Source: an uncultured Christensenellaceae bacterium
Lineage (GTDB): Bacteria > Bacillota > Clostridia > Christensenellales > UBA3700
Direction of reading: 5' to 3'
NCBI GenBank assembly: GCA_944383895.1
Contig: CALWRH010000013.1
Coordinates: 1 to 55,847, forward strand
Length of the DNA: 55,847 nt
This document shows positions 1 to 55,847 of the stretch, one piece after another; the stretch's first letter is position 1, and the number at the start of each line of letters is the position of its first letter. The notes under the pieces were generated by a model. It ran no database searches. It was not told where the DNA came from and was given only the letters and a program-made list of their open reading frames with translations. Position numbers and translations under genes: made by a program.

Positions 1-3000
1 GTCGGACTTAACTCCGACCATAGCACATATACCATAAGCAACAATCCCGACGAGTTCGGGTTGATAGACGGCGTTATTTGCAACTGGAACGGCGCGGCTT
101 ACTTCCTCAGCACGGGAAACAACAACATATTCTATTCGTCCAGCGGAAGGGTCAACTATTACGTGGGCGCTCAGCTTGCGGGCGTTGCGGAGCAGAATAC
201 GCTCAACAACATTTACTTCATGTACGGTATCGATCAGTACAAGACCTTCCATCAGGATAACTGGTATTACGGCAGCGACGTAGCGACAAGACAGGCAAAC
301 GCAGATTTTGCGGATAAATTCGACTACATATCCTCGAGAGCTGTCGAACTTCTCGAAAACGACTCCTTCCCCTACAGCGCGATTTACGCGATCGTAAGAA
401 AGCCGGGCGGAAATCCCAGCCTGACCGAAGTCGCTTACAGAAACGCGGACGGCACCGTCAGCCTCAACACAGAAGACAAAGTGGTGGATGGCGTAACGAT
501 ACCCGCGTTCACTTTTGAAAATTATGCCAACTATCAGGAGGCGATAGACGGCAGCACGATCTCGGGCGCGACAAACTTCTCGCTGTACGTTGCAGAGGGC
601 ACGACGTTCTACGTCGCCAACTCGTATTTCCCCAGAATCACCGCGACTATGGACAGCGGCGGCGACAAGAATATGGACTATGTCGGCGCGCGCGCAGCGG
701 CAATGATGACTTCAAACGGCAGCGCAGAGTGGAATAATATATTCAAGCCCAACAACGTTTACATTTACGAGGTGGCTTTCGGCGTAGACGAGTCGAACGG
801 TACGCAGATAGATATGAACGACCCCGACGCAAGCGCGTATCTGTCTTTCCAGACCAAGAGCATCACGTCTGACGTTGCCGTCAACATATCGCTCAAGACA
901 GACAACATGGGCGCGCAGTTCGTGTGGGAAATAAGGGAGTCCTGGGTATATCCCGACGATCCGTTGCCTGCGGTCAGCTATACGTCTTATTACAACAACG
1001 TGACTTCGCTGGAACAGGCGAAAGCCAACAACAACTTTACCAGAATATTCGACCGCGACAACAACGGCGCGGACTTTATGTTCACATACGTCATGGGTAT
1101 GGCGATAAAGATCGCGATGGACGAAAGCCGTTATTATTACAACGAAGAAGAAGGCGTCTTCTACGACAATATGGCAAAGATCTACGACGGCAACGATATT
1201 GAGGATCCGGAGCTGTATTACGCCGACGAAGAAGGCAATCCGATAAACCGTCCCGATCTCGGTCTGACAACCGTCAAGGCGTCCGCGATGAAAGCGCTTT
1301 ATTACAAAGAAGGCACGACGTCGCCCGTGGGATATTCAAATACAGAGTCTGCGGGAGCTTACCGCGTGAGGATAAACTTCTCTACTGAAGGAGGGGAGAA
1401 TTCAAAAGTCAATACGGCGAACCGTACGATAATGTTCTCCGACTTCAACTTTATCGACATATATACAGTAGTACTTCCCGCAGGAGTTACGGGCAACAAC
1501 GTCAGCGTGTCCAAGACGTATGACGGAACCGTGAATTACAACGACAGCGTTACGGATTTCGGATCCAATCTCGTGGGCAACGACGTAGTTCATCTCAGCG
1601 AGGGCAAGTACGTCAACGCGGATGCGGGCAGCGGCAACATATTCAGAGCGACTTACGAAGAATTCACGTTCCTTTACCAGAAAGACGGAGTCATAGAAGA
1701 AAAGACCATATTCGTATTCGTAGGTTCGGATATGACGGGCAACTACGCTCCCGTTACAGCAGCGCTCGGAGTGACGGGGAGCAGCACCGCGCTCACGGAC
1801 GGCAATCTCAGCAAATACTATACGTCCGCGCCCGTGATGCTCTATTACGGCGAGATACACAAAAAGCAGATAACTCTCGCAGACGTCGATCTCAACATGT
1901 TCGGCAGAGAGTTTATCGAGGGCGGCGTGAACCCGCCTATAGAGTACGACGCGATGACGGTCTACAATACCGAGGCGTTCAGGAGCGGCTCTACGATCCT
2001 CAGCAATACGCTTTCTCTCAGCGCGGACAAGAAATACATGATCATGCAGGGCTACGCGGCAGGAGAAACGGTAGAGTTCTATATATCCTTCCTTGCGTCG
2101 GGCAGCTCGGTATTCGAAGAGAGTGTAAAGAACTACGGCACGTACAACGTTTATATCAATATACAGGATTCGACCAACTTTGTATTCTACACCAACAACC
2201 AGCAGGCAGAGAGAATGAACGTAGGTCAGCTTTCCATTACGTCGTATGCGTTGCAGACGGCAAACGTTAAATACGTCGTCAGCGGAGATCTGAGCAAGAT
2301 TTTCGACAATACGGGCAATCTTACCTTTAGTTTCAATCCCGACAATCTCAAGATAATAGCGCAGAATGGTTACGAGGTAGGAAAGGACGAATATACGCTC
2401 ACCGTAGGAGCGATGTACACTACGGCAAAAGGATCGTCGGTACAGGTCAGTGCAAAAGACGTCGGCGAATACGACGTGTATTTCAAGATATCCAATTTCG
2501 ACTGTCCGCTCGGCAACTATACGCTCGAAGACATGACGGTCAGTTTCGTGGATCCCGCGGGCAACGAGATAAGCTATTTCGTATTGCCAAAAGAGATAGA
2601 GTTCTCCGCGGTAACGAAAGAGTTCGACAATACCAAGGCGGCAGATCCGTCGGTCGCACAATATACCTACGCGTCGGGCAAAGCACCGATAAACGGCACC
2701 AACGACGTGTTTGATATAAGCTATGTCACTCTGGATACGGGAGCGGGACTCAGCGTAGTATTCAACGATACCAAAGATATCTCGCTGGGCGGAGTCACCT
2801 ATACCACGGTATCCGTAACCGAAGGTTCCAACAAGGGAACGAACAACTATTATACGCAGTCGACGACTTTTGCAAAAGGCAACATAACCCCGGTAAAAGT
2901 CACCGTTGAAAAAGTCAGCATGATCTACAACAACGGCGTTATAGTCAACTACCGCAACGAGGGTACAGAGGTAGTGATAAAAGACGGCTCGGGCAGACAG

Positions 3001-6000
3001 ATAGATATATATCCCGCCGCGCAGTTCGTCAATAAAAACGCGGGTACGAACAAGCAGGTCAACTTCACAACGACAAATATGACGATAGCGGGAGAGAATT
3101 ACCGCGTGCTCGAGAACTCGATATACGTTACTCCCGCCGCGCCCGAGAGCGGAGAAAAATTCGCAGGAAACTACTACGTCGCAAACGCAAGTTATTTCTA
3201 CGGCGAAATAATAAAGAATACGCTGTCGCTTTCCGACATTACGGGAAATATCAGCGTAATGCAGACAAACGGCGCTGTAACCGTGAGCGGTACCGAATAC
3301 GATTTCGTAACGCAGCTTTCCGGCAAGTCTTACGTCTACCGTTACGGGTATTATATAGGATTCGAGATAGATCCGACGGCCACGATAATAGAGGGAGATC
3401 TTCTCAGCGATCACGTTACGGTCACCGTAACTCATACGGGCTCTCTCGAGAACGGCTATGCGGGCACTTATACGCTCGAACTCGAGATCGTAGGCGGCGA
3501 CTACGAGTGGGACAGCGACGTGACGACTTCCGCACGCAGAGTGGAGAATTTCAAGATATCCAAACAGACGCTCAAGGCAGGCAATTTCTCGGCATATCTC
3601 GCAAATACGGTGCTTGCATACAAGCGCGATCCGGAAGGCACTACCGTAGATCCGCAGCTCACCGCGAACGATCTGTACGGCAGACAGTTCCCGACAGGCA
3701 GGACGCTCAGTCTTCTGACCAATACCAACGAGAACTTCAGAGGAGATTATTACAACGGATCTCATCTCGACGTCGGAGATTACAGAGTGTACGTTACGCC
3801 CGTATTCACAGGGGACGACAGGTACAATTACGAATATTCGGGATCGGGCAAAGAAGTCAACTTCTCGGTTATTCCTTACGAGATAGTCTCTATCAGCGTA
3901 AGCAAGACTTTCGACAACAACACGTCGTTTACCACGCAGGGCAACGAGGCGAAGTTCAGCATGAACGTGCTCGATACCTTTACGCCCGGCGGAAGTTTCG
4001 GCAATAAGGCTGTCGGCACGTCCAAGACAGTAAATCTTACCACCGTGACGACGACGATAAACAACACGACGTATAAACTGCTGATCGACGCAGATACGGG
4101 CAAGGCGACCAATCAGACTTACCGTACCGCTACGGGTGTGATCAACAAATACGTCATTTCGGCATCCGAATTCAATTCGTATATACTCGGCTGGATAAAA
4201 GATTTGACCACGAGGCAGCAGACTTCGCTCAAGGGCGAAGGCGCGCAGCTCGAATACCGTTCGGACGCAGCGGCAGGATATAAGGCAGAACACTTCCTGT
4301 TCGAAACTGCGGGCATGAAGTTCGGATTCACGACGGCGAGAGCCGCGACTTCGGTGCAGATCATGCAGGGCGGTTCGTCGGTTACGACGCTCGACTTCAC
4401 GATAATCGTTTCGGACGGCAGCAAGACGTACACCTTCGCTCCGGGAGATACGGTTTCGTCCTACGTTCTGCCCGTGGGAGAATATACGGTAACGCTCATG
4501 TTGTCCAACGTCAGTTTCGAGCTCGGCGCAGGTACGGGCAACGGTACGTTTACGATAACCAAGCAGGAAATCAGCGGCGGCGACGCGAGCGGCAGCGCAA
4601 ACGTGTTCATTACGCTCAACGACGAGTTCAGTTACGTTTACGGCGAAGGCGGATACAATCTGCCTACGGTCGAAGACGAGAAGTTCGGCTATACCGTCAG
4701 CATTATAGATAAATATACTGGCAAGGTAGGAACTACGTTTACAAACGCGGACGCGATAATAGGCGTGGTCGAGTATACTACGGCTGCCGATTCAGCAGAA
4801 TTCCTGACTACGCTTGCAGGTCCCTTGTACGTCGGCGAGTATTACGTCTGGGCGAGCGGATTCAGCGAAGAGCTGGGCAACTACAGCATAGCTTCAAGTG
4901 CGAGGGTACCCGTGTATCCTGCGGGCACGCCCGTTCCGACAGTACCCGAAGAGGGCGGCGAAGAGAGCGGAGAAGAAGAAGGCGGAGATGAGGGCGGCGT
5001 TATAGTCATACCGTCGCTGCCCGTAGAAACGGCATATACGATACTCCCGCGCGCGCTCAATATAACGGAAATATCCAAAACCTACGACGGCACGGTTTCC
5101 TTTGACGGCGCAACGATGATCTCGGACGCGCTTGCAGAAGACGGCATTACCGCACAGTCGATCACGGGCGAGTACGAATCTCCCAACGCAAACTACGACA
5201 GCACGGGAGCAAATTACATAGACGGCAACAAGGGCAGCGACTATCTGCTTATATCCGTAGTACAGAAGGATATCGGCGGCACCGTATACAATATGCTGTC
5301 TGAGAGCGGCATCGAAGGCAACTATTGCGTAATCGGAGAGGCTTCCGCGGGTATAGTATCCGTGAGCGGAGCCAAGATAATGAGAAAGGCTGTGGCTTCC
5401 GACGAACTCACTCTCGAGTCCGATACTTTCGAAACGGTTTACGGCTCGGGAGAAAATCCCGTTCTCCCCGAAGTTACGGCAAATCTCGGTTCGGGCACAG
5501 AGATAGTCGCGTATACCGCAAGCAACGTTGTATACAAGCAGGCGGGAGAAGTCGTCGCGGCGCCGACAGAAGTCGGAGGCTACGAGATGTATCTGACGGG
5601 TATAGCGTTCGACAACTACGAAGTCGCAGGACTTTCTACCGTACTCGTCAATGCAGGCAGAAACGTTGAAGAAGGCGGTGACGGAGGAGAAGAAGGTTCA
5701 GAAAGCGGCTCGGGAGAAACGGGCGGAGAAGGCGAAGAAGAACCCGAAGTCTATACATATTATATAGTTCCTAAAGAGGTAATTATCTCGGGCGTAGTCA
5801 AGATATACGACGCGACTGACGGCCTTGTATATTACGGAGAGGACGAAGAGGGATTCTCCGCCGAGGTGACGATAACCGATACCGAGGGCAACGCTATCGA
5901 GGATAAAGAAGGCAACCCCGTTATTCTCAGACTGCAGGCAAAGATGGCTGACGCGCTCGTCGGAAAGGGCAAGGACGTGCTCGCCGACTTCACGCCGTTC

Positions 6001-9000
6001 GGATATTATCTCAACTTCGACGTCGCGGCTCCCGCAATGTATTACAGATTACTTACCGTGGGAGAGGACGGCACGGCTAACGTTCAGAGCAATTATTGCC
6101 TGACGGTGTCCGATACGGTAATTCTTCCCGTACAGTTTGACGAAGATTACGTCCCCGATCCCGAGCTCGGATATGACGATACTCCTTATATCAACAACGA
6201 TCTCGTATATCAGATGACTCTGACGGGAGTCGGCACCGTAGTGCCCGCACCGCTCGACGTAAACGGCGTAAACAAGGTATACGATACGACACATGAAATA
6301 GTAGGCGGTACGCTCGGCGGCTGGCTGCAGGGCGACGAAGGACTTGTACCCGCAGATTGGAGATACGACGACAAGAACGCAGGCGAAGACAAGACGATAG
6401 GTATTTCCACCGACGGTACGGCATACGTTTACGGCGGCGTAACATATTATGCGATATACGTTCTGTCGGGTGGAGAGAAAGTGCTTTCCAATTACGGCGT
6501 AGCGGCAGACGATCTCGCCACCGTCGAAGAAACCGTGACGTCCGAGGACGGATCGGAAACGACTGTACAGATAAACTACGCGGTAATAGACGGCATAGGA
6601 GTTATAACGCCGTACACTCTCACGGAAGACAACTTCGTGTATGTGAGCGTTGCGGGCGTAATGAATACCGAGTACAATTCCTCCAAGACTTATTCGTCCG
6701 GCGACGTGCAGCTGACGGTTTCCGCGCTCGGCTTTACCGCCGCGGCGGTAAATGCGGGAGGAACTCTCACCGTGACTTTCGATAACGGCGACGTCATAAC
6801 CTTTACCGCGTCGCTCGCGGGCGGCAACGTCGTGTCCGATGCCGGCAGATATCCGCTCAACGTTACCGTCGCAGAGGTCGGCAACTACAATATGCCGTCG
6901 GGTTACAGCGCGACGTTCGTGATAAGTCCTCAGGTGCTTTCGAGAGTGTTCGTGACAACGGGCTCGATCGAAAAGGAATACGACGGTACGGGAGATCTTC
7001 CCGCGTATTCGACCGACGGCTGGACGATCGCCGCGATAGACAGACAGGGCAAGGTGATAGACGCGTCCGTCTTCGAGAGCGTAGATCTCTCGGGAGCAAG
7101 AATAGTATTCAAGACCTGGAACGAGGACGAGGGCGTTTACGAATATTTCGTACCCGTCAACGCGGTCGCGGATACGGATCAGGGCTATCAGATGTACGTT
7201 ACGGGATTCGCTCTCGACGGCGGCAACTATATATTCGATCAGACTTCCGACGCGTATGCGTGCTCGACTTTCGAGAGCGAGCAGGCAGCTTACGAATACG
7301 CTTATTACCGCATTACGCCGAGGATAGTCACTCTGTCCGACGGTGCGTTTGACAGCAAGCTCTTCGACGGTGCGTATTCGCTCAAGGTAAGCGGCGGAGT
7401 GGACGGAGAAACGGTCGTGATAGGAGATGCGAGCGAACTCAACGCGTCGCTTGCGGGAGAGTACGGCACTATTCAGATAAAGCCTTACGTCAGGGGCGTA
7501 GATACAGACGACACCGCGCTCAATCAGGAGAGCGGAGCGGGCAACTATATCCTGTATTACGGCGGTGAACCCGTTACGGCAGAAACGGTTATCACGGTAG
7601 AGAATTATACGGTAACCACTGCCGATATACTTGTTGCGGAACGCGCAAACGGCAGATACGAAATAGGAATAAGCGGGCTTAAGGGACTCGACTTCCTGTT
7701 TGCGAAGTCGGACGACGTTTCGGGCGAGGCGGCAGACCGTATCGTGTCGAGGCTCGAGAGCGGACAGATCTGGACGGGCGGCAGTATCGACACTTCGTCA
7801 GATTTCGCAAAGCTCAACGAGGCGGTATTCGACGTGTTCGGCATTTATCTCAACAACAACCCGAGCGCAGTCATGCCCGCGTCGACTGAATACTATTGCG
7901 CGGATAACTTCCTCTACGAAGAGCAGGACGGCGCGTATGTGCTCAGATTCACGTTTACGGGAATAAGCGGATACGACGACGCTACCGCTACCGACAGATA
8001 CACGTTTGCAGTCAAGGGCAATACGGACGACGTCAGATCGACCAACGTTTCCACCACTTCGTCGGAGCTCGAGAGCGGACAGCTCACAGCGCCGACCGCG
8101 GCGGCGGGAATTGCCGTTTCCGACGTCGGAGAACTGCGCGACGCTATAAGACAGAACAAAGACTTCTATCTCACCCGCAGCATTTACGGCGCGGATCTCA
8201 GCGACGTTTCCGCGACAGAGTTCAGCGGAACGTTTGACGGCAGAGGATACACTTTATCGATAACGGGCGGCGCTGTTTCAAAGCAGAACGCGACGGGTAT
8301 GCTCGTTGCCGTCAACAACGGCACGATCAGAAATCTCGTGGTCAAACTCATGCCGACGACAGAACTGAGCGGAGTTTCAGTCGGTGCTCTCATCGGTGTC
8401 AACAACGGTGAGATATCCAACGTATCCGTCGAGCTGATAAGTGCGATGACAATCACGGGCGCGACAAATGCGGGCGGTATCGCAGGCGTCAACAACGATA
8501 CGGGAGTGATAGAAAACGTATCGTTCGTATATTCCGCTGACGTGAACGCGGCGGGCGCGGCTTGGGGCTCGGTAGCAGGTATAAACAGCGGCACGCTCGA
8601 CAGAGCGGCGGTCAGGGTGAACGAGAGTTTCGGCGCGCGCGACTATACAGTGACCGCGGCGAGCGCAAGCTATGTAGCGGGCGTTGCGGACGGAACGGTC
8701 AGCGGCGTTATCGTCGCCGTACCCGAGGGCAGGCTTGTCGGAGTGAACGCGCTGACGAACGGCGGATCTGCAACTGTTGCCGACGTATATTCTTACGTTG
8801 CCGCGGACGGCGCAGGCACCGCGCTTAAGCTCCTCGAACCGTATCCCGAAGGATATATCGGATATTATTTCGCTACCGCAGACGACTATACGACAGACGG
8901 CATGCTCCATAACGAGCTGACTGCGGCGGGAGAATACAACAAGTCTTATTACGTCGACTATTCGGCGGGCGCGGGATATATAGCCGTAGAGGCGATCGCG

Positions 9001-11418
9001 CCGTATAACAGATTTATCTGGGACGGCTATGGCATAAGCTACCGTACTCCGTTCGGTGATTCCAACGTCGGATCGTCGCTGAGCCGTATCGTCGCGCTCT
9101 TTGCTGCGGGCGATATTGCAGCGCAGTTTGACGGCACTACGGTTGTAACTTCGGGAGTAAACGCGTTCACGGTCGCTATCGGCGTGCGCGGCGGCAACGT
9201 AGAAGTCGACGGCGACGTAGAAACGAGCATAAAAGAAGTGGTTTACACGGGCGTCGCTCAGGTATATTCGGTCAATATAACCGTAACGAGCGGCGGCGTG
9301 TCCGAAACCAAGACGCTTTCGGTCGGCGGTACGGAAGCGGGCTATTACAGCAAGGCAAGTCTTGAAGGCATCATCGGCGGCGGCGCAGGCGGCGAAACTA
9401 TCGGCGACGTAACCTACGACGCTGGTTCGAGAACCGAATATACGTTCTCGGGCGAGGGCACCAAGGTGGCTAACGGTATCGCTCTCGTAATATATCCCAG
9501 ACAGACAGATGCAGATGACGTATCTGCGATAAAGTATTACGACACTACGTCCGACGGAGTTCTCACGGTAAAGGACGGGGATAAGACCGCAGGTACGATC
9601 GGCGGCAGCTATTACGACGGAGCAAACGCTCTCAGTTCGCAGGTAGCTACGGCGGAGAAGTTCGGATTTGCGGATTTCGCAACGCTTACGAGATCGGTAC
9701 TGTCCAAAGACGGAGTGCTGTACGCAGTCGTGCAGAAAGTCAGCGGCGAGGGCGACAACGTAGTCGTTACATACGAAACCGAGGCGATAAAGATAGGAAC
9801 AGACGAACTTGCTACCGAAATGACGGTATCGACTACCGTCGGTCAGTACACGTCGCACGAACTAATGCTGGCATACAGCAGGCTTGCCGACGAGAACTAT
9901 GCAAGGAGCGTGCTGAGCGAAGAGCAGCTCGAAGGCTTTGAATTCGTCAGAGTATACAACCTGACAGCAGACCTGAGCGCGGCGTCTGACGGAGTGAGCT
10001 TCGGCAATGACGTATCTTACAGACCCGTACTCGGAGGTGAAAACGGCGGCAACTATTCGCTGTACAGCGCGGCATGGATCGCGCCTTCGGATATGACGAT
10101 AGGAGCAAACGAGGGCGAATTCGCGTCCGAGAGATACGCAATGACGGTCAGCGGCGCGATATTGCCAGTAGACCTCGGCATTTACGCAGACTACACGGTA
10201 GGCGCAGATCAGTCTTACAACTCGGCGATGCTGGATCCTCAGGCTGTTTCTGACGGAAAGGTAACGATTACGCAGCAGCAGGCGGCGGAGCTCGGCATTT
10301 CGGCGGAGAATTACGCAAAACTCGTTTTAGAGGCAGAGAGCGGAATAAGCGTGACGTTCGGCTCCGACTTCTTCGAAGAACTTGCGGCGCAGGGAGTGCT
10401 CGAAAAACGCGCTGACGGCAAGTATTACGCGACTTCGGCTTATGCGGTATACGGCACGGCACAGTTGCCCGAAAAAGCAGACGGAGGCAATTTCGTTGTC
10501 ACGATGAGAAATGCCGTGATGACGCTCCGCTACTTCGGCACAACGATCAAAGACGGCGCGGCTTATTACACTCTGACGAGTACTGACGATTATTACAAGT
10601 GGATTGACAACGAGGCAGGAGAGGCAGACTATTACGCGATAGACATGTTGCTCACGACAGACGTAGACTTCGGCGGAAAGACGACGGATACGCTTGCATG
10701 GCGCGATAAAGAAGGCAACGTCGTCGGTTACAAGGGAGTATTCGACGGCAACGGATACGCGATCACGGGTATGATAATAGACAGAACGGGCAGCGCGGCA
10801 CTGTTCGAGAGAATAGACGAGGGCGCGGTAGTCAGAGATCTGACGGTCGCGGACACGATAGTTATCGCTACGGGCGACAGAGCGTCTGCTGGCGGAATAG
10901 CTGTCGACAACTACGGCACGATAGAGAACTGCGCGTTCGAAGGCGTGCTCAGCGCGGGCGACAGAGGCGCGGCTCAAAGCGTTATAGGCGGTATCGCGGC
11001 GACAAATTACGGCACGATCTCGGGCGGCGTGAGCGTAGGCAGGGTTTATTCCGACGCTGCCGACTCTGCGGTCGAGGGTATTGCCGCAAATGCGGAAAGC
11101 GAAGGTTCGGTCGGCACGTCAGAAGGCGTAAGCCTTACCGAAAGCACGATAGGATACGGCGAGGGCCGCACAGAAGAAACGGTTGTTGAACGTACCGACG
11201 GAACAGCTGCGGATTGGCAGGACGAAGATATTCTGCCCGTGATAAAGGCATACGTCTTCGACGACAGATACGTCAAGGTCGATACAGACGGATTGTTCGT
11301 TACCGACAACTTCTACAAACTCAACGCTGTCGGCAAGCTCTTCGGCTGGGTCGGAGCGGACGCAGTTACTTCGGCTACGCAGAAAGGCTTTTACGGCACT
11401 CTGACGATAGGCGGTTGA
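1..11418 (+). CDS. Giant MBG/YDG-repeat and GLUG-repeat surface protein, 5' end missing
   Basis: The reading frame is open from base 1, so the gene begins upstream; 3805 residues are visible. The protein is extracellular in style: rich in T, S, G, N, Y and D, with no membrane segment in the visible part. It carries many MBG/YDG-like units recognisable by a K-x-Y/F-D-x-T motif (encoded near 1510, 2620, 3905, 5080, 5804, 6280, 6975, 7350 and 9530), each followed by a beta-rich stretch of 100-250 residues. Two acidic Gly/Glu linkers (about 4935-5000 and 5670-5745) separate blocks. GLUG-type repeats (N-x-G-x-I-x-N) occur at about 8300-8540 and 10730-11050. There is no LPXTG, SLH or other wall anchor at the C-terminus, so any signal peptide and anchor must lie upstream. 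Likely a surface adhesin or stalk. It ends 80 bases before a hairpin terminator. Identity as a repeat surface protein is firm; the ligand is unknown. Confidence 0.85.
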   Translation, partial: VGLNSDHSTYTISNNPDEFGLIDGVICNWNGAAYFLSTGNNNIFYSSSGRVNYYVGAQLAGVAEQNTLNNIYFMYGIDQYKTFHQDNWYYGSDVATRQANADFADKFDYISSRAVELLENDSFPYSAIYAIVRKPGGNPSLTEVAYRNADGTVSLNTEDKVVDGVTIPAFTFENYANYQEAIDGSTISGATNFSLYVAEGTTFYVANSYFPRITATMDSGGDKNMDYVGARAAAMMTSNGSAEWNNIFKPNNVYIYEVAFGVDESNGTQIDMNDPDASAYLSFQTKSITSDVAVNISLKTDNMGAQFVWEIRESWVYPDDPLPAVSYTSYYNNVTSLEQAKANNNFTRIFDRDNNGADFMFTYVMGMAIKIAMDESRYYYNEEEGVFYDNMAKIYDGNDIEDPELYYADEEGNPINRPDLGLTTVKASAMKALYYKEGTTSPVGYSNTESAGAYRVRINFSTEGGENSKVNTANRTIMFSDFNFIDIYTVVLPAGVTGNNVSVSKTYDGTVNYNDSVTDFGSNLVGNDVVHLSEGKYVNADAGSGNIFRATYEEFTFLYQKDGVIEEKTIFVFVGSDMTGNYAPVTAALGVTGSSTALTDGNLSKYYTSAPVMLYYGEIHKKQITLADVDLNMFGREFIEGGVNPPIEYDAMTVYNTEAFRSGSTILSNTLSLSADKKYMIMQGYAAGETVEFYISFLASGSSVFEESVKNYGTYNVYINIQDSTNFVFYTNNQQAERMNVGQLSITSYALQTANVKYVVSGDLSKIFDNTGNLTFSFNPDNLKIIAQNGYEVGKDEYTLTVGAMYTTAKGSSVQVSAKDVGEYDVYFKISNFDCPLGNYTLEDMTVSFVDPAGNEISYFVLPKEIEFSAVTKEFDNTKAADPSVAQYTYASGKAPINGTNDVFDISYVTLDTGAGLSVVFNDTKDISLGGVTYTTVSVTEGSNKGTNNYYTQSTTFAKGNITPVKVTVEKVSMIYNNGVIVNYRNEGTEVVIKDGSGRQIDIYPAAQFVNKNAGTNKQVNFTTTNMTIAGENYRVLENSIYVTPAAPESGEKFAGNYYVANASYFYGEIIKNTLSLSDITGNISVMQTNGAVTVSGTEYDFVTQLSGKSYVYRYGYYIGFEIDPTATIIEGDLLSDHVTVTVTHTGSLENGYAGTYTLELEIVGGDYEWDSDVTTSARRVENFKISKQTLKAGNFSAYLANTVLAYKRDPEGTTVDPQLTANDLYGRQFPTGRTLSLLTNTNENFRGDYYNGSHLDVGDYRVYVTPVFTGDDRYNYEYSGSGKEVNFSVIPYEIVSISVSKTFDNNTSFTTQGNEAKFSMNVLDTFTPGGSFGNKAVGTSKTVNLTTVTTTINNTTYKLLIDADTGKATNQTYRTATGVINKYVISASEFNSYILGWIKDLTTRQQTSLKGEGAQLEYRSDAAAGYKAEHFLFETAGMKFGFTTARAATSVQIMQGGSSVTTLDFTIIVSDGSKTYTFAPGDTVSSYVLPVGEYTVTLMLSNVSFELGAGTGNGTFTITKQEISGGDASGSANVFITLNDEFSYVYGEGGYNLPTVEDEKFGYTVSIIDKYTGKVGTTFTNADAIIGVVEYTTAADSAEFLTTLAGPLYVGEYYVWASGFSEELGNYSIASSARVPVYPAGTPVPTVPEEGGEESGEEEGGDEGGVIVIPSLPVETAYTILPRALNITEISKTYDGTVSFDGATMISDALAEDGITAQSITGEYESPNANYDSTGANYIDGNKGSDYLLISVVQKDIGGTVYNMLSESGIEGNYCVIGEASAGIVSVSGAKIMRKAVASDELTLESDTFETVYGSGENPVLPEVTANLGSGTEIVAYTASNVVYKQAGEVVAAPTEVGGYEMYLTGIAFDNYEVAGLSTVLVNAGRNVEEGGDGGEEGSESGSGETGGEGEEEPEVYTYYIVPKEVIISGVVKIYDATDGLVYYGEDEEGFSAEVTITDTEGNAIEDKEGNPVILRLQAKMADALVGKGKDVLADFTPFGYYLNFDVAAPAMYYRLLTVGEDGTANVQSNYCLTVSDTVILPVQFDEDYVPDPELGYDDTPYINNDLVYQMTLTGVGTVVPAPLDVNGVNKVYDTTHEIVGGTLGGWLQGDEGLVPADWRYDDKNAGEDKTIGISTDGTAYVYGGVTYYAIYVLSGGEKVLSNYGVAADDLATVEETVTSEDGSETTVQINYAVIDGIGVITPYTLTEDNFVYVSVAGVMNTEYNSSKTYSSGDVQLTVSALGFTAAAVNAGGTLTVTFDNGDVITFTASLAGGNVVSDAGRYPLNVTVAEVGNYNMPSGYSATFVISPQVLSRVFVTTGSIEKEYDGTGDLPAYSTDGWTIAAIDRQGKVIDASVFESVDLSGARIVFKTWNEDEGVYEYFVPVNAVADTDQGYQMYVTGFALDGGNYIFDQTSDAYACSTFESEQAAYEYAYYRITPRIVTLSDGAFDSKLFDGAYSLKVSGGVDGETVVIGDASELNASLAGEYGTIQIKPYVRGVDTDDTALNQESGAGNYILYYGGEPVTAETVITVENYTVTTADILVAERANGRYEIGISGLKGLDFLFAKSDDVSGEAADRIVSRLESGQIWTGGSIDTSSDFAKLNEAVFDVFGIYLNNNPSAVMPASTEYYCADNFLYEEQDGAYVLRFTFTGISGYDDATATDRYTFAVKGNTDDVRSTNVSTTSSELESGQLTAPTAAAGIAVSDVGELRDAIRQNKDFYLTRSIYGADLSDVSATEFSGTFDGRGYTLSITGGAVSKQNATGMLVAVNNGTIRNLVVKLMPTTELSGVSVGALIGVNNGEISNVSVELISAMTITGATNAGGIAGVNNDTGVIENVSFVYSADVNAAGAAWGSVAGINSGTLDRAAVRVNESFGARDYTVTAASASYVAGVADGTVSGVIVAVPEGRLVGVNALTNGGSATVADVYSYVAADGAGTALKLLEPYPEGYIGYYFATADDYTTDGMLHNELTAAGEYNKSYYVDYSAGAGYIAVEAIAPYNRFIWDGYGISYRTPFGDSNVGSSLSRIVALFAAGDIAAQFDGTTVVTSGVNAFTVAIGVRGGNVEVDGDVETSIKEVVYTGVAQVYSVNITVTSGGVSETKTLSVGGTEAGYYSKASLEGIIGGGAGGETIGDVTYDAGSRTEYTFSGEGTKVANGIALVIYPRQTDADDVSAIKYYDTTSDGVLTVKDGDKTAGTIGGSYYDGANALSSQVATAEKFGFADFATLTRSVLSKDGVLYAVVQKVSGEGDNVVVTYETEAIKIGTDELATEMTVSTTVGQYTSHELMLAYSRLADENYARSVLSEEQLEGFEFVRVYNLTADLSAASDGVSFGNDVSYRPVLGGENGGNYSLYSAAWIAPSDMTIGANEGEFASERYAMTVSGAILPVDLGIYADYTVGADQSYNSAMLDPQAVSDGKVTITQQQAAELGISAENYAKLVLEAESGISVTFGSDFFEELAAQGVLEKRADGKYYATSAYAVYGTAQLPEKADGGNFVVTMRNAVMTLRYFGTTIKDGAAYYTLTSTDDYYKWIDNEAGEADYYAIDMLLTTDVDFGGKTTDTLAWRDKEGNVVGYKGVFDGNGYAITGMIIDRTGSAALFERIDEGAVVRDLTVADTIVIATGDRASAGGIAVDNYGTIENCAFEGVLSAGDRGAAQSVIGGIAATNYGTISGGVSVGRVYSDAADSAVEGIAANAESEGSVGTSEGVSLTESTIGYGEGRTEETVVERTDGTAADWQDEDILPVIKAYVFDDRYVKVDTDGLFVTDNFYKLNAVGKLFGWVGADAVTSATQKGFYGTLTIGG

Positions 11419-11500
11419 TAAAAGCTCGGGTCGCAGGAGAGAGAAGAAATATCGCGTTAAAAATACTTAAGCTGAGAAAAGGGTTTTGAAAAGGGAATAA

Positions 11501-11530
11501 AAAAGAGCTGTTCGTCTGAACAGCTCTTTT
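11501..11530. terminator. Bidirectional intrinsic terminator
   Basis: A perfect 13-bp stem (AAAAGAGCTGTTC and its complement) with a 4-base GTCT loop is flanked by A-run and T-run, so it can end transcription of both the giant surface gene and the convergent zinc-ribbon gene. Confidence 0.9.
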
Positions 11531-11560
11531 GTCTGTATCTGATAGAATTTATAAAGAAGA

Positions 11561-12079
11561 TCACAGATCGTCGTCTTCGTCGTCGGAATCGTCGTTTTCT
11601 TCTTCGTCCTCGTCGTCTTCGACGTCGTTAATGTCGTAATTGAAGTCGTCGTCGAGATCGTCTTTGTATTCTTCCTCTTCTTCGTCTTCTCTTTCTTCTT
11701 CGTCGTCGAAAGACTCGCCGTAGTCGTCGCTGTCGAAGTCTTCGTTGTCGTCGAACGGTTCGTCGTAATCGTTCCATGCCTCTTCTTCGGCAAGTTCGTC
11801 GAAAGAAACTTCGTTTTCGTCCTTTTCTTCCGGCTGATCGTCTTTTTCGTATTCTTCGTCTGCACCTTTGCCTGTCTTGCGGGCGCACTCGGAGCAGATC
11901 TTTTCACCGGGTACGAGATAGTTGGTGTGACATATGGGGCAGAGAAGTTCGTCGTCTTCTTCGTCCTCGAGCAGAGTTGCGCCGCCTATTTTGAGTTCGG
12001 CTTTGCAAACGTCGCAATAGTCCTCATCGACGGGAATCCAGTTAAGTTCGCATCTGGGACATTTTTTGTATTTAGCCAT
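11561..12079 (-). CDS. Small double zinc-ribbon protein with long acidic tail
   Basis: 172 residues. The N-terminal 70 residues hold two zinc-ribbon half-sites: CPRC/CDVC at about residues 8-26 and CPIC/CSEC at about 47-65. The remaining 100 residues are almost entirely D and E with some Y, N and F, so that part is probably disordered and strongly negative. The ATG at 12079 follows a GTGAGG ribosome binding site and a consensus promoter. Zinc ribbons with an acidic tail suggest a nucleic-acid or polymerase-associated protein or a histone-like mimic, but that is inference; no family name is recognised. It is convergent with the giant surface gene and upstream in the same direction as nothing else, so it is monocistronic. 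Confidence 0.75.
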   Translation of the reverse strand: MAKYKKCPRCELNWIPVDEDYCDVCKAELKIGGATLLEDEEDDELLCPICHTNYLVPGEKICSECARKTGKGADEEYEKDDQPEEKDENEVSFDELAEEEAWNDYDEPFDDNEDFDSDDYGESFDDEEEREDEEEEEYKDDLDDDFNYDINDVEDDEDEEENDDSDDEDDDL

Positions 12080-12140
12080 TGTCGATACCTCACAATTTTT
12101 CCTTGATAAAGGTAAAAATTCCCTTACCTATGCGTGTAGT

Positions 12141-12169
12141 ATTATATTCACTATCGTTGAGTTTGTAAA
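12141..12169 (-). promoter_or_regulatory. Promoter of the zinc-ribbon gene
   Basis: On the minus strand TTTACA (12169-12164), 17 bases, then TATAAT (12146-12141). The predicted start near 12134 gives a leader of about 55 bases ahead of the ATG at 12079. Confidence 0.75.
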
Positions 12170-12304
12170 CACTTTTTCCGTAAAATTTTTGTATTTTTAC
12201 ATTTTATTTATATAAAAAGTCCGCCGTAAGCAAACGTTTATTAAATCGTGCGTGTCGATATCATGCGGTCATGCGTTCTGACGAGCGTAGTTCTTGAGAA
12301 AAAA

Positions 12305-12339
12305 TCGTAAAAAATTGCGCCGCAAAAGGTTTGCGGCGC
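12305..12339 (-). terminator. Intrinsic terminator of spo0A
   Basis: Stem GCGCCGCAAA (12317-12326) pairs perfectly with 12330-12339 across a 3-base loop. Read on the minus strand it is followed by AATTTTTTACGATTTT, a usable U-tract. Confidence 0.85.
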
Positions 12340-12387
12340 GGCGACATAAGTCGCTTAGGGGGAGTAACGAATTGTTTGATCGCGCGG

Positions 12388-13176
12388 TCATACCGCGCCT
12401 TCCATTATCATTTTGTCTGCAAGCAGAGCGATAAACTCGCCGTTGGTCGGCTTGTCGTTGGAAGAGTATATCTTTATCCCGAAGATCTGATTGATGTTTT
12501 CTATCTTGCCTCTGTTCCAAGCGACCTCTATTGCGTGACGTATCGCGCGTTCGACTTTGGACGGAGATGTATTGAAATTCGCCGCAATGCCGGGATAGAG
12601 TTTCTTTGTGATACTGTTGATGACTTCGGGGCTGTCGATAGTCATCTTTATCGCTTCGCGCAGGAACTGATAACCTTTGATATGCGCGGGTATGCCAACG
12701 GATATGAATATGTTGGCGAGTTTTTCGTCGAGAGTATGGCGAGAGCGGCGTATCGCCTGCTTTACCTGAGAGTCGTCTTTTACCGATACGGGAGAGTATT
12801 TGACGCGCGTGCACTCGATAAGCCTTTCTTTAAGAGATTGAGGGGATACGGGTTTAAGCATATAATAATCTGCTCCCGCGCCTATTGCCTTGCGTATAAA
12901 CGCGTCGCCCGACAGACCCGACGTCATTATGAATACGGGTCTTTTGCTCAGTTTTGAAAAGTCGACGTTTGAAAGTACGCCGTAACCGTCGAGATTGGGC
13001 ATGACGATGTCGAGTGCAACCGCGTCGGGTTGAAGAGTTTCTATCTTTGCTATCGCGTCGAGTCCGTCTTTTGCAACGCCGACGACTTCTACGTCTGCGT
13101 CGCCTTCGAAACTGCGTGCGAGATTTTCCGCACAAGCGTTTTCGTCGTCTGCGATCAACAGTCTTATTCTTTGCAT
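12388..13176 (-). CDS. spo0A: Sporulation master response regulator Spo0A
   Basis: 262 residues, the normal length for Spo0A. The N-terminal receiver shows the acidic pair D10/D11, the phospho-acceptor D56 inside ALDIVMPNLDG, and the conserved lysine in a MLKP motif. The C-terminal third is the Spo0A-specific DNA-binding domain: the stretch around LYPGIAANFNT followed by KVERAIRHAIEVAW closely matches the 0A-box recognition region of Bacillus and Clostridium Spo0A. The frame is open further upstream from a TTG at 13200, but the ATG at 13176 has a GGAGG 7 bases ahead, so it is chosen. As in other Firmicutes, phosphorylated Spo0A would control sporulation entry and stationary-phase genes. No spoIVB or phosphorelay gene lies next to it. 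It is divergent from the Cro/CI-type regulator. Confidence 0.97.
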   Translation of the reverse strand: MQRIRLLIADDENACAENLARSFEGDADVEVVGVAKDGLDAIAKIETLQPDAVALDIVMPNLDGYGVLSNVDFSKLSKRPVFIMTSGLSGDAFIRKAIGAGADYYMLKPVSPQSLKERLIECTRVKYSPVSVKDDSQVKQAIRRSRHTLDEKLANIFISVGIPAHIKGYQFLREAIKMTIDSPEVINSITKKLYPGIAANFNTSPSKVERAIRHAIEVAWNRGKIENINQIFGIKIYSSNDKPTNGEFIALLADKMIMEGAV

Positions 13177-13221
13177 AAATTTACCTCCGTTTTCTGACAA
13201 AATTCATTTTATTGCATTTGG

Positions 13222-13250
13222 ATTTTACATCAAAGAAAAAATCGGCTCAA
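13222..13250 (-). promoter_or_regulatory. spo0A promoter
   Basis: Minus strand TTGAGC (13250-13245), 17 bases, TAAAAT (13227-13222). Predicted start near 13215, about 40 bases upstream of the ATG. I saw no convincing sigma-H pair; a TTGTCAGA near the ribosome binding site only loosely resembles a 0A box. Confidence 0.55.
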
Positions 13251-13322
13251 AAATTCCGTAAAACCGCGATTATTCGCAATAAAATTACAATAGTGATTTT
13301 TCAAAAATAATATTGATAACGA

Positions 13323-13351
13323 TTGTAATATTAAAACAGACGTGATAAAAT
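13323..13351 (+). promoter_or_regulatory. Extended -10 promoter of the XRE regulator
   Basis: TTGTAA (13323-13328), 17 bases, TAAAAT (13346-13351) preceded by TGA, an extended -10. Only six bases separate the -10 from the ATG at 13358, so the transcript probably starts at the start codon. Confidence 0.65.
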
Positions 13352-13357
13352 AAGCGT

Positions 13358-13687
13358 ATGGAATTTAGTGACAAGCTTAGACTTCTGAGAGAAGAAGAGG
13401 GAATAACGCAATCCGCGCTTGCAGAAAAGCTCGGCGTTTCGCAGTCTGCCGTCGCGCAGTGGGAGGCGGGGACGAGAGTGCCGACCGCAGGCGCCATAGT
13501 AGCCATTGCGAGATATTTCGATACGTCTGCGGATTTCATACTCGGTATTGTGGACGAAAAGCTGAGGCTCGTGCCTTACTATAAGGATATATCCGAAAAA
13601 GATCAGACTTTTATGCAGGCATACGCGCAGCTGCCCGCGGACAAGAAGAGCGCGGTAGGCGAAATAGTCAGACTCTTTTTGTCGTAA
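13358..13687 (+). CDS. Cro/CI (XRE) family transcriptional regulator
   Basis: 109 residues. Residues 5-62 form a typical HTH_3 domain: KLRLLREEEGITQ, then LAEKLGVSQSAVAQWEAG with the turn and recognition helix, then an AIARYF-DTSADFILG closing helix. Residues 63-109 are a short helical tail, possibly for dimerisation. The domain class is clear, the target is unknown. There is no ribosome binding site and the -10 box is six bases from the ATG, so the mRNA is predicted to be leaderless. It is transcribed divergently from spo0A across 181 bases, so it may act on that shared region; this is inference from position only. Confidence 0.9.
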   Translation: MEFSDKLRLLREEEGITQSALAEKLGVSQSAVAQWEAGTRVPTAGAIVAIARYFDTSADFILGIVDEKLRLVPYYKDISEKDQTFMQAYAQLPADKKSAVGEIVRLFLS

Positions 13688-13755
13688 ACGAAATTACAGA
13701 AAGGACTTTTCCAAAAAGCTAAGGCGTTTTGCTAAATGCTAAAACGGCAATACGA

Positions 13756-13784
13756 TTGACGAAAGAAACGCCCGATGTTATAAT
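13756..13784 (+). promoter_or_regulatory. Consensus promoter directly at the DUF1624 gene start
   Basis: TTGACG (13756-13761), 17 bases, TATAAT (13779-13784). The ATG at 13791 follows after six T residues, which places the expected transcription start on the start codon. Confidence 0.85.
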
Positions 13785-13790
13785 TTTTTT

Positions 13791-14642
13791 ATGCGGACAA
13801 AACAGGAGAGGGCACTCAAACCCGTAAAAAACAGAATATGGGAACTCGATTTTCTCAGAGGCGTATGCGTTCTTCTGATGATTTTCGACCACTTCATGTT
13901 CGATATAGCGGAGATATTCGGCAAGGCGTGGGCGGCAGAAAAGGGCACGGAGTTCTTTATAGGACTTTACGAGCGCGCGCTCGTATATTCAGAAAGCCCG
14001 CTCAGGCTCGTGACGCAGGACATCGTCGTGTGGGTGTTCGCACTGCTTTGCGGTATTTCGTGTTCCTTCTCGAGAAATAACCTCAAAAGAGGCATAGAAG
14101 TCGCTGTTTTCGCGCTTATCATCACAATAGTTACGACCGCGCTCGACATGCAGATAAAATTCGGCATACTGCACATGTTCGCGGTGGCGATACTCATATG
14201 GGTAGCGATAAACGCCTTAGCGCGCAAGGATGCGTGGCGTACGGCGGTCATCTGTCTTGCGGTAGGCATAATGATAGTGATAATAAACGAATTCTGTACT
14301 GCGAGATACGCGATAGACGAGCATGCGTTTGCCGACGACAATACCTGGTTTTGGGTAGGAGATTGGATGCTCGGCGCACCGAGGAGTTTTGCATCTGCGG
14401 ACTATTATCCCGTGTTCCCGTCCGTGGGATACATGCTTATAGGCGCAGGTATCGCTCCGCTCCTGTATCCAAAAAAACGCTCGCTGTTGCCTTGGCTCGG
14501 AGAATACAATTGGCATGCTCCGTTCGACTTCTGGGGCAGGATCGCGATATGGGTTTATGTGTTGCACCAGGTCGTCATTGCTGTGATACTTGCAGCTGTC
14601 AGCTGGCTGTTCATAACGCCCGGCAACTTTGTAATAATATAA
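13791..14642 (+). CDS. DUF1624 / heparan-alpha-glucosaminide N-acetyltransferase-like membrane protein
   Basis: 283 residues, with about seven hydrophobic segments. The N-terminal signature R-x-WELDFLRG followed by LLMIFDHFMFD is that of the DUF1624/HGSNAT_cat group of membrane acyltransferase-like proteins; in the characterised human relative a histidine carries the acetyl group, and the DH pair here is a candidate. The C-terminal part repeats the pattern FDFWGRIAIWVYVLHQ, also typical. Role is presumably acetylation of a surface or cell-envelope sugar, but the substrate cannot be read from the sequence. There is no in-frame alternative start before residue 29 and no ribosome binding site in front, in line with a leaderless transcript. 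It may also be read through toward mrp downstream. Confidence 0.75.
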   Translation: MRTKQERALKPVKNRIWELDFLRGVCVLLMIFDHFMFDIAEIFGKAWAAEKGTEFFIGLYERALVYSESPLRLVTQDIVVWVFALLCGISCSFSRNNLKRGIEVAVFALIITIVTTALDMQIKFGILHMFAVAILIWVAINALARKDAWRTAVICLAVGIMIVIINEFCTARYAIDEHAFADDNTWFWVGDWMLGAPRSFASADYYPVFPSVGYMLIGAGIAPLLYPKKRSLLPWLGEYNWHAPFDFWGRIAIWVYVLHQVVIAVILAAVSWLFITPGNFVII

Positions 14643-14695
14643 GATAACAGACACGGGCTCAAAAAATCCGTGTAAAAACATAAAAACATTTCGGT

Positions 14696-14720
14696 AAAAG
14701 AGTGCGCGGCACTCTTTTTT
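14696..14720 (+). terminator. Intrinsic terminator abutting the mrp ribosome binding site
   Basis: Stem AAAAGAGTGC (14696-14705), loop GCG, complement 14709-14718, then T residues to 14720. The GGAGGG ribosome binding site of the next gene begins at 14723, three bases later. It could end the DUF1624 transcript or act as an attenuator for mrp. Confidence 0.8.
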
Positions 14721-14731
14721 GCGGAGGGAAT

Positions 14732-15562
14732 ATGGAGTGTAATCACGACTGTTCTTCATGCGCATCCGCGAGCTGCGGAGAGCGCAAAGAAGAGAAAAAG
14801 AAAAACGGCGCGGAGCGCGTTAAAAAAGTCATTGCCGTAGTCAGCGGCAAGGGCGGCGTAGGCAAATCGCTGGTCAGCGCGCTTACCGCATGCGCTCTCA
14901 CAAAAGACGGAGCAAAAGCGGGCGTGCTCGATGCGGACGTAACGGGTCCTTCCATGGGCAAAGTCTTCGGAGTGAGCACAAAAGCTTACGGCAACGGCTC
15001 TATGATAGTTCCCGCCATGACTAAATGCGGCATAAAGCTCATATCCGTCAATATGATGCTCGAGCACGAAGACGATCCCGTTATATGGAGAGGTCCGCTC
15101 ATCGCCAACATGGTGCAGCAGTTCTGGACCGACGTGGATTGGGGCGACGTGGACTATATGGTAGTCGATATGCCTCCCGGTACGGGCGACGTTCCGCTCA
15201 CCGTGTTCCAGAGTCTGCCCGTCGACGGAATAGTTATCGTGACTTCTCCGCAGGAGCTCGTATCTATGATAGTCGCAAAGGCGCTCAAGATGGCAAATAT
15301 GATGGATATACCCGTACTCGGAGTGGTGGAAAACATGAGTTATTTCGAGTGCGACAACTGCGGCAAAAGGCATTACATCTACGGAGAGTCCAAGGCGGAA
15401 GAGGTCTGCGAAAAGTACGGCGTAAAACTTCTCGCCAGACTGCCGATAAATCCCGAATTCGCACACCTCTGCGACGAGGGCAGGATAGAAGACGCGGATT
15501 GCAAGGAGATAGCTCCCGTAGTTGACGCCGTTAAGAAGGCTGAAAAGCGCAAACGCGCATAA
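14732..15562 (+). CDS. mrp: Mrp/NBP35-type Fe-S cluster carrier ATPase
   Basis: 276 residues. The deviant P-loop is SGKGGVGKS at residues 38-46, and a MinD/Mrp-type switch DMPPGTGD lies near residue 150. A C-x-x-C pair (C207, C210) in the ECDNCGK context is the cluster-binding site at the dimer interface. The N-terminus is cysteine-rich (C3, C7, C10, C15), as in many clostridial Mrp proteins. By family, it binds a [4Fe-4S] cluster and transfers it to apoproteins using ATP. The frame opens at a GTG at 14702, but the ATG at 14732 has GGAGGG at 14723, so it is chosen. No promoter is evident between the preceding gene and the terminator at 14696-14720. Confidence 0.93.
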   Translation: MECNHDCSSCASASCGERKEEKKKNGAERVKKVIAVVSGKGGVGKSLVSALTACALTKDGAKAGVLDADVTGPSMGKVFGVSTKAYGNGSMIVPAMTKCGIKLISVNMMLEHEDDPVIWRGPLIANMVQQFWTDVDWGDVDYMVVDMPPGTGDVPLTVFQSLPVDGIVIVTSPQELVSMIVAKALKMANMMDIPVLGVVENMSYFECDNCGKRHYIYGESKAEEVCEKYGVKLLARLPINPEFAHLCDEGRIEDADCKEIAPVVDAVKKAEKRKRA

Positions 15563-15595
15563 TTATTCATCAATTAAACGTTTATGCATAAAATT

Positions 15596-15628
15596 CGCCG
15601 TCCGATACGATATACGGGCGGCGTTTTT
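15596..15628 (+). terminator. Intrinsic terminator of mrp
   Basis: Stem CGCCGTCCG (15596-15604) with 15615-15623 (one G-T wobble), followed by TTTTT. Confidence 0.85.
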
Positions 15629-15732
15629 GCTGTAAAAAAGGCTTTTTCAAGCGGATTTTCAGTCGGAAAACGCGTTTTCTTTTATAATATGATAAAAAAA
15701 TAAAAAAGTTCTTTTATTTTGCGTGCACTATA

Positions 15733-15741
15733 TGGTATAAT
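15733..15741 (+). promoter_or_regulatory. Extended -10 promoter of the ABC importer operon
   Basis: TGGTATAAT, an extended -10, with only a weak TTTATT in the -35 place. The start near 15748 is about 38 bases ahead of the ATG at 15786. The space is too short to hold a T-box. Confidence 0.6.
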
Positions 15742-15785
15742 ATTTTCAATATTCAAAAATCCGTATAATACGGAAGGAGAGAATT

Positions 15786-16778
15786 ATGAAGAAGATTTTA
15801 GTTTTGACTATATTGCTCGTAACTCTCGTTACGGGTTGTTTCGCGCTCGTGGCGTGCAATACCGAAACGTCGGGAGATTTCGTCGTGGGCGTTATCCAGC
15901 TCGCGCCGCACGTCGCGCTTCAGCAGGCAAACGACGCTTTCTGCACTAAACTCGAAGAGCTGCTCGCAGCTGACGGCAAAAAAGTCAGCTTTATCAACGA
16001 GAACGCTCAGGGCGAAGACAGCAACAGCGTATCTATAATCAACACGTTTATAGGCAAGAGAGTGGATCTCATTTATTCTATCGCTACCGCGTCTTCACAG
16101 ACGGCGGTAAACATGGCGGCAGAATACGAGATCCCCGTCATATTCAACGCAGTCACCGATCCCGTTGACGCAGGTCTTGTCAAGAGCCTCACCGCTCCTA
16201 CGGGCGGCAACGTGACCGGCGTATCCGACATCAACCCGATAGCTCAGCAGGTAGAACTCATGCAGGAGCTGATGGGCGGCGGCACCGATTTCAAGGTAGG
16301 CGTGCTCTACGTCAGCAAGGAAACCAACTCCGTAGTTCAGAAAGACGCGGTAAAGGCTGCCTGTGACGCAAAAGGCATTGCTTTCACGAGTTTCGGTATT
16401 GCCGAAGTCGCTGATATCGGCAACGGACTCAACGCGCTCAAGAAAGACGGTGCGGATATAGTTTATCTTCCCACCGACAACGTTCTCGCCGAGAGCGCGG
16501 CTGCAGTACACGCTCAGAACAAACTCGGCAGCAATCTTCCTATCGTCTGCGGAGAGGGCGGCATGGCTGAGGCTTGCGGCGTTGCTACTCTCAGCGTTAG
16601 CTATACCAAGCTCGGAGAACTCGCTGCACAGATGGCTTACGATATTCTGACGGGCAATAAGAAGGCAAGCGAAATTTCGGTAGCAAGCCAGACCGAAGAT
16701 TTCGACTATGTCGTAAACGAGAAAGTTGCTGAAGAAATAGGCTTTACTATTCCCCAGAGCGTTCTGGACAAAGCGTAA
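15786..16778 (+). CDS. ABC importer substrate-binding lipoprotein, TrpX/DUF534 type
   Basis: 330 residues. The lipoprotein signal peptide is M-K-K, a hydrophobic core, then L-V-A-C with the cysteine at residue 24. The mature part is a two-lobed periplasmic-binding fold of the ABC_sub_bind (PF04392) family, recognisable by GVIQLAPHVALQQANDAF, by IATASSQTAVNMA, by IPVIFNAVTDPVDAGLV and by NVTGVSDINP. This group includes TrpX, the tryptophan/tyrosine-type binding protein of streptococci. The substrate here is not certain: probably an aromatic amino acid or related small molecule. It heads an operon with the permease (54-base gap) and ATPase. The ATG has a GGAGAG site. Confidence 0.9.
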   Translation: MKKILVLTILLVTLVTGCFALVACNTETSGDFVVGVIQLAPHVALQQANDAFCTKLEELLAADGKKVSFINENAQGEDSNSVSIINTFIGKRVDLIYSIATASSQTAVNMAAEYEIPVIFNAVTDPVDAGLVKSLTAPTGGNVTGVSDINPIAQQVELMQELMGGGTDFKVGVLYVSKETNSVVQKDAVKAACDAKGIAFTSFGIAEVADIGNGLNALKKDGADIVYLPTDNVLAESAAAVHAQNKLGSNLPIVCGEGGMAEACGVATLSVSYTKLGELAAQMAYDILTGNKKASEISVASQTEDFDYVVNEKVAEEIGFTIPQSVLDKA

Positions 16779-16831
16779 AATAAACATATAGGCTTTCCCG
16801 CCTATCGCGGCGGGAGAGTCGGGAAGAAGAG

Positions 16832-18001
16832 ATGGACATAACATTATTAGGCGGTTTGAACCAAGGCTTGCTTTGGGCAGTCATGGCAATAGGCGTGTTT
16901 ATCACGTTCAAGTTGCTCGATTTCGCGGATCTTACCTGCGAGGGAAGTTTTTCTCTCGGCGGCGCGGTCGCTGCGATCATGATGCAGAATAACGGTTGGG
17001 ACGGCATTTCGGTATGTTTTATCGCACTGCTTGCAGGTGCGGCCGCAGGACTCGTTACCGCACTTTTGCATACTAAACTCAAGATAGCTCCGATACTTTC
17101 GGGTATTATAACGTTGACGGGATTGTATTCGGTAACGCTTATCACGATGGAAGGCAAATCTTCGGTCGCGCTTATCAACGTTCCCGTGTTCTATAAGTTT
17201 TTAGAGATGAAATCTCTTTATTCTACGCTCATCATGGGACTTATCTGCGTGGTAGCTCTTATAGGCGCTTGTTATTGGTTTTTCGGTACCGAGATCGGCA
17301 GCGCGCTGCGTGCTACGGGCGCAAACGAAAAGATGTGCCGCGCGCAGGGTATCAATACCGACAATACCAAGATAATAGGTCTTATGCTTTCCAACGCGCT
17401 GATAGCTTTGTCGGGTGCGCTTGTCGCGCAATCTCAGGGAGCAACGAGCTGGTCTATGGGACAGGGCGCGATAGTTGCAGGTCTTGCCGCGGTCATTATC
17501 GGCGAAGTGCTGATACCTGCAAAGAGCAATTTTGCAGTAACGCTTACGGGAGTAGTGATAGGCAGTATAATTTACCGTATAATTTACGCGCTTGTCTATT
17601 ACGTTGGTATGCCGACAGAGCTCATAAAGCTCAGCACTGCTATACTTGTCGTCATAGCTCTGTGCTTGCCTATGATAAAGAGCAAGACGCTTGCGTTTGC
17701 AAAGATGGCGGACAGATATCTGATTTCAAAGTATCCGAAGTATGCCGAATATGCAGAAAAGAGAGATGCAAAGAAGGCTGCCGCGAAAGAGCGCAGGAAA
17801 CAGGCGTCTTTAGACAAGATAAAGTCGCTTACGGAGCAACTCAGCACATGCACCGACGAAAAGACGGTCAGAAAACTGCACAATGCTCTTGTGAGAGAAA
17901 AAGAGAAATTCACTGAAAAATACGGTTCTAAGGAACTTGAAGAAACAGAACAAAACAGCGAGGCGTTGGCAGCTGCCGCAGTCGGAGGTGAGGACAAATG
18001 A
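16832..18001 (+). CDS. ABC importer permease, TrpY type, with charged C-terminal extension
   Basis: 389 residues. Residues 1-290 form a BPD_transp_2 permease with 8-9 hydrophobic segments; the conserved LLDFADLTCEGSFSLGGA start and the GTEIGSALRATGANEKMCRAQGI coupling region are typical of this family. Residues 290-389 are a highly charged K/E/A-rich tail, probably a cytoplasmic coiled coil, ending in E-E-T-E-Q-N; family members generally stop soon after the last membrane helix, so this tail is unusual. The stop overlaps the ATPase start by ATGA, implying translational coupling. Confidence 0.88.
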   Translation: MDITLLGGLNQGLLWAVMAIGVFITFKLLDFADLTCEGSFSLGGAVAAIMMQNNGWDGISVCFIALLAGAAAGLVTALLHTKLKIAPILSGIITLTGLYSVTLITMEGKSSVALINVPVFYKFLEMKSLYSTLIMGLICVVALIGACYWFFGTEIGSALRATGANEKMCRAQGINTDNTKIIGLMLSNALIALSGALVAQSQGATSWSMGQGAIVAGLAAVIIGEVLIPAKSNFAVTLTGVVIGSIIYRIIYALVYYVGMPTELIKLSTAILVVIALCLPMIKSKTLAFAKMADRYLISKYPKYAEYAEKRDAKKAAAKERRKQASLDKIKSLTEQLSTCTDEKTVRKLHNALVREKEKFTEKYGSKELEETEQNSEALAAAAVGGEDK

Positions 18002-18780
18002 CGATGCTCAGTCTTAAGAACGTGTCCAAGACCTTCAATATGGGCACGGTAAACGAAAAGAAGGCAATAATCAACTTGTCGCTCGACGTAGAAGAAGGCG
18101 ACTTCATAACCGTAATAGGCGGCAACGGCGCAGGTAAATCCACGCTGCTCAACCTGATTGCAGGCGTATATCTTCCCGAGCAGGGTACTATCGAGCTTGA
18201 CGGACAGAACGTTACGCGTCTTAAAGAATTCAAGCGCGCTAAATATCTCGGCAGAGTTTTTCAGGATCCTATGATGGGTACGGCGGCGAATATGGAGATT
18301 CAGGAAAATCTCGCGCTCGCCTATCGCAGAGGAAAGTTCAGAGGTCTGTCGTGGGGCGTTACGCGTAAAGACAAGATACAGTTCAAAAGTCAGCTCAAGA
18401 TATTGGGACTCGGGCTCGAAGACAGGATGACGGCAAAGGTAGGTCTGCTTTCGGGCGGACAAAGACAGGCGCTCACGCTGCTCATGGCGACGATGAAAAA
18501 GCCCAAGGTCCTTTTGCTCGACGAGCATACAGCGGCACTCGATCCCAAGACGGCGGAAAAGGTGCTTTCGGTAACAGAAGAGCTTACGTCGATGAACAAT
18601 CTGACGACGATAATGATAACTCACAACATGAAAGACGCTATACGTTACGGCAACCGTCTTATCATGATGAACGAGGGCAATATCATTTACGACGTCCGCG
18701 GAGAAGAGAAGAAGAATCTGACAGTTGCTCAACTGCTTGAAAAGTTCAAGATAGAGAGCGACAAAATGCTGATGATATGA
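17998..18780 (+). CDS. ABC importer ATP-binding protein, TrpZ type
   Basis: 260 residues, a single nucleotide-binding domain. Walker A is GGNGAGKST (about residues 41-49), the Q-loop is GRVFQDPMMGTA, the signature is LSGGQRQALTLL, Walker B is VLLLDEHTAALD, and the H-loop is MITHNM. MMGTAANMEIQENLALAYRRG is characteristic of the ATPase of TrpX-type importers. It powers uptake through the permease encoded just upstream, with which its ORF overlaps by 4 bases, and closes the operon before a hairpin at 18786. Confidence 0.93.
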   Translation: MTMLSLKNVSKTFNMGTVNEKKAIINLSLDVEEGDFITVIGGNGAGKSTLLNLIAGVYLPEQGTIELDGQNVTRLKEFKRAKYLGRVFQDPMMGTAANMEIQENLALAYRRGKFRGLSWGVTRKDKIQFKSQLKILGLGLEDRMTAKVGLLSGGQRQALTLLMATMKKPKVLLLDEHTAALDPKTAEKVLSVTEELTSMNNLTTIMITHNMKDAIRYGNRLIMMNEGNIIYDVRGEEKKNLTVAQLLEKFKIESDKMLMI

Positions 18781-18785
18781 AATAC

Positions 18786-18810
18786 GCCGCGGCTTGCCGC
18801 GGCATTTTCT
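18786..18810 (+). terminator. Terminator after the ABC importer operon
   Basis: GCCGCGGC (18786-18793), TT, GCCGCGGC (18796-18803) forms a very stable stem, followed by ATTTTCTTT, a moderate U-tract. Confidence 0.65.
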
Positions 18811-18936
18811 TTGACAGGATAACCGCGTTTTTCTGCTGAATAGTTTAGTGTAAGCATTATAGCGGAGCAGGAAAACCGCATACGGCGACAATAGATTCAT
18901 GCGGCTGCGGCACGATGCAGCGTATAAGGAGAGAAT
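18811..18936 (+). promoter_or_regulatory. luxS leader region with inverted repeats
   Basis: A TTGACA at 18811-18816 follows the terminator but has no convincing -10 at 16-18 bases. Before the gene, CCGCAT pairs with ATGCGG and CTGC with GCAG, so the leader can fold, and an AAGGAG-type site (AAGGAGAG) precedes the ATG. No SAM or SAH riboswitch consensus was seen. Confidence 0.3.
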
Positions 18937-19413
18937 ATGGAAAAGATAGCAAGCTTTTGTATAGATCACACGAGATTGCTCCCCGGACTTTATCTGTCGA
19001 GGCAGGACAGGTGCGGGGATTGCGTCGTGTCTACTTTCGATATAAGGATAACCGCGCCAAACAGAGAGCCCGTCATCGATCAGCCCGCGCTGCATACGAT
19101 AGAGCATCTTGCCGCGACGTGGCTGAGAAATTGCGAGATAAAGGACAGGATAGTATATTTCGGACCTATGGGATGCAGGACGGGATGTTATCTGCTCGTG
19201 TTCGGGGATTGCAAGCCTGAGGAGATAGAGAAATACGTTTCGGGCGCATTCGGATTCATAGTGAATTACGAGGGAGATATCCCCGGGGCGAAAGAAGACG
19301 AGTGCGGCAATTATCTCGAGCAGAATCTCGGTATGGCAAAGTATTACGCAAAAAAATATCTTGAAGAACTGAGAAAGAACAAGAGATTCGTTTATCCCGT
19401 AAAAGGAGATTGA
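18937..19413 (+). CDS. luxS: S-ribosylhomocysteine lyase
   Basis: 158 residues, the usual LuxS length. The metal ligands are in place: H53 and H57 in HTIEH with the catalytic E56, and C122 in DECGNY. The catalytic C80 is in GPMGCRTG. The enzyme splits S-ribosylhomocysteine into homocysteine and DPD, the precursor of autoinducer-2, in the activated-methyl cycle. No pfs/mtnN or methionine-synthesis gene is adjacent, so it stands alone here. An AAGGAG-type site precedes the ATG and a GC-rich hairpin follows the gene. Confidence 0.97.
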   Translation: MEKIASFCIDHTRLLPGLYLSRQDRCGDCVVSTFDIRITAPNREPVIDQPALHTIEHLAATWLRNCEIKDRIVYFGPMGCRTGCYLLVFGDCKPEEIEKYVSGAFGFIVNYEGDIPGAKEDECGNYLEQNLGMAKYYAKKYLEELRKNKRFVYPVKGD

Positions 19414-19469
19414 GTCGGGAGCATAGAAAAACCATTGATTTCATGACAAAAGACATATCAATACATGGC

Positions 19470-19501
19470 TGCCGCGGCATAAAATCGCCGCGGCATTGTT
19501 T
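19470..19501 (+). terminator. Hairpin after luxS
   Basis: TGCCGCGGC (19470-19478) and GCCGCGGCA (19487-19495), a perfect 9-bp stem followed by TTGTTT. An outer pair GACATA/TATGTC (19452-19457 and 19501-19506) can extend it. The U-tract is weak. Confidence 0.6.
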
Positions 19502-19828
19502 ATGTCGGAAGTATATGGAAAAATAAAAGTCTTGCGATTTTACCTATATGATTTTATTCGTGCAAAACACATTTTTTGTCGCACCATATATACAAGAAAA
19601 AGGAATTCTGACGATAGCTGCCGCGGATTGTTATAATAAGCTTTTATAAACACGGATACATAAAAAATTGCCGAATACGAAGAGTATGGTCTGCCCGTCT
19701 GACAGATTTCTTGGGTTTGTTTTATATATCGGGTTTTTCTTTACATTTATGCGCTTGAAATTGCTGTAAAAGGAAAAATTATGTACAAAACGGGCGTTTT
19801 CTTACGACTTAATTTTACCTTAATTCCG
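19502..19828. other. AT-rich intergenic stretch, no gene seen
   Basis: About 330 bases between the luxS hairpin and the promoter of the large lipoprotein gene. Frequent stops in all frames, no ribosome binding site plus ATG pair, no tRNA, no convincing repeat. Confidence 0.5.
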
Positions 19829-19857
19829 TTGATTTTACAAAATTTTTATAATATAAT
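19829..19857 (+). promoter_or_regulatory. Promoter of the large InlB-repeat lipoprotein gene
   Basis: TTGATT (19829-19834), 17 bases, TATAAT (19852-19857). The start near 19864 gives a leader of about 90 bases. Confidence 0.75.
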
Positions 19858-19892
19858 ATATAAGATTAAAATGAGGACCTGGATATTCTGGA

Positions 19893-19933
19893 TGCGGCGC
19901 AGAAGTTGTAAGGGGTAACTGCAAGGCGTCGCA
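19893..19933 (+). promoter_or_regulatory. Stem-loop in the leader of the large lipoprotein gene
   Basis: TGCGGCGC (19893-19900) pairs with GCGTCGCA (19926-19933) with one G-T wobble, enclosing an AGTT/AACT inner stem and a GGGG-containing loop. The AAGGAG site of the gene lies a few bases beyond. It has no U-tract, so it is not a terminator; I could not match it to a known riboswitch. Confidence 0.4.
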
Positions 19934-19954
19934 AAGCTGTATAAGGAGCAGGAT

Positions 19955-22900
19955 ATGAAAAAGATTTTTTCCGTTTTATTGGTGATCGCGATCGCGCTGG
20001 CGGCAGCGTTTTCGTTGTTGGCATGCGAAACCAAGGTGCAGGAAGGCGGTGACGGCGGCGGCGTTATCGATACGTCGACGGGCATAAACGCCGTGTATTG
20101 GGAAGGTTACAGCGTCAATGTCAAAGAGGAGGACTACAAGTCGCTTTTCGCCTCTGTGCCCGAAAGAGAGGGCTACGTATTCGGCGGCTGGTATTTCGAC
20201 CAGAACATCTGGGAGCTCCCTGCTGACTACAATTCTGTCGTAAACGCAGAGGACGGCACCGTCCTTTACGCAAGATGGCTCAATATGAACGAAGTCGTAA
20301 AAGTCACTTTCTACGACTGGTCGGATGCTCTCGTGCTTTACAGCGCGTATTTCCCGATAGGCAGCAATCTCAACGGATACATAACCGCGTCGGATAAACC
20401 GTCCGACGAACAGTACGAATATTTCTTTGCGGGCTGGGACAAATCGCTCGCCAACGTTACCGAGGACACGGAAGTCCGTCCCGTATACGATGCAAGACTC
20501 AGAACGTTTGACGTTTCGTTTATTGTTGACGGAGTCGTGATAAAGACGGAGAGCGTGGAATACGGCAAGGCGGCTACCGCTCCGTCCGATCAGGCGATAG
20601 ACGCGGCGTTGCCCGATGTCAAAGGCAGCGTTTATTCTTTCGAAGGCTGGGACAAGGACTTTTCCTGCATAAAGTCGGATACCGAGGTTTATGCCGATAT
20701 TTCAGTAGAGCGCATGACGTGCACCGTTACTTTCAATTACGGTGACGGAGAGAGCGTAACGCAGACCGTTAAATACGGAGAAGACGCTGTTGCGCCTACC
20801 AACGAAAACGGTCAGCTCGATAAAGCTCCTTCTGCGGATACAGAATATCTGTTCGTAGGATGGGACAACAATTATTGCTACGTTACCGAAGACAGAGTCA
20901 TAAACGCCGTGTACAATAACAACGTCAGATATTATACCGTCGATTACTATGACGGCGACGTGTTGTATTGCAGGAGATACGTTCCGCTGGGCGGTAGTGC
21001 GGAAGAGCCCGAGTCCGATCCCGTAAAGAGTCCGGACGAGAGTTTCGATTATAAATTTGTCGGCTGGAGCGAGAGCGCGGTAAACGTTACCGAAGATCTC
21101 GTGATAAATTCGGTTTACGAAAGCAGTCCCAGACAGTATACCGTTTCCTTCTACGTCAACGGTTACAAATATGCCGAAAGGACGACGAGTTACGGCGGAA
21201 GCGTTGTCGCTCCCAACTATACGCCCGAATCCGACGAGCAGTATATCAGAGAATTCAAAGGCTGGGACGGCTCTCTCGAAAACATTACGTCAGACGTAAA
21301 AGTCAATGCCGTTATTTCGGAGAAAAAACGTGAATACAAAGTCACTTTCATGTACGGTATAGATAACGTTTACGATACTTACACCTGCACCGTCCGTTAC
21401 GGAGAGGGAGCCAACGCACCCTCTGTCGGCGACAGATTTTCCGAGATCGAAGACGAGCAGTACCATTACGTTTTTACGGGCTGGAACAAGGATTTCTCCT
21501 GCATCACGGGAGAGCTTACGGTGGTCGCGACTTATGACGCGATTGTCAGGGTATATGCGGTAGACTTTGTGGACGAAGACGGCAACAGGCTCGTAGAAAC
21601 GCAGTACGTCGCTTACGGTTCGTCCGCGACGGAGCCTACGGAAGAGCAGGTCGCCAAGGCGAGCGACGCGCAGTATGATTACACTTTCGCAGGCTGGGAC
21701 AAAGAGGATTGGCAACAGGTAAAAGGCACGCTTACCATCACCGCTATTTACGAAAAAACGGTCAGACGTTACGACGTGGTGTTCGTTGCTAAGGACGAGG
21801 CGGGAAAAGACGTGGTTTATAAGAGCAATCTTGCTTACGGCGATACCGTGCAGTTGCCCGAAACCGTCGGAAGTTACAGCGACGAAAAATACGATTATAC
21901 CTTCAAAGGCTGGAATACTCAGGAGGGCGCGACCGTAGTCGGAGAGATCAACGAGGTTGCGGAATACGAAAAGACCCTCAGAAAATTCACGGTAACTTTC
22001 AATTACGGCGACGGACTCAGCGACTTGCAGGAGATAGAATACGGATCCGCGGCTGTTGAGCCGAGTAGCGGACTCGAGAAAAGCCCGACTGCGGAATACG
22101 AGTACATCTTCAAGGGCTGGGACAGCTCCAATTGGCTCAACGTTACTCAGGATATCACGGTGAACGCGGTATATATCGCGGTAGACAACTATCACGAGGT
22201 GAACTTCGTGGCGGAAGACGGCGTAACTCTTCTGTACGCGACGCAGTACGTCAGATACGGCAAGGATACCGCAAAACAGCCCGATGCGGCGGATATGGTC
22301 AAGACTTCTACGGCTGAATTCGATTACGTCTTTGACGGCTGGACTTACGATAACGGCGAAGGAGAGCAAACTTTCGTCGCGCTTGCGGATATGGATGCGC
22401 TCTGTGCCGCGATAGACAGGGACTATACTTTTACCGTCCATTTTGCGGAAAAGGTCAGGAGCTACGACGTGACTTTCCTTGACGACGACGGAACGGAGAT
22501 AAAGAGCGTGTCGGAAGAATACGGCACCGTGCTTTTGGATATCGCTCCCGAAAATCCGTCAAAAGCTTCAACGGCGCAATATACCTACACTTTTTCTCAT
22601 TGGGCAAAAGAAGACGGAGCGGCAGCGGATATGTCCGATACCGTGCAGGGAAATACAGTGCTCAGCGCGGTTTATGACGCGACGGTCAACAAATATACGG
22701 TGACTTTCGTCTACGGCGACGGCAAGACGAGCGTGCAGGAAGTAGAGTACGGCGCAAGTGCGAAAGAGCCTTCCGCCGAAGAGGCTCAGAAACCTTCCAC
22801 AGCTACGACGGGATACATATTCCAGGGTTGGGACAACGCAAATTGGCTCAACGTTACCTGTGATATGACGATAAACGCGGTATATCTCGAGATAGAGATC

Positions 22901-25594
22901 TACCATACGGTAAAATTCTATGACGAAGACGGATCGACGCTGCTCATTGCTCCGCAGTTCGTGAGATACGAGAAAGATACGCTCAAACTTCCCGACACTA
23001 CGCAGATAGTCAAGCAGCAGACAGTTTCGCACACATACGCTTTCGACGGCTGGGATTACACGACGGAGAGAGGAGAGAGCGGATTTATCTCGCATACCGA
23101 ACTCGAAGAAAAAGTCAGCCTTATCGACGACAGCTACACGTTTAAGGCGCACTTTGCGGAAACAATACGTCAGTATACCGTTACCTTTATTGACGACGAC
23201 GGTACGACGATAGCGACCGAAGTTGCTGATTACGGCAGTATGATAAGCGAGGTAGAGCCCGAAACTCCGACAAAGGAGATGACGGAGCAGTATATCTACA
23301 CGTTCGCGGGCTGGGTATATTCCGACAACACCGCGGCAGATATGAGTACGGCGACGGTAACGGGAGATATCTACCTCAAGGCTACCTACTCAAAAGAGCT
23401 CAGACCGTATACGGTGACTTTCTATTACGGCGACGGAAGGAGCGACGTGCAGACGGTGCTTTACGGATTCGAGGCGGATTCGACCAAATTCACCGAAGAA
23501 GAGCTTGCCAAGATGTCTACCGTAAAATACGACTTTGCTTTCAACGGCTGGGACAGAGGCACGATGACGATATACGCCGACACCGTGATAAACGCTCTGT
23601 ATACCAAGACGGTACGCAATTATACGGTAACTTATTACGATCTCAACAGCGGAGCTTACGAGGGCACGAATACGTTGCCTTACGGCAGCATCATAGACCG
23701 CACGATGGCAGAGGCGGGCTATGTGTGGGACAGCTGGTATCTGTCGGACGGCAACGGCGGTTATTACGCGCTTGCTCTGCCGAGCGAGATAGAGGGCGTG
23801 GACGAAGACGGTTTGCCGCTCGGACACGTTCAGGGAGATATGGTGCTTTACGGCAACCTCGTTATGGAAGGCTTTGATTTCGACGCCGACAACAACATCG
23901 AATCTTACGGCGGCGCTGCAAGTTTCGTCATATTGCCGACGTACGCTAACCGTCAGAAGGTATCCGAGATCAAACCCAAGATGTTCTGGGGCAGAACGCA
24001 GGACGAGATCAGCGCGGTTTACGTTCCTGAAGGTCTTAAGTTGCAGAAAGAGGCGTTCCGCTCAGACAATACTTATACGATTGAGGAAGATTTCTGGCAT
24101 GCGGGATATGTAAAGAATACGGACGTCGCAAAGACGATTCTCGTGCTGTTTGAGTGCTCAAGACCTACGGGAGGACTTGCGGCTGTGGGCGGCAACTTCT
24201 CTGTGAACTGGTCAAGCGGACTTGAAGACGAAAACGTGTTCTGGGAAGTCAGCACCGCAGTCGCGATAGGCGATTACGAAGTAATACTTTACGGTGACAA
24301 CGGAGCTATCCTTTACAAGTTCCTCAACGCGACCACCGCTTATGTGAATATCCCGACGACAGTTACTTACAAGGGCGCAACAGATACCGAGGCAAAGACG
24401 TATACGGTAACCAATATTTCGGACTACTGCTATGCGAATATGACGAATATACAGACAGCGTTCATACCTGCAGAGGCGGCGAATATGAAACTCGGCGCAT
24501 ACCTGTTCCAGAACGTTACGGCTACCGTTTATCTCGCGATGGAAAGACCGAAGTCTTTAGGTATCGAATACGACTATATACTCGGCAAGTGGAGTATGTT
24601 CTGGAATTACAACACCTGGACGAGCAAGAACGACAAGCTTACTCTGGAGTGGAACTGCGACGGACTCGTTGAGATCGATAACGTGACCTATCTGCTCCGC
24701 GGTACGGGAGAGGCGGTTGCCATTGCGCAGAACCTGACTTTTGTCGGCGCGCTTACAAACTACACGATACCGTCCACGGTAACGTATAAAGAAAAGACGT
24801 ACACGGTCACAGAGCTCGGCGCGCAGCTTTTCAAGGACGAATTCCTGCTGTCCGTCGTAACCATACCCGATACGATAAAAGTCATAGGAGATCAGGCGTT
24901 CTACGGCACAAACCTCGAGAGCCTTACGTTGCCCGAAGGCTTGGAAACGATAGGAGATCTCGCGTTTGCGATGAACACCAATCTCAAATACGTCTACGTT
25001 CCCGCGTCATGCGACGAAATCGGATACTTCGCGTTTACGGGCGCGAACAACGCCGAGCTGTTCATGGGACGCGATTCCGCGCCGACCGCGTCGGGACTTA
25101 TAGGCTACAAGATGGGCTGGAACTATACGACTTCGCTGACGGGCATAGATCTGACAAATATTGCGGGAGCAGTCGAAACGCTGCTCAAGAACGGTACCGA
25201 GCTGCCCACCTATTGGAGCGCGAGAGGAAAGGTTCAGACGACGCTTACGGGCTGGTCTACGATTTACAAAGAGATGAAACTGAATATAGTCGTAAAGACG
25301 GATAACACCGCGTATATTTACGGCAATGAGAAAACGAGCTCTGCCATGCCGCTCCTGGATAAAATAACGTTGCCGTCGTCCGTTGAGTTCAACGGAGAAA
25401 GCATCGTAATTACGACGATAAAATCGGGCGCGTTCGGCACGGCGGTAAGCGAGATATTCATACCGTCCACGGTGACGATGATAGAACCCAATGCGTTCGA
25501 CAGCGCGGTTACCGTAAATACAGACGCGACCGAACAGCCGAGCGGCTGGAATCTGCCTGAAGGCTCTACGGTAAATCTCGGACAGTCGGCGTGA
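19955..25594 (+). CDS. Large surface lipoprotein: InlB/Flg_new repeats plus BspA-like leucine-rich repeats
   Basis: 1879 residues. The signal peptide ends in a lipobox L-L-A-C near residue 24, followed by a Gly/Asp spacer, so the protein is probably tethered to the outer face of the membrane. About 16 modules of 70-80 residues follow (encoded 20100-23650), each with the Listeria-Bacteroides (Flg_new) pattern: YTVTF-Y-D-D-G, then F-x-GWD, then a VTEDxxVNAVY ending. They vary enough to be old duplications. The C-terminal 600 residues (from about 23870) change to a mixed beta region with BspA-type LRR_5 units such as VTIPDTIKVIGDQAF and LTLPEGLETIGDLAF. Such proteins usually serve in adhesion. 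The ATG follows AAGGAG. The gene is monocistronic and ends at a strong terminator. Confidence 0.92.
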   Translation: MKKIFSVLLVIAIALAAAFSLLACETKVQEGGDGGGVIDTSTGINAVYWEGYSVNVKEEDYKSLFASVPEREGYVFGGWYFDQNIWELPADYNSVVNAEDGTVLYARWLNMNEVVKVTFYDWSDALVLYSAYFPIGSNLNGYITASDKPSDEQYEYFFAGWDKSLANVTEDTEVRPVYDARLRTFDVSFIVDGVVIKTESVEYGKAATAPSDQAIDAALPDVKGSVYSFEGWDKDFSCIKSDTEVYADISVERMTCTVTFNYGDGESVTQTVKYGEDAVAPTNENGQLDKAPSADTEYLFVGWDNNYCYVTEDRVINAVYNNNVRYYTVDYYDGDVLYCRRYVPLGGSAEEPESDPVKSPDESFDYKFVGWSESAVNVTEDLVINSVYESSPRQYTVSFYVNGYKYAERTTSYGGSVVAPNYTPESDEQYIREFKGWDGSLENITSDVKVNAVISEKKREYKVTFMYGIDNVYDTYTCTVRYGEGANAPSVGDRFSEIEDEQYHYVFTGWNKDFSCITGELTVVATYDAIVRVYAVDFVDEDGNRLVETQYVAYGSSATEPTEEQVAKASDAQYDYTFAGWDKEDWQQVKGTLTITAIYEKTVRRYDVVFVAKDEAGKDVVYKSNLAYGDTVQLPETVGSYSDEKYDYTFKGWNTQEGATVVGEINEVAEYEKTLRKFTVTFNYGDGLSDLQEIEYGSAAVEPSSGLEKSPTAEYEYIFKGWDSSNWLNVTQDITVNAVYIAVDNYHEVNFVAEDGVTLLYATQYVRYGKDTAKQPDAADMVKTSTAEFDYVFDGWTYDNGEGEQTFVALADMDALCAAIDRDYTFTVHFAEKVRSYDVTFLDDDGTEIKSVSEEYGTVLLDIAPENPSKASTAQYTYTFSHWAKEDGAAADMSDTVQGNTVLSAVYDATVNKYTVTFVYGDGKTSVQEVEYGASAKEPSAEEAQKPSTATTGYIFQGWDNANWLNVTCDMTINAVYLEIEIYHTVKFYDEDGSTLLIAPQFVRYEKDTLKLPDTTQIVKQQTVSHTYAFDGWDYTTERGESGFISHTELEEKVSLIDDSYTFKAHFAETIRQYTVTFIDDDGTTIATEVADYGSMISEVEPETPTKEMTEQYIYTFAGWVYSDNTAADMSTATVTGDIYLKATYSKELRPYTVTFYYGDGRSDVQTVLYGFEADSTKFTEEELAKMSTVKYDFAFNGWDRGTMTIYADTVINALYTKTVRNYTVTYYDLNSGAYEGTNTLPYGSIIDRTMAEAGYVWDSWYLSDGNGGYYALALPSEIEGVDEDGLPLGHVQGDMVLYGNLVMEGFDFDADNNIESYGGAASFVILPTYANRQKVSEIKPKMFWGRTQDEISAVYVPEGLKLQKEAFRSDNTYTIEEDFWHAGYVKNTDVAKTILVLFECSRPTGGLAAVGGNFSVNWSSGLEDENVFWEVSTAVAIGDYEVILYGDNGAILYKFLNATTAYVNIPTTVTYKGATDTEAKTYTVTNISDYCYANMTNIQTAFIPAEAANMKLGAYLFQNVTATVYLAMERPKSLGIEYDYILGKWSMFWNYNTWTSKNDKLTLEWNCDGLVEIDNVTYLLRGTGEAVAIAQNLTFVGALTNYTIPSTVTYKEKTYTVTELGAQLFKDEFLLSVVTIPDTIKVIGDQAFYGTNLESLTLPEGLETIGDLAFAMNTNLKYVYVPASCDEIGYFAFTGANNAELFMGRDSAPTASGLIGYKMGWNYTTSLTGIDLTNIAGAVETLLKNGTELPTYWSARGKVQTTLTGWSTIYKEMKLNIVVKTDNTAYIYGNEKTSSAMPLLDKITLPSSVEFNGESIVITTIKSGAFGTAVSEIFIPSTVTMIEPNAFDSAVTVNTDATEQPSGWNLPEGSTVNLGQSA

Positions 25595-25600
25595 TGATCA

Positions 25601-25627
25601 AGACCTGCGATCGCAGGTCTTTTTTTC
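25601..25627 (+). terminator. Intrinsic terminator after the large lipoprotein gene
   Basis: A perfect 20-base palindrome AGACCTGCGATCGCAGGTCT followed by a run of T residues. Confidence 0.93.
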
Positions 25628-25773
25628 GTGTGCAGACATAAATTCGTTGCGTGTCCGCATTAAGAGGTTTCATCCTTACGCGCACAAAATATACGACTTA
25701 TATATACGCGCGTAAAAAAATATGATATCATTATTATATTGAGCGGTTGCGTTTTGCCGCGGGAGGACAGAAT

Positions 25774-26391
25774 ATGACAGAAAAAGAAAAAGGAAGAGCG
25801 GGACTTTTCTACAATCCGAATTACGACCCGGAACTCACCAAGGACAGAGAAACCGTAAAGGATAAATGTTTTGAGTACAACAATATTCCTCCATCTCACA
25901 GAGAAGAGCGCAAAGCTAAAATGCTCGAAATACTCGGCGGCGCGAAAGGGGATTTTCTGATAGAATCGCCGTTCAACTGCGATTACGGTTACAACACGTT
26001 CGTGGGTGAGAATTTCTACGCAAACCACAATCTGGTCATACTCGATACCGCGCGCGTCACGATAGGTGACAACGTCTTTGTCGCTCCAAACTGCGGGTTT
26101 TACTGCGCGGGACATCCTCTCGACAAGGACGAGAGAAACGAGGGGATAGAATACGCTTTGCCGATAACGATAGGCAGCGACGTCTGGATAGGTGGCAACG
26201 TCGTCATACTTCCCGGCGTGACGGTGGGCAATAACGTCGTCATAGGCGCGGGCAGCGTTGTTACGAAAGATATTCCTGACGGCGTCATCGCGTGCGGCAA
26301 TCCTTGCAGAGTATTGCGCGCCATAACTGAAGAGGACAAAGGACGTTTCCCGTCTATAGCGCAGCGCAAAAAAGCATATAAAATAATGTAA
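25774..26391 (+). CDS. Hexapeptide-repeat O-acetyltransferase (Maa/LacA type)
   Basis: 205 residues. The N-terminal maltose/galactoside-acetyltransferase helix region runs to about residue 60; then a left-handed beta-helix of hexapeptide repeats, with YGYNTFVGENFYANHN, the loop NCGFYCAGHPLD carrying the catalytic histidine, and IGSDVWIGGNVVILPGVTVGNNVVIGAGSVVTKDIPDGVIACGNP split over the last coils. By family it transfers acetyl from acetyl-CoA to a hydroxyl of a sugar. The ATG at 25774 is chosen because GGGAGG lies at 25761, rather than an earlier in-frame ATG. The downstream gene has its own promoter. Confidence 0.93.
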   Translation: MTEKEKGRAGLFYNPNYDPELTKDRETVKDKCFEYNNIPPSHREERKAKMLEILGGAKGDFLIESPFNCDYGYNTFVGENFYANHNLVILDTARVTIGDNVFVAPNCGFYCAGHPLDKDERNEGIEYALPITIGSDVWIGGNVVILPGVTVGNNVVIGAGSVVTKDIPDGVIACGNPCRVLRAITEEDKGRFPSIAQRKKAYKIM

Positions 26392-26417
26392 AAAATTTAT
26401 GTGCAGTGTCCGTATGC

Positions 26418-26446
26418 TTGACAGACAGAGATCGATTTTATAAAAT
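26418..26446 (+). promoter_or_regulatory. Promoter of the riboswitch and decarboxylase operon
   Basis: TTGACA (26418-26423), 17 bases, TAAAAT (26441-26446). The start near 26453 is about 10 bases ahead of the riboswitch. Confidence 0.85.
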
Positions 26447-26463
26447 AAACGTGTAAATCTCAA

Positions 26464-26554
26464 TCACGGGGAGTAGTCGGCGCGGCATGCCGCGCAATTA
26501 AATCGGTATCACGGAGCACAGCTCCCGGTTTAATTTGAAATGACCAGACCGTAT
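26464..26554 (+). ncRNA. yybP-ykoY-like (Mn2+-type) riboswitch aptamer
   Basis: The 5' core GGGGAGTAG (26468-26476) is the hallmark of the yybP-ykoY class. P1 is ACGG (26466-26469) with CCGT (26549-26552). A GCGCGGCATGCCGCGC hairpin follows, then an AATTAAA/TTTAATT stem that encloses a TCGGTATCAC bulge, a GGAGC-ACA-GCTCC hairpin and a CGG on the 3' side. This order matches the P2, P3 and L3 layout of the Lactococcus yybP-ykoY RNA as I remember it. A separate P4 arm appears to be missing or very short. Characterised members sense Mn2+. The 3' strand of P1 is shared with the following terminator stem, as expected of a transcriptional switch. Confidence 0.75.
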
Positions 26555-26587
26555 CGGACCGCATAAAGCGGCTCGGTACGGTTTTTT
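26548..26587 (+). terminator. Riboswitch-controlled intrinsic terminator
   Basis: ACCGTATCGGACCGC (26548-26562), ATAAA loop, and the complement 26568-26582 (two wobbles, one mismatch) followed by TTTTTT. Its 5' arm contains the P1 3' strand (26549-26552), so aptamer and terminator are mutually exclusive. It lies just before the AAGGAG of the next gene. Confidence 0.88.
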
Positions 26588-26615
26588 CAATAAAGAGATA
26601 AAGGAGTGTTTTGCG

Positions 26616-27731
26616 ATGGATTTTTTGATTGAATCTATATCACAGGTTACATGGCAGAACGTTGTCATGTGGCTTATCGGCGGCATACTTATCTTCCTTG
26701 CGATCAAGAAGGATATGGAACCCGCATTGTTGTTGCCGATAGGTTTCGGCGCGATACTCGTCAATATACCGCTTTCCAACGTAGTGGACGACGGCAGCAC
26801 GGCAGGCATCATAGATTGGCTGTTTGACGTAGGTATAGAGGCAAGCGAGGCAATGCCTATACTGCTGTTCATAGGTATAGGAGCAATGATTGACTTCGGA
26901 CCGCTCCTTTCAAACCCCAAATTGTTCCTGCTCGGCGGTGCGGCTCAGTTCGGTATCTTCCTGACGGTCCTGCTCGCTGCAATGATAGGTTTCGATATCA
27001 GCGACGCGGCGTCCATAGGTATAATCGGTGCGGCTGACGGCCCCACGTCGATACTTGTCGCGATGAAACTCGGCAGCCAATTCTTAGGACCTATCACGGT
27101 CGTTGCGTATTCTTATATGGCGCTCGTGCCTATAATCCAGCCTGCGGTCGTCAAATGCATCACGACCAAGAAGGAAAGACGCATCAGGATGGATTATAAC
27201 CCCGTATCCGTCTCCAGAACGACCAAGATACTTTTCCCGATAGTCGTTACGCTTATCGCGGGACTTATCGCTCCCAAGTCGCTCGCGCTTGTCGGTTTCC
27301 TTATGTTCGGTAACCTGCTCAGAGAGTGCGGAGTGCTCAGACTGCTCAGCGAAACCGCGCAGAACATACTTGCAAATCTTATCACGTTGCTGCTCGGCAT
27401 CACGATCGCGGCTCAGATGAAGGCAGAAAACTTCGTTACCGTTGAAACGCTTATCATAATGTGTCTCGGTCTGCTGGCGTTCGTATTCGACACGGTCGCA
27501 GGCGTCATGTTTGCCAAGTTCATGAACCTGTTCTCCAAGAAGAAACTCAACCCGATGATCGGTGCGGCAGGTATCTCGGCGTTCCCGATGTCGGCGCGCG
27601 TTATACAGAAGATGGGTCTTAAAGAAGATCCTTCCAACCACTTGCTCATGCATGCTATCGGTGCAAACGTTTCCGGTCAGATAGCGTCGGCAATAGTAGG
27701 CGGCCTTATTATAGGTCTCGTGCTTGCTTAA
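26616..27731 (+). CDS. Na+-translocating decarboxylase beta subunit (OadB/GcdB/MmdB family)
   Basis: 371 residues with about nine hydrophobic segments. The start WLIGGILIFLAIKKDMEPALLLPIGFGAIL is split over the first helix and loop typical of the family, and the conserved GAADGPTSI region near residue 140 carries the aspartate implicated in Na+ transport in Klebsiella OadB. The C-terminal part holds the second repeat with NHLLMHAIGANVSGQI. By family the subunit couples decarboxylation of a carboxybiotin carrier to Na+ export. The acyl-specific alpha subunit and biotin carrier are not in the window, so oxaloacetate, glutaconyl or methylmalonyl specificity cannot be decided. It is controlled by the upstream riboswitch-terminator and translated from AAGGAG nine bases before the ATG. 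Confidence 0.93.
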   Translation: MDFLIESISQVTWQNVVMWLIGGILIFLAIKKDMEPALLLPIGFGAILVNIPLSNVVDDGSTAGIIDWLFDVGIEASEAMPILLFIGIGAMIDFGPLLSNPKLFLLGGAAQFGIFLTVLLAAMIGFDISDAASIGIIGAADGPTSILVAMKLGSQFLGPITVVAYSYMALVPIIQPAVVKCITTKKERRIRMDYNPVSVSRTTKILFPIVVTLIAGLIAPKSLALVGFLMFGNLLRECGVLRLLSETAQNILANLITLLLGITIAAQMKAENFVTVETLIIMCLGLLAFVFDTVAGVMFAKFMNLFSKKKLNPMIGAAGISAFPMSARVIQKMGLKEDPSNHLLMHAIGANVSGQIASAIVGGLIIGLVLA

Positions 27732-27744
27732 CGGAGGTGAAAAT

Positions 27745-27999
27745 ATGAACGTTATGTATTTTATAATCGCGGCGGTAACAGAACTTACCCCGATGAACAA
27801 AGACAACGTGCTCAAGTCGCTTGAGATAATGTGGAAAGGCGTTCTCGCTATTTTCATTACCATCGTCATAATAATGGCGGTATCCATAGCGATAAACGTG
27901 ATCTGCAACAAGGCAAAGCTCGCCGTAGATAAAAAGAGAGCAGAGCTCGAGGCGAAAAAAATCGAGGACAACTCAGACGGGCAGAACAAGACCGAATAA
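27745..27999 (+). CDS. OadG-like gamma subunit of a Na+-pump decarboxylase
   Basis: 84 residues. A short N-terminal stretch, one membrane helix (about residues 28-50: VLAIFITIVIIMAVSIAINVI core), then a charged K/E-rich cytoplasmic tail. Size, topology and position directly behind the beta subunit fit the gamma subunit, which holds the complex together. Sequence similarity in this family is low, so the call rests mainly on context. The frame is open from 27724, but the ATG at 27745 has GGAGGT five bases ahead of its spacer and is preferred. Confidence 0.75.
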   Translation: MNVMYFIIAAVTELTPMNKDNVLKSLEIMWKGVLAIFITIVIIMAVSIAINVICNKAKLAVDKKRAELEAKKIEDNSDGQNKTE

Positions 28000-28015
28000 T
28001 AAATACAGGTATCAG

Positions 28016-28043
28016 AAGAGACGCGACAGCGTCTCTTTTTTTT
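28016..28043 (+). terminator. Intrinsic terminator after the decarboxylase pair
   Basis: AAGAGACGC, GACA loop, GCGTCTCTT, then a long T run. Confidence 0.92.
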
Positions 28044-28125
28044 GTCCGAAAGAATATATGAAAGCAGATTTTTACATTGTTAAAAAATAGACATAAAATA
28101 CTTTCGGATTTGGGCTCAAAATGTA

Positions 28126-28154
28126 TTGACAATATTTTTTTATCACTATATAAT
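28126..28154 (+). promoter_or_regulatory. Perfect-consensus promoter of the marR-ABC operon
   Basis: TTGACA (28126-28131), 17 bases, TATAAT (28149-28154). Two operator palindromes begin immediately after the -10. Confidence 0.93.
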
Positions 28155-28191
28155 GTTAGCAAACCTAACAAATATGTTAGGAAACCTAACA
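28155..28191 (+). promoter_or_regulatory. Tandem MarR operator palindromes
   Basis: GTTAGCAAACCTAAC (28155-28169) and GTTAGGAAACCTAAC (28176-28190), centres 21 bases apart, about two helical turns. They cover the transcription start, so binding would block initiation. The regulator encoded just downstream is the obvious ligand. Confidence 0.85.
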
Positions 28192-28208
28192 AAAAAATCG
28201 GAGAAGAG

Positions 28209-28658
28209 ATGAGAAGAAATCTTGGTTATGAGATAAAGACGCTTGCGCGCATGATGAAACAGTTCATAGACGGAACGCAGTTTATGCGTACAAACGAACA
28301 GATGACGGGCATGCAGGGATGGGTGCTCGGTTATTTTACTCATCACGAAGGGCAGGACATATATCAGAAGGATCTCGAGGCAGAGTTCCGCGTGCGCCGC
28401 TCTACGATGACGCAGTTGCTGAACACCATGGAAAGCGGCGGGCTTATCGAAAGAGTGGAGAGCGAGAAAGACCGCAGACTCAAAAAAATAGTCCCGACCC
28501 CTCTTGCAAGAGATTATATGAGAAGGAGTGAAGAGGCGATAAATCTCGCAGAATCTCAGCTGACAAAAGGTTTCACTAAACAAGAAATTGACACTTTTTA
28601 TTCTTTCATAGAAAGATGCAAATACAATCTGGGCGGAGAATCCGCTCAAAAGGAGTGA
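28209..28658 (+). CDS. MarR family transcriptional regulator
   Basis: 149 residues with the MarR winged-helix fold: two dimerisation helices at the ends and a central QKDLEAEFRVRRSTMTQLLN recognition unit followed by the wing ESGGLIERVESEKDRRLKKIVPT (about residues 55-105). The ATG at 28209 follows a GGAGAAG site; the frame open upstream covers the promoter and is not coding. The gene lies behind two palindromic operators, so autorepression and control of the two ABC genes is the likely role, with relief by a toxic ligand as in other MarR-exporter pairs. Confidence 0.93.
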   Translation: MRRNLGYEIKTLARMMKQFIDGTQFMRTNEQMTGMQGWVLGYFTHHEGQDIYQKDLEAEFRVRRSTMTQLLNTMESGGLIERVESEKDRRLKKIVPTPLARDYMRRSEEAINLAESQLTKGFTKQEIDTFYSFIERCKYNLGGESAQKE

Positions 28659-28668
28659 AAAGACAGAT

Positions 28669-30432
28669 ATGTTAAAGACTTTGGCAAAAAGCATCAGGCA
28701 GTACAAAAAGACGTCTGTTTTGTCACCGGTATGCGTTGCGTTTGAAGTCGCTCTGGAGTGCGTTCTTCCTCTCTACATGACGACGATGCTCGAGAAGATC
28801 CAGGAGGACAACTCGCTCAAGAATATCTTTCTCTGGGGCGGTTTGCTACTCGTGTTTTCGGCATTCTCGCTTTTGTTCGGCATGCTTGCAGGAAAGTTTG
28901 CTGCAACCGCGTCTGCGGGTTTTGCACGCAATCTGAGAGAGGATATGTATTACAGAATACAGGATTTCTCGTTTGCAAACATAGACAAATTTTCTACGTC
29001 GAGCCTCGTTACGAGGATGACCACCGACATCACCAACGTGCAGAATGCGTATATGATGCTGATAAGAGTTGCGGTAAGAAGCCCGATAATGCTGATATTC
29101 TCGCTTATCATGGCGTTCTTTATCGACCCCGTAGTATCTCTTGTGTTCCTCGTGCTTATCCCTGTGCTCGGTACAGGTCTGTTCGTGATATTCAAGATGA
29201 GCTGGCCTATATTCGACAAGGTGTTCAAGAAGTACGACGCGATGAACGAGTCGATACAGGAAAACATCAAAGGTATCCGAGTGGTGAAATCCTACGTCAG
29301 AGAGGATTATGAAAAGAACAAGTTCGCCGCTACGGCAGAAAACGTAAAGAAAGACTTCGTCCGCGGCGAAAAGCTCATCGCGCTTTCCAACCCGCTCATG
29401 CAGTTCTGTTTCTGGGCTGCAACGTTGTTCATCTGCTTTATGGGACCTATGGTAGGTCTGACAAACGGCGACACGACGGTAAGCACAAAGATGAGCTCTC
29501 TTATCGTTTATTCGGCGCAGATACTTTCAAGCCTTATGATGCTGTCGATGGTACTTGTCATGTTCTCGATAGCGCGCACGTCGGCAGAACGTATCGTAGA
29601 GGTCGTTACAGAGGAGAGCACGCTGCATAATCCCGAAAATCCGATAACCGAAGTAAAGGACGGTTCCGTCAGATTCGAGAACGTGTCTTTCAAGTACAAC
29701 GAAAACGCAGAGCGTCGCGCTCTCAAAGAGGTCAACCTCGACATAAAGAGCGGTCAGACGATAGGTATTCTCGGCGGAACGGGCAGCAGTAAGACGTCAC
29801 TCGTCAACCTGATACCCAGACTTTACGACGTCACTGAAGGCGCTGTCTACGTCGGCGGCGTAAACGTCAAGGACTACGACCTCGAAACGCTGAGAAATCA
29901 GGTTGCGGTTGTACTTCAGAAAAACCTGCTTTTTTCGGGCACGATAAAGGAAAACCTGCGCTGGGGCAATCCGGACGCTACCGACGAAGAACTCGTCAAA
30001 GCGTGCAAGCTCGCACAGGCAGACGACTTTATACAGTCTTTCCCCGAGAAATACGATACATATATCGAACAGGGCGGTACCAACGTATCCGGCGGACAGA
30101 AACAGAGATTGTGCATAGCGCGCGCTCTGCTCAAAAAGCCCAAGATACTTATCCTCGACGACTCTACGAGCGCTGTCGATACCAAGACCGATGCGCTGAT
30201 AAGAAAGGCGTTCAGAGAAGAAATACCCGATACGACCAAGTTCATAATCGCGCAGAGAGTGTCCTCGGTCATGGAGTCGGATCAGATAATCCTTATGAAA
30301 AACGGCACGGTCAGCGACGTAGGCACGCATGAAGAGCTGCTTGCCCGCAACCCCGTATATCAGGAGGTTTATTATTCGCAGAACAAGATCGGCAATGCAG
30401 ACGCGGTAAAGGGAGGTGAGGATTATGAATAA
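28669..30432 (+). CDS. Heterodimeric ABC exporter half-transporter, degenerate-site subunit
   Basis: 587 residues: a six-helix type-I exporter membrane domain (residues 1-320), then a nucleotide-binding domain. Walker A is GGTGSSKTS (about 367-375), the signature VSGGQKQ (about 472) is canonical, but Walker B reads LILDD so the catalytic glutamate is Asp, and the H-loop histidine is Gln (IAQRVSS, about 529). These two changes mark the degenerate member of a heterodimer of the BmrC/TM287 kind. The partner is encoded next with an 8-base overlap. Likely exports drugs or toxic compounds, with the MarR gene 10 bases upstream as sensor. Confidence 0.93.
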   Translation: MLKTLAKSIRQYKKTSVLSPVCVAFEVALECVLPLYMTTMLEKIQEDNSLKNIFLWGGLLLVFSAFSLLFGMLAGKFAATASAGFARNLREDMYYRIQDFSFANIDKFSTSSLVTRMTTDITNVQNAYMMLIRVAVRSPIMLIFSLIMAFFIDPVVSLVFLVLIPVLGTGLFVIFKMSWPIFDKVFKKYDAMNESIQENIKGIRVVKSYVREDYEKNKFAATAENVKKDFVRGEKLIALSNPLMQFCFWAATLFICFMGPMVGLTNGDTTVSTKMSSLIVYSAQILSSLMMLSMVLVMFSIARTSAERIVEVVTEESTLHNPENPITEVKDGSVRFENVSFKYNENAERRALKEVNLDIKSGQTIGILGGTGSSKTSLVNLIPRLYDVTEGAVYVGGVNVKDYDLETLRNQVAVVLQKNLLFSGTIKENLRWGNPDATDEELVKACKLAQADDFIQSFPEKYDTYIEQGGTNVSGGQKQRLCIARALLKKPKILILDDSTSAVDTKTDALIRKAFREEIPDTTKFIIAQRVSSVMESDQIILMKNGTVSDVGTHEELLARNPVYQEVYYSQNKIGNADAVKGGEDYE

Positions 30433-32347
30433 TACGGCAAATAAAGACAAAAAAGGCGGTACGATGGCGATCCTCGGCAGACTCCTCAAGTACATGTTCA
30501 GGTTCTACAAGTGGGAGCTCGCGGCAGTAATAATCTGTATTACGATCAACGCGGTCGCTGCTATAAGCTCGTCTATCTTCCTCGAGATAATCGTCGACGA
30601 AGTTATAGATCCGGGTCTTGTCAACGGTTGGGATGCGGTAAAAGGCACGATGCTCAATATCGGACTCATCATGGCGGGAATCTTCACTCTCGGCGTTATA
30701 TGCTCGTTCATATACAACCGCATAATGGCATACGTCACGCAGGGATTCTTGAAACACATGCGCCTCGAGATGTTCAACAGGATGCAGTCTTTGCCTATAC
30801 GTTATTTCGATACCAACACGCACGGCGACATAATGAGTACTTACACCAACGATATCGACGCTTTAAGACAGCTCGTATCGCAGAGCATGCCGCAGATGTA
30901 TTATTCTGCAGTCGCACTGATAACGCTCGTTTTCAGCATGCTGCAGTCGAGTATATGGCTGTTCCTCGTCGTACTTCTCGGTTGCGTGGCGATGCTCCTC
31001 GTTACCAAGTCGGTAGGCGGCAGAAGCTCTAAATTCTTCGTGCGTCAGCAACGTTCGATGGGCAAGACCGAAGGTTTCGTCGAAGAGATGATGAACGGTC
31101 AGAAGGTCATCAAGGTATTCTGTCACGAAGAGCAGTCCAAGCGCGACTTCGACAAGATAAACGAACAGCTCTTCAAAGACAGCGAAAACGCAAACAAATT
31201 CGCAAACGTGCTCATGCCTACGATCAACAATATAGGACACGTTCTGTACGTTCTCGTAGCCATTGTCGGAGGTCTTCTCGTACTCGGCGGAGTACACAAC
31301 CTCAGCATAACGGGTCTTGAATCCAATGCTATAAAGATGGGTGCGATCGTCGCGTTTCTCAACATGAGCCGTCAGTTCACGATAAACATCGGACAGCTTT
31401 CGATGCAGGTCAACTCGGTAGTTATGGGTACCGCGGGTGCTAAACGTATATTCGAACTTCTCGATCAGCAGCCCGAAACCGACGACGGTTACGTTACGCT
31501 CGTCAACGCGGAGATAGACGAAAAAGGCAATATCCGCGAAAGCGCGACCCGTACGGGCAAGTGGGCATGGAGACATCCTCACAAGGCGGACGGCTCTGTA
31601 ACTTATCAGGAACTCAAAGGCGACATACAGCTCTTTGACGTAGACTTCGGATACGTTCCCGACAAGATAGTCCTGCACGACGTATCTCTGTACGCTAAAC
31701 CCGGACAGAAGATAGCTTTCGTCGGCGCGACGGGTGCGGGAAAGACGACCATCACCAACCTTATCAACCGTTTCTACGATATAGCTGACGGCAAGATACG
31801 TTACGACGGCATAAACATCAATAAGATCAAGAAAGCGGATCTGCGCCGCTCGCTCGGCATGGTCCTTCAGGATACCAACCTGTTTACGGGCACGATCATG
31901 GACAACATACGTTACGGCAAGCTGGATGCGTCAGACGACGAGTGTGTAGCGGCGGCAAAACTTGCCAACGCGCACGACTTCATAACCCGTCTGCCCGAAG
32001 GTTACAACACTATGCTCACGGGTGACGGTGCAAACCTCTCGCAGGGACAGAAACAGTTGTTGTCGATAGCGCGCGCTGCAGTCGCAAACGCTCCCGTGCT
32101 CATACTCGACGAGGCGACGTCCTCGATAGATACGCGCACCGAGGCGCTCGTACAGCAGGGTATGGATCACCTTATGGATGGCAGAACGGTATTCGTTATC
32201 GCGCACAGATTGTCGACGATTCAGAACTCCGACGCAATCATGGTTCTCGATCACGGCAGGATAATAGAGCGCGGCTCTCACGATCAGCTTATCGCTGAGA
32301 AAGGCGTGTACTATCAGTTGTATACGGGTGCGTTCGAGCTCGAATAA
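30425..32347 (+). CDS. Heterodimeric ABC exporter half-transporter, catalytic subunit
   Basis: 640 residues: a membrane domain with six helices (to about 335), then a 50-residue insertion containing GKWAWRHPHKADGS, then the nucleotide-binding domain. Walker A GATGAGKTT (about 435), Walker B LILDEATSS with catalytic E563, and H594 in IAHRLST are intact, while the signature is LSQGQ rather than LSGGQ. This is complementary to the partner: the consensus ATP site pairs this Walker B with the partner's VSGGQ; the degenerate site pairs the partner's LILDD with this LSQGQ. The ATG at 30425 follows GGGAGG and overlaps the end of the first gene. Confidence 0.93.
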   Translation: MNNTANKDKKGGTMAILGRLLKYMFRFYKWELAAVIICITINAVAAISSSIFLEIIVDEVIDPGLVNGWDAVKGTMLNIGLIMAGIFTLGVICSFIYNRIMAYVTQGFLKHMRLEMFNRMQSLPIRYFDTNTHGDIMSTYTNDIDALRQLVSQSMPQMYYSAVALITLVFSMLQSSIWLFLVVLLGCVAMLLVTKSVGGRSSKFFVRQQRSMGKTEGFVEEMMNGQKVIKVFCHEEQSKRDFDKINEQLFKDSENANKFANVLMPTINNIGHVLYVLVAIVGGLLVLGGVHNLSITGLESNAIKMGAIVAFLNMSRQFTINIGQLSMQVNSVVMGTAGAKRIFELLDQQPETDDGYVTLVNAEIDEKGNIRESATRTGKWAWRHPHKADGSVTYQELKGDIQLFDVDFGYVPDKIVLHDVSLYAKPGQKIAFVGATGAGKTTITNLINRFYDIADGKIRYDGININKIKKADLRRSLGMVLQDTNLFTGTIMDNIRYGKLDASDDECVAAAKLANAHDFITRLPEGYNTMLTGDGANLSQGQKQLLSIARAAVANAPVLILDEATSSIDTRTEALVQQGMDHLMDGRTVFVIAHRLSTIQNSDAIMVLDHGRIIERGSHDQLIAEKGVYYQLYTGAFELE

Positions 32348-32363
32348 AAGAGTTCATACCAAT

Positions 32364-32395
32364 AAAATACGGCGGTCTGACCGCCGTATTTTTAT
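32364..32395. terminator. Intrinsic terminator after the ABC exporter
   Basis: AAATACGGCGGT, CTG, ACCGCCGTATTT (12-bp perfect stem) followed by TT. Read on the other strand it also ends in a T-rich tract, so it may work both ways. Confidence 0.88.
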
Positions 32396-32541
32396 ACCGT
32401 TTTGCTTTTCGGGTAAATTAAAGGAGGCTGCATCGGCAGCCCCTTTTTTGGTGGAAGTCCGGCATGTAGCCGAACGAGAGAAAGCGTGTGTTTACGTTCA
32501 ATAATAACAGTACAAATATTGTCCGCAACCGTTTTATACAT
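32392..32541 (-). CDS. Possible 49-residue peptide or small RNA downstream of its own promoter
   Basis: A 49-codon frame begins with M-Y-K-T-V-A at 32541, eleven bases downstream of the expected start of a consensus minus-strand promoter. There is no ribosome binding site, and the frame runs across two hairpins, so the transcript may be a non-coding RNA instead. The first residues resemble the start of the O-antigen-ligase-like gene (M-Y-K-M-V-A), whose promoter shares the same palindrome. Could be a remnant of a duplicated start region. Confidence 0.2.
   Translation of the reverse strand: MYKTVADNICTVIIERKHTLSLVRLHAGLPPKKGLPMQPPLIYPKSKTV
32421..32450. terminator. Hairpin with T-run in the 32.4 kb intergenic region
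   Basis: GGCTGC, ATC, G, GCAGCC followed by CCTTTTTT on the plus strand. The reverse reading has a weaker T tract (TCCTTTAATTT). Confidence 0.55.
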
Positions 32542-32561
32542 ATTGAGTACTATTATGTATA
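32535..32561. promoter_or_regulatory. Palindrome TATACATA-N11-TATGTATA, copy 1
   Basis: Perfect 8-bp inverted repeat with an 11-base centre, directly downstream of the -10 of the minus-strand promoter at 32563-32591. An identical arrangement occurs at 34838-34864. Confidence 0.6.
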
Positions 32562-32562
32562 T

Positions 32563-32591
32563 AATATATCATTTAGATATGCGTTTGTCAA
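32563..32591 (-). promoter_or_regulatory. Consensus minus-strand promoter behind the DUF2238-like gene
   Basis: TTGACA (32591-32586), 17 bases, TATATT (32568-32563) on the minus strand. It points into the 150-base gap before the ABC exporter terminator, where no ordinary gene is found. Confidence 0.7.
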
Positions 32592-32642
32592 CTGAAAAAA
32601 CGGATATTCGTAATAAATATGCGTTTGCGGTTGCGTTTTGAT

Positions 32643-33482
32643 TTAAGAGTTTTGTCGGTCGGCGTTGTCGTCAGATGCTGTACAACCTTCTTCGCCTTGC
32701 GGAGGCAGCTCTTTTTCAGGTCCTGTATAAGGCTCGTTCATTTCTTTTGCTCCTGCGTCTTTTATCAGGGTGCCCATAAGCAGATCGCGTTTTGTAATGC
32801 GGTGCAGTATAAAATGCAGAGAGAATACGAGAGAGCCGAGAGTATGGCAAGCCATGTCTGTATCGGTGTCCAGCACGCCGACATACTTCAGTTTCTCAAA
32901 GTTAGCGCGTATGCCCGTATATCCTTGCTCGGCGATATGGCGGAGCACTTCGTCCGTAACGTAGCCCTGACCGTTCTGCCCGAGCAGCCAATCGAACAGG
33001 AATTCTATGACTTCCCATGCGCACGCAGTGCCGAGGCTGAACGCAAACATCATCATTATCAACACGGGCGCGTTTATTTTGTCAAAGTCTTTTATGAAAT
33101 AGGCATATATGCCCATTATGAAGATCATAAGAAGATATCCGCTTGTGCCGTGCGCGATCTTATCATAAGGTCCCCACAGCTCGAAGACGTAAAATACAGA
33201 CCCTATCACGCAGGACGTCAGCATTATGAACGCATATACGAGGTGTTGGAAAAAAGAGAATCTGTGCTTGAGCAGGCGCTCCGCTATAAAAGGGAACCAT
33301 ACGGCTACTGCGGTGTTCACGCAGTTTGCGGTGCGTTTGTACGGGTCGCCGATAGCTGTATAATAGACGAACATGGTAAGTGAAATTGCGCACATTGCGG
33401 CGTAAAATGCTGCAATGAACGTTATTTGTCTTCGCGATTTAGGCGACAGTTGTTTCAACGGTACGATAGTTCTTTTTTTCAC
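32643..33482 (-). CDS. YjdF/DUF2238-like integral membrane protein
   Basis: 279 residues with about six membrane helices. DKIAHGTSGYLLMIFIMGIY, WEVIEFLFDWLLG and DTDTDMACHTLGSLVFS contain the H, E and D residues conserved in the DUF2238/YjdF family of membrane proteins of unknown function. The last 40 residues are hydrophilic and rich in E, D and P. Translation appears to start at a GTG, 3 bases after the stop of the O-antigen-ligase-like gene; the AAAGGAG site lies inside that gene, so the two are coupled. The family assignment is by motif only. Confidence 0.65.
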   Translation of the reverse strand: MKKRTIVPLKQLSPKSRRQITFIAAFYAAMCAISLTMFVYYTAIGDPYKRTANCVNTAVAVWFPFIAERLLKHRFSFFQHLVYAFIMLTSCVIGSVFYVFELWGPYDKIAHGTSGYLLMIFIMGIYAYFIKDFDKINAPVLIMMMFAFSLGTACAWEVIEFLFDWLLGQNGQGYVTDEVLRHIAEQGYTGIRANFEKLKYVGVLDTDTDMACHTLGSLVFSLHFILHRITKRDLLMGTLIKDAGAKEMNEPYTGPEKELPPQGEEGCTASDDNADRQNS

Positions 33483-33485
33483 GAT

Positions 33486-34844
33486 TCAACTCCTTTGGAT
33501 TTTCAGTTCTTCACGTCCGTCGGGGACGGCACAGCCGTATGCCTCCGCGATTATAAACATGTGAGTGACGAGCATGACGAAGGGGATCGGCACGAAGTCG
33601 CTCGCGTCTACGAGCTGATACGCTTCGTAGCCCAGAAAGGCTATTGCGAAGAAAAGGAAAAACAGCCGCTTTGCTCCGAAAGCGATTTTCAGTTTTATTG
33701 CGTAATTGTATGCGTACGCCGCGACTCCTACAAGTCCTGCGGTGCCGATTATCTGAAACGGGGTGCTGTGGTACCAATACATATTGCCCGTCTTAGGGTT
33801 GAAAAATTGTCCGCGGTATCCGACTCCCGCGCCGAATACCGGATTTTTGATAAAGTTCTGCAACGCCTCTTTCCACAGTTTCAGGCGCGACTCCGACGAC
33901 GATACCTGCATTTTTTCGGCGAGCTTGCGCATAAGTCCGCTTGCAAACGCAAAAGATATGGCGCCTGCAGCAACTATTATTGCGAAAGCAATAAAAAACG
34001 GGCGGTTTCTTTTGTCGCAGAATATACAACTGACGATAACGCATACGCAGAGGGCAGCCGTTCCGAACAGTACACCGCCTCTCGAAAGAGAGAGAGCGGC
34101 AGCCATGTAGCCCGCTATGCCGAGCGCGTAATGAGCCCACGCTTTGATGCCGAACTCTTCTTTTGTCGCAACGTAAAAAGCAAACGGCGAAGAGAGGAGC
34201 AGAAATGTCGTCAGTGTATTTTTCCAGGTGAAATACCAATCAAATCTGCCTTGTACGAGATAAGGAGTCACCTGCGTTATAAGCATGATCACCGCCGCCA
34301 AAGTGAAATAGCTCATCTGCGACGCGAGCAATCTGACTACCGAGCCTTGCGTGCGGGTATAAGAGTAAATATAAAGGCACGCAAGCACGACGCCTATGCC
34401 GAGAGTGAGCGTATAGTAAAGCGTAACGGGGGCGAAATAGTCTTTAACGTTTATAGAAAACATGCCTCCGAGCATGAGGGCGACCGCTACGGCAACTGAC
34501 GGCAAAAGCATTTTACCGCGTCTGAATACGGGCGGGTAAAAAATGAAATGAAGTATCGCGCAGATGACGAGCAGAACGACGAGAGGTATGTATACGAAAT
34601 AATCTTCGGGCTTGCTGCCGTATTGACGCGTAAGCGACATAGACAGCAGACAGAAAGGAAGAATCACGGGCGTGATATCGTCGCTTAAAACGAGAAGCAG
34701 CGATATGTAGACGGAGAAAAACGTCACCGTGAGAGGAACGTTGTTCAGGCAGAACGCTATGCAGGCGATCACGACCTGTAACATCATCAAAATGTCAGAA
34801 TTGAATAAATATTTATACTTAGGACGTGCAACCATTTTATACAT
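33486..34844 (-). CDS. O-antigen ligase / Wzy-like polymerase membrane protein
   Basis: 452 residues with about 11 hydrophobic segments. The Wzy_C (O-antigen ligase) signature region is present: SLSRGGVLFG near residue 275, a large loop with SESRLKLWKEALQNFIKNP, then FGAGVGY and YWYHSTPFQIIGTAGLVG. In Gram-positive bacteria such proteins polymerise or ligate surface polysaccharide or lipid-linked glycan; the substrate is unknown and no glycosyltransferases are nearby. The frame continues to a TTG at 34922, but that stretch is the promoter; the ATG at 34844 lies about 16 bases after the predicted transcription start. The ribosome binding site is weak (TTGGT). Confidence 0.8.
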   Translation of the reverse strand: MYKMVARPKYKYLFNSDILMMLQVVIACIAFCLNNVPLTVTFFSVYISLLLVLSDDITPVILPFCLLSMSLTRQYGSKPEDYFVYIPLVVLLVICAILHFIFYPPVFRRGKMLLPSVAVAVALMLGGMFSINVKDYFAPVTLYYTLTLGIGVVLACLYIYSYTRTQGSVVRLLASQMSYFTLAAVIMLITQVTPYLVQGRFDWYFTWKNTLTTFLLLSSPFAFYVATKEEFGIKAWAHYALGIAGYMAAALSLSRGGVLFGTAALCVCVIVSCIFCDKRNRPFFIAFAIIVAAGAISFAFASGLMRKLAEKMQVSSSESRLKLWKEALQNFIKNPVFGAGVGYRGQFFNPKTGNMYWYHSTPFQIIGTAGLVGVAAYAYNYAIKLKIAFGAKRLFFLFFAIAFLGYEAYQLVDASDFVPIPFVMLVTHMFIIAEAYGCAVPDGREELKIQRS

Positions 34845-34864
34845 AATTTTTACCAATATGTATA
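34838..34864. promoter_or_regulatory. Palindrome TATACATA-N11-TATGTATA, copy 2, over the gene start
   Basis: Same inverted repeat and spacing as at 32535-32561. It lies between the -10 box and the start codon, and one arm contains the ATG. A protein bound here would block both initiation of transcription and use of the start. Confidence 0.6.
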
Positions 34865-34866
34865 TA

Positions 34867-34895
34867 AATATAGCATTGCAGCCGAAAAGTGTCAA
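34867..34895 (-). promoter_or_regulatory. Promoter of the O-antigen-ligase-like operon
   Basis: Minus strand TTGACA (34895-34890), 17 bases, TATATT (34872-34867). It lies inside the apparent upstream extension of the frame and therefore decides the start codon at 34844. Confidence 0.85.
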
Positions 34896-34922
34896 ACAAA
34901 AAACGAAAAAATATTTTCTCAA

Positions 34923-35108
34923 TAGGAACGTAAACGAGCGGTAATTTTGAAAAAACAGGCATAAACCGTATAAAAAGCATACTTTATACGTTATTTTTCA
35001 GCATAAAACGGTTTTAATTTTTTTTTGCATCGGTATTCGGCAAAAGCAAACAGGACAGAGAATAAGCGTTGTTTGCTTGTATGAGCAAAATGCATGATTT
35101 CGGCAGTA
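34923..35108. other. Intergenic region with nested hairpins
   Basis: Between the divergent promoters at 34867-34895 and 35109-35138. CGTATAAA (34967-34974) pairs with TTTATACG (34983-34990), followed by TTATTTTT, and an outer AAACCG/CGGTTT pair is followed by a T run near 35014-35025. It looks like a plus-strand terminator but no plus-strand gene ends here. Nothing else is supported. Confidence 0.35.
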
Positions 35109-35138
35109 TTGACAAAATATTCGCGCGCAGATTATAAT
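35109..35138 (+). promoter_or_regulatory. Nitroreductase promoter
   Basis: TTGACA (35109-35114), 18 bases, TATAAT (35133-35138), start near 35145. Confidence 0.85.
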
Positions 35139-35158
35139 AAATAAAAAAAGGTGATTTT

Positions 35159-35683
35159 ATGGATGTGACAAAAGCTTGCGAAAGCAGATTCAGTTGCAGA
35201 AAATATACCGGCGAAGACGTAGGCAACGGATTGATAGAGCAGTGCCTCGAGTGCGCAAGGCTCTCTCCGTCTGCGCTCAACAAGCAGCCGTGGAAATTTT
35301 ACGTTACGAGGGGAGATCTCAAGGCGGCGATCGCAAAAGAAACGCAGCTTTTCGGCGCAAACGGGTTTACTGACGAAGCTCCCGTGCTTATCGCCGTTAC
35401 CGTAAAACCGAGGATCGCAGACAAAATGGCAGACAAGATAAAACATCAGGATTTCTCGTCGATAGATCTCGGCATCGCAGTGCAGAGTTTTTGCCTCAAG
35501 GCGGCAGAGCTCGGGCTTGGGACGTGCATAATCGGCTGGGTAAAGACAAAGAGCGTGGATAAACTTCTCGGTACTTCTGTGGGAGAGAGGACAAAACTTA
35601 TAATTTCGCTCGGCTATCCCGCATGCGAGCAACCGCCGCGCAGGAGAAAAGCCATGGAGGAGATAGCGGTTTACCTTTCATGA
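35159..35683 (+). CDS. Nitroreductase family flavoprotein
   Basis: 174 residues, the size of single-domain nitroreductases. The FMN-binding elements are visible: SRFSCRKYTGEDV near residue 10, ARLSPSALNKQPWKFYV (about 33-49), and DLGIAVQSFCLKAAELGLGTCIIGW (about 102-126). These enzymes use NAD(P)H to reduce nitro groups, quinones or flavins; the natural substrate cannot be told. An AAAGGTG site precedes the ATG. The following gene begins 12 bases downstream and may be cotranscribed. Confidence 0.92.
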   Translation: MDVTKACESRFSCRKYTGEDVGNGLIEQCLECARLSPSALNKQPWKFYVTRGDLKAAIAKETQLFGANGFTDEAPVLIAVTVKPRIADKMADKIKHQDFSSIDLGIAVQSFCLKAAELGLGTCIIGWVKTKSVDKLLGTSVGERTKLIISLGYPACEQPPRRRKAMEEIAVYLS

Positions 35684-35695
35684 CCGCGTAAAAAT

Positions 35696-36229
35696 ATGGA
35701 TAATCAAAACATCGCGAGAGCAAACAAATTGGCAAAAAAAAGTTTCTTGATCGCCGTTATTCTGAGCGTAATGCTTGTTGCGGGTGTTCCTATGATAATA
35801 GTCGGCGCGAGCAATTCTCTCTGGGTACTTATGGGCATAGGCATCGCGTTTACCGTGCTCGGGTTTTACGGTTGTCCTCTAGCCTGGGTAATGTACGGAG
35901 AGAGCAGATTCCGCGTCGCGCTTGCGGGCGCGATAGAGTGCGAGGGCGCGTGTACGGTAGAGAGCCTTTGCAGTCAGTTCGGCAAGCCGCGCAATAAAAT
36001 ATGCGCAGAAATACGCAAACTGATAGAGAAGAGATGCCTTGTAGGTTACGTTTTCGACGGAGAAACGCTTGCTTACGCAGAGAAAAAGGAGCGCAGAAAA
36101 TCCACGGTATTCGTAGGCAAATGTCCTTCGTGCAACGCCGTTATGGTGTACGAAGACGGAAAGGTGGTATGTCCTTACTGCGGATACGTCAGAGAGGCGA
36201 CTCTCGAAGAACGAAAGTCAGGTCAATAA
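35696..36229 (+). CDS. Two-helix membrane protein with winged-helix-like middle and C-terminal zinc ribbon
   Basis: 177 residues. Two adjacent membrane helices (about 16-38 and 44-67) form a hairpin; residues 70-125 resemble a small winged-helix fold (VESLCSQFGKPRNKICAEIRKLIEKRCLVGYVFD split over helices and wing); residues 138-160 hold a zinc ribbon with C-P-S-C and C-P-Y-C. No family name is recognised. Membrane-tethered zinc ribbons of this kind are frequent in Clostridia. The ATG has no clear ribosome binding site, suggesting coupling to the nitroreductase 12 bases upstream. Confidence 0.7.
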   Translation: MDNQNIARANKLAKKSFLIAVILSVMLVAGVPMIIVGASNSLWVLMGIGIAFTVLGFYGCPLAWVMYGESRFRVALAGAIECEGACTVESLCSQFGKPRNKICAEIRKLIEKRCLVGYVFDGETLAYAEKKERRKSTVFVGKCPSCNAVMVYEDGKVVCPYCGYVREATLEERKSGQ

Positions 36230-36234
36230 ACGTG

Positions 36235-36259
36235 CGCGCCCTTCAGGGCGCGTTTTTTT
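36235..36259 (+). terminator. Intrinsic terminator after the nitroreductase pair
   Basis: CGCGCCC, TTCA, GGGCGCG followed by seven T residues. Confidence 0.92.
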
Positions 36260-36293
36260 GTATTCTCGCGCATAAAACTTTACGTATAAACCG

Positions 36294-36322
36294 TTGACCT
36301 CGCGCGCGTAAAGGTATATACT
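36294..36322 (+). promoter_or_regulatory. Promoter of the SLC13-type permease gene
   Basis: TTGACC (36294-36299), 17 bases, TATACT (36317-36322). The start near 36329 rules out the earlier TTG at 36325 as start codon. Confidence 0.75.
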
Positions 36323-36357
36323 CATTGTCGAAAAGAAGACAAGAGAGACGTTTCAGG

Positions 36358-37668
36358 ATGGAAGAGGATAACAAACAAGAGAAAATATCTTCGGATAACG
36401 CACACGAGCAGGACAATTTCGTCACGGACGGGCAAGTAGAAGACAAGTCTGAAAACACGGTTTCCGTAACAACGGGGGCAGATGCCGAAGAACCGCTCAG
36501 AGGACATGAGGCTCATGCTGAAAGGGTGCGCATCCGCAAGATTTTCCGCAAACAGGATATAAAGAATTTTCTCAAGGCAAATACGGTGCTCATCATTTCG
36601 ATCGTTGCAGCGGCGATAACCTGTTTTTTCGTGCCTTTCGATGAAGAATATCTCGGATACTTCGATCTTCGCACTCTTTCGTGTCTTTTCTGTACGCTCG
36701 CGGTTGTCGCGGCGTTCAAAAACATACGATTCTTCGTATGGCTCGCGGACATAATAGTCAGACGTTTCAAAAGCATAAGGACGGTCATTGTTTCGCTCGT
36801 ATTCGTAACCTATTTCGGCTCGATGATAATGGCTAACGACATGGCGCTCGTTACGTTTCTGCCGCTCGGTTATTTCGTGCTCGAGTCCTGCAACGGCAAA
36901 CGCTATATGGCGTTCACCTTCATTATGCAGAATATCGCCGCAAACTTAGGCGGCATGCTTACGCCTTTCGGCAATCCGCAGAATCTCTATCTTTATTCCT
37001 TCTTCAATATAGGCGCGGCGGAATTTTTCAAAATAATGGCTTTGCCGTTTGCCGCGGCGTTCCTTCTCATTTTGGGGACGTGTCTTTTCGTTAAACCCGA
37101 AAAGGTGCAAGTGACTACAAAAAAACGCCCTGCTCCCAAGGCGTGGAGAGTGGCTGTTTACAGCGCGCTGTTCATTGTTTCCGTACTCATAGTCTTCCGC
37201 ATTTTCCCTTATTATTGGGGGCTTCTTGCGGTCACGGTCGCGCTGCTCGTACTCGACTTCAGATCCGTACTCAAAGTCGATTACGGTCTGTTGCTCACGT
37301 TCTGCGCGTTTTTCGTATTTTCAGGCAATATGTCGAGGATAGAGCCTGTTCAGAAATTTTTAGGCACCCTTATGGATATAGATCCGCTTGCTTTCGGCAT
37401 ACTTTCTTGTCAGGTGATAAGCAATGTGCCGAGCGCGGTATTGCTTTCGAGATTCACTACCGATTACGCGCGTCTTCTCATAGCGGTAAACCTGGGCGGA
37501 CTCGGGACGCCGATAGCGTCGCTCGCGAGCCTTATCACACTCAATACATACCGTAAACTGATGCCCGGCGATACAAAGAAATATATACTGCTTTTCCTTG
37601 CGCTCAATTTCGGATTCCTTCTGATACTTGCGGGATTCGGATATTTGACCTGTTACGCGATTCTGTAA
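36358..37668 (+). CDS. SLC13 / ArsB-type anion permease
   Basis: 436 residues. A hydrophilic, acidic N-terminal region of about 75 residues is followed by 10-11 membrane helices. The two signature segments of the ion-transporter superfamily are present: NIAANLGGMLTPFGNPQNLYLYS after the fifth helix and SNVPSAVLLSRFT in the second half; between them runs a loop rich in K and P. The family moves dicarboxylates, sulfate, arsenite or Na+/H+, usually with Na+; the substrate is unknown. The long hydrophilic N-terminus is unusual. The ATG at 36358 is chosen because the promoter overlaps the earlier in-frame TTG. Convergent with the histidine kinase gene, 13 bases apart. Confidence 0.85.
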   Translation: MEEDNKQEKISSDNAHEQDNFVTDGQVEDKSENTVSVTTGADAEEPLRGHEAHAERVRIRKIFRKQDIKNFLKANTVLIISIVAAAITCFFVPFDEEYLGYFDLRTLSCLFCTLAVVAAFKNIRFFVWLADIIVRRFKSIRTVIVSLVFVTYFGSMIMANDMALVTFLPLGYFVLESCNGKRYMAFTFIMQNIAANLGGMLTPFGNPQNLYLYSFFNIGAAEFFKIMALPFAAAFLLILGTCLFVKPEKVQVTTKKRPAPKAWRVAVYSALFIVSVLIVFRIFPYYWGLLAVTVALLVLDFRSVLKVDYGLLLTFCAFFVFSGNMSRIEPVQKFLGTLMDIDPLAFGILSCQVISNVPSAVLLSRFTTDYARLLIAVNLGGLGTPIASLASLITLNTYRKLMPGDTKKYILLFLALNFGFLLILAGFGYLTCYAIL

Positions 37669-37681
37669 GTACGATAAAAGC

Positions 37682-38584
37682 TTATTTTATTTTTTTGCAG
37701 GGTATGACGACATGGATCCTCAGGCGGTTTCCGTCAAGAGATGCGCTGATATCTCCTCCGAGTGACTGAGTAAGATTTTTTGCAATAGACAATCCGAGCC
37801 CTGTCGACGTTTTTCCGTTTTCCACGGTAAAAAAGCGGTCGAATAATTTGCCTACGCTTACAGTGTCGAGCGAATTTGCCGTATTTTCAAAATCTATGCT
37901 GCCGTCAGCGTTAAGCGTTATCGCAAAGTCGCCGTCGCTGTGCTTTACGGCGTTTCCTATCACGTTTTCGAATATTCTTACGAGCACGCTTTTGTCTGCA
38001 ATGCACTCGAAGGTCGCGTTGCAGAAATGCAGGTCGGGAGTTATTTTGCGCTCACTCAGCGCGTCGTAAAAACCGAGAAGAGTTTCTTCGAGTACCGAGC
38101 CGAGCGACAACGTCTGAACGTTGAGTTTTCTTTCTCCGTTGCAGGTGAGAGTATAACCGAAAAGTTCTTCTGTCAGTTGTCGCAATGCCACAGTTCTTTC
38201 GTGAACTATGCCGAAATATTTTTTCACTTTGTCGGGATCTGTTTCGTCTTTGATAAGTTCGAGATACCCGCATATCGCGGTCAGAGGAGTCCTTAGATCG
38301 TGAGATACGTTTGCTATCGCGCTTTTTATCTCTCTGTCGCCTTTGAGATAAATCAGTTCTTTTTCTCTGAGATCTGTGAGCGTGCCGTTTAAGTTGTCGG
38401 CAAAAGCGCGCAGAGTCTTATCTCCCGAGCTCACGGTAACGCGCGCGTTGGTATCGCCCTTTATCGCGAAGGAAAATTCTTGGTTTATTTCTTTGAGTCC
38501 GTATCTGTATACGGCTAAGCGTACCGACGTGTAAGCCAGCGCGAGCGCGAGCAGGGCTGTCGCCAAAGACAATGCGATAATCAT
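37682..38584 (-). CDS. Sensor histidine kinase
   Basis: 300 residues. One N-terminal membrane helix (about 2-25) with no extracellular domain, a short linker, then HisKA with H95 in NVSHDLRTPL and a HATPase with N207 and N211 in FENVIGNAVKHS, and the G2 box TGLGLSIAKNL. The lack of a sensing domain is typical of intramembrane-sensing (BceS-like) kinases that work with an ABC exporter. An AGGAG site precedes the ATG. The gene has its own promoter and lies downstream of the ABC pair and response regulator on the same strand, with which it likely forms one signalling unit. Confidence 0.92.
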   Translation of the reverse strand: MIIALSLATALLALALAYTSVRLAVYRYGLKEINQEFSFAIKGDTNARVTVSSGDKTLRAFADNLNGTLTDLREKELIYLKGDREIKSAIANVSHDLRTPLTAICGYLELIKDETDPDKVKKYFGIVHERTVALRQLTEELFGYTLTCNGERKLNVQTLSLGSVLEETLLGFYDALSERKITPDLHFCNATFECIADKSVLVRIFENVIGNAVKHSDGDFAITLNADGSIDFENTANSLDTVSVGKLFDRFFTVENGKTSTGLGLSIAKNLTQSLGGDISASLDGNRLRIHVVIPCKKIK

Positions 38585-38631
38585 GTTTTTCTCCTGTCCG
38601 AATTATCGGATAAGCGTTATTTTATATTTTT

Positions 38632-38660
38632 ATGATAACGCACATAAAGCGTTTTGTCAC
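38632..38660 (-). promoter_or_regulatory. Candidate promoter of the histidine kinase gene
   Basis: Minus strand GTGACA (38660-38655), 17 bases, TATCAT (38637-38632). Confidence 0.5.
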
Positions 38661-38777
38661 CGCTTAATTATAAATTTGTCTTTCGCCGTAATTGGCTACG
38701 GGCAGACGACACGCATTTATAAAGCACGGACAAGAAGTGCCTGTGTTTCTTTTTTTGCGTTTTATGCACACGGGTAA

Positions 38778-38813
38778 AGAAAAAGCGCGGCGGGACAAAA
38801 GCCTGCGCCGCGC
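38778..38813 (-). terminator. Terminator of the ABC-2 exporter operon
   Basis: GCGCGGCG (38785-38792) pairs with CGCCGCGC (38806-38813); on the minus strand the stem is followed by TTTTTCTTTA. It separates the ABC pair from the kinase gene. Confidence 0.8.
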
Positions 38814-38840
38814 GTATGTGGGATGGGAAGGAATTATGTA

Positions 38841-39689
38841 TTATTTCAGATCGAGTCTTCTGAAGACCAGGCAACCTTCTGCGGTGGTCGCGGTAACGAT
38901 ACCGAGAGAATACAGAAGCATCTGCCAATCGTGGAATTTCTCGCCTTTGCTCAGTTGCAGTACTTGTCCGCTCGGGAAAAAGTCTAAGCAGAATTGATAG
39001 AAAGCTTTAAGCTGCGGCTTGGGTCTGTCGGGATTGGGGACCATAACTTCGACGAGCTCTCCGAGTTCGTTGAAAGAAGTTTCTGCGATCATATCAGGCT
39101 GATTTACCTTGAACGATATCGAGAGGAATACAAAAGTCGCGATGATCAAGGTAAGCAGACAGATTACGATGGACGCGGTCGTGCTTTTAGACAGCATAGA
39201 AACAATTGTAACTATGGCAGCGTATGCAAGCATTACTGCGGTACCGTCGATGATTATCCATGCTATGAGTTTTGCCGAATATTTGAACGGTCCGAATATC
39301 GGCATTGCTATCGCGCAGACAGTAAGCAGACCTACAATATTGAGCAGAATAGCAAAAACCGCTACGGTAACGAAATTGGAAATATATATCGACGAGCGTG
39401 AGTGTCCCATGATAAGCTTGTTGCGGATAGTGCCGTTGGCGTAATCCGCTCCTATGATCTGACAGCCGAAGACAGAGATAAGTATGCTTTGCAGAGGCAT
39501 GCCGAACAAGCTGTATATCACGAGAAGGAATTCGTCCGAGGCTACGGGGGAGGAGTTCGGGTCGGCTTTCCTTTGTATTACAGAGATTATGATCATGAAT
39601 ATCATTACAATAGCCTGAACCGCGAGCGATATCCACATTGTTTTGTTTTTTATTGCTCTTGAGAAATTGGATCTGAGAAGTTTAAGCAT
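38841..39689 (-). CDS. ABC-2 type exporter permease
   Basis: 282 residues. An N-terminal hydrophobic helix, then a soluble stretch, then five more helices. GADYANGTIRNKLIMGHSR after the second helix is the typical ABC-2 elbow region. Its start overlaps the end of the ATPase gene by 8 bases. With the ATPase it forms a BcrAB/LanFEG-like exporter, a type that often confers self-protection against peptide antibiotics; that function is inferred from the neighbouring two-component genes. Confidence 0.88.
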   Translation of the reverse strand: MLKLLRSNFSRAIKNKTMWISLAVQAIVMIFMIIISVIQRKADPNSSPVASDEFLLVIYSLFGMPLQSILISVFGCQIIGADYANGTIRNKLIMGHSRSSIYISNFVTVAVFAILLNIVGLLTVCAIAMPIFGPFKYSAKLIAWIIIDGTAVMLAYAAIVTIVSMLSKSTTASIVICLLTLIIATFVFLSISFKVNQPDMIAETSFNELGELVEVMVPNPDRPKPQLKAFYQFCLDFFPSGQVLQLSKGEKFHDWQMLLYSLGIVTATTAEGCLVFRRLDLK

Positions 39690-40596
39690 TGTCTTTACCT
39701 CCCAGAAGATTTATATAATACGACTCGAGATCTTCGTCCTTTTCGGATATCTTCACGAGTGTTATTCCGTTGTCGGAGAGAACTTTGTTGAGTCTTGTTA
39801 TAGTGATCTCGCTGTAAATTTCTGCCTCCGTGTCGGTTATGAGCTTATACTCAACGTTTGCCGAGTCAAGAGCTGGCGCTAAGCGTTCAGAAGAGTCGAC
39901 GTGTATGACAAGACATCTGCGGCACGCTTTTTCGAGTTCCGCGGCGCTGATTTCTTTGATAATCCTGCCTCTGTCGACAAAGCCGTAATAAGTTGCGAGC
40001 TTAGAGAGCTCTCCGAGGATATGGCTGGATATCATAAATGTGATGTTACGTTCTTTGTTGAGCTTTATTATCAGCTCTCTTATTTCAACGATGCCTTGAG
40101 GGTCGAGTCCGTTCACGGGTTCGTCGAGCACGATAAAATCGGGATCTCCCGCAAGGGCGAGAGCAATACCGAGCCTCTGGCGCATACCGAGAGAAAAGTT
40201 TTTGACTTTTTTATTTCCCGTATTGCTTAATCCTACGAGATCGAGAAGTGCTTCGATATTGCCGTAAGAAGGCTTGCCGAGCAGTATGTATTGCTGTTTA
40301 AGATTTTCTTCCGCAGTCATAAAAGAGTATACGGACGGGGTTTCTACTACCGCTCCCATACGTTTTCTTGCTTTGTATATTTCTTTGTCGGTATGGTTTG
40401 CTCCGTATATTGCATAAGAGCCGTTTGTCGGATGCTGAAGACCACAGATCATGCGGATAAGGGTGGTTTTGCCCGCACCGTTTTTGCCTATCAGCCCGTA
40501 GATCGCGCCGCAAGGAACGTGCATCGTAAGCCCGTTAAGCGCATAGCATTTGCGGTAACGCTTGGTAAGGTTGGATGTAGTCAGGCAGTAATCCAT
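39682..40596 (-). CDS. ABC-2 exporter ATP-binding protein (BcrA type)
   Basis: 304 residues. Walker A GKNGAGKTT near residue 37, Q-loop area MGAVVETPSVYSFMTAEENL, a signature degenerate to FSLGMRQRLGIA as usual in the BcrA group, Walker B FIVLDEPVNGLDP, and H-loop MISSHILGEL. The last 80 residues form the extra C-terminal domain common in this group. It energises the permease encoded downstream. An AAAGGAGAG site precedes the ATG and a promoter lies 35-60 bases upstream. Confidence 0.93.
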   Translation of the reverse strand: MDYCLTTSNLTKRYRKCYALNGLTMHVPCGAIYGLIGKNGAGKTTLIRMICGLQHPTNGSYAIYGANHTDKEIYKARKRMGAVVETPSVYSFMTAEENLKQQYILLGKPSYGNIEALLDLVGLSNTGNKKVKNFSLGMRQRLGIALALAGDPDFIVLDEPVNGLDPQGIVEIRELIIKLNKERNITFMISSHILGELSKLATYYGFVDRGRIIKEISAAELEKACRRCLVIHVDSSERLAPALDSANVEYKLITDTEAEIYSEITITRLNKVLSDNGITLVKISEKDEDLESYYINLLGGKDNA

Positions 40597-40629
40597 AAAT
40601 TCACTCTCCTTTGCTTTGATAAGTCGAGT

Positions 40630-40658
40630 ATAATACGGTCAAATCAAGGAATTTACAA
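40630..40658 (-). promoter_or_regulatory. Promoter of the ABC-2 exporter pair
   Basis: Minus strand TTGTAA (40658-40653), 17 bases, TATTAT (40635-40630). It lies between the response regulator stop and the ATPase start, a natural place for regulation by that response regulator. Confidence 0.65.
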
Positions 40659-40676
40659 AAAAACGTCAAGAATTTG

Positions 40677-41339
40677 TCAAGATTTGAGTTTGTATCCGAT
40701 ACCCCATACGGCTTCGATATGGTCTTTGCCGCTGATAGCACGGAGTTTGTTTCTCAGATTTCCTATATGAGTACGCAGAGAGCTTTCTTCGCAGTCGGGC
40801 GTAAGGTCTTCGATACTTGCCATCATGTTGTCTTTCGATACTACTTTGCCGCCCGCTTTTATCAGTGTATAGAGTATGGCGTATTCGGTTTTCGTGAGTT
40901 TTGCCGGTTTTCCGCAGACTGTCGCGGAGTAGTCGTTCTGATCCACAGTGAGATCGGCATAAGAAAGGGCAGAATTTTTGTCTGACCTTTCGCGCAGATG
41001 CACGCTTATTCTTGCAAGCAGCTCCTGAGTGTCGAAAGGCTTTGTTATATAATCCACCGCTCCCGACGTCAGAAGATTGACTTTGTCGGCGATTGCAGCT
41101 TTAGCGCTGACTACTATCACGGGCAGATGCCTGAGGGCAGGCAGAAGATCTTCGCCGTTTATTCCGGGCAGCATAAGATCGAGAAGTATAAGATCGGGCG
41201 ATCGGTCCTTTATCAACATCGAGGCTTCGGTGCCCGAAAACGCGCGCATAACGTCGTAACCGTTCTTAGTGAGCAGTTCTTCGACCATATCTCCGATATA
41301 GACGTCGTCGTCTACGATAAGGATAGTTTTTTTCGCCAT
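40677..41339 (-). CDS. OmpR/PhoB-type response regulator
   Basis: 220 residues. Receiver domain with D10, D11, D12, phospho-acceptor D54 in LILLDLMLPG, and the KPF lysine near residue 104; then a winged-helix Trans_reg_C domain (about 125-220) with LTKTEYAILYTLIKAGGKVVS divided over its first helices and a recognition helix near SLRTHIGNLRNKL. The ATG at 41339 has AGGGAGG in front; the longer frame from 41426 contains the promoter. Presumed partner is the kinase at 37682-38584, and the presumed target the ABC-2 operon between them. Confidence 0.94.
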   Translation of the reverse strand: MAKKTILIVDDDVYIGDMVEELLTKNGYDVMRAFSGTEASMLIKDRSPDLILLDLMLPGINGEDLLPALRHLPVIVVSAKAAIADKVNLLTSGAVDYITKPFDTQELLARISVHLRERSDKNSALSYADLTVDQNDYSATVCGKPAKLTKTEYAILYTLIKAGGKVVSKDNMMASIEDLTPDCEESSLRTHIGNLRNKLRAISGKDHIEAVWGIGYKLKS

Positions 41340-41361
41340 TTCAGCCTCCCTGTACTTTACC

Positions 41362-41390
41362 ATTATATCCGCAACCAGGTGGTCTGTCAA
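41362..41390 (-). promoter_or_regulatory. Perfect-consensus promoter of the response regulator gene
   Basis: Minus strand TTGACA (41390-41385), 17 bases, TATAAT (41367-41362). The start near 41355 leaves a leader of about 16 bases with the AGGGAGG site. Confidence 0.92.
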
Positions 41391-41475
41391 TGATGGCGTA
41401 ACGTGCCTGATAGTATTAAGCTGCATGTCGACGATAACTTTCGCATATATTTTGTTAAAACAAAATTAAAAAATA

Positions 41476-41504
41476 TAGACAAAAACAAAAAATAGTTATA
41501 TTAT
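41476..41504 (+). promoter_or_regulatory. Promoter of the zinc-ribbon membrane protein gene
   Basis: TAGACA (41476-41481), 17 bases, TATTAT (41499-41504), start near 41511. Confidence 0.6.
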
Positions 41505-41575
41505 ATTTGTATAAGTGCCCGAAAAGATTAGGATATCGGGCTCGGTTCATCAGCAAGATGAAGGAGGAGTGTGCT

Positions 41576-43960
41576 ATGATTTGTAAAAACTGTAACAAAG
41601 AAGTGCCTGAAGACTATATGTTTTGTCCGTATTGCGGCAAAAGGGTCGACGGCAACAAAAATTGTCCTAAATGCGGAGCTTTGATACCTGAAGATTTTGC
41701 TTTTTGTCCTAAATGCGGAGCAAATACAAACGCGGAACCCGTTGCGAAAAAACAAGTAGAGCAAGCGAGACCCCGCGTAGCGGCAGATAGACCCCGCGTT
41801 GCTGCAAAACCTGTCGCAGCGCCGGCATCCCGAGTGGCGGCTCAAAAACCCCGCGTTGCGGCGGAAAGACCTCGCGTTGAGACGTCTAAACCTGTAACGA
41901 TTGCCGACAGACCGCGTGTTGCAGCAGAAAGACCGCGTCCCGCAGTAAATGCTCAGCCGCAGAGAAGGGTGGTAAAGCGCGTTGTCAACGGCAGACCGCA
42001 GCCTGTCGTCCGCGAAGAGGCAGTCACAGAGAGACCTCCCGTTCGCAGAGTAGTAAACAGAGCTCCCGAACCGCCTAAGCCTAAAAAGGTCAAAGCAAAA
42101 AGAGCTCCGATAAATTGGAATTCCGTCAAAGAAAGTATGAATACGGGACTTATCAACCGCATAGTGCTGCTGACTGTCGCAGTTATATTCTTTATCTGCT
42201 CTTTCTTCAGCGTCGTAACTTTCAACATGACGGACGTATTCAAAGAATCTCTCGGTTCTGAGAGTGAAAAGATCAGACTTGACGGTGATATCAAGGTTGA
42301 TTACAGCGCGATAGATCTTATAAATTATGCGTTCTTCGTTATGGGTACGGATTACGATTCGGCAATAGATTATGTTGAAAATTACGAGATGGAAGACAGC
42401 TATGACGAAATACTCGAAGACGAAGACAATTTTAAAGTCAGCACTGTTACGGGTACTGTTACCATAACGTCTAAAGGATGTAAGGCGCTTTCTGATTTCG
42501 CATCGGATATGGATGTTATCAAATTGTCATATGCATCTTTCGTGATAGAAGCCGGAGAAGGTATCGATCTCAGCGGGGCAACGAGCTCTATGGTCACCGC
42601 GGGATTCCTGTCCCTTGCCAACATTATATGCGCAACGGTAGTCCTGATTCTCGCCGCGATAAATATGTTTATGCGTAAAGGAAAGAGCGGCGTCGTGCTC
42701 GTCGCAGTTATGTTCGCAATGGCTGTCGGACTCGGAGCGATTCTTGCAGGAATTACCGTTGACGTAGGTTTCGGCGAAGGCGGAGTTGCAGGTATGGGCG
42801 GAGCTCTTGCGGCGATAGTCGCTTTTGCAGTTATATATTTCGCTTATCGTCTTGTCGTACGCATACTTACCGAAAAGAACGAGAGCGTCAAGAGCCTTGT
42901 TGCGAACGCGGTCGCACTCGTTGCCGGTATCGTAGTTGTATGTTGCGCTACTGTACCTGCGGTAAACGCTACATATACATACGTTCCTGCGGATGAAGAT
43001 GCGAGAAACGTTAAGTACGAGTTTTCTTATTCGCAGTTTGAAACTTTCAACCAATATTTCTTCGATATGGGCGAAGATCTGTATAAAGACAGCGAAGAAC
43101 TCAAAGCGGAGTTCGATACGATCGGCAACTATTATTCAGACGTAAAGGACAGAGCAGACGGAGAGGCTTTACTTAAAACCGGTTACGGGCTCACGTCTTT
43201 GCTGAATACCAAGTTTATAAGCGAAGAATACGGATCGGTCAGAACGCTTTTGAAACTGCAACCCATACTTTCTGTCATAGCGGTTTATTGCGCCGCGCTT
43301 GCGATCTCGTTCGCATTGGCAGGACTCTGCGGAGGAAAGAACGTTAAAGCGATAAAAGGTATTGCGTTCATAGTTATATTGATCGCGGCGGCATACGGTA
43401 TGTTCTCTACGATTTTGCTTAACACGGCTCTCAGTATGTCCGAATTGTTGCCCAAGGTTGACGCTGCTGTAGGCACCGCGCCTATCGTACAGTTGATTTT
43501 TGCGGTTGTCGGAATAGTCGGCGTTTGCGTAGCTCTTGTATTCAAGAACAAACAGCTCGGCAAAAAAGAAGTTTACGATCCGCTTGCCGAATACGACGAC
43601 GAAGACGCAGACTTTACCGAGGAAGAAAACAGCGCATACGGCGGCTATGTTTATGACGGTTACGGCAACGAAGACGCAGACTTTACCGAGGAAGAAAACA
43701 GCGCATACGGCGGCTATGTTTATGACAGTTACGGCAACGAAGACGTTTTTGCCGAAGAAGAAACGGTAAAAGACGATTTTGTCGAGGACGACGCGTTTGT
43801 GCAGGAAGAACCCGTTGCAAATGATGCGGCACCTGAAGAAACCGCGGACGTTTCAGTCGCAGACGACGAGATCGAAGAGATTTCAGAAGTTGCCGAAGAT
43901 AAAGAAGTAAGCAGCGATTCTGAAGACGAAGATACAGATAAATCTGACAAAGATATCTGA
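41576..43960 (+). CDS. Double zinc-ribbon multi-pass membrane protein with acidic tail
   Basis: 794 residues. Residues 1-50 hold two zinc ribbons (C-K-N-C/C-P-Y-C and C-P-K-C/C-P-K-C). Residues 60-175 are a low-complexity linker of R-P-R-V-A-A type repeats. A first membrane helix is at about 193-215, then an outside domain, then seven more helices grouped at about 338-466 and 560-655. The last 135 residues are strongly acidic with a 23-residue tandem duplication. The ATG at 41576 is preferred because GGAGGAG lies at 41563-41569; earlier in-frame starts lack a site. Function unknown; a membrane scaffold is a guess from layout. Large zinc-ribbon membrane proteins like this are common but uncharacterised in Clostridia. 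Confidence 0.8.
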   Translation: MICKNCNKEVPEDYMFCPYCGKRVDGNKNCPKCGALIPEDFAFCPKCGANTNAEPVAKKQVEQARPRVAADRPRVAAKPVAAPASRVAAQKPRVAAERPRVETSKPVTIADRPRVAAERPRPAVNAQPQRRVVKRVVNGRPQPVVREEAVTERPPVRRVVNRAPEPPKPKKVKAKRAPINWNSVKESMNTGLINRIVLLTVAVIFFICSFFSVVTFNMTDVFKESLGSESEKIRLDGDIKVDYSAIDLINYAFFVMGTDYDSAIDYVENYEMEDSYDEILEDEDNFKVSTVTGTVTITSKGCKALSDFASDMDVIKLSYASFVIEAGEGIDLSGATSSMVTAGFLSLANIICATVVLILAAINMFMRKGKSGVVLVAVMFAMAVGLGAILAGITVDVGFGEGGVAGMGGALAAIVAFAVIYFAYRLVVRILTEKNESVKSLVANAVALVAGIVVVCCATVPAVNATYTYVPADEDARNVKYEFSYSQFETFNQYFFDMGEDLYKDSEELKAEFDTIGNYYSDVKDRADGEALLKTGYGLTSLLNTKFISEEYGSVRTLLKLQPILSVIAVYCAALAISFALAGLCGGKNVKAIKGIAFIVILIAAAYGMFSTILLNTALSMSELLPKVDAAVGTAPIVQLIFAVVGIVGVCVALVFKNKQLGKKEVYDPLAEYDDEDADFTEEENSAYGGYVYDGYGNEDADFTEEENSAYGGYVYDSYGNEDVFAEEETVKDDFVEDDAFVQEEPVANDAAPEETADVSVADDEIEEISEVAEDKEVSSDSEDEDTDKSDKDI
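43601..43738 (+). repeat. 69-bp in-frame tandem duplication
   Basis: Two units (43601-43669 and 43670-43738) differ at a single base that changes Gly to Ser. Each encodes 23 residues of acidic sequence with a GGYVYD core. The near identity points to a recent duplication. Confidence 0.93.
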
Positions 43961-43967
43961 TTTTAAC

Positions 43968-44001
43968 ATACCGCCGCTCTTTTTGAGCGGCGGTATTATT
44001 A
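43968..44001 (+). terminator. Hairpin between the zinc-ribbon gene and the lipoprotein gene
   Basis: ATACCGCCGCTC, TTTTT loop, GAGCGGCGGTAT: a 12-bp perfect stem followed by TATT only, so the U-tract is weak and some read-through is likely. Confidence 0.65.
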
Positions 44002-44018
44002 GAAAGGGGCTGTTATAA

Positions 44019-45623
44019 ATGAATAGAAAAATATTGTGTATTTTAGCTGTACTTATGTTTATCGTGCTCATATTTTCTTTTACTGCATGTTTCAACACTT
44101 TGGAAACTCAAAAGTCGCAGGACGACGAAAATACGGGAGACGATAGCGGAGATACAAGTGACGATGACGAAGAAATATATTGTACGGTGACGCTTGTAGA
44201 TAACATGAGCGATAAACCGACAAATTTGATCGAAATAAAAAAAGGTAACAAACTTTCGGAAATATCTCTTAAGGATAGCGAAGACTACTTTTTTGTCGGA
44301 TGGTACATAGACGAAAACTTTACTCAGCCGTACGATTTCGCTGCTCCCGTAGAAAGCGATTTTACTCTATATGCAAAATGGCTGAAGAAACAGGACGTAG
44401 AACTTTATACAAACAATACGTTATATCTGTGCAAAGACGGGACAGCCGATCTGTCCGACGTTCTTCCGGGCAGCGGATATGTTGCTTACGGAAATATGGC
44501 TACGATAACGGGCAGTCTGATTACGCTTTCGGGAGTAGGCAGATTTACGTTAAGATATACTCCGTCGGGTAGTACGGGCACGACAGACGTTACCGTAAAC
44601 GTAATAAACGGACAAAACGCAGGCGATTGGAGTGAACTCGTATCTGCGATCAATGCCGGTAAAAACGTTGCGCTATACAGAGATATAACCGCACCTGTCG
44701 GTGCTGATACGGTCGCAATAACGAATTCTGTAATTTACGGCAACGCAAAAGAAATAGTCGTCAATAATATCGTAAAGGGAGATATTGACAACCGTGGGAA
44801 AAACGCCTTTGACGTTTCCGGGAACGGAAAAGCATATTTCTACGACACTATAATAAGCGGATACAAGAGTGAAGAGAGCGAAATTTCTGATCTTACGCAA
44901 TTTGACGGATACGGTCAACTGATAAACGTTGTCAACAACGACAATAATCTTCGTCCCGACGTATTGGTAAAACACTGTATTTTGCAGAACGGGCAGAAGA
45001 TGATGTATGTCAAAGGAGCGAACGTAGTTGTCGAGGGCAGCGTTTTCAGAAACGGCTCTGACGCATTGCTTGCGATAGAAACCGGCAACGTAAAAGGCGC
45101 AAACGTAATGGTGAAGAATTCGGTGTTCAGCAATTCGAGATTTTTCGGTATTTGTCTTTGTAGCTGGGAAGACATTGTTGACGATTCTTATTACTGTTCG
45201 CTGAATTTTGACGGTTTTGTCGATATATACAATTGGAAAGAAAGGTATGCAGAGAACTCTATACCTCCTTCAATCGGAAACAGTATGGTAATAGAGATCA
45301 TCAACGATCTGATAAAAGGAGAAGCAGCAAAAGATAAATATGATGAGTTTTACGCTAAAGATTCTGACGGCAACGAGTATTTCCATTTCGGGCTATTGAT
45401 CGTTGCAACGGGTAAATTTGATGCAGACAAACTTGTCATCAACGGAGCAGAAAACGTAGGATTGGAAATAAAGAACTTACCGCTTCCCAGCATGATTAGT
45501 GCATTGATAAAAACATGTATGGTTTACGGAATAGTAAACGGAGATTTAACGATAGAGCCGACAGAGAAAATAAAAGATAATCCTTTGCTGAGTCAGGAAC
45601 TTATCTACGGCAGAGTGCAGTAA
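44019..45623 (+). CDS. Surface lipoprotein with one InlB-type repeat and a beta-helix-like domain
   Basis: 534 residues. The signal peptide ends with F-T-A-C (cysteine near 25), then an acidic D/E/G spacer. Residues 50-125 form one Flg_new/InlB B-repeat (FVGWYIDENFTQPYDF, then TLYAKW). From about residue 220 on, short turns with repeated N, G and V (ITNSVIYGNAKEIVVNNIVKG, then FRNGSD and MVKNSVFSNSRF) suggest a right-handed parallel beta-helix. Probably a cell-surface adhesin or glycan-binding protein. The ribosome binding site is AAAGGGG. It is the last gene before the composition changes. Confidence 0.82.
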   Translation: MNRKILCILAVLMFIVLIFSFTACFNTLETQKSQDDENTGDDSGDTSDDDEEIYCTVTLVDNMSDKPTNLIEIKKGNKLSEISLKDSEDYFFVGWYIDENFTQPYDFAAPVESDFTLYAKWLKKQDVELYTNNTLYLCKDGTADLSDVLPGSGYVAYGNMATITGSLITLSGVGRFTLRYTPSGSTGTTDVTVNVINGQNAGDWSELVSAINAGKNVALYRDITAPVGADTVAITNSVIYGNAKEIVVNNIVKGDIDNRGKNAFDVSGNGKAYFYDTIISGYKSEESEISDLTQFDGYGQLINVVNNDNNLRPDVLVKHCILQNGQKMMYVKGANVVVEGSVFRNGSDALLAIETGNVKGANVMVKNSVFSNSRFFGICLCSWEDIVDDSYYCSLNFDGFVDIYNWKERYAENSIPPSIGNSMVIEIINDLIKGEAAKDKYDEFYAKDSDGNEYFHFGLLIVATGKFDADKLVINGAENVGLEIKNLPLPSMISALIKTCMVYGIVNGDLTIEPTEKIKDNPLLSQELIYGRVQ

Positions 45624-45639
45624 AAAAAGTCAAAAAATA

Positions 45640-45665
45640 AAAACGAGGTATTGCCTCGTTTTTTA
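45640..45665 (+). terminator. Intrinsic terminator after the surface lipoprotein gene
   Basis: AAACGAGG, loop TATTG, CCTCGTTT followed by TTT. Confidence 0.88.
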
Positions 45666-45670
45666 TTGCC

Positions 45671-45946
45671 CGCAGAGAGGGATATTCGCTCAGAATCCTG
45701 TTGCGAAAAGCGATAGTGGTTGCAGGTCGCGAAAGCAACCGCACCGCGCTATTGTTTCGCTCAGGAACTGTTTGAAAAAACGATAGTTTCTGAATACCGC
45801 GAAAGCAACCGCTTGCAGCGGATTGCCGTAAGGAGCGGAGCGACGGAATAGCGAAACGCGCAGAGAGGTATATTCGCTCAGAATCCTGTTGCGAAAAGCG
45901 GTAGAAGTTGCATGCCGCGAAAGCAACCGCTTGCAGCGGATTGCCG
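45671..45946. repeat. Cluster of three degenerate non-coding repeat units
   Basis: Copy 1 (45671-45742) and copy 3 (45859-45930) match at 66 of 72 positions by hand alignment. The middle, more divergent copy (about 45758-45828) shares CGCTCAG, CGATAG and the 3' part GCGAAAGCAACCGCTTGCAGCGGATTGCCG, which copy 3 also carries to 45946. No long frame covers them. They lie exactly where the GC-richer backbone gives way to the AT-rich island. Confidence 0.8.
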
Positions 45947-46004
45947 AACCCTGTCAACGCTGCGCTTATGACAAGGCTTCTGAGAATCCCTTTCTCAGTG
46001 CAAA

Positions 46005-46042
46005 AAAGCAACTTTATCCGAGGGTTCAAATAAAGTTGCTTT
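46005..46042. terminator. Long perfect hairpin at the island edge
   Basis: AAAGCAACTTTAT (46005-46017) and its complement 46030-46042 with a 12-base loop. Read on the minus strand the stem is followed by TTTTTT-like sequence and resembles a terminator, though no minus-strand gene ends here. A smaller hairpin CTGAGA/TCTCAG lies just upstream. Confidence 0.5.
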
Positions 46043-46098
46043 GGCGCCACGCGAGAGTTAATTTAAGAACTCTATTTATTAATTTTCTTTATTGAATA

Positions 46099-46127
46099 TT
46101 GAACGATTAAAAATAATTTGCTATAAT
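46099..46127 (+). promoter_or_regulatory. Promoter of the OLD-type gene
   Basis: TTGAAC (46099-46104), 17 bases, TATAAT (46122-46127), start near 46134. Confidence 0.85.
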
Positions 46128-46156
46128 TATTTCAACAAGTATGGGGGAAAAGATAT

Positions 46157-48277
46157 ATGGATTTAATTGGAATCAGCATATTAAATTATAAATCAATAAA
46201 AAAAGCAATTTATTTAGAAATGCCGAAGGAGAAAGGAGTAATAACTTTTATAGGTAAAAACGGCTCCGGAAAAACCAATCTTTTACAAGCAATAAAAAGG
46301 ATATTGCTAAAATCAGATTATTTGGGAGAAAAATCTCCGATTGAAGGAAAATACGTTTTGTCGATTTCGGAAAAAGAAAAGCAGGAGTATTTTTCCGCAA
46401 TAGATTTCAATAAGATTTCTGATAAAATAGAAGTAAGTTTTTCCGCAAAAGAGCCGAACGTTAAAAAAGTCGTTGTTCCTCCGATTAAAATAGTTGTAAA
46501 GAAGTATAAAGAAAAGTTAACAAAAATAATTAAAGAATTAAAGAAAGCAAGTCGATCTTATATTGAAGATTTGCAAAAGATAGAGATGTCTTACAGTAAA
46601 AGACAGTTGATAGGATTGAAAGTTTCTGATAAGAACGGAAGCATAAGTTATATTGATAAAAACAGGATAGAAGATGTCTGTGATAGGGTGGAAAAGCAAA
46701 TTAAAGAGATCAATAAGTTCTTGAATGAAAATTTTGAAAAAGATAATATTATTTTTGAAGAACACAAGGTTTATTATGATTCCCCGTATCTGACGCCAAT
46801 ACAGTTTTATCAAATAGAGGAAGAAGATATTTCGTTCAGCCCGATAATCGCCGATATTTTAAAATTGGATGCGGCAGGCATTGAGGAAATTAACCGTAAA
46901 TTAAGACAAGAAATTCATAAAATAAACAGCTTGCTCAATCAAGACTATGAAAAAATTAGAAAGTGCCTGGCATCTTTTGAAGAAATACAACAGGAAATGA
47001 AAAGACTTTTCTTTGAAAAAGAAGAGCAATATTATGAACAAGCAGAGGAAATAGAGGAAAAATACAATAAATTTTGTTTGTCGGTAAAAGATGCTATTTT
47101 TAGAACAGGATATTTCATTGACAATGAAACATCGTTGTTATTTTATCAGCAAGATAGTTTTTCTGTTTCGAGAAGAATTGATTTCATTTACGAAAGAAAT
47201 CCAATTATTTTGGCTATTCATAACTTTTTAAATAATTCAAATCTATATAAACAAAATGAATCTGTTTTGGAAATCAATAAAATTTCTTTAACAAGATTAA
47301 AAATACTTGAAAAGGCAGTAAACGATGTTTTTCTGAAAAGTTTGGTGGCGAATTTCGACAAACGCGAGATTAACGGGTTTGAAACGGAATTTACCGATAA
47401 AGGGATAAATCTTTTTGTTTTGGAAAAAACCGGAGAAAGGGTAGATTTTAATTTGACAAGCTTAGGCAGAAGATGGTATTTGACATATAGTTTCATTAAA
47501 AATGTTATAAAATCGGGGGAAGTGTTGTTTATTGATGAACCGGCAGCATTTTTGCATCCTGAGGCACAAATTGAGTTTAGAGAAGATTTAGAAAATTTGA
47601 CGCAAAAAGGGGTATTAGTCTTTATCACTACACATAGTCCGTATATGATTCCTGATAATTGGAATTACGTTTTTAATGTTAATATGACGAGTCAAGGGAC
47701 ACAATTATTATCGTTTAAAGACGAAACTGATTTGTGTCAAACTATTAATACGGAACTTGGTATATCAAGGACTAACGATATTTTATTTAATTTATCTAAA
47801 ACGATATTATTTGTAGAAGGAATTTCTGATGAGACGTGTATAAAAAAATTTGCAAGTAAATTAGGATATGATTTGTCAGATTATTATGTGTTTACTTGTC
47901 ATGGTTCGTCAATTTTAGCATTGGCATATTTGTGTATAAAACAAAATATCAAATTTAAAGCTTTGCTTGACAGAGATAATAAGAATAAAAATGAAGAGTG
48001 GTTAAATTATCATCGCGGCTATGACGAATACATAAAAATAGTTACAGAAAATGAAAACTGTGTTTTTACTCCAGAAAAAGGTAAAGAAGGAAGTCTTGAG
48101 GACTGTTTTGCCGAAGAAGATAAAAGAAGATATTTCTATGAAAAGGCTTATTCTAACGGGAATAAAAAGATGAAGATAGGTTACAGAGAGGTGGAAGACG
48201 GAGAAGTATTTACGCTAGAGACGTTAAATAATTTTGATAATATATTATCTGATCTTAAAATACCGAAAATGAAATAA
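46157..48277 (+). CDS. OLD-family ATPase/TOPRIM nuclease
   Basis: 706 residues. An SMC/RecF-like ATPase with Walker A GKNGSGKTN (33-41) and Walker B VLFIDEPAAFLHPEAQ (D460, E461), split by a long helical coiled-coil section (about 100-330). The C-terminal TOPRIM domain shows E554 in FVEGISDE and the D605-x-D607 pair in LLDRD, the metal-binding set of OLD nucleases. By family such proteins are ATP-regulated DNA nucleases of anti-phage systems, either alone or with a helicase as in Gabija; no UvrD-like helicase is adjacent. GGGGGA precedes the ATG. Codon use is AT-rich, unlike genes before 45.6 kb. A 128-base gap with a separate promoter divides it from the next operon, so it may or may not be part of the same system. 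Confidence 0.88.
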   Translation: MDLIGISILNYKSIKKAIYLEMPKEKGVITFIGKNGSGKTNLLQAIKRILLKSDYLGEKSPIEGKYVLSISEKEKQEYFSAIDFNKISDKIEVSFSAKEPNVKKVVVPPIKIVVKKYKEKLTKIIKELKKASRSYIEDLQKIEMSYSKRQLIGLKVSDKNGSISYIDKNRIEDVCDRVEKQIKEINKFLNENFEKDNIIFEEHKVYYDSPYLTPIQFYQIEEEDISFSPIIADILKLDAAGIEEINRKLRQEIHKINSLLNQDYEKIRKCLASFEEIQQEMKRLFFEKEEQYYEQAEEIEEKYNKFCLSVKDAIFRTGYFIDNETSLLFYQQDSFSVSRRIDFIYERNPIILAIHNFLNNSNLYKQNESVLEINKISLTRLKILEKAVNDVFLKSLVANFDKREINGFETEFTDKGINLFVLEKTGERVDFNLTSLGRRWYLTYSFIKNVIKSGEVLFIDEPAAFLHPEAQIEFREDLENLTQKGVLVFITTHSPYMIPDNWNYVFNVNMTSQGTQLLSFKDETDLCQTINTELGISRTNDILFNLSKTILFVEGISDETCIKKFASKLGYDLSDYYVFTCHGSSILALAYLCIKQNIKFKALLDRDNKNKNEEWLNYHRGYDEYIKIVTENENCVFTPEKGKEGSLEDCFAEEDKRRYFYEKAYSNGNKKMKIGYREVEDGEVFTLETLNNFDNILSDLKIPKMK

Positions 48278-48345
48278 TTAATAGAGTGCAAAAATGAAGT
48301 CAATAACAGTATTTAATTAAAAGTTATTTAATTGATATAATAATA

Positions 48346-48374
48346 TTGAATGCTATAAATTTTTATGATATAAT
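48346..48374 (+). promoter_or_regulatory. Extended -10 promoter of the GHKL-PRTase-receiver operon
   Basis: TTGAAT (48346-48351), 17 bases, TGA-TATAAT with the hexamer at 48369-48374. The start near 48381 is 25 bases ahead of the ATG at 48406. Confidence 0.82.
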
Positions 48375-48405
48375 CATAATAGTTATAAGTTTTAGGTGTG
48401 GGGAA

Positions 48406-50850
48406 ATGGCATATAAATCAAAAGAAAAAATAAAACATATTTGTATAATTAACGTAGACGGTAAAAATAGTGCGATTTGCGAATTGCAAAAGTTGTTAGA
48501 TAGTATTATAAGTGAATATGAAAATCCTTCAAAAAACATTAATATAAATAGTGAATTTAAAAATCTACAGTTTATATTAAGAGAAATTTCTGAAATCGAT
48601 CATAACGGAGAGGTAAAGGACTATTCAGTTGATGATAATAAATATACTGAATTATTACAATTATCTCAAAATCAAGGAATTTATGATAATACAGAGACTT
48701 GGATTAAATTCCATTACAAAAGAAATATCAAAATAAAAAAGTGCGATCAGAATCATTACGATAAGAAAAAAGAGAATTTTAAAATAATTATTAATGTAGA
48801 TTATCTTCCGAATATGCAAAGTGATGAGTTTTCGGGTAAATTTAACGACCAGTGTGATCCGCTTTTCATGCAATATCTATTATTGCTAGTGCAAAAACTT
48901 AATAACAATGAATTTAATTATTTGGTTGTAGTTCGTGATAAGAGTTTGGAGAAGGAAGAACGAAATGATCATTATTTTCAGATTAGACAATCTTTGCGTG
49001 TTTATCATGAAAAATTTTCAAATATTATAGATTATTTTTTTTATGATGATGGTGACGGCATTAAGCATATGTATAGAGTAAATAATGATAATGAAGGGAA
49101 AGGAATTGAACCTGATGGAATAAACGGAAAGAAAAAGAAAGAACAAAAGGAAGAGCATTTCGGCAGGATTTTTCCTTTTATTCCTTTAACAAAAGATATA
49201 TATGGTGATTTGGTTCAAATTAAGGACAAGGATGGAAAAAGCATCAAAATTCTTAAAGACGTCTATAATGAATTTTTGCAATATATTAAAAAGGAAAGCG
49301 GGGCTGATATAGATACAGTATTTTTAACAGATAAAAATAATTCTGACAATTTGTTAACGCAACTAATATTTATTTATACGTTGTATTATATTTGTAAAAG
49401 TGAAAAAGACAGTATGGATAAACATCCGACAATGGATGAAAAGCAAAAATATAAAAATGAAATTGTAAACATTCTGAAAAACAAATTACAGATTATACAT
49501 GAGGTTTGTGTTGATTATGCAGAGGGAATTCATCAGTTAATAGAAAATGCAATAGTACACTCAATTCACAAGAGTTCAGAAAGAAGTCAGGACGGATGCG
49601 GTGTATTTACTTTGAGAATAAGAAAAAAAGAAGATAGTAAATATTTATCCGATGACGTTAAAAACGAAGACGTCTTTAAGAATACGAAATTTTTTATGGA
49701 ACTTTATGTCACGGATCTGTCTTATGTCGGGGACTATAAAGGTATAGTTGAAAAATTCAAAGAAAACGTAAAAAGACGCGATGTTAAAGGAGAGTATAAG
49801 GATAAATTTAAAGATTTAGAGTTGGTTCAGCTTTTTGGAGCTAAGCAAAGTGATGATTTAGAAGAGTATTTTAATAATGCAAAAAACATTGCTTTTCACT
49901 TTGGACTGCAAATTTTGGCAAATACTGTTGAATTGAGTAAGGGATATATGTTTGTCAGGAGCGGGAATGAAGATGAAAGACTCGGAATTGATATAAGTCA
50001 ATGTATTTATGAAAACAATAGCGAAATTTCAATTAAAGATAAAAAAAAGAAAATTGAAGAAAAGAAGAATATCTATAAGGTCTCTAATAATTTTGAATGG
50101 CATGACGGTACGGCATACATCATATATTTCCCCATCGCTTTGAGAGAAGAGATCTCAAATGTCGACATTCCGGCAGTTGAAATAAATAACGATACAAATA
50201 TGGGGCAAGACGATGAAAAAATAGTATATTTATTTAAAAACTTGTCGATTTCGGATGTACGCGAAGAAATAAGAGAAATTATGAATAAAGATATACCCAA
50301 AAAAGAAAAACTAGTTGGGATATTGAGCAAAATTTTATCAATTAATAAGTGTAAAGAAGACAAGATTCCGGTTATAGATTGCTTGCAACTGCACAAGATT
50401 ATCAAGGATTCTATCAAAAATGCTGGAAAAGAAGATTCGGGGAATGAGGTAGACAAAAAAATAACAGACATTTTGGATCAACTTTCTCAATATAACCTGT
50501 ATGAGATTTTAGCAAAGGCAATATTCCGTTTTATTGCAGAAGAGAAAGAACAGAAAAGGACAATAGCTGTTATAAATGTGGAAGACAGATATAAGGTGAT
50601 CCATTTGTTAAGGCAGTTTATGTTATTTTACAGAAGGGGCGAAAGCGAATTGATAAAATGGAAGAGTATATTTATTGTAGATAAGGAAGCTGAGTTAGAC
50701 GTTTTGCTTTTCGATTCAATTGATAGGATGGCAGAGAGTATGTATATCAGCCAGCTGACAGGTGGGCTTGACGGTAAAGCTATGGAAATAATCAGATATT
50801 TTGCAGATAGCAGAACTAACAGGGGGAAAAGTGATGTCAGACATGAATAG
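48406..50850 (+). CDS. Large protein with a predicted GHKL (histidine-kinase-type) ATPase domain
   Basis: 814 residues, not recognised as a named family. About residues 370-575 show the GHKL pattern: N-box QLIENAIVHS (E380, N381), D437 in LYVTDLS as the G1 aspartate, HFGLQI (about 498) in the G2 place, and the closing strand HDGTAYIIYFPI (about 566) as seen at the end of many GHKL domains. There is no HisKA histidine box. The N-terminal 340 residues and C-terminal 240 residues (with IAVINVEDRYKVIHLLRQF) are of unknown fold. The ATG at 48406 follows AGGTGTGGGG; the in-frame extension upstream is the promoter. Overlaps the next gene by 17 bases. By analogy a nucleotide-driven switch in a conflict system, which is inference. 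Confidence 0.7.
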   Translation: MAYKSKEKIKHICIINVDGKNSAICELQKLLDSIISEYENPSKNININSEFKNLQFILREISEIDHNGEVKDYSVDDNKYTELLQLSQNQGIYDNTETWIKFHYKRNIKIKKCDQNHYDKKKENFKIIINVDYLPNMQSDEFSGKFNDQCDPLFMQYLLLLVQKLNNNEFNYLVVVRDKSLEKEERNDHYFQIRQSLRVYHEKFSNIIDYFFYDDGDGIKHMYRVNNDNEGKGIEPDGINGKKKKEQKEEHFGRIFPFIPLTKDIYGDLVQIKDKDGKSIKILKDVYNEFLQYIKKESGADIDTVFLTDKNNSDNLLTQLIFIYTLYYICKSEKDSMDKHPTMDEKQKYKNEIVNILKNKLQIIHEVCVDYAEGIHQLIENAIVHSIHKSSERSQDGCGVFTLRIRKKEDSKYLSDDVKNEDVFKNTKFFMELYVTDLSYVGDYKGIVEKFKENVKRRDVKGEYKDKFKDLELVQLFGAKQSDDLEEYFNNAKNIAFHFGLQILANTVELSKGYMFVRSGNEDERLGIDISQCIYENNSEISIKDKKKKIEEKKNIYKVSNNFEWHDGTAYIIYFPIALREEISNVDIPAVEINNDTNMGQDDEKIVYLFKNLSISDVREEIREIMNKDIPKKEKLVGILSKILSINKCKEDKIPVIDCLQLHKIIKDSIKNAGKEDSGNEVDKKITDILDQLSQYNLYEILAKAIFRFIAEEKEQKRTIAVINVEDRYKVIHLLRQFMLFYRRGESELIKWKSIFIVDKEAELDVLLFDSIDRMAESMYISQLTGGLDGKAMEIIRYFADSRTNRGKSDVRHE

Positions 50851-53800
50851 TAGTTTGTCAACGCTTAGAAACAGGTTATACAACTTGGAAATAGGCAGCG
50901 AAAACGAAAAAGTTTGGATAAAAAAATTAAAGAATATTTTAGAAGCCGATATTCATCAGAAACCTTTGGGTTGCAAAATTAGCAATACGCACGTAAAAAT
51001 CGGAGAGGTCCATCTCGATACTTTTTACGAAGCTCAGATACTTTTTTCGCATCCGAGATGGGTGAACAGATTCGCTAATTGGTTGTATGAAAAAATCGCA
51101 GTGCCTCAAGATAAAAAAACTTTGGTCATCGGTTATGAAACTTATATTGAACCGGTGTTGGTTGCATTGAAAGATAAAGCAGCAACATCGGGCAGATCTG
51201 TCGATTATTGCTTGTACGAAGAGCCGAAATATATAAGAAGCGAAGTAAAGTCGGAGCAAAAAATAAGATATTTTGAAAAGTTTATTTTGAAAAAGAAAGA
51301 TGTTGACAAGTATAACAAAATAGTGTTTATTTGCGGTATTTCATCGACGTTAAATACTTTTATTAAAATTAAGGATAAATTTCTCGAAGAACTTGAGAAA
51401 TTCAATAAAGACTCAGGAGAAAATAACCCCCCCAAAAAAATAAGTGACAAATTGGAATATCAATATTTAAGTATCATTCACGTGTTACCGAAAACACCAG
51501 AGAACGAATCGGAAACAACACAGGAAAATGGATCCGTACTTAAAATAAGTGATTCTAAAACATTATTTTGGGAATCGGGAAAGAAGACTGCTACGTTAGA
51601 AATAGACAAGAAAAAACTAATCAAATCCCAATACCTTGTTTCGGTAAATTGCACTTGGTATCAAGCGCAAGAGTGTGAGTTGTGTTTTCCGAGTAATAAC
51701 CCTATGGAAGAACGTCCGATTATCGCTACTAGCGAAACTTCCGTTATACCGATACAGATGATCAAGCGGGATTCAGATCAATCGTCGGATAAAAATAATC
51801 GGAAGACGCCATATATCGATTTTTTCAAAAAAAAGAAAGACAGAAATTATATGTATCAGAATTATCTGTATTATAATCATATTGACAGGGAAGATCATCA
51901 TTATAAGTATTATGTCCGAACAGGCAACTTGTTTTATGATATTTATTATGGAAAAGAGTTTGAAAAAGAACGTGCCGCATTTTTGACGTTTTGTGACGAT
52001 ATAAAAAATAGTCTTGGGAATGACAATTCTAAAGAAAAAAGTGACGGCAGACAGAAGACTACTAACAATGAGACTTTTCTTGACGTAATCATTGCGCCGT
52101 CGCATTTTAGCAACGAATTGTTTCCGCATGCGATAAACAGGCACGTTTTTGGAGGTAATGCACACGTTATTGCTTTTGAGCCCAAAAAAGAATATCGTTC
52201 CAATTTTGAGACTAAGTTTTCTAATATAGAATACTTTTTGGAGCAGATCAAAACTAAAAATGATGCCGCTAAGGTTAAGGTGCGGTTCCATTATGTTGAC
52301 GATCAAATAGTTACGGGAAGTACCTTTGCGAGAGCAAAGTCATTGTTATCTTCCCTGATGCGCGGTAATTCTGAATCTTTGGCAGAAAACGTTATAATAT
52401 TCGATCAGGTCATAACTTTTGTCAGCAGAATGTCTGACAAAACGAAAAAAGATTACGTTTGCGATGACAAAAATACAAAAAAAGGCTTTAAGTATGACGT
52501 AAAGAATTACCATTCGTTTATTGATTTTGCTGTACCTTCAATAAGGAATTACGGCGATTCTTGCCCGAGTTGTAATATACGTTATAAAGCACAGGATATA
52601 CTTGAAAGCGCCGCTTTGAAAACGGTAGCAGAATATTGGAGTAAAAAGCATTACGATTACAGGGTTAAATCATTAAAAGAAGCAAAAAATGAAGCAGCAG
52701 GTAACGATGACGAAAAAAGAAGACGTCAATTTCGGCGTTTTGATTGCGAGAATGAACTTTGGACTAAGACCAAATACTGTAATACGGTTGAAGATTATAC
52801 AAAAGTATTTGCTGAATTGTTGAATAGAGGAAGTAAATCTTCCAAAGAGCATATAGAAAAGGCAATTTCCGTATTAAAAGCTATAAGCAGTCCGTTTTTA
52901 TATTATAAAGAAATTTTAAAAAAAGCTGCATTGAAAACCGTTATTGCTTTATTGCATAGTATAATAGAAGATCAAAACATATCTATCGATGAAAAGGTTT
53001 TAGGCAAAAAGATCAACATTGTGTTCAAAGACGAAGAACAAAAGGAAAAGTATAATTTTATCAACATATTGATCAATTGCTTGGCACAAATGGAATCAAC
53101 CTATATATTAAACAAAACTCGAATCAAAACTATATGCAATTTAATGAAAGCATTGAGTAACAAAAGCGGTTGGGAAAAATATTATGATGCAGACGGATAC
53201 TATACCATATTGTTGAATGCATATAAGAGAATAATATGCGGGATTGCCGGAGAACAGAAAAACGACCGATTCAGAATAGAGATTTTAAAATGTATTACTG
53301 ACGAACAACAATCTGAATATAAAGATCTGTTTGAAGCTATGTATTTGGAGAGCATATCGAAAGGGGAATCGTTTCTTCCGGAAGATGATAAGAAAAAAGA
53401 CGAGACGAGATCCGTGCTTGAAAAATATTCCGATGTTTGCACAATATTAAGCAAGCAGAGCGAAAAAATTCAAAGCGTCAAACTGTATTATAAAGATGAC
53501 AGCATGAATTGCTTAAAAGATGAAATTTGGTACATAATTGCAAGTGGTGATAATCAAGAAATAAAAGATGGGTATGTTTTGCGTAAAGAGATTGTTAACG
53601 ACGAACAACAAAAGCTACTGAATGAAATAGGATATTGTGCGGTCGGAGAGAATAAATATATTTTTGATTTGATGTTTTTTACGGATGAATATTGGAGGAA
53701 GAAGGCACAGGAGGAACAAGAGAAGAAGGCACAGGAGGAACAAAAGAAGAAGGTACAGGAGGAACAAGAGAAGAAGGTACAGGTGACAACGAATTTGAGT

Positions 53801-54691
53801 AAACCAACGCCTTATGTTGGAATCACATTTTGTGCAGAGTGTGATCTTTCAGATAAACTTGAAATAATTAGGAAGATTCTTGTAAAAAAATATGAATTGG
53901 CAAAAATGCTCAATGAGGATATAGAAAAGGGTGCAGTTAAATCGGCGATACAAGCAAGGGCATCACAGAAATTAATCAGTGAAGGCAGAGCTGTTTCACA
54001 TAATGAAAGATCAGAATTTTTGAATTCGTTAGTTGAGATAATTGTTGAAGAGGTTGATAAGACGTTGTATAAAAATTCCAACATAAATGAAACAGCAATA
54101 AGCAAAATCGAAACCTTGATAACGATATTATTTGACAATATGATTGCTTATGCTCACAATTTACTTATATTGGCTAAATTTTATGGACAAAAATTCAAGG
54201 TTGATCAGCAACCATTTAAGCGTATGCATTATCAGATGAAGGGGAAAAACCTAATAAAAGCAGTCCTTGAAAAGAATGGTTTTAACATTGAGAAATTCGA
54301 TAGTCTTAATAACGGCATAATCATGTTGGATTTAGATAATGACAAAAAAAAGATTATGGCAGAAGTGTTTTTAGTGGGTATTATATTGAAATTTAGAGAA
54401 AATGCTAAAAACCATGGTGTAAATAATCAATTATACTGTAATATTAATGCCAGGGGGGATTATATGGAAATTATATTTTCTAACGAGATAGGAGAACAAA
54501 ACAGTGTAAGAAGTAAAGGTATGACAAAAAAGTTTTTTGTTGAATTTTTGAATTTATTGGAGAAAGAGAACGGATATGAAATACAAATGTATAAAAAAGG
54601 AAAATATTTTAAATCAAAATTAAAAATATTTAATAAAAAAGAAGAAGAACAAAAATTTTCTAACATGCTTAGTGGGATTGATAAATTATAA
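50834..54691 (+). CDS. Multidomain protein: tandem phosphoribosyltransferase-like segments and C-terminal GHKL-like fold
   Basis: 1285 residues. The first PRTase-like part has LVIGYETYIEP (about 97-107) and VFICGISSTLNTF (about 165-177), where ISSTLNT sits like a PRPP loop. The second has VIIAPSHFSNELFPHAINR (about 420) and a near-canonical PRPP-binding motif VDDQIVTGSTF (488-498). A C-P-S-C (577-580) suggests a zinc site. Residues 956-980 are a short coiled-coil repeat. The C-terminal 100 residues contain FRENAKNHG (E1189, N1190) and EIIFSNEIG, reminiscent of a GHKL N-box and following strands. The start is set by GGGGG seven bases ahead of the ATG at 50834. The family is not recognised; ligand binding to PRPP or a nucleotide is plausible but the catalytic status is unknown. 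Confidence 0.65.
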   Translation: MSDMNSSLSTLRNRLYNLEIGSENEKVWIKKLKNILEADIHQKPLGCKISNTHVKIGEVHLDTFYEAQILFSHPRWVNRFANWLYEKIAVPQDKKTLVIGYETYIEPVLVALKDKAATSGRSVDYCLYEEPKYIRSEVKSEQKIRYFEKFILKKKDVDKYNKIVFICGISSTLNTFIKIKDKFLEELEKFNKDSGENNPPKKISDKLEYQYLSIIHVLPKTPENESETTQENGSVLKISDSKTLFWESGKKTATLEIDKKKLIKSQYLVSVNCTWYQAQECELCFPSNNPMEERPIIATSETSVIPIQMIKRDSDQSSDKNNRKTPYIDFFKKKKDRNYMYQNYLYYNHIDREDHHYKYYVRTGNLFYDIYYGKEFEKERAAFLTFCDDIKNSLGNDNSKEKSDGRQKTTNNETFLDVIIAPSHFSNELFPHAINRHVFGGNAHVIAFEPKKEYRSNFETKFSNIEYFLEQIKTKNDAAKVKVRFHYVDDQIVTGSTFARAKSLLSSLMRGNSESLAENVIIFDQVITFVSRMSDKTKKDYVCDDKNTKKGFKYDVKNYHSFIDFAVPSIRNYGDSCPSCNIRYKAQDILESAALKTVAEYWSKKHYDYRVKSLKEAKNEAAGNDDEKRRRQFRRFDCENELWTKTKYCNTVEDYTKVFAELLNRGSKSSKEHIEKAISVLKAISSPFLYYKEILKKAALKTVIALLHSIIEDQNISIDEKVLGKKINIVFKDEEQKEKYNFINILINCLAQMESTYILNKTRIKTICNLMKALSNKSGWEKYYDADGYYTILLNAYKRIICGIAGEQKNDRFRIEILKCITDEQQSEYKDLFEAMYLESISKGESFLPEDDKKKDETRSVLEKYSDVCTILSKQSEKIQSVKLYYKDDSMNCLKDEIWYIIASGDNQEIKDGYVLRKEIVNDEQQKLLNEIGYCAVGENKYIFDLMFFTDEYWRKKAQEEQEKKAQEEQKKKVQEEQEKKVQVTTNLSKPTPYVGITFCAECDLSDKLEIIRKILVKKYELAKMLNEDIEKGAVKSAIQARASQKLISEGRAVSHNERSEFLNSLVEIIVEEVDKTLYKNSNINETAISKIETLITILFDNMIAYAHNLLILAKFYGQKFKVDQQPFKRMHYQMKGKNLIKAVLEKNGFNIEKFDSLNNGIIMLDLDNDKKKIMAEVFLVGIILKFRENAKNHGVNNQLYCNINARGDYMEIIFSNEIGEQNSVRSKGMTKKFFVEFLNLLEKENGYEIQMYKKGKYFKSKLKIFNKKEEEQKFSNMLSGIDKL
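53705..53782 (+). repeat. Three 24-bp units encoding A/V-Q-E-E-Q-E/K-K-K
   Basis: Units at 53705, 53729 and 53753, differing at a few bases, then a partial GTACAG. The eight-residue charged unit should form an extended helix or coiled coil linking the middle of the protein to its C-terminal domains. Confidence 0.9.
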
Positions 54692-54702
54692 GGAGATTAA
54701 AC

Positions 54703-55437
54703 ATGACGAAATTAATACTTATTGATGATATGCAATCAATAAATGATTGGCAGGAAGAAGTTTTTACAAAAATTATAAACAACATCATATCAGCCGAGGA
54801 TGGAAAAAAGAAAACAGAAAAAATTGCAGTAATAAAAATTGATGCAACAGCATTGTTAAAGATGGATATTGAAAAACTGTTAAGCGGTGATGAAAAACAG
54901 TTGAGTGATGATGAAAAACAGTTAAGTGATGATGAGAAATCAGCAATCCATACGTTTGTTAAGCTTTTACCGAAAAAAGAAGATAATATTGAAGGCAAAG
55001 AAAATAATGATGACAAAGACAATTCGGTTTTTGTAATTGATTATCGTTGGAATAATTCGCCAGAGTCTGATGATAAATCGGGGCTTATTTGTGCGAAAGC
55101 GCTTGGCGAAAAATTCTCAGAAAAAAATAACATAAAAATTATCTTAGTATCATCTAAGATACATGAGGTCGACATAAAAGAAGAAAACATTATTTGGTGT
55201 AAGCGTCCTTTTTTTGAACGTACAGACAAAAATACAGTAAAACCTGACAATGGTACCACGACGGATAACGATACTGTTGTTGAAAGGCTCGAAATAAAAG
55301 ATTGGGAAAATAGCCGAGATGAAACAAAAAAACAGATATTTGCAATGTGCAGAAGCTGTTATATAAAATATCAATTTATAGGATGTGTTATGGCTTGTTG
55401 TTATAGTTTTTTAAAGAAGGAAAAGGAAGAAAAATGA
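54703..55437 (+). CDS. Receiver-like (CheY-fold) protein
   Basis: 244 residues. It reads like a receiver domain with an insertion: LILIDD gives the acidic pair D8/D9, VFVIDYRW gives the phospho-acceptor position D113, KIILVSSK gives the conserved S/T (S150/S151), and CKRPF gives the lysine K167. A long insertion (about residues 30-105) with a heptad repeat lies before the phospho-acceptor strand. No output domain is seen; residues 205-240 are Cys-rich and hydrophobic (RSCYIKYQFIGCVMACCYSF in part). AAGGAG precedes the ATG, 11 bases after the previous stop. Together with two GHKL-like folds in the same operon it suggests phospho-signalling or an adapted version of it. Confidence 0.68.
   Translation: MTKLILIDDMQSINDWQEEVFTKIINNIISAEDGKKKTEKIAVIKIDATALLKMDIEKLLSGDEKQLSDDEKQLSDDEKSAIHTFVKLLPKKEDNIEGKENNDDKDNSVFVIDYRWNNSPESDDKSGLICAKALGEKFSEKNNIKIILVSSKIHEVDIKEENIIWCKRPFFERTDKNTVKPDNGTTTDNDTVVERLEIKDWENSRDETKKQIFAMCRSCYIKYQFIGCVMACCYSFLKKEKEEK
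54877..54939 (+). repeat. Three 21-bp units encoding Q-L-S-D-D-E-K heptads
   Basis: Units at 54877, 54898 and 54919, in frame, with the first reading LLSGDEK. They form a charged heptad linker in the insertion of the receiver-like protein. Confidence 0.88.
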
Positions 55438-55847
55438 TGGATAACAAATTGTTAAATGAAGTAAAACGTAGTAATATACTTAACGGAGAAAGTGCGATTT
55501 TCATCAAACAACAAAATAATAAAGCACGACAATATTGGCACTACACATCGCTTTCAGCATTACTATCAATTTTTAAAATTAAAAAAGATCCTTGTCTGGC
55601 TCCTGATTTGACGCGTTGTGAGATGCTTGCAAGTAATATATGTTATTTAAACGACATAAAAGAATTCAACGGTGGGGTTGAAGATTTTAAGAAAATGATA
55701 GAGTGTCTCAAGAATGAACATGTCGATATGCAAAATGTAAGTGACGATTTACAAGATGTAAGCGACGATATACAAGATGTAAGCGACGATATACAAGATG
55801 TAAGCGACGATATACAAGATGTAAGCGACGATATACAAGATGTAAGC
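55434..55847 (+). CDS. DUF2971-like protein, 3' end cut off by the window
   Basis: 138 codons are visible, starting at an ATG that overlaps the stop of the receiver-like gene (ATGATG; a second ATG follows at once). QYWHYTSLSALLSIF near residue 31 and ASNICYLNDIKEFNGG near residue 70 match the HYTS and YLND-x-x-EF pattern of the DUF2971 family, which turns up often in accessory and defence regions. The visible end is a run of D-V-S-D-D-I-Q heptads that continues past the window. Function is unknown; position at the end of the operon fits an effector or partner protein, which is inference. Confidence 0.6.
   Translation, partial: MMDNKLLNEVKRSNILNGESAIFIKQQNNKARQYWHYTSLSALLSIFKIKKDPCLAPDLTRCEMLASNICYLNDIKEFNGGVEDFKKMIECLKNEHVDMQNVSDDLQDVSDDIQDVSDDIQDVSDDIQDVSDDIQDVS
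55734..55847 (+). repeat. In-frame 21-bp repeat array running off the window end
   Basis: Units at 55734, 55755, 55776, 55797 and 55818, plus nine bases of a sixth. The last four complete units are identical (GATGTAAGCGACGATATACAA would be one unit less its final base runs), the first is variant. Encodes repeated D-V-S-D-D-I-Q, probably a coiled coil. The total copy number is not known because the array continues. Confidence 0.92.

Follow-up and report, generated by a model that had tools for sequence, protein, structure and literature searches.

Organization of the locus

The window, that is the whole stretch of 55,847 nucleotides analysed here from an uncultured Christensenellaceae bacterium, ends on four tightly packed genes of the same strand, hereafter A to D (48406-55847, +), whose neighbours overlap or almost abut (Table 1), as a preliminary description of this DNA had already stated. 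The motif positions given there (ISSTLNT and VDDQIVTGSTF in B; D8/D9, D113 and K167 in C) are right, and the AT-rich composition is retained as well, the GC content being 28-35% in the operon versus 43-56% upstream. The start of A is the ATG at 48406 and not the TTG at 48346 initially proposed, this TTG belonging to the -35 element of a TTGAAT-17-TATAAT site that resembles a promoter. This promoter had been called strong, which is unproven: 59 such sites are counted versus 48.8 in shuffles (sd 7.4), so that they are not clearly commoner than in shuffled sequence. B starts at either 50834 or 50843. An OLD-type gene (46157-48277) indeed adjoins the operon; it was considered as a fifth member and rejected, as none of the other loci read showed an OLD-type gene next to A-D or A-B.

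Table 1. Position of the genes and features of the operon within the window
Feature	Position	Strand	Basis
Candidate promoter-like site TTGAAT-17-TATAAT, TG before -10	48346..48374	+	motif reading, shuffle count
Gene A, 814 aa, GHKL-type ATPase protein	48406..50850	+	ORF, homolog alignment
A, GHKL (Bergerat) region: N box LIENAIVHS, D437, HFGLQIL, GTAY	49483..50142	+	alignment
Gene B, 1282 aa (1285 aa if start 50834), tandem-PRTase/GHKL giant, overlaps A	50843..54691	+	ORF
B, PRTase domain 1; loop CGISSTLNT; CxxC (C278, C281) at end	50900..51697	+	AlphaFold2 model, alignment
B, PRTase-like domain 2; CPxC (C574, C577)	51980..52672	+	alignment, model reading
B, canonical PRPP loop VDDQIVTGSTF of domain 2	52295-52327	+	motif, alignment
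B, C-terminal histidine-kinase-like ATPase region	53840..54688	+	profile, alignment
B, invariant His1053 codon	53999-54001	+	alignment
B, N-box Asn1187 codon	54401-54403	+	alignment
Gene C, 244 aa, receiver-like protein (D8, D9, D113, K167)	54703..55437	+	residue positions, HMM
Gene D, DUF2971-type by its relatives, ART-like predicted fold; 138 aa, cut by contig end	55434..55847	+	

GHKL-type modules of A and B

The assignment of GHKL-type domains to both large proteins holds, in A through its boxes and at the C-terminus of B through a profile match. The N box Asn, the G1 Asp, and the GxxL and GT motifs are all found in A, and its Asn, Asp, HxG, and T are kept in the 17 aligned rows (N381, D437, G500, and T569 in 17/17, L501 in 16/17), the homologs of A and of B being those among the matches listed. 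Taken alone, the A profile matches GHKL weakly (22%, E 9e-4), and a Pfam scan of A gives no family above cut-off. The C-terminus of B aligns to HATPase_c with a probability of 90% (E 1.6e-6, hhalign), compared to 0.09% for REC and PRTase; the HATPase_c reference comprised 8 of 12 matches and the sensor-kinase profile 7 of the 10 loci tried. The B model also matched six sensor kinases in other genomes, whose ORFs were judged by reading. The absence of a phospho-histidine box, as previously asserted, overlooks the invariant His1053 of B, present in 40 of 42 rows with gaps in the other two (its counterpart in locus L028 being placed by reading), although this residue does not fall neatly on the H box in the alignment.

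Tandem PRTase-like domains of B

Domain 1 of B is predicted, from its AlphaFold2 model, to adopt a type I PRTase fold, with PurR and PyrR among the best of the matches listed, as ranked by Foldseek. Its PRPP loop, CGISSTLNT, does not contain the acidic pair and is conserved without these Asp residues. In domain 2, the PRPP motif includes the acidic pair, with D486 in 39, D487 in 40, and G492 in 40 of the 42 aligned rows (alignment A1, covering 42 of the 50 B hits among the matches listed). A 730-residue model of B displays an order of strands and helices in domain 2 which resembles that of domain 1; no structural match of its own was obtained for domain 2 among the matches listed, and a profile search with it found no PDB sequence. 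Comparing the profiles of the PRTase regions of B with the own PRTases of the same genome yielded no significant score. The tandem PRTase-like character first attributed to B is thereby retained as a predicted fold for domain 1 and as a PRPP loop for domain 2, and the ligand of domain 2 may be PRPP or a nucleotide related to it.

Receiver-like protein C and end gene D

That C is a receiver is less secure than first described: Asp residues follow strands 1 and 3 in all seven C proteins, by reading, but REC scores rise above chance in just three of them. More precisely, the score against the REC HMM is reached by 1, 4, and 6 of 300 shuffles for the proteins of the window, L014, and L028, respectively, and by 71-102 of 300 for the remaining four, while comparing the C profile with the REC profile gives no significant score. 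K167 is present in the window as described, but a Lys of this KRP/KP type is read elsewhere only in L012 and L015.

The identity of D as a DUF2971-like end gene is confirmed through its relatives, since the D proteins of L012, L013, L014, and L015 exceed the gathering score of DUF2971 (PF11185). Those of L028 (21.4 of 22) and L064 (16.4 of 22) fall under this cut-off, and D of the window itself, truncated where the contig stops within a 21-bp tandem repeat, has no DUF2971 match in Pfam; the full-length form is illustrated by the 480 residues of L012. D is predicted, from an AlphaFold2 model, to have an ADP-ribosyltransferase (ART)-like fold, overlooked in the preliminary description, with the 2'-phosphotransferase Tpt1 among its structural matches. 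Its invariant residues are N78, D79, E82, E231, E233, and R235 (E231 and E233 in L013 numbering) in an alignment of 66 of the 67 D hits together with five loci (A5). A profile search of PDB sequences with D found none, and Foldseek of the D model against viral models gave nothing significant. The D proteins of L013 and L014 weakly match PDC-S31, a single-gene candidate going by the PADLOC naming scheme.

Conservation, exchange of putative effectors, and genomic setting

A and B are present in all ten loci examined and are fused in four of them. A-B-C-D occur in the same order in seven of these loci, window included, the identity of B falling to about 25%, so that the operon proposed at the outset is a real one. 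Besides, the longest contigs of 10 of the 50 B clusters (among the matches listed) are identical in size to that of one of the 67 D clusters, compared to a mean of 0.1 and a maximum of 2 with jittered lengths. Because this order recurs in seven loci and because of this sharing between B and D clusters, the association of the gene set is far beyond chance. Genuine members are found in 5 of the 297 genomes of the order, that of the window included, and loci with the set are spread over several clostridial families; no B relative was detected in viral contigs, plasmids, or phages at the sensitivities used.

In the three other loci, C and D are replaced by a metallophosphoesterase, encoded beside B or, as in L030, fused to it. 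Which type of effector a locus encodes tracks whether its B carries the kinase-like C-terminal region and the His, suggesting protein contact. Both this swap and the fusions of A with B had escaped the preliminary description.

The defence setting it had put forward is supported at several loci, named defence genes (BREX, Mokosh, Lamassu, and OLD/Gabija-like) adjoining four of the ten, with neighbours picked by reading. A UvrD-type helicase beside L012 was discarded from this count, the PADLOC GajB/DRT helicase models being unable to separate it from housekeeping UvrD, and a HipA-like neighbour in L030 (PDC-M03A) was left out. HATPase and REC are listed among predicted defence domains in the accessible part of PMC13092281.

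A, B, and C have no significant model match in Pfam, NCBIfam, PADLOC, or PHROGs, and single-protein searches of PDB sequences with them gave nothing useful. Considering the named-system models of PADLOC and NCBIfam, A, B, and C have no significant match and D only the weak one to PDC-S31. In the same line, the four-gene set is not described in the accessible parts of the open-access literature searched, subscription papers and preprints lying outside its scope, and the initial view that no named system holds this set stands within these libraries and texts.

Proposed mechanism and alternative explanations

Taken together, we give a probability of about 0.45, hence slightly under even odds, to the reading in which A to D form a conserved operon, likely anti-phage, made of a PRTase/GHKL sensor, a possible His-Asp relay through C, and an ART-like toxin D. 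B, combining a predicted type I PRTase fold with a kinase-like ATPase, and the GHKL protein A would together sense infection at the nucleotide level, the sensor possibly making or reading a nucleotide. The signal from A and B would be relayed through the receiver-like C to D, His1053 of B putatively phosphorylating Asp113 of C, which in turn would gate D. As a predicted ADP-ribosyltransferase-like toxin, D would then halt the infected cell, with growth arrest as the presumed outcome. In the metallophosphoesterase version, since the gene of the enzyme lies next to that of B or both form a single protein, the signal would go straight to the enzyme with no receiver in between. A more ambitious formulation, which we consider doubtful, is that of a new immune class in which tandem PRTase domains within a giant histidine-kinase-like protein sense the collapse of PRPP or nucleotides caused by phage DNA synthesis and act through a His-Asp relay on a DUF2971 ART, relatives being rewired to the metallophosphoesterase.

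The PRPP loop of B domain 2, intact in most homologs among the matches listed, would also suit an enzyme producing a diffusible nucleotide signal bound by D or by the metallophosphoesterase, C and the GHKL parts regulating only its synthesis. PRTases have been proposed to make nucleotide-derived signals in the Ter system, in the accessible part of PMC7824862, and the exchange of effectors would fit a common signal. Nevertheless, this explanation appears unlikely, as the effector type goes along with the His and the kinase-like C-terminal region of B, and as the metallophosphoesterase of L030 is fused to B.

The resemblance of B domain 1 to PurR and PyrR, along with the five of ten loci without a counted defence neighbour, could alternatively reflect a regulator that adjusts purine/pyrimidine supply in stress or metabolism and has no defence role, merely located in AT-rich accessory DNA. 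Such a function is quite unlikely in the light of the patchy presence of the operon in the order, its exchangeable effectors, and its BREX, Mokosh, Lamassu, and OLD neighbours; moreover, no DNA-binding family exceeds the Pfam cut-off in A to C.

According to the accessible parts of PMC9503650 and PMC7824862, divergent receiver domains with two aspartates occur exclusively next to NAD/ADP-ribose or RNA-repair enzymes, and they are predicted to cleave cyclic phosphates. C could in this respect be a cRec-like phosphoesterase instead of a relay receiver, processing, together with the ART-like D, products derived from NAD or ADP-ribose, and both its weak REC scores, suiting a divergent member, and the match of D to Tpt1 go in this direction. 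However, cRec is never found with a histidine kinase according to the same accessible parts, whereas C accompanies here a kinase-like module with an invariant His, making this identity very unlikely. Finally, an addiction module with D as toxin and A to C as an elaborate antitoxin would agree with the last position of D and its predicted DarT-like fold, but is highly improbable given that three proteins, two of them large, are unusual for one antitoxin and that the metallophosphoesterase version retains A and B without C and D.

Comparison with known systems

Returning to the sensor-relay-toxin reading, one of its closest counterparts is Detocs (defence two-component system), in which histidine-kinase-like and receiver-type proteins also control an effector in defence. 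This effector is a phosphorylase, and Detocs is not known to include a PRTase, a separate GHKL partner such as A, or a DUF2971 protein.

PurR and PyrR (PDB 1p4a, 7rmw, 2igb) have in common with B domain 1 the predicted type I PRTase fold, which binds cPRPP, ppGpp, or UMP according to the PDB entry titles. These are small regulators, whereas B reaches 1282 residues and comprises a pair of PRTase-like domains as well as a kinase-like C-terminal region; if the proposed reading is true, the coupling of a PRTase fold to a kinase-like ATPase would represent a new sensing principle in bacterial immunity. DUF2971, the family of the relatives of D, comes here last in an operon of four genes; in the open-access literature searched, it is named only in a genome reannotation, and the same reading would provide it with a predicted activity. 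The likeness of D to the ART fold of DarT and Tpt1 (PDB 7yk3, 7omy, 7yw4) lies in the predicted fold, sequence identity being 8-10%.

The metallophosphoesterase version would likewise constitute a natural effector-swap experiment. The L065 enzyme weakly matches DS8 and DS9_1 and also matches PDC-S60 (E 2.5e-6), and that of L029 has no match to the PADLOC models at E 0.01. DS-8 and DS-9 are anti-phage metallophosphatases found with DefensePredictor, as reported in the accessible part of PMC13092281, where DS-8 has a NACHT domain, whereas the loci of this second type pair the enzyme with A and B or fuse it to them.

Conservation and layout of the operon

The genes encoding the GHKL-type ATPase (A), the tandem-PRTase/GHKL giant (B), the receiver-like protein (C) and the DUF2971-type protein (D) form a conserved, real operon. 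In the neighbourhood survey called for by the preliminary description, the order A-B-C-D was found in seven of the ten loci examined, counting the window (the others being L012, from a relative in the same genus, and L013, L014, L015, L028 and L064, all loci of other genomes). At least 50 relatives of B were recovered at E <= 1e-3, at least 10 of A among the matches listed, and 67 at E <= 1e-8 with the D of L013 as query. Besides, 10 B clusters pair with a D cluster by the exact size of the longest contig, versus a mean of 0.1 and a maximum of 2 in a control with jittered sizes. A and B are a single polypeptide in L015, L064, L029 and L065, and therefore likely function as one. Among 13 B sequences placed in a tree with several long branches, fused forms stand on both sides of a fully supported branch, one side of which consists of the three metallophosphoesterase loci described below, so that fusion or splitting took place more than once.

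The window spans the entire contig C13, which belongs to a genome of 1.85 Mb (94% complete). The AT-rich composition and close same-strand packing described earlier hold: GC is 28-35% from about 46 kb onward versus 43-56% upstream, A/B and C/D overlap, and 11 bases separate B from C. The proposed TTG start of A was abandoned; this TTG forms the -35 half of a promoter-like site. The contig end cuts D within a 21-bp tandem repeat; the first part of D shares 66% identity with the 480-aa D of L012, which holds about one copy of this repeat, so that copy number may differ between strains.

Coordinates of the features, in the window unless a locus is named
Feature	Position	Strand	Basis or remark
Gene A	48406-50850	+	overlaps B
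Gene B	50843 (or 50834)-54691	+	overlaps A
Gene C	54703-55437	+	overlaps D
Gene D	55434-55847 and beyond	+	open at contig end
Repeat in B	53698-53783		24 bp, in-frame, tandem
Repeat in C	54870-54939		21 bp, in-frame, tandem
Repeat in D	55724-55847		21 bp, in-frame, tandem, ~5.9 copies, terminates contig
OLD/GajA-like gene	46157-48277		PADLOC
Listeria-Bacteroides repeat protein	44019-45620		PF09479, E 5.6e-9
Type II stretches with an Arg-rich helix before the metallophosphoesterase domain	L029 6091-8358; L065 3792-6050; L030 B about 1280-1340		reading
SIR2-like gene and 1530-aa protein	L013 16589-22268		SIR2-like by reading
Integrase-like and ArdC-like genes	L030 2398-3372 and 17124-18062		reading

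Distribution

Before sorting, matches occurred in 6/99 genomes of relatives, 3/391 of the class, 8/297 of the order, 2/398 of the phylum and 5/394 of the order of Pseudoflavonifractor sp. An44 (source of L013). Six genomes (G017, G611, G684, G457, G1191, G1221), caught through the C-terminus of the search model, hold ordinary sensor kinases by ORF reading, and G083 gave a weak match of 66 residues. Removing these seven left 5/99, 2/391, 5/297, 2/398 and 3/394, respectively, the window's own genome being counted in the first four sets. Relatives were not found in the virus, plasmid and phage collections searched.

Proteins A and C

The GHKL nucleotide-binding boxes read in A are borne out: N381, D437, H498, G500 and T569 are kept in 17/17 aligned rows, and the boxes likewise in a separate alignment from eight loci. 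A had no significant match in the searched libraries, and a HATPase_c profile built from the window genome's own domains is suggestive only (22%, E 9e-4). Residues about 600-814 match nothing, the top profile score, against PRTases (3.8%, E 0.011), being not significant.

Judged from its sequence, C appears receiver-like, a designation that stands in part. Asp after strands 1 and 3 (D8 and D113 in the window) is read in 7/7 proteins; the Lys, of KRP/KP type, is found only in the window, L012 and L015, and the REC HMM score exceeds chance in three of seven, being equalled by 1, 4 and 6 of 300 shuffles for the window, L014 and L028; in L012, L013, L015 and L064 it does not exceed chance (71, 75, 78 and 102 of 300).

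A metallophosphoesterase version

In L029, L030 and L065 (type II), C and D are replaced by a metallophosphoesterase alongside A and B; the L030 enzyme is fused onto the B C-terminus. The three enzymes are mutually homologous (E <= 1e-38) and all carry the motifs HxSDLH, TGD, GNHD and GHxH. Over part of its N-terminal half, the L029 enzyme also gives a match to B of L030 (E 1.6e-8); its gene thus seems to include a stretch belonging to B elsewhere. An Arg-rich helix, alike by reading, precedes the domain in all three loci; by eye it resembles the helix before His1053, the invariant His in the kinase-like end of B (HMM best E 0.3, not significant). Near the L030 operon, integrase-like and ArdC-like genes, both lacking a PADLOC match, suggest an integrative element.

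Defence neighbourhood and putative mechanism

Among the neighbours scanned with PADLOC, a subset, named defence systems adjoin four of the ten loci (raw count), and the operon likely works in defence. As noted earlier, an OLD nuclease gene, encoding an OLD-family AAA ATPase with TOPRIM, adjoins the window operon upstream (Old E 4.5e-20; GajA 3.6e-19); it is likely a separate defence gene of its own. BrxC and PglX (BREX) adjoin the operon in L013, MkoC (E 7e-259), PDC-S01 and PDC-M69 in L014, an LmuA fragment in L015 and a PDC-S15 candidate in L064. After the operon in L013, on the side away from the BREX genes, come a SIR2-like gene with a weak LmuA/PDC-S25 match and a gene for a 1530-aa protein matching PDC-M54A. 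A Listeria-Bacteroides repeat protein borders the AT-rich stretch of the window.

The relay and the toxin activity of D are predictions. In the most likely mechanism, A and B would make up a sensor ATPase in which the PRTase portion of B would read PRPP or a nucleotide; the kinase-like end of B would pass phosphate to C, which would free or activate D, and D would then modify a cell target with ADP-ribose, thereby halting phage growth. In type II, the metallophosphoesterase would take the place of the whole output arm. The best argument for the relay is that the His, the kinase-like end, C and D are present or absent together in the loci seen.

Comparison with described systems

In agreement with the preliminary description, which knew of no named system with this set, a description of the operon was found nowhere within the literature searched, nor was one of the four-gene set in the portions consulted of PMC9503650, PMC7824862 and PMC7159879; within the literature searched, DUF2971 turned up in one paper, a genome reannotation. 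The legends of PMC13092281 name PRTase in connection with validated systems, and HATPase and REC in connection with predicted ones. The L065 metallophosphoesterase, the one scanned, has as its best named match, far below the cut-off (E 5e-5), DS8, a validated anti-phage protein, DS-8 and DS-9 being treated in PMC13092281.
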